Positions 1 through 21,906 of a stretch of DNA of 21,906 nt are shown here, in pieces. A program made the position numbers and the translations under genes. Positions within the stretch are counted from its first letter, which is position 1; the number at the start of each line of letters is the position of its first letter. The stretch comes from Parvularia atlantis (lineage: Eukaryota > Opisthokonta > Rotosphaerida), in the NCBI GenBank assembly GCA_943704415.1, contig CALSCO010001146.1, forward strand, positions 1-21,906. The letters run 5' to 3'. The notes under the pieces are model-generated. The model searched no databases, was not told the DNA's origin, and saw only the letters and a list, made by a program, of their open reading frames with translations.

Positions 1-645
1 CCTCCCCCCCCTTGCCGCTCACGGGCGACACAGCTGCTGGAAGACGCGAGCGACGACGCGGCCGCCGCCGATCCGCCGAAGGCTGGATTGGCGACCAGTG
101 CCGCGGCCGACGTCGACGCGGTCATCGTGCGCGACATGGTTTGTGTGAGCACAGTAACGCGCGATCTGCCGGGTGGCTGACGGGGTGCGCGCGGCCAGGT
201 GAAGCCGTTGAGCGTGCGGCACCGCAACGGCCGCCTCGTGCACGAGCTCGCGGTCGACCCGTACCGCATGCGGGGCTTCAGCATCGTCTGCCGGCACAAA
301 GACGGGCGGCCGCTGAGCCAGGTGCTGCCGCTGCGCATGAGTTGCGTCGGCGGCACGCTCACGCGCGATCGGCACACGCAGGTGCGAGAGGTGCGCATCA
401 CCATCGGCACCCTCAGCGTGCGCGGCGACCTCGTGCAAGAGAACCAGCTGGGCATCTTTGTTGTGCCGCTCGTCGCGCCCAACACGACGCTGTTCTACGA
501 CAAGGTGCGTGCCATGCGCCGTCGTACAGGTCGCTCAGCAATGTCGCAGCCGGTCGAGGTGCGCGGCAACGTCGTCACGCTCGAGTGCCTGAGCAACTAC
601 GGCGACCGCGAGATGTGCCCCGTGGCCGCGTTTGGTCTGTTTTGA
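1..645 (+). CDS. 3' end of an unrecognised protein gene (5' partial)
   Basis: Seen: three exons read in one frame, 34-138, 199-504 and 550-645, ending in TGA. The acceptor at 31-33 follows a GCTCAC branch-like site, so an intron runs off the left edge. Intron 139-198 (60 nt, GTTTGT to CCAG) is clear. Intron 505-549 (45 nt, GTGCGT to GCAG) is in frame and stop-free, so it may be retained; splicing it joins FYDK to PVEVRG. The visible ~145 residues start with an Ala/Asp-rich linker (LLEDASDDAAAADPP). A beta-rich looking domain follows, with many Val/Thr/Arg alternations (VREVRITIGTLSVRG, LGIFVVPLV), and the tail is CPVAAFGLF. No membrane segment or catalytic motif is visible. I do not recognise the family and give no function. 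The stop lies 189 bp from the convergent GNA1 stop. Confidence 0.6.
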
Positions 646-834
646 CCGTCACGGTGAAGTAGTGGCCGAACCTGTACTGCTGTGGCACACCAAACAAGAA
701 GTGATGACTGTGCAGGTATTTGGGGAGGGGGAAAGTGCATGAAGGGCGGACGGGAGGCGCGGCGCACACGCTGGCGACGGCGTCACGGACGGCGGGCGAT
801 GCGTGGGCGCGTGCCGTAAGAAGGGGCGGGTTGC

Positions 835-1581
835 TCACACAAAGTAGACCGCCATCTGATTCTCCTTGCGCTCGAAGCCCAGCGTGGTGTAGAAGCCCAT
901 GTTCTTCTCGGCCGTGTCGAGGATGGCCTTGTAGCAGCCGAGGACCTTGGACAGGTGCTTGAGCTGCGTGATTATCCTGCGCGCGTGCGCATAGGGTTGG
1001 GCGGTGCTGCGCGCGCGCCGGCATCGCACCGTTTCCCGAGGTGCTGCCCGCGCCGCTGCACCGTCGTGACGATGTCCTCGATGTGCCCGACCTTGCCGCA
1101 GTCGTGCGTGAACTTGGCCTCGACGATGAGCGTCCCCGTCGCGACTAGCTCGTGCGTGGCCATATCCTCGATGACGACGATGTAGTACGTGCTGGGCGTG
1201 GCGCGCATGAGGTCGAAGCGCGCTGCGGGGCGACCGTGCGGCGTGAGCACACGAGCGAGTACGCGCACAGGCAGCGCAGCACAGACCCTCGTAGGCCTCG
1301 GGCGTGACCTCGCCGGTCGACGTCAGCTGCGCGAGCAGCGCGAGGTGGCCGCGCGCGACGTCGGTCCGCTGCAGCGGGCGCACGCGCAGCCCGGCCTGCG
1401 CCGCCTCGTGCACGACGGTCTGGTCGAGCAGCGCCGCGTCGAAGAGCGGCACGTCGTCAGCGGCGGGCGGCGCGGGCGCGGGGCTGCCGGGGTGGCCGTT
1501 GGTCTCGCCCGCCGTCGGCGCCGGGAAGTCGTTCGCGGGCGGCTTGGCCGGCGAGCCTTGCTTGGAGCTGCCGGTACCCAT
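835..1581 (-). CDS. GNA1: Glucosamine-6-phosphate N-acetyltransferase
   Basis: Acetylates glucosamine-6-phosphate with acetyl-CoA in the UDP-GlcNAc pathway, feeding chitin, N-glycans and GPI anchors (family knowledge). Exons on the minus strand are 1287-1581, 1030-1222 and 835-976; introns 1223-1286 and 977-1029 are GT-AG. The model gives 209 residues, close to the usual 150-190. Recognisable blocks are PLFDAALLD near the N-terminus, LRVRPLQRTDVARG, TGEVTPEAYE, GTLIVEAKFTHDCG, GHIEDI, the acetyl-CoA pyrophosphate loop RRGQHLGK (about residues 155-162), then CYKAILDTAEKNMGFYTTLGF. These match the human and yeast enzymes block for block. I chose the Met at 1581 (MGTGSSKQ) because the conserved part begins about 40 residues later. 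Mets at 1605 and 1725 are in frame, so the low-complexity Pro/Ala N-terminus is uncertain. It is divergent from the glutaredoxin gene. Confidence 0.93.
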   Translation of the reverse strand: MGTGSSKQGSPAKPPANDFPAPTAGETNGHPGSPAPAPPAADDVPLFDAALLDQTVVHEAAQAGLRVRPLQRTDVARGHLALLAQLTSTGEVTPEAYEGLCCAACARTRSCAHAARSPRSALRPHARHAQHVLHRRHRGYGHARASRDGDAHRRGQVHARLRQGRAHRGHRHDGAAARAAPRETVRCRRARSTAQPYAHARRIITQLKHLSKVLGCYKAILDTAEKNMGFYTTLGFERKENQMAVYFV

Positions 1582-2136
1582 CCTGATCCACAGAGCCGAG
1601 AGCATGCGCGACGAGGCGTGCGGCCTGCGTTGCGGCGCGGCGCTGCGATCAGACGGCGTGACGTGCGCAGGCAGGCAGACGGAAGCGGCAACGACAAGGC
1701 ACGGCTTAAGAGAGAGAAGGCCCACCCACGCATGGCCTGGGCGCGCGCGTGGTGCGCGCGCGCGTCCTCACGCTCGGAAACGGCAGTGCGCGGCGCGCAG
1801 AGTGGGCGAGGCGCGCAGGTGATCGGCGCCCAGACAGAGCACGGCGCAGAGTGTTTGCGGCGCGGATCACCCGCGCGCCCCCGACCCGCCGCCCCCGCCC
1901 TGGCCAGCGCAGTGTGCGCGGTGCGACGGGCCAGGCCAAAGTGCGCACGCAGCACGCGCCGGGATTAAGTGCCGCACCCACCCAAACATTCACGCGCAGC
2001 CGGGCGACCGCGCACCGCCCACGGCCTGCTGTAACCCGCGCCGGCGAGACTGTCTGCGCGGGAAGCACGGGCCGCGCGCGCAAAGGAGAGAGCGTCGGTG
2101 ACAGTGCGAGCGGTGTGGGTGGCGCGCAGATCTGCC
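1582..2136. promoter_or_regulatory. Divergent intergenic region between GNA1 and glutaredoxin
   Basis: A 555-bp GC-rich gap between two start codons facing away from each other. It is the longest gene-free stretch in the window. Reading frames here are open only because of base composition and resemble nothing. A purine tract (AAGAGAGAGAAG, about 1708-1719) reads as a pyrimidine tract upstream of GNA1, which is common in promoters of compact genomes. Purine-rich AAAGGAGAGAG sits about 50 bp before the glutaredoxin start. No TATA box or defined operator is convincing. The stretch may hold non-coding 5' exons. Confidence 0.5.
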
Positions 2137-2651
2137 ATGATGGCGAAGCCGACCGAGGCGGACGTCAAGGCGCTCGTGCGCGACAACTTCATCATGGTCT
2201 TCAGCAAGTCGTACTGCCCGTACTGCAAGCGGTGCGCACGTGTGCCTGCGCGTGTGTGCGCGTGTGGCGGCCGACGATGCGCAGCGCCAAGGAGCTGCTG
2301 CACAAGGTCGCGCACGACAAGCAGATGCGCGTGGTCGAGCTGGACGAGTCGCCCTACACGGCCGAGTACCAGCAGGTCCTCGGCAACATGACCGGCAAGC
2401 GCACTGTGCCCGTCATCTTCATCGGTACGTGGTGCTACGCGCGCGTGACGCGTGTCAGGCGCGCATCGCTGACTAACCCGGTCGCGCAGGGGGCAAGTTT
2501 GTCGGCGGCTCGGGTGCGCCCGCACGCGCTCTGTACGCTGCTGCCCGCGCGCTCACGCGTCCACCGGCCGCGCGCAGACGACGTGTACAAGCTGGACAGC
2601 GAGGGCAAGCTGCGCCCGCTCGTCGCCGCGGGCCCGGCCAAGTCGCGCTGA
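2137..2651 (+). CDS. Dithiol glutaredoxin (CPYC type)
   Basis: Small thiol-disulfide oxidoreductase that uses glutathione to reduce protein disulfides and mixed disulfides, probably in the cytosol (family knowledge). Exons are 2137-2231, 2285-2424, 2490-2513 and 2578-2651, giving exactly 110 residues, the same size as yeast Grx1. Exon 3 is only 24 nt. The active site CPYC is at residues 27-30, preceded by FIMVFSKSY and followed by KRAKELL. The cis-Pro loop is KRTVPVIFIG, and the glutathione-contacting motif GGKFVGGSDDV is rebuilt exactly across three exons, which validates introns 2425-2489 and 2514-2577. There is no signal peptide or peroxisomal tail. The alternative start at 2140 removes one Met. 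The stop is only 52 bp from the MED17 stop on the other strand. Confidence 0.95.
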
Positions 2652-2703
2652 AGGCCGCCCTGGCGCGTCGTCGCGCTGTTTCTGCGTGTTCTCAGGCTAC
2701 TGT

Positions 2704-4673
2704 CTACTGTAACAGCCGCGCCAAACTCTCCACGAGCACGTCGGCCAGGTCCGCGTCGGCTCGCACGTGCACGAGCTGGTCGCCCACCTGCGTCCACACA
2801 ACGCCGTCCTGCACGCGCAGGCGCAGATGCGCCGCCTGCTTGCGCTCGCGGCTCGTCGCGCTCAGCACTACGTGGTGCAGCGTTGGTACGGTCGACGCCA
2901 CGACCGTGAGTGCCATCGGTCGCAGGTCGGCCAGCTCGGCACTGCGCACGACGCTCTGAAGGCGCACACGACGTGTCAGCGGGTCACGGCCAGCAAACGG
3001 GGTGCGCACCTGCGCCATGGCCGTCAGCCGCCGCAGCGCCTCGTGCTGGCGCAGGAACGTTGTCGACTCGGACAGCAGCTCGGCAGGCGTCGTCGCGAGC
3101 GCGAGGGTGTCGGGCGCGAACGGGTCAACGGACGTCCGCGTGCGGAACGTCGCCAGCAGCTTGCGCCGCATGCGGTTGGCGCAGCTCAGGCGGAGCCATT
3201 CGGTCGGCGACAGCCGCGTCGACGTCTCCATGGCCTCGCCTGCCGCCTGTGCGTCCCGGCGTTACGATCGCGCCCATCACGCGCGGCACGGCGCGGCACG
3301 CCGCACCGTCTCCGCGAGCGTGAACGTCAGTGTCGACGGGAACGTCTCCGGCGCGAGCATGACAGCGCTGTCGGTCAGGCTCCGCACGGTGAAGTCGCGT
3401 CGCGAGCGGGCCTCGCGCACGACCTGCGCAGCCGCGTAAGCGCAGCGCCCACCCGACAGCGCCGTTTCGCTCGCCTCCGCAAACAGATCCAGCTCAAAGA
3501 CGTTGAGCTGGGCGCGAAGCAGCTCGGCGTGCATGCGCAGGCACTCTGTCGCCCCGCGTCAGGTGCGCACACGACCACTACAGCTGCGTGCAAAGCGTGC
3601 CGGCGTTGGCGCGCAGCGCCTCGGTCACGTCGCGAAGCGCGGGCGGCAATGCCACGGCCACGGGCGCCTCGGTCCCGGTGCGCAGATCGATCTGCAGGTT
3701 GAGCGAGACGCGGCCGTGCCCGGGCGCGACGAGCCGCGTGCCGACGCGGTCTTGGCGGGCGTCGTCGCCGTGCGACACAACAAGCTCGGCCTCGGTCGGA
3801 TCGGCGAGCTGCGAGCCGCCTACGCGCGCGCATCTGCGGCGTCAGCAGTGCTGTGCAGCCACCACGCACCCGGCCCGCACCGCGGCGGAAGCCGTAGTCG
3901 ACATAGAGCCCGGCACCGGCCTGCTGCGCGCGGCTGCAGAGCAGCCATCGCTTGCGCACGGCGAGTGCCTGCAGCTCGACCTCGTGCTCGCTTGAGACCT
4001 GCGTGGCGAGGCGCGTCGCGGCGTCGAGCAGCGCCGTCGACGCCGTCTGCAGCCGCTGGTGATCATTCGGCGTCAACCGAGGATGCGGACGCGCGGGCTG
4101 ATGTGTGCGCACCCGGCGCTGCGTCGCGTGCTTGAGCTGTGCCTCGCGCAGCAGCGTCGCCGCGGTCGGCTCGGGCGCGTCCACGGTCGGCACGACCGTC
4201 AGCAACCCGGCGTCGTCGCTCAGCGCGTGGTTGAGCACGTCCAGCATGACCTGGACCTCCTGGCACGCCGTCCTGCGTCGTGTGCGGGTGAGTGCATGCC
4301 GACGGCCCGCCGCGTCACGCACTCGAGGTGCTGCACCATCTCGCGCACGGGCCACGGCTCCTGCGCGGCCGTCCCGCCCGTCACCGCGCTCGCCGCGGCC
4401 GCCCCGGCCGCCGCCGCGCCGGCCGGCTGCTGCGCCGCGCGGGCCGCGAGGACACGCTCGACCTGCTGCAGCTTGCGCAGCAGCTTGCTCTCGGCCGACG
4501 GCTCGCTGCGTGCGGCCGCGGCGTCAGCCCCCTCCGCCCCCCTGCGCACGGCGCGCCACCGGCCCGTCGGCCACGCACGGCACGAGCTCGCGCGCGCCCG
4601 TCGGCAGCACCGCCAGCACGGCCGGCCCGCTCGGCGCCTCGACCGCGAGCTCCATTGCGCGAATGTGCAGCAT
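2704..4673 (-). CDS. MED17: Mediator complex subunit 17 (Srb4-like)
   Basis: Head-module scaffold of Mediator, linking activators to RNA polymerase II in the nucleus (family knowledge). Minus-strand exons: 4579-4673, 4323-4505, 4113-4272, 3870-4055, 3601-3808, 3307-3545, 2704-3246; 537 residues (human 651). Recognition rests on several collinear blocks. MELAVEAPSGPAVLAVL resembles the human RISIESA start. MVQHLE...VMLDVLNHALSDDAGLL follows. LQTASTALLDAATRLATQV matches human [20 protein letters not shown], and ELQALAVRKRWLLC and YVDYGFRRGAG lie just after it. GHGRVSLNLQID and LNVFELDLFAEA come next. The C-terminal domain ends VHVRADADLADVLVESLARLL. Overall identity is low, so this is a motif-order call. 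Intron 4056-4112 (57 nt) is in frame without stops and could be exonic. Intron 3546-3600 needs a GC donor. An Ala/Gly-rich linker lies in exon 2. It shares a 77-bp spacer with the SCP2 gene. Confidence 0.75.
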
Positions 4674-4684
4674 GGGCGCGAGTG

Positions 4685-4694
4685 CACGTGACGT
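4685..4694. promoter_or_regulatory. E-box overlapping a CRE-like half site
   Basis: CACGTG (4685-4690) overlaps TGACGT (4689-4694). Such sites bind bHLH or bZIP factors in many eukaryotes. The location, within 60 bp of both start codons in a 77-bp divergent promoter, makes a regulatory role plausible, but a short motif in GC-rich DNA can occur by chance. Confidence 0.4.
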
Positions 4695-4705
4695 GCGTGC
4701 GCATG

Positions 4706-4718
4706 GAACATTCCAGAA
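4706..4718. promoter_or_regulatory. Heat-shock element (GAA-nn-TTC-nn-GAA)
   Basis: GAACATTCCAGAA gives three perfectly phased alternating units (4706-4708, 4711-4713, 4716-4718), the minimal consensus for a heat-shock factor trimer. A fourth position, GTC at 4721-4723, matches two of three bases. The local sequence is much less GC-rich than its surroundings, which makes chance less likely. It could drive either or both flanking genes. Confidence 0.55.
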
Positions 4719-4750
4719 CCGTCCGTTCAAACTCACTCTCTCGCTCGACC

Positions 4751-5279
4751 ATGGTCCGTGCCGCGCCTTGCCGTCTCCGTCCCCCTCAGGCCGGCTGACG
4801 GCCCGCGCGCCCGCGCGCCCGCCGCACCTGCGCAGACTGTCGCCGTCGACGGCTTCATCTCGTCGCCGCTGTTTGTGCAGATCGCCGAGGGCATCGCCAA
4901 GATGTCGGACGCGGAGAAGAAGGACGTTGTGGCCAAGGCCAAGTCCATCTTCGTCATGTCGCTCAAGTCCAAGGACGGCAAGGAGCAGTCGTGGACGCTC
5001 GACCTCAAGAACGGCCCGGCCGTGCACGTCGGCGTGCCCAGCGGCGTCAAGCCCGACATCGTCATGATCCTCTCCGACCAGGACTTCACCGACCTGTCGA
5101 GCGGCAAGGCCAACGGCCAGGTGCGGCGCCCGCCCCCGGTGCACGCGTGCGACCCCTCCCACTCACGCGCGCGCACGCAGAAACTGTTCATGTCGGGCAA
5201 GCTCAAGGTCAAGGGCAACGTCATGCTCGCGACCAAGCTCGAGGGCGTGCTCAAGACGGCGCAGAAGGCCAAGCTGTGA
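4751..5279 (+). CDS. SCP2 sterol-carrier domain protein, peroxisomal (AKL tail)
   Basis: Single-domain lipid-binding protein of the SCP2 family, which carries fatty acyl-CoAs and sterols and usually works in peroxisomes. Exons are 4751-4753 (ATG only), 4836-5120 and 5181-5279, giving 128 residues, the normal size. The domain shows VDGFISSPLFVQIAEGI, then EQSWTLDLKNGPAVHVG, DIVMILSDQDFTDLSSGKAN and KLFMSGKLKVKGNVMLATKL, the classic SCP2 order. The protein ends in AKL, an accepted variant of the PTS1 peroxisomal import signal. The first coding exon appears to be the start codon alone: the conserved domain is preceded directly by an acceptor at 4833-4835, the branch-like GCTGAC is at 4796, and the only upstream ATG in place is 4751. 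The donor GTCCGT is weak, so the start is the least certain part. Confidence 0.9.
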
Positions 5280-5385
5280 GCGCGCCCCGTGCTCGCTCGT
5301 TCGCTCGTGTGCGCGGCGTGGCCGGCGACGGATCGGCAGCCCTCTGTGTCTGTGCGTGCGCGTGTGTGTCTCGTCTCCAGACCTG

Positions 5386-8300
5386 TCACACAGTGCGCTT
5401 CGTCGCCGCGCGAGCGTACACGTTCCCGCGCGCGCCATGGCCGTCAAACACCGCGGGCTCGCCCGCGACGGGCGTGTTGAGCGGCGGGCCGGGCGGGAGC
5501 GGGATGGCCGTGTCGCCGAGCACGCGCGACATCGTCTCGGCCTGCGTCGCCGGTCACCGCGGGGAGGGGGGGGGCTCACACAGCCCAAGCCGGCGCTGCA
5601 CGCACCTCGTACACGCGCCCGTCCACGATCACGTACCGCACGTGCTCCGAGTTGTAGATGTCGTCGAGCGGGCTGCGGTCGGGCGGGTATACGAGCACGT
5701 CGCCCGCCGCGCCCACGCGCAGCACGCCCACGCCCTCCAGGCCGAGCCCCTCGGCCGCGTTGGCCGTCGCGGCGCGCAATGCCTCGACCGCCGTCGTGTT
5801 GCCCTGCACGAGCATCCACAGCTCTGCGCGCGTGCGCGTCACGCCGGCCGAGAGCGCGCAGATGGCCGGCGCGCGCACCCCAGTGGAACGCGAGGCCGTC
5901 GCGCTGGCCGTGCGCGCCCAGCAGAACCTTGACGCCGCGCTGCAGCAGCTCGCGGAGGGTCGCGGACGTGCGGAAGTGGTGGTAGTCGCGGTCGTCTGCC
6001 TTAACGCGCCGCAGCGACGCGCCCTCGAGCTCGCGCAGCGGAACGAACCGCCGCAGCCGGTCATTCTCCCACACGTTCGTAGTCTGGTACCAGTAGCGCT
6101 CGCCGCCGATGCCGCCTGGCCAAGTACGTGAGCACGCTTCGCCCGCGACCGCGTACACGCCTTGCGCGTACCAAAGTTGACGACCATCGTCGGGCAGTAC
6201 GCCGTGTTGCTGCGCACGCACGTGCACGCACGGTCAGCACCCGCGATCGCAGGCAAGCGGGCACACCTCGCCGCAAACACCTCCTGCACGTCGCGGTAGA
6301 GCGGCGCGACGGGGATGCTGTGCTCGATCGTCGTGTGACCGTCAATCATCTGCTGCAGATTCCACCCTGTGCGCGCGCCCCGGCACCGTCAGCGCCCGCG
6401 TGCACACTCGCCGCACAGCCGCACAGAGCGCCATGCCGCCCTCGGGCACGATCGAAAAGTTGAGCTCACGCGCGGCCTCGAGCAGCATCTGCCGCGCGGA
6501 CCTATCGGCCGTGCTCAGCACGTCGTGTGGCCTCTGTGGCGCCGGGGCGCACCGGCAGGGCTGGTTGTAGCTCTTGGCAGACCATGCGCCGTACGCCGCG
6601 AGCCGCCGCAAGTTGCTGCGCGCCTCCTCCAGGTCCGTGATCTCGCAGCGTGCCGAGCCGTCCGCGCCGTATAGGATCGTGCCGGTCGTGTGTAGGCGCG
6701 GGCCGATCTTCTTGCCTGCGGGCGCGTCGGTCAGGCCTCGCTGCCGCAGTCGCGGACCCCGCACGCACCCGCGCGCACGAGCTCGATGTCAGAGAAGCCC
6801 GTGAGCGTGTCGAGCGACGGGTTGTGCATCGTCGTCACGCCAAACGCGAGTGCCGTGAGGAACTCGAAGCTCTGCTGGACGTTGTAGCGATACGTGCCGC
6901 TCCAGTGCGCGTGCGCGTCAATCATGCCGGGCATGACGAGCCCGCCGGCCGCGTCGATCGTCGTCGTCGGGTTCTCAGGCAGCGTGATCGTGTCGCACGC
7001 GCCCACCGCTGAGATGGCGCCGCCCCTGCAGCCACCCACCGAGCGCGTCAGCTGGCGGGGTCGAAGAGCGCGTAGACACGAGACGCACGTAATGACGACG
7101 CAGCCGTTGGGCACGGGCGTGAGCGGCCCGTCCATCGTCAGCAGGAGGCCATTCGTGATCACGGTCACGTTGGACGCGGGCGGCGTGCCCGTCGGCGCGG
7201 CGAAGCCGAGGCTCACCGTCTGCAGCTTTGGCGCGACGCACGCCAGGCCAAACTTGGTGCCGTCGTCCGCGGCGCACGCCGCAACTGCCTCGGCCACGTC
7301 CGGCAGGATAAACATCTTCGAGCCAAGAATCCAGTGCAGCTCGCCCGAGTCGGACGACCACGCGAGGAAAGCGGCGCCTGCGCCCAGACGCACGCACGTT
7401 AAGCCAGGCGTATGCGAGAGCGCTTGCGCGCACCGTCGACGCTGCCGCGGATCGTGCGCAGGCTCGCGATCGTGTTCTCGCGCAGCTTGGGCACGGCCGA
7501 GAGCGACACGGGGTCGCTGGCGTCGCTCGTGCTGCCGAGCTCGACCACGTACACCTGGTGGAACTCGATAAAGGCGACGAGCCGTCCGTCCGGGCTCGGC
7601 ACAACGCTCGTCGTGTACGCGCCCGACGCGACCGCAGTCGATGTGCCCACCGCGCCCGTCTCGGTGAGAGCGATGCGCGTCGCGCCCGAGCCCGCGTCGA
7701 CGTACACGGCCGTCCCATCGGCGCTAAAGTGGCCCGCTCCGGTCGATGTCGACACGCGCTGCGGCGCGCCCGCCACGCCCGTCACTAGTCCGTTGGTGCG
7801 CGTCAGGCCCACGACGTAAAGCCCTGCGCCGAGCGACGCGCGCGGCCCGCTTAGGCCGTCCGCGCCGAGGCGCGTGTACAACAGGCGGTCGCCGGCCGGC
7901 GAGAAGCGTGGGTTGATGTAGCGGCCGAGCTCTGTCGCGGACGTGACACGCACTGTGGCCACGCCGGCGTCCTGCGTGCCGTCGGCAGCGAGCGTCACAA
8001 TCTCGACCGCGCCCATCGCGACGTCGTTCCAGGTCGCGTGGACCAGCTGCGGCGCCCACTGAGCAAGCCCGCACATCAGAGCCAGAGAAAGCGCACCACA
8101 CCTGACGGCCGTCCGGCGAGAGCGCAGGGCTGAACTCAAACACGTCCGAGCGCTGCGTGACGCGCCTGGTCGCGTCGGTCGACGGCTGGTGCACTGTGCG
8201 CCCACTCAGCCTCGGCACGGCCCATGTACGCGCGCGCAGACACACCGTACGTCTGGCCGAGCGCGCTGAAGAAGACAGAATCGCCGGTGCGGGCCGCGCT

Positions 8301-10105
8301 CTGCGCCACCTTGACCTCGAACGTGGCGCCGTACGCCGCAGAGACACTCGCGCGCACCGTCCGCGCGAGGCGCAGGTCCACGGGCACCTGCACTGGGATG
8401 GTCGACACTTCGCCTGTGTCGACGTCGATGCGCAGCAGGCGGCCGCCGGACCAGATCACGATAAAGTCGTCGGCGCTCGAGAAGGCAAAGTGCGGGTACA
8501 CGCCGTGCGGCGCCGACGTCTCCTGCAGCACGACATCACGTGAGCGGCAGCACAGCGGGTCGCCTGCGTCACCTGCTGATCGGTCGACAGCGCGCCGTAG
8601 AGTACGCGCTCGTCGCCCGTGGCGATATTGCGCAACACAAGCGCGCTCGTGAAGAGCGTGCGGCGGACTGCGCGGGCCGCCGCTGTCAGCGAGCAAGCGG
8701 GCAGCACAGGCAGCGCGACGCGCACCAAACGCGAGCGTGCTGCCGTCGTGCGAGACGACCGGACGCGCCGCACCGCCGACGCCGCCCGTAACGTACTCGG
8801 TGCGGTTCGTGGCCATGCTGACGCGGTAGATGCTGTAGATGCCTGGTGCCGCCACGTTGTCGCGCGCAGACGGTCACGCGCACGACCACGGCGACCGCGC
8901 GGTGGCGCACCCGCGTGCGGGTCCTTGCTGTACTGCCACGAGCTCGGGTTGTCGGCCGTGTTGACGCTGCACGCGCCGCAAACGGTGAAGGGGCGTACTA
9001 CACACCGCACTGCGTAGCGCACGCACCTGTAGTACACGTACGCGTTTGCGCTGTCGTAGTAGGGCTCCTCGGGGCCGATCTGCGCGCTCGACGACGCGCG
9101 TGCCACCAGGCGCCGCCCGACCGTGTCCGGCACGTCACCCACCTGGAACACCCAGATCTCGCCCGCGGGGATCGAGCGCGTGGTCGTGTGCCACTGCGCC
9201 AAGCACCGCGCGTCAGCCTCAGTGCGCACCGCCGCAGCAGCAGCAGCCGCATCTTGCCTTCACGGCAACGATGTTGCTCGCGTCGGCCGACCACTGCGCG
9301 CCGTTGACGAAGCGGTATGGCTCAGCGGTGACCGCGCGGACGGTGCGGCTCGCAAGGTCCATGCGCCAGACGTTGTCGCAGCCGCTCTGGTCGCTGCGCG
9401 TGCGCGTACGCATGCGCGTGCGCGGTTCAGGGCCGTGTGCAGCTGCGCGGTGGCAAGGGAGGCGCGCCTGCGGAAGAGAATCTGCGAGCCGTCGGGTGAG
9501 AAGCGCGGCTGCGTGTCGAACGGGACACCGCCGCGGAGCAGCGTGGCGGTGCCTGTGCGCGCGCGGTGTGAGCGTGAGCCGCGCGGCCCGTCGTGCGCGT
9601 GCCGCCGTCCAGCTCGACGGTGTAGAGGTCGCCCAGGACGTCAAACACGAGCGTGTCGCCGTGGAGGTCGACGTTGGCCCACGTGAACTCGTCCGTGGTG
9701 AACGTGAGCGGGCGCGTGTGGTTGGCCGCGATGTCCCAGGGCTGCGTCTGCAGGCGCAGCGGCAGGAGGTCGACAGCCTCGGTCTGCGTCTGCACGCGTG
9801 CATCAGTGAGCACGTGCACGCAACGGCACGGCCGGGCAGCGAGCGCGCGCACGTCGTCGGACGAGGACGACTGGTCGCGCACGACGACGGTGAACGCGAT
9901 CGCGGTGCCGACAAACGCGACCACGAACAGCATCAGCAGTGCGAGCAACAGGTAGCTGGGGCCGGGTGCATGAGCCACGCGCGCTACACATCGGCCACAC
10001 GCACAGGAACGCGCGCTCGCTCTTCTGCTCGGGCTCGCGCGGCGCCGGCGCATCGGTCGTCGCTGCAGCATCTGACGCGAGAAGTGGTGCCGAAGCGTCT
10101 GCCAT
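5386..10105 (-). CDS. Membrane-anchored TolB-like propeller / amidohydrolase fusion
   Basis: Predicted metal-dependent hydrolase with an N-terminal WD40-like (PD40/TolB) propeller, 1187 residues; substrate unknown. Residues 1-32 are probably cytosolic, about 33-59 form one membrane span (LLLALLMLFVVAFVG) of type II anchor, and about 70-730 hold propeller repeats such as PRFSPDGSQILFRSDQSG, ARPVVSHDGSTLAF and SPALSPDGRQLVHATWND. The amidohydrolase domain (about 740-1150) has HxH at 811/813 (GMIDAHAHW), a likely catalytic Lys906 (AKSYNQ), H949 and H954 (DGHTTIEH), and GAHGQRDGLAFHWE at about 1050-1063. The fusion is common in bacteria as a secreted protein. Exons: 10005-10105, 9853-9955, 9603-9789, 9468-9552, 9258-9393, 9027-9193, 8911-8966, 8726-8842, 8573-8667, 8246-8522, 8102-8193, 7434-8046, 7089-7377, 6769-7025, 6553-6715, 6425-6501, 6267-6366, 6172-6209, 5879-6115, 5606-5823, 5386-5541. 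Three introns (9194-9257, 9394-9467, 9553-9602) use GC donors. Intron 9790-9852 is in frame and could be retained. Confidence 0.92.
5561..5574. repeat. G-rich homopolymer in a propeller/amidohydrolase intron
   Basis: Four Gs, one A, then nine Gs on the + strand, inside intron 5542-5605; the transcript therefore carries a C-rich tract between donor and branch site. Length may be affected by sequencing error. Confidence 0.8.
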
Positions 10106-10208
10106 GCCAGTGGGATGTAGGTGCTTCGGACCATGCGCACCCGCGGATGGCCACGCGCGCACTCACACGCACTCACACGCGCCACGCCACGCCGCAGAGC
10201 GCGCGCCG
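10106..10208. promoter_or_regulatory. 103-bp divergent promoter of amidohydrolase and SEC7/BIG genes
   Basis: Short gap between two opposite start codons. It contains a small direct repeat, CGCACTCACA followed at once by CGCACTCACA (about 10158-10177), then CGCCACGCCACGCC. No TATA box is seen. Both genes presumably initiate within this stretch or inside each other's first exon. Confidence 0.55.
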
Positions 10209-13200
10209 ATGCTGCTCAAAATCCTTCTCGAGAAGGTGCTGGCGGAGCTGCCCGCGCCGGGCGCACCCGGGGCCGCCGCCGGCAAGAGCGCCGAGCTGCG
10301 TGACGCGCTGCAGGCCGCGCTCGAGAAGCTCAAGACGGGCAAGGCGCGTGCGGCGGCGCGCACGGGCGGCGGACGCGCGGCGGGCGCGCTGACCACGGCG
10401 GCCGCACGGCAGGACGGCGTGCTCGCGGACAGCTTTTGGGGCGTGATCAAGGCCGTGCTCGAGACGTCGGGCTCGGCGCGCGTGATCGAGACGACGCTCG
10501 ACTGCGTGACCAAGCTGATCTCCTTCAAGCAGCTGCGGGGCGACACGGTCGACCCCAAGACCAACACGCTGCTCGTGAACGATGTGCGCGGCCCGTCCGT
10601 GCGCCGCGGTTGTGCTCACGCGCGCGCTGCGCTTCGCAGATCGTCGACGTCGTCAGCGGCTGCTTCGTCTCGTCCAAGACCGACGTCGGCGTGCAGCTGC
10701 AGGTCGTCAAGGTGCTGCTCACCGCCGTCGTCTCGCCCACGTTCGAGGTGCACGACGCCGCGCTGCTCAAGGCCGTGCAGACGTGCTTCAACATCTTCCT
10801 CTTCTCAAAGTCGTCCGCCAACCAGGCGCGCGCCGACTGGCCCCGCCCGTCGACGCGCGGCTGACCACTCCGATGCTGCCGCAGGTCGCCGCCAAGGCCA
10901 CGCTGACGCAGATCGCGAACCACGTGTTCCAGCGCCTCGAGGCGCACGCGCCCACGGTCGCGCCCGCCCCCACGTCCGCTGCGTCTGCCACGACCGAGGC
11001 CGAGGCGAGCGGCGCGCATGCGAACAGCACCAACGGCGACGCCAAGGCGCACGCGAGCGACACCACGCCCCCAGCTGCCGTCACGCCCACGCACGACAGC
11101 CAGCCGGGCAAGTGCGTGATGCGCGCTCTTGTGGTGCGCAGCGCACGCTCACGCCGCGCATGCGCGCCAGGTACGGCTTTTGCATCGTCTGCCACAAGAA
11201 GGCCGACCACTTTTGCATGCAGACCAAGGACCCTGTCTGCTCGAAGGAGTGCAAGGCGGTGCGTCATCGCCCGCACGAGCCGGCGCGCACGCTCACGCGG
11301 CGCATGCGACAGCTCAACCTGGAGCGCATCGAGGCGGAGGAGCGCCGGCGCCGCGAAGACGGGGATGTGACGGCGAACGGTGCGTGTGCGCTGCCGTGCG
11401 TCGCACGTGATGCTGACGGCGCACACGCGCGGCGCGCACAGATCCCTTGCCGACAGCCGCGGCGGCGGCGCCCGTGCCGGCAGAGAGCCCGTACGACGCG
11501 TCGTCGCCTGAGTACACCAAGGTCCTGCGCAAGGACGTGTTTCTGCTGTTCCGGCGGCTTTGGTACGCGCGCCATTTGCGGCCGGTCGCGCCCCCCCCCC
11601 CCCCCGGGGGGCTGCGCTTATCGCTTCGTGCGCGGCAGCGCCCTGAGCAAGTCGCCCAACGACTCACCGCAGGTGCTCGAGCAGAATTCGAACGAGGTGC
11701 GCGTGCACGTTTTGGGCGACGGAGCACGACAGCTCACGCGTTCCGCGCAACAGCTGCGCGGCCGCCTGCTCGCACTTGAGCTGCTGCACTCGGTGCTGAC
11801 CAACCCCGGCCCGATCTTCCGCAACAACGACGTCTTTGTGACGCTCGTGCGCAAGGATCTGTGCCTGCCGCTGTCGAAGAACAGCGTGTCGCCGAACCGT
11901 GCGTCCGTGCATACACGCATGCACGCGGCCCTTGCAAACGCGCCGCCGCGCAGCCAACCTGTTCCAGCTGTCGCTCTCGCTGTTCATGCTGATCATGGTG
12001 CACTTCAAGGCGCCGCTCAAGAGCGAGATCCAGGTCCTGTTCAAAGACATCTTTCTGCGCATCCTTGAGACGAGCGCGTCGACCAACTTCCAGAAGTCGA
12101 TCGTGATGCAGGTCTGCCCGCGCACACACACACACACCACACCACCGCACGTGACGATCCGCTCGCTTAGGCGCTGCTCAAGATTTGCTCAAGCCCGCAG
12201 ACGCTCGTGGACCTGTATCTCAACTACGACTGCGACGTCAACGGCGACGACATCTTCGAAGCCACCGTGCGCCAGATCTGCCAAATCGCCGGCGGGCTGC
12301 ACCGGCAGTCGGAGGGGTCGGCGGACGCGGCGGCGCAGGCCGAGGTGGCGCCACAGGCGCGCGTGCGGCACCGCGTGCTGACGGGCCATGCGCAGGTCCG
12401 CAAGATCCGCGTGCGCAGCCTGCAGGCGCTGCTGGCCATCCTTCGCTCGCTGCAGCAGTGGGGCAACCAGCGTGACGAGGCGGCCGTGGCGGCTGACCTG
12501 ACCAGCCCGGCCGCACACCCGGCGCCAAGCGAGGACACGCCTGCTGCGTGCGTTGCACCACCCGTGCGCACAGGGCGTGCACCCACTCACACGCCGTGTC
12601 CGCATGCAGGGACGGCGACGGGACGGCCAAGCCGACTGGTGCGTCGCTGCGCAACACGCTGTGTGTGTGTGTGTGTGTGTGTCACTCACACGTGCTGGTG
12701 CGCGCAGTGCCTCAGGACGCGCCCGAGACGTTCCAGGACATGAAAAACCGCAAGACGGTGTGTGCTCGTCGCACCTGCCTCGCAACGGCTGACGCGTACG
12801 CACGCGCGCCTCGCAGCTGCTCAAAGACGGCATAGTCCAGTTCAACACAGCCAAGCCGAAGAAGGCCGTCAAGTTTCTGCAGCAGGTGCGCTCGCCCCAC
12901 ATGCGACGCGCTCGCGGGCTGACAGCGGGTGGGCAGAACGGCTTTGTGTCGGAGGAGCCGGCCGACGTGGCGCGCTTCCTGCTGACGACGCCGGGCCTGA
13001 GCAAGGCGGCGATCGGCGAGCTGCTGGGCGACGAGGACCCGGTGGGTGCGGAGCCGCGGCGGTGTGCGGTGCTGACGGGGTCGGAGCGCCGCAGCAAATC
13101 ATCAAGATCATGCACGCGTTCATCGACCAGTTTGACTTCAAGAACATGAGCTTCACGCTCGCGTTGCGGCACTTTCTGCAGGTGCGTGCCTGCGCACGGC

Positions 13201-16200
13201 CTCTCACGATTGGAAGCGTGCTGATGCGGTGCGCGCCCAGGCCTTCCGTTTGCCGGGTGAGGCGCAGAAGATCGACCGATTCATGGAGAAGTTTGCCGAC
13301 CGCTACTGCGAGAACAATCCGGACGTGTTTGCCAACGCCGACACGGCCTACACCCTCGCCTTCTCGGTGATCATGCTCAACACGGACCTGCACAGGTGCA
13401 CACCGTGCGCGTAGTGGCGGCGTGCAGCTCTGACAGCGCCTGCGCGCGCGCGCGCGACGGCCTGCAGCAACCAGGTCAAGAACAAGATGACCAAGCAGCA
13501 GTTCTTCAAGAACAACCGCGGCATCAACAACGGCGGCAACCTCGAGGTGCGCCGGCGCTGCGGCGGCGGGCGTCGGCGTGCTCACGCGCTGCCGCACACC
13601 TGCCAGGATGCCTATCTTGACCAGATCTACGACGACATCGCCAAGGACGAGATTGTGATGGAGGAGGAGCAGTCGGCCGAGCTGGCCAAGGCCGCGGCGG
13701 CGGGCGAGAACCTGAGCGCGCGGCAGCTGGTCGAGCTCCGGCGCATGCAGGCCGGGCAGCTGACGCGCAAGCTCCAGCTGCTGCTGCAGGTGCGCCCGCG
13801 CGCTCTGTTGCGACGCGGGACGCTGACATGCAGGTGCGCGCGTGCCGCAGCAACAAACATCGGCCGTCGTGTACCACTCGGGCTCGCACGCCGAGCACGT
13901 CGGCCCCATGTTCCTAATCGCGTGGACGCCGGTCCTCGCCGCGGTCTCGGTCATGTTTGAGGAGAGCTCGGACGGCGACACGGACGTGATTGGGCACTGC
14001 CTCGAGTGCTTTAGGTGGACCGTGCGGCGTGCGCGCTGTGCGCGGTCGGCTGACATGTGCGCCGCAGCATCGCCATCGTGCTCGCGTGCCAGTACGGCGT
14101 CAAGCCGGCGCGCGAGTCGTTCGTGCTGGCCGTGACCAAGTTTGCCGTGCCGCAGCGCATCACCGAGATGAAGGTGCGCCGGGCCGTGCAGCTGCGTGCG
14201 CAGGCGATGACGCGGTCGCGCACAGTCCAAGAACATCGCCGCCATGCACAGCCTGCTTGCGATCGCCTTCCAGTGCCGCAACGGCCTGAACGACTCGTGG
14301 GTGGACGTGCTGCGGTGCATCTCGCTGCTGGTGCGCGCGCTGTGCCGTCGGGTGTCTTCTTGGCGCGACTGACCCGTCGTATGCGCTGCGGCCGACGTAG
14401 GAGAGCCTGCAGCTGATCAACAAGCACGGCGGGCTTGAGGAGCAGCTCAAGGCGTTTGTGCGGGCGCGCGCCCCCGGGCCGAACGACGCCAAGGGGCCGC
14501 AAGCGTGCGTGACGCGCGCGCGACGTGGGCGTGCACCCGTGCTCATGCGCGCGCGCGCGACGTCTCGCAGGGCGGCGCAGCACGACCAGATGGTCGCGCA
14601 GATGATGCAGGAGGCGCAGGACCCGCACGTCAAGCAGTGCGCCAGCTGGATTGGCCGCCGCTGGAGCGCTTACACTGCCGCGCGTGCAGGCACCTGCTGG
14701 CGATCATGCGTGAATTCCAGTCGCAGGCGCTCACCGTGGCGATCGATCGCATCTTCTCGTCGTCGGGTGGGCTGACGGGGCAGGTGCAGCTGTTGGCGCG
14801 CCCGTCGCGCGTTGCTCAAGCGGCGGGGCGGGGTGGCGCGCAGTCGATCGTTCACTTTTTCACGTCGCTGTGCACGGTCTCGCGCGAGGAGGTGTCTGCG
14901 CAGCCATGCCGCCTGTTTTCGCTGCAGAAGGTTCGCGCGTGTGCGCTCGGTCTAGGCCTCGTGCTGACGCGGCGGGACAGGTGATCGAGCTGGCCTACTA
15001 CAACCTTGACCGTATCCGCCTCGAGTGGACGCAGATCTGGGCCGTGATCCAGCCGTACTTCAACGACGTCGGCGTGCACCACGACCGGAGCGTGGCGACC
15101 ATGGCGGTCGACTCGCTTCGCCAGCTGATCATGAAGTTCCTCGAACGCGACGAGCTCGGGCGGTTCAGCACGCAGGGCGAGTTCCTCAAGCCAGTGGAGC
15201 ACATCATGCGCGAGGGCAAGTCGCCGGCGATCAAGGAGTGCGTGCGTGCCTGGCTGCGCGCACTGCGGCTCACCCGGGCGCGCGCGCCGCAGGTACGTGC
15301 TCAAGTCGCTGGAGCAGATGATCCGCGCCCGCGCCGGGCGCCTCAAGTCCGGCTGGCGCTCGATCTTTGTGATCTACGGGCGGTGCGTGTGCGCGCGGCC
15401 GGTGCAACGCAGCTGACACGCGGTTGTCAGCGCGGCCAAGGAGCCCAGCAAGGAGATGGTGACGATGGCGTTCGGGATGATGTCGACCATCTTCACGGAC
15501 CAGTTTGAGCACGCCAAGGCGTGGCTGAACGACTACCTGCTGGCGCTGTCCGAGTTTGCGCTCAACAACGTGAGCGAGGAGATCGCGATGGCGGCCATCC
15601 ACTTGCTGCAGATGGTCGCGGCGCAGGTGGGCGTGCCGCCTGGCGGCCTGTGTCGTCGTAGCCTGACGCGCTCGCGCAGCTACCGACGTCGGGGACAGCG
15701 GAGGCCGACGTGTCGGTGGAGCAGACGGGGGATGACGGGGCAGGCCAGCAAGGTGCGCTGCCGCGACCCGTTTGAGTAGCTCCTGACGAACGGGGGGGGG
15801 GGGGGGGGGGGGGGGGGTTGTGCAGACGCCACGTTGCTCAACAGCGCGTCACTGCCGCTGTCGCCGTCGTCGGTGCGTGCGGCGCTGTGGCTCGGGTGGG
15901 CGCGCGCGTGCCTGAGCGGGCGTGAGTCGGCCGCAGGCGATGCTGGCAAACGCGGCAAGCGTGCTCGGGCAGATGCACCTGGAGGACTTCATGTTCATGT
16001 GGCACCCGATCCTCAACAACCTGTACAGGATAGTCACAAGCAGCTCGTCGCTGCCCGTCCGCAAGAAAGGTGCGCCTGTGCTGCCGCGCGAGACGCCCTG
16101 CGCTGACGCTTGCTGCGACGGCGACGCAGGGCTGGAGACCCTCTCGCTCATCCTGCGCAGCAGCGGCAAGTCGTACAACGCGGATCAGTGGCGCTCAGTC

Positions 16201-17566
16201 ACGCGCACGATCCTGCACCCGATCTTTGAGGACATGAACGACATCGACCTGCGGCGGCAAGAGGTGCGTGGGGCACGGCGCCCGCCCGTTGATGCCGTGC
16301 TGAGCGCGCGCGCAGGTGCCGTCGACGATCTGGATCCAGGCCGTCCGCCTCGAGACAGACCTGTTTTCGACCTTCTTCCCGGCCATGTCGAGCAAGAGCG
16401 TGCTCGAGTCGTACCTGGAGCAGCTGCTGCTGTTCATCACGCAGCGCGTCGAGAACCTGGCCAAGACGGGCGTGATCTGCCTCGCGCAGATGATCACGCG
16501 CACGCTGAGGGTGCTGCTGCGGCGGCGCGCTTGCTGCCTCGGGCTCACGCGCGACGCGCGACGCGCAGCTGTACACGCCGGCCGACTGGAAGATCATGAC
16601 CGACACGCTCGAGCTCGCCTTTGCCCGCACGACGCCGAGCGAGGTGCTCAACGCAGTCAACGCGGCCGAGTTTCAGCGCTCGCTGGCCAAGGCACGCGCG
16701 GGGCCCAGTCACCCGGCCGCGCTGACTCACGTGGGCGACGCAGGTCACGGTGCACCTCGAGCTGATCAAGGCCGTGAAGGAGATCGTGCTCAGCCCCACC
16801 GCCGGCACCGTCGCGGCCATCCCCAAGGAGAGCTGGACGAGTTGGCTGCGGGCGCGTGGCGGTGCAGGCCCGGCGCTGCGATGTCTCACGGTCCGGGCGC
16901 GCAGAGCCTGCACAACTCGTACGTGTTTGCGCGGCGCTTCAACGGCGACTACGACTTGCGGCTGTCGCTGATGAACGCGGGCTACGTCGCGCGCATCCCG
17001 AACCTGAATCAGCAGGAGGTGCGCGCTGTGCTGCGTTAGGTTGCGTTGCCGCCCGCGTTTGGCTGATGCGCGCGCGCGCCCACGCTGCAGACGACCGCGA
17101 TCGCCGCGTACATCATCCTGTCACTGCGGCTGTACCAGCACTACGGCGACGGGGGCGCGTTTGAGGAGGCCGTGGTCTTTGCCGAGTGCAAGGAGTTCCT
17201 GGTGCGTGTTGCTGCGCCGCCGGTGCGGCTTGTGCTGACGGGTTTGCAGAGCACGTTTGTGGCACTCCTGGCTGAGCCGCAGAAGAACGAGCGCGAGCTC
17301 GCGCCGCGCGCGCACATCGTCGTGACGATCTACGAGGAGCTCGTGGCGCTGAACTGGGAGGACGCGGCGTCCAACAGGGTGCGGCGTGTGTTGCGCGGCG
17401 GCCTGCGCCGGTTGACGGGATGGGCGGGCGGCAGACGCGCGGCGTGCGGGCACACATCGGCGAGTTTGCGGGGCTCGCGACGCAGCTGCTGCTGATCGAC
17501 AACCTGGCCGTGCGCAAGGCGCTGCAGGCGTTCTTTGTGCGAGTGAACGCGATCTATGTGATGTAA
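10209..17566 (+). CDS. SEC7: SEC7/BIG-type Arf guanine-nucleotide exchange factor
   Basis: Activates Arf GTPases at the trans-Golgi for vesicle coat assembly (family knowledge). The model has 39 exons and 1708 residues, near the usual 1700-2000. DCB region ~1-230; a Cys cluster C267, C270, C278, C286, C290 ([15 protein letters not shown]); HUS box NYDCD at 493-497; Sec7 domain ~628-810 with [16 protein letters not shown], the FRLPGE loop with catalytic Glu721, and [24 protein letters not shown] regions to the C-terminus. Exons: 10209-10583, 10640-10825, 10885-11111, 11171-11258, 11313-11379, 11442-11562, 11639-11696, 11754-11898, 11954-12111, 12171-12547, 12610-12638, 12708-12757, 12817-12885, 12937-13041, 13095-13181, 13241-13395, 13468-13546, 13607-13789, 13851-14014, 14068-14173, 14226-14330, 14401-14504, 14571-14636, 14690-14783, 14844-14930, 14981-15237, 15293-15382, 15431-15626, 15680-15752, 15826-15872, 15937-16069, 16130-16263, 16316-16510, 16569-16691, 16744-16851, 16905-17018, 17091-17201, 17250-17378, 17435-17566. 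Introns 10826-10884, 16692-16743 and 16852-16904 are GC-AG. Exons 29-30, around the poly-G intron, are poorly conserved and least certain. Confidence 0.95.
11591..11611. repeat. C15-G6 homopolymer junction in a SEC7 intron
   Basis: Fifteen Cs followed at once by six Gs, inside intron 11563-11638 (76 nt, donor GTACGC). The C/G block can form a hairpin in the pre-mRNA. Because the tract is long, its exact length in the assembly is doubtful. Confidence 0.85.
12123..12137. repeat. Short CA microsatellite in a SEC7 intron
   Basis: About 7.5 CA units within intron 12112-12170, which has donor GTCTGC and a TAG acceptor. Confidence 0.8.
12661..12682. repeat. GT microsatellite (11 units) in a SEC7 intron
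   Basis: Eleven GT units within intron 12639-12707, immediately before its CACTCACAC branch-like region. Every unit is a potential cryptic GT donor, but none is followed by CG as real donors here usually are. Confidence 0.85.
15792..15817. repeat. Poly-G run of 26 in a SEC7 intron
   Basis: Twenty-six consecutive Gs within intron 15753-15825, between a CTGAC branch-like site (15783-15787) and the TTGTGCAG acceptor. This is an unusual place for a G tract. It could be a genuine G-quadruplex-forming tract or a base-calling artefact; flanking exons 15680-15752 and 15826-15872 still join in frame. Confidence 0.85.
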
Positions 17567-17862
17567 GTCAATCACGCACCGCCTCGGACTCCGGCGGCGA
17601 ACTTTTTGATTGCCAATGGCAGATGTGAGTACGCCGAGCATGCCGTCACAAACGTACATGCGAGAGCGACTCACATGCGGGATAAGTTGGAATACTACTT
17701 GTCGGAGCTCGGTGCGCAACCTTTGACCCTGAGCCGAGCTCAGCAAGGGCGAGATGCCAGAGTTGCGGCCAAAAGAAGCTACGTACGTACAGTTCTCTCG
17801 ACATGAGTGGCAAGGGAAAAAATAAAAAATGTCATCCCGTCTCGCATCGCACATTTGCCATC
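17567..17862. promoter_or_regulatory. AT-richer spacer between SEC7 and CSN8 (terminator/promoter)
   Basis: 296 bp between the SEC7 stop and the most likely CSN8 start, visibly less GC-rich than anything else in the window. It must hold the SEC7 3' UTR and the CSN8 promoter. An AATAAA (17821-17826) resembles a polyadenylation signal but lies close to the CSN8 start. There is a tandem ACGTACGTAC (17781-17790). The CSN8 frame stays open upstream to a Met at 17803 (MSGKGKNKKCHP), which could be an N-terminal extension. Other short frames (e.g. from 17616, with a good GTGAGT donor at 17625) can be read but match no family I know, so I call no gene here. Confidence 0.5.
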
Positions 17863-18573
17863 ATGGACGCAGAGAGGCAGACGGGACAGCCGCTCGAGCA
17901 CGCGCTGGCGAAGGATGTGCCGGCGCGGGTGATGCTGGCGCACCTGGCCGAGGGCGACCTGTACGTGCGCCCGCTGGGCCACACCTCCCGAGCGCGTGGC
18001 TAACCGCGGAACGCAGCGCCAGCGCCCGGTTCGTCTGGAAGCGCACGCGCGACCCGTCGCCCGAGGCCGCGGCGGCGTGGCGCGTGACGCAGGCGCTCTG
18101 GAACCGGCAGTACGGTGAGGCGCACGCCGCCTTGTGCGCGGGCGCGTGGTCGGCGGCGCTCGTGCCACACGTCGCGGCGCTCGAGACGGCGCTGCGGCAG
18201 CGCACGGCGCGGCTGCTGGCACGGGCGTACGCGGCCATCAGCGTGCACGACGCGGCCGCGCATCTCGGCCTGGACGAGGCGCAGTGCGCGCAGTGTGCGT
18301 GCGCGGATGTGCCGAGCTGTGCGTGCGTGTGCTCAGACGAGCGCCGTGGGACAGACTGCACCGCGACGCTCGGGTGGACGCTCGATGGCGCAGCGACGCT
18401 GCGGCCGCGGCCGATCGGTGCGCCGCTAGCTGTCGGCCGGGCACGGGCGCTGACCAGTTGCTGTGGCCGTGCGCGTGCGTGCGTGCGCAGCGGAGCCGAA
18501 AGACCGCAAGCCGCAGCTGCAGCAGCTCGACCACCTCGCGACCTACGCGCTGCACCTGGACCAGCGCTTGTGA
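17863..18573 (+). CDS. CSN8: COP9 signalosome subunit 8 (PCI domain)
   Basis: Smallest PCI subunit of the COP9 signalosome, which removes NEDD8 from cullins and so tunes cullin-RING ubiquitin ligases, mainly in the nucleus (family knowledge). Exons are 17863-17960, 18017-18294, 18355-18417 and 18491-18573, giving 173 residues (human 209). The order follows human CSN8: GDLASARFVWKR corresponds to NNARYLWKR, then a Trp-rich ALWNRQYGEAH, ALRQRTARLLARAYAAI matching DATRRRAFALVSQAYTSI, VHDAAAHLGLDE matching ADDFAAFVGLPV, LGWTLDG, and a C-terminal helix LDHLATYALHLD matching LTDYVAFLEN. The spacing from LGLDE to LGW equals the human one once intron 18295-18354 is removed, supporting that junction. 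The start could be 17803 instead. The eIF3k and Rpn12 relatives share the PCI fold, but block order and the C-terminus favour CSN8. Confidence 0.85.
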
Positions 18574-18627
18574 TGATGACGGCGGATTGCTTCCCATGCG
18601 ACACGTGCACAAAACGGGCCGGCGACG

Positions 18628-21600
18628 TCACGTCGACTGCCTCGGCAGGCTGGCCATGTAGGACGACTCTTGCGTGACCTGCGGCGACGTGAGACGGACC
18701 GCGCTGCGGCACAGCATGCCGGTGGGCGCACGTTGACAAAGACCTCCTCGAGAGACGTCTGCGAGATGCTGAAGTCCGCGATCAGGTCCGTGCGCGCCTC
18801 GATCTGCTCAAAGAACGGCACAAGCCGGGCGGTCACCGACGGCGGCAGCGCGTAGTTCATGTACACCTAGCCCGCACTGAGTCAGCGCGCGTTCCAGGCG
18901 CAGGCAGCGGCAGGCCGCACCACGTCGTCGACGGCGTTCTCGCGCGCGAGGTGTGCCTCGGCTGCGCATGGGCCGTGAGCGACGCGAGGGCGACGCGGCA
19001 CAGGCAGGCGCATTGGACGCACGCAGCTGCTGCTTGACGAGCGACTTGACCTCCTCGGCCGCGGCGCGGCTGACGACGAGATTCATCTTGTACCCTGTCG
19101 TGCACGCGACGGGGCGGTCACGCGGCTGGCGCTCACGGCAAGCAGGCAGCGCACACCAGCAAAGCGGTTCTTGAGGTGGATCGACGAGCCGACGCAGCGC
19201 AGCTGGCCGAGCGCCATGACTGCAATCTTGTCGCCGAGCACGTCGGCCTCCTCCATCGACTGTGGGCGTGCGCGAGCGCGTGAGCCAGCGCGAGCGCACG
19301 CAGCAATGCGCGTGCGCACATGCGTCGTCATGACGATCACGCGGCCCTTCTTCAGCCGCAGGATCAGGTTCCAGATGTCGCGGCGGATGTACGGGTCCTT
19401 GCGCACGTCCGGCTGAGCGTGGCGCACACTTTGCGCCCCCTTCGCGTGCGCGCACCATGCCCGTCGTCGGCTCGTCCAAGTAGACGATCCTGGGGTCGCC
19501 CACGAAGCTGAGCGCGACCGACAGCCGCCGCTTCATGCCACCACTGAACGTGCCGACGGCGTTGTGCTGGACCTGCGCCGCACGCGCTCAGCCCACGGCA
19601 TGTCGTTGCTTGAGCCACGCACGTCCAGCAGTTGCACGTCGTCCAGGCGTTCGCGGATAATCGCGTCGATCTTGCTGTGCGGGATGCACCGCAGATCGCA
19701 GAAGATCTCCATGTGCTCGCGCGCGGTCAGGTCGTTCCAGAGGATGTCGTGCTGCACGGAGCGCCCCATGGTCAGGCCGCTCAAGGGTGTTGTGTGCGCG
19801 CACGTGCCTGCGGGCACACGCCCAGGATGTCGCGGATCTTGTCCATGTCGCGCTTCACGCTCAGGCCGTAGATGTGCGAGTCGCCCTCGGACGTGCTAAG
19901 CATGCCCGTGAGCATGTTGATCGCGGTTGTCTTGCCTGGACGTGTGTGTGCACGAGCGCGTGCGTGAGCAGGCCGGGGTGCACGTGCGTGTGTGTGCACG
20001 CACCTGCGCCGTTGTGGCCCAGCAAGCTAAGGACTTGCGACTCCTGGAGTGTGTCGCGCAGTGCGTCAGCCTTCGCAGGCGCGCGCGTGTGCACGCACCT
20101 CGGCGACGAGGCACAGGCGGTTGACCGCGGTGTTGACCGTGGCCGGCCGGAAGCGCAGCAGCGAGCCGAGCGTGAAGGTGTAGAACCTGCGCGGGCGCGG
20201 GCGCCGTCAGCGGCGTCGGGTCGCGCTCCCGGCACGCACTTGCGCGTCAGGTTCTGCACAACGAGCGGGTACCGCGCCGTGCCGCTCAGGGCCGCTAAAC
20301 GCTCGCCGCGCACGTCCTGCAGACGCAGCCGTCAGCGCCATTCACAGCCGATCCCCTCGCGCACCGGGTCCTCGTCCGCATGTCCGTTGGCGCCGTCGGA
20401 CTGCGCGTCGTGCGGCTCAGACGCGTTCATCGTCGGCGAGTCCGGCACAAGCTCGGTGTAGCCTGCGCAGCCCGCGTCAGACACGAACGCACAGAGGCCG
20501 CGCGCGCGCCATACCCGCGTCTGCGGCTGCGGCCGTGCTGCCCGTGCCGAGGTCGATGCCCCAATACGATGGCTGCAGGAAGAAGTAGAGCGGGCGCGGC
20601 TCGCCGTTGCTGCTCGGCACGACGTTGTCGAGGAACCTGCGCACCGTTCGAGTGAGCGGGCCACGGGCGGTGCGTCCGGGCACAGTCGCGGCGAACCAGG
20701 TCAGGAACATGAAGATGAGGAAGTTGAACAGCAGCAGCAGCAGGCTCTGGTACGTCGACGGGATGGCCTTGCACACGGTCTCGCCGTTGACGGTCTTGTA
20801 GATGCACTGCGTCTTGTACAGCGAGTCCCACGTGTAGCCTGCGAACCGCGGCGTGAGGCGGCACGGCGGGCCGCAGCGCGGACGCCACGCACGTGTCGCG
20901 TTGAGCTGGTTGCCCTGCGAGTCCTGCGTGGAGTAGGCCGTGTTGATGTCGGCCATGGCCTGTGTGCGCGCGGGACCAGGTAAGTACACGCACAGGCGTG
21001 CACGGCGCGTGCTTTGGCGAGGTTGAACGGCGGTACGAACGAGAAGCTGATCGGCACGGCGCGCGGCACCAGGTCGTCGTCGTAGATTGCCTGCGCGCCC
21101 CGTCAGCCTCGAGGCGTGCTTGCTTGCGCGCGGCCGGTCCGCACCTGGATTGTGTACGTGTTGCCGACGATGGCCACGAAGAGCAGGCCGAGCACGAAGA
21201 TGCCCATGCCCATGTTGAGCGACGACTTGGCCTTCTCGATAAAGACGCTCACAAACGTCGCGAGCGAGGCGATCGAGAGCGAGTAGACGAGGAAGAGCAC
21301 GAATGTGACGGGAAAGTCGGTGTTGGTGAAGAACTGGAAGCGCACCATCGTGCCTGCGTGGCCGCGCGTCAACTCGCGGCGCACGGGGCGCACGGGGCGC
21401 GCGGCGCGACGCACCGGCCGCGATGAGCACGAGCGTCGCGATGATGCAGATGATCGTCGCGGTGATGTACCACGACATCCAGTAGACCGAGTCCTTCAGG
21501 CCGATCATGCGCAGGCCGCGCCGCAGCGCCAGGTCCTTCTCCATGCAGATGTTGTACAGCAGGATCACAAACTGGAACATGATCCCGCAGTAGAAGAAGA

Positions 21601-21802
21601 CCGTGCCGTACTGTGCGGCGGCTGCGCGGCGCGCGGGGCGGCCAGCGGTGAGCGCCTCGGCACCATGCGGCGCACGACAAAGCGCACCGTCCAGGCCACC
21701 CGAGTTGTACCCGAGCTGCGGGAACTGCTTGCTGCTGACGACGATCTGCACGGGCCTGTCCAGGTGCAGCTGCATGAGCGCGCGGTCGACGGCGATCTGC
21801 AG
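18628..21802 (-). CDS. ABCA-subfamily ABC transporter, C-terminal part (5' partial)
   Basis: ATP-driven lipid transporter of the ABCA type. The fragment of 699 residues has a helix-rich membrane region (about 40-290: YGTVFFYCGIMFQFVILLYN, FPVTFVLFLVYSLSIASL, MGIFVLGLLFVAIVG, LLLLLFNFLIFMFLTW), then NVVPSSNGEPRPLYFFLQPSYW, and one nucleotide-binding domain. That has Walker A GHNGAGKTT (410-418), Q-loop CPQHDILW (Q457), signature FSGGM (509-513), Walker B IVYLDEPTTG (D533, E534), H-switch MTTH (H565), and the tail ISQTSLEEVFVNV. It stops soon after, so only this ATPase lies downstream; it may be a half transporter or the second half of a full one. Exons: 21688-21802, 21415-21621, 21145-21353, 21013-21090, 20893-20959, 20697-20838, 20515-20636, 20365-20462, 20240-20316, 20099-20186, 20004-20043, 19808-19935, 19623-19751, 19456-19572, 19320-19397, 19157-19259, 19023-19094, 18921-18961, 18732-18866, 18628-18678. 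Confidence 0.95.
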
Positions 21803-21815
21803 CTGAGCAAGGTAC

Positions 21816-21817
<2 letters not shown>

Positions 21818-21906
<89 letters not shown>
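21818..21906. repeat. TG microsatellite reaching the window end (about 44 units)
   Basis: An uninterrupted TG run of 89 nt that continues to the last base. On the minus strand it lies just upstream of the ABCA exon acceptor at 21803-21805, so it is probably intronic. The window, or the contig it comes from, likely ends here because the repeat could not be assembled. Confidence 0.95.

Follow-up and report, generated by a model that had tools for sequence, protein, structure and literature searches.

Frequent GC-AG introns in a GC-rich, probably opisthokont genome and their dependence on donor context

The window and its genomic setting

The window, the whole analysed stretch of 21,906 nucleotides, is contig C289 of a eukaryotic assembly comprising 16,251,876 bases in 616 contigs. 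Its GC content is 69%; four-fold sites are 92% G or C, and CpG is over-represented (observed/expected 1.27). Among the gene models of the window, Pfam matches were obtained for an ABC transporter with an ABC2 membrane domain, SCP2, a PD40/TolB-amidohydrolase, a GNAT acetyltransferase, a glutaredoxin and CSN8/PSD8/EIF3K, together with a match to Med17 that, at 19.3 bits, falls short of the cut-off of 21. The long gene on the plus strand matches the SEC7-domain protein 8ucq of the PDB and is a BIG/Sec7-type ARF exchange factor gene, hereafter the BIG gene. In a quick single-gene tree, the ABC protein groups with the environmental protein P0001 (support 93) and then with Fonticula (support 84), whose composition was flagged as deviating. 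On the evidence of this tree, the host lineage is probably opisthokont; placing it as a relative of Fonticula is a guess.

Gene prediction and samples

Genes were predicted with our own semi-Markov gene finder, which combines three-periodic coding content, intron content, an acceptor matrix and length, and was seeded with the exons of the window. Training drew solely on GT introns, of which there were 787 in a sample of 204,275 bases. This sample comprises the window, stretch L002 and 18 further 10-kb stretches taken from other contigs; L006 (23.5% GC), L014 (which duplicates the window) and also L001 and L003 were left out. An extra sample of 56,871 bases, consisting partly of contigs picked for U6- or spliceosome-related matches, was fetched afterwards, lies outside the training set and was scored with the frozen model. 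In the masking test, each called donor was masked in turn and its support expressed in nats, while the homolog test compared the GC variant with every nearby frame-keeping GT..AG pair and with intron retention.

Under the GT-only model, two genes of the window are each cut in two: the MED17 gene into 2704-3534 and 3578-4655, and the BIG gene into 10209-10864 and 10873-17566. Allowing GC beside GT restores each as one model, and gene finders limited to GT will thus split genes in this genome.

GC-AG introns of the window

Nine introns of the window are described here as GC-AG introns:

3546..3600, minus strand: GC-AG intron, donor GCACGC, 55 nt, in the MED17-like gene
9194..9257, minus strand: GC-AG intron, donor GCAAGA, 64 nt, in the TolB-amidohydrolase gene
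9394..9467, minus strand: GC-AG intron, donor GCGCGC, 74 nt, in the TolB-amidohydrolase gene
9553..9602, minus strand: GC-AG intron, donor GCACGC, 50 nt, in the TolB-amidohydrolase gene
10826..10884, plus strand: GC-AG intron, donor GCGCGC, 59 nt, in the BIG gene
16692..16743, plus strand: GC-AG intron, donor GCACGC, 52 nt, in the BIG gene
16852..16904, plus strand: GC-AG intron, donor GCGCGT, 53 nt, in the BIG gene
19752..19807, minus strand: GC-AG intron, donor GCACGT, 56 nt, in the ABCA-type transporter gene, at the CPQ|HDILW stretch
20960..21012, minus strand: GC-AG intron, donor GCACGC, 53 nt, in the ABCA-type gene

All nine were called by the GT-trained finder once GC was allowed, and in six of them most homologs favour GC over every GT alternative. 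Within the TolB-amidohydrolase gene, the GC variant was best in 35/40 homologs at 9194..9257 (median margin 8, seamless in 3/3 alignments), in 40/40 at 9394..9467 (median margin 66) and again in 40/40 at 9553..9602 (median margin 30), the last two also with seamless alignments. The BIG gene contributes 10826..10884, best in 25/27 homologs (median margin 53), with a masking support of 12.2 nats and a contiguous alignment against PDB 8ucq, as well as 16852..16904, best in 27/27 (median margin 11, masking support 10.0 nats). At 19752..19807 the GC variant was best in 40/40 homologs (median margin 35), with a masking support of only 1.5 nats.

The other three introns draw on different evidence. 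In a free comparison the GC variant was best in only 6/27 homologs at 16692..16743 (with one tie), and at 20960..21012 in only 15/40, the rival variants at both sites being the best of about 20 and chosen with donor quality ignored. The former has a masking support of 8.0 nats and is seamless in 3/3 alignments; the junction of the latter, PPFNLAK|AMADIN, matches the closest homolog, P0001, residue for residue with no gap (masking support 2.3 nats). The intron at 3546..3600, for which there are no homologs for comparison, is placed by the reading frame, joins the two gene halves and has a masking support of 7.7 nats. Across eight introns and three homologs each, 23 of the 24 printed alignments carry the junction inside the alignment with no gap within five residues, the single miss being 10826 against P0241. 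We infer from these data that the nine introns are spliced at GC.

An earlier note on this DNA had listed the same nine introns, and all nine (9/9) indeed start with GC and end with AG. Its claim that GC donors keep the frame, made for eight of them with 20960..21012 as an ambiguous ninth, is borne out by the finder (9/9), with six introns backed by homologs, two by seamless alignments and the MED17 intron by frame. It had counted 95 introns, eight to nine of them GC; the finder counts 101, made up of 87 GT and 14 GC (88 GT and 10 GC without the donor matrix), and two of the added GC calls are probably errors. The note had also described all but one of the donors as the local GTGCGT/GTACGT forms with T replaced by C. 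Most are not simply GTGCGT donors altered in this way, because six of the nine carry A at +3, as against 3-4% of GT donors in the sample.

Beyond the nine, the finder made five extra GC calls in the window. Those at 12357-12395 and 14796-14843 lose to alternatives in 27/27 homologs each and are probably finder errors, and that at 10344-10412 was best in 19/27 homologs by a small margin. The calls at 3424-3474 and 10157-10197 come, respectively, from the gene finder alone and from a place without a competing variant.

Frequency of GC donors

With all 16 donor dinucleotides competing over the 204 kb sample and their frequencies re-estimated, 82 of 815 introns have GC donors and 729 have GT, the other 14 dinucleotides together accounting for 4. 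When the donor matrix was omitted, so that donor positions beyond the dinucleotide were ignored, the counts over the same 204 kb were 69 GC and 733 GT among 804 introns, with 2 for the others. Adding one dinucleotide at a time, GC brought 620 nats and 75 introns, against 44 to 276 nats and 7 to 49 introns for the 14 controls. Under an equal penalty on all 16, at four penalties, GC was called 65, 55, 48 and 41 times, and the next best 11, 5, 3 and 2 times. GC is the sole non-GT donor above background.

The GC share depends on the masking support demanded, being 9.5% above 0.5 nats, 9.1, 7.7, 6.7 and 5.4% at 1, 2, 3 and 5 nats, and 6.0% at 8. Scored in the extra sample with equal small priors, GC accounts for 14 of 187 introns with the donor matrix (next best 3), but for only 5 of 182 without it, against 3 for CG; trained priors gave 25/188 with the matrix and 26/186 without. 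Because of the masking series and the extra-sample counts, the GC-AG share is stated as a range, and it seems to be about 5-10% of introns. Published mean shares are near 1%, given as 0.98 for animals, 1.01 for fungi and 1.49 for plants (PMC7072748), and the expectation that this genome lies well above that level stands, at 5.4 to 9.5% by masking. GC introns occur in 18 of the 20 sampled stretches without the matrix and in 19 with it. Their spread is uneven, stretch L010 having GC donors in 10 of its 39 introns.

Other intron marks

GC introns match GT introns in length, branch motif and acceptor. Median lengths are 57-58 nt for GC and 56 nt for GT; the branch motif YTNAC, placed 11-30 bases before the 3' end, is present in 40/69 GC and 450/733 GT introns; and C at acceptor position -3 has a frequency of 0.88 in GC and 0.94 in GT introns. 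In the matrix-free GC set, +4 C reaches 0.74 and +5 G 0.70. The +4, +5 and branch marks played no part in choosing GC introns, although the acceptor matrix did. In GT introns the branch motif is enriched in the forms CTGAC (248 introns) and CTCAC (201 introns), each against 31 expected. Phase 0 was commoner in the GC introns called with the matrix (58/82, against 374/729 GT introns).

Donor context and compensation

In the sets called without the donor matrix, A at +3 is found in 31/69 GC donors and 21/733 GT donors (odds ratio 28), A at -2 in 43/69 and 250/733, and an exon ending in AG in 39/69 and 185/733. At -1 G, -3, +4 and +6, GC and GT donors of these sets (69 versus 733) showed no significant difference. 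Nor is there compensation at +5, where G is rarer in the GC donors of the same sets (48/69 against 627/733, p 0.0015), perhaps through false calls. GC donors are accordingly nearer to the U1 consensus than GT donors at +3 and -2, and not at +5; in the matrix-free set, the U1 duplexes predicted for GC and for GT flanks differ only a little (p 0.02).

The association between +2 and +3 has an odds ratio of 31 (z 4.9) without the matrix and 17 (z 3.6) with it. Intron bodies themselves give 5.2, because TpA is rare, and this fivefold part of the association is plain composition, not pairing. Loss of CpG as the cause of +3 A was rejected in view of the over-representation of CpG noted above.

Sorted by context, again without the matrix, the GC share is 21/26 in AG|GNA donors, 10/26 where the exon does not end in AG and +3 is A, 16/180 with AG and +3 G, and 15/506 with neither. 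The two extremes in the extra sample, without the matrix, are 9/12 and 7/114. As a neutral yardstick, C/(C+T) in intron bodies between the same flanks is 0.91 for G_A and 0.66 for G_G, and the log ratio of neutral to observed odds across the four contexts is 0.9, 2.8, 3.0 and 4.2. If a mutation-selection balance is assumed, the constraint on +2 T would be almost gone in the strongest context.

Splicing machinery

One U1 gene scored above the cut-off (88.1 bits; 41 of 149 candidates were scored), and its 5' end is the canonical AUACUUACCUG. The G7 string, able to pair with +2 C, has two genomic copies, neither with a U1 match. A mutated U1, the place to which the earlier note had directed attention by asking for its 5' end, is therefore rejected as far as this single gene above the cut-off is concerned, since its 5' end is canonical and the G7 strings are not U1-like.

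The ACAGAGA box of U6 is also canonical. A changed U6, considered on account of the +4 C consensus, was discarded on this ground and on composition: the 88% C at +4 needs no special cause, because C makes up 84% of four-fold sites between two G's. LUC7 is present. Loss of METTL16 was likewise considered; a PF05971 match exists (181 bits), yet this family matched E. coli as well, so the match is no proof of METTL16. A search for U12 RNA gave no match here and none in the control genomes either.

Proposed origin of the GC donors

T at +2 pairs with A7 of U1, and C at +2 loses that pair. We think it likely that these are ordinary U2-type introns whose +2 position has drifted from T to C by GC bias, a change allowed where U1 pairing is strong. 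The sequence itself shows that GC exceeds the other dinucleotides, that its donors are compensated and that the U1 and U6 boxes are canonical; GC bias as the driving force and U1 pairing as the selective agent are added by interpretation. Genome-wide GC pressure would act on every A and T of a donor, and selection for +2 T, through its pairing with A7, would normally hold that pressure off. Where an AG exon end and +3 A supply enough pairing, +2 C may be tolerated and drift to near-neutral composition, and AG|GNA donors would be mostly GC because +2 drifts near neutral where other pairing suffices. Where +3 is already G, +2 T would have to stay, and donors would end mainly in two one-departure states, GTG and GCA. 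The C frequency in AG|GNA donors (21/26, against 91% expected) would imply S of about 0.9, compared with about 4.2 in the weakest context. The earlier suggestion of GC-biased mutation moving GT to GC finds support in this near-neutral value and in the composition of four-fold sites.

More tentatively, donors may form a two-state system under GC pressure, in which one G+C departure from GTA is affordable, either at +3 (GTG) or at +2 (GCA), with +2 T almost neutral given AG|GNA. We regard this fuller version as possible, and slightly doubtful.

A change in the machinery, whether a variant U1, a U1 protein or an RNA modification, could instead relax pairing and lead to acceptance of +2 C, as the earlier note had suggested for U1 pairing. 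Some GC donors have G at +3 and lack the AG exon end (15/506), which is in its favour, and U1 proteins or RNA modification have been suggested for the algal GC-AG abundance that is treated as unexplained in print (PMC3033335). The canonical 5' end of the only U1 gene over the cut-off and the dependence of GC donors on extra U1 matches at -2 and +3, contrary to what relaxed pairing would give, count against it, and we judge this explanation unlikely. It is also quite improbable that many GC calls are artefacts, produced by frameshifts, misassembly, the retention of in-frame sequence or the overlooking of a GT donor close by. The calls starting at 12357 and 14796 are of such a kind, and the GC share drops under stricter masking; but artefacts would favour neither GC above the 14 other dinucleotides nor an A at +3, which is otherwise rare, and the GC variant wins against homologs in six window introns, at rates from 35/40 and 25/27 up to 40/40.

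A role of GC donors as regulated weak sites kept for alternative splicing, an idea put forward for certain animals, has been reported for mammals and nematodes (PMC2490688). For the present genome we consider it very improbable, since drift accounts better for a share of 5-10% over most stretches and for a C frequency close to neutral where the context is strong.

Comparison with known systems

Iwata and Gotoh (2011, PMC3033335) reported GC-AG shares of 39.6% in Aureococcus anophagefferens, 22.2% in Micromonas pusilla and 7.7% in Chlorella sp., and called this abundance an enigma. The present genome resembles those algae in that both its GC content and its proportion of GC-AG introns are high, and the canonical U1 5' end is common to it, Aureococcus and two Micromonas (PMC3033335). 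It differs in its probably opisthokont lineage and its share of 5-10%. The algal introns were verified by transcripts, whereas those described here are known from sequence alone, and a further difference is the present breakdown of the GC share by +3 and exon end. In Emiliania huxleyi, about 60% of donors are GC, and GC content was named as the probable cause (Feldmesser et al. 2014, PMC4028052). Both genomes are GC-rich and keep the AG acceptor, but in that species GC donors are the majority and RNA-verified, while GT is the majority here (PMC4028052).

For mammals, Churbanov et al. (2008, PMC2490688) proposed that GC can become fixed neutrally where the donor context is strong. The mechanism favoured here is the one they put into words, and it is what the algal study lacked. 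As in mammals, the other bases of GC donors are closer to the consensus; mammals have less than 1% GC donors (PMC2490688), whereas the share here is several times higher and can be compared with a neutral yardstick. Among the titles returned by our literature searches, none reports how the GC share varies with donor context in a GC-rich protist, which is not proof of absence. The kind of system is already known from the published GC-rich algae; the novelty lies in the member itself and in how large the context effect is. A probable opisthokont relative thereby joins the GC-rich eukaryotes in which GC-AG introns are numerous, and its canonical U1 shows that no change there is needed for the effect. 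If the two-state reading is true, it would offer a reason why the GC-AG share follows genomic GC only loosely, namely that it depends on how many donors have kept +3 A and AG. The context table makes the published puzzle measurable, by giving selection for +2 T as a function of the remaining donor.

Donor Composition

The share of GC donors was uneven, and the highest among the sampled stretches was that of L010, a 10-kb stretch of another contig of the assembly (G000:C7:1-10000), where 10 of 39 introns began with GC. Across the whole sample, the consensus of the GT donors was GTGCG(C/T), with G at +3 in 92% and C at +4 in 88%. The latter value is comparable to that of four-fold sites flanked by G's, 84% of which carry C; therefore, the +4 C of the GT donors looks compositional.

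The U6 Gene

The sole U6 gene found contains 48–49 nt of extra sequence, flanked by GAAGATT and GCATGG, and is canonical outside this insertion.

L024:1501-1662 (G000:C142:8820-8981), U6 gene

The point of insertion is the exact position of the catalytic AGC triad. The size of the insertion approximates the local intron length, and no AG end within it is able to restore the triad. Its predicted fold was no more stable than those of shuffled sequences, 21% of which were as stable.

Other Features of the Window and Assembly

Three further features were recorded in the window:

5386-10105, eukaryotic gene, TolB-like propeller fused to an amidohydrolase
15793-15817, G run within the BIG gene
21813-21906, long TG repeat at the end of the contig

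The G run and the TG repeat possibly mark assembly limits. Bacteria predominate among the named homologs of the TolB-amidohydrolase in the 120 listed of 2027 found. The AT-rich stretch L006 (G000:C3:1-10000; 23.5% GC) carries seven tRNAs and open reading frames that resemble mitochondrial nad4, nad1, rps12, and rps11; this contig is probably a mitochondrial genome.
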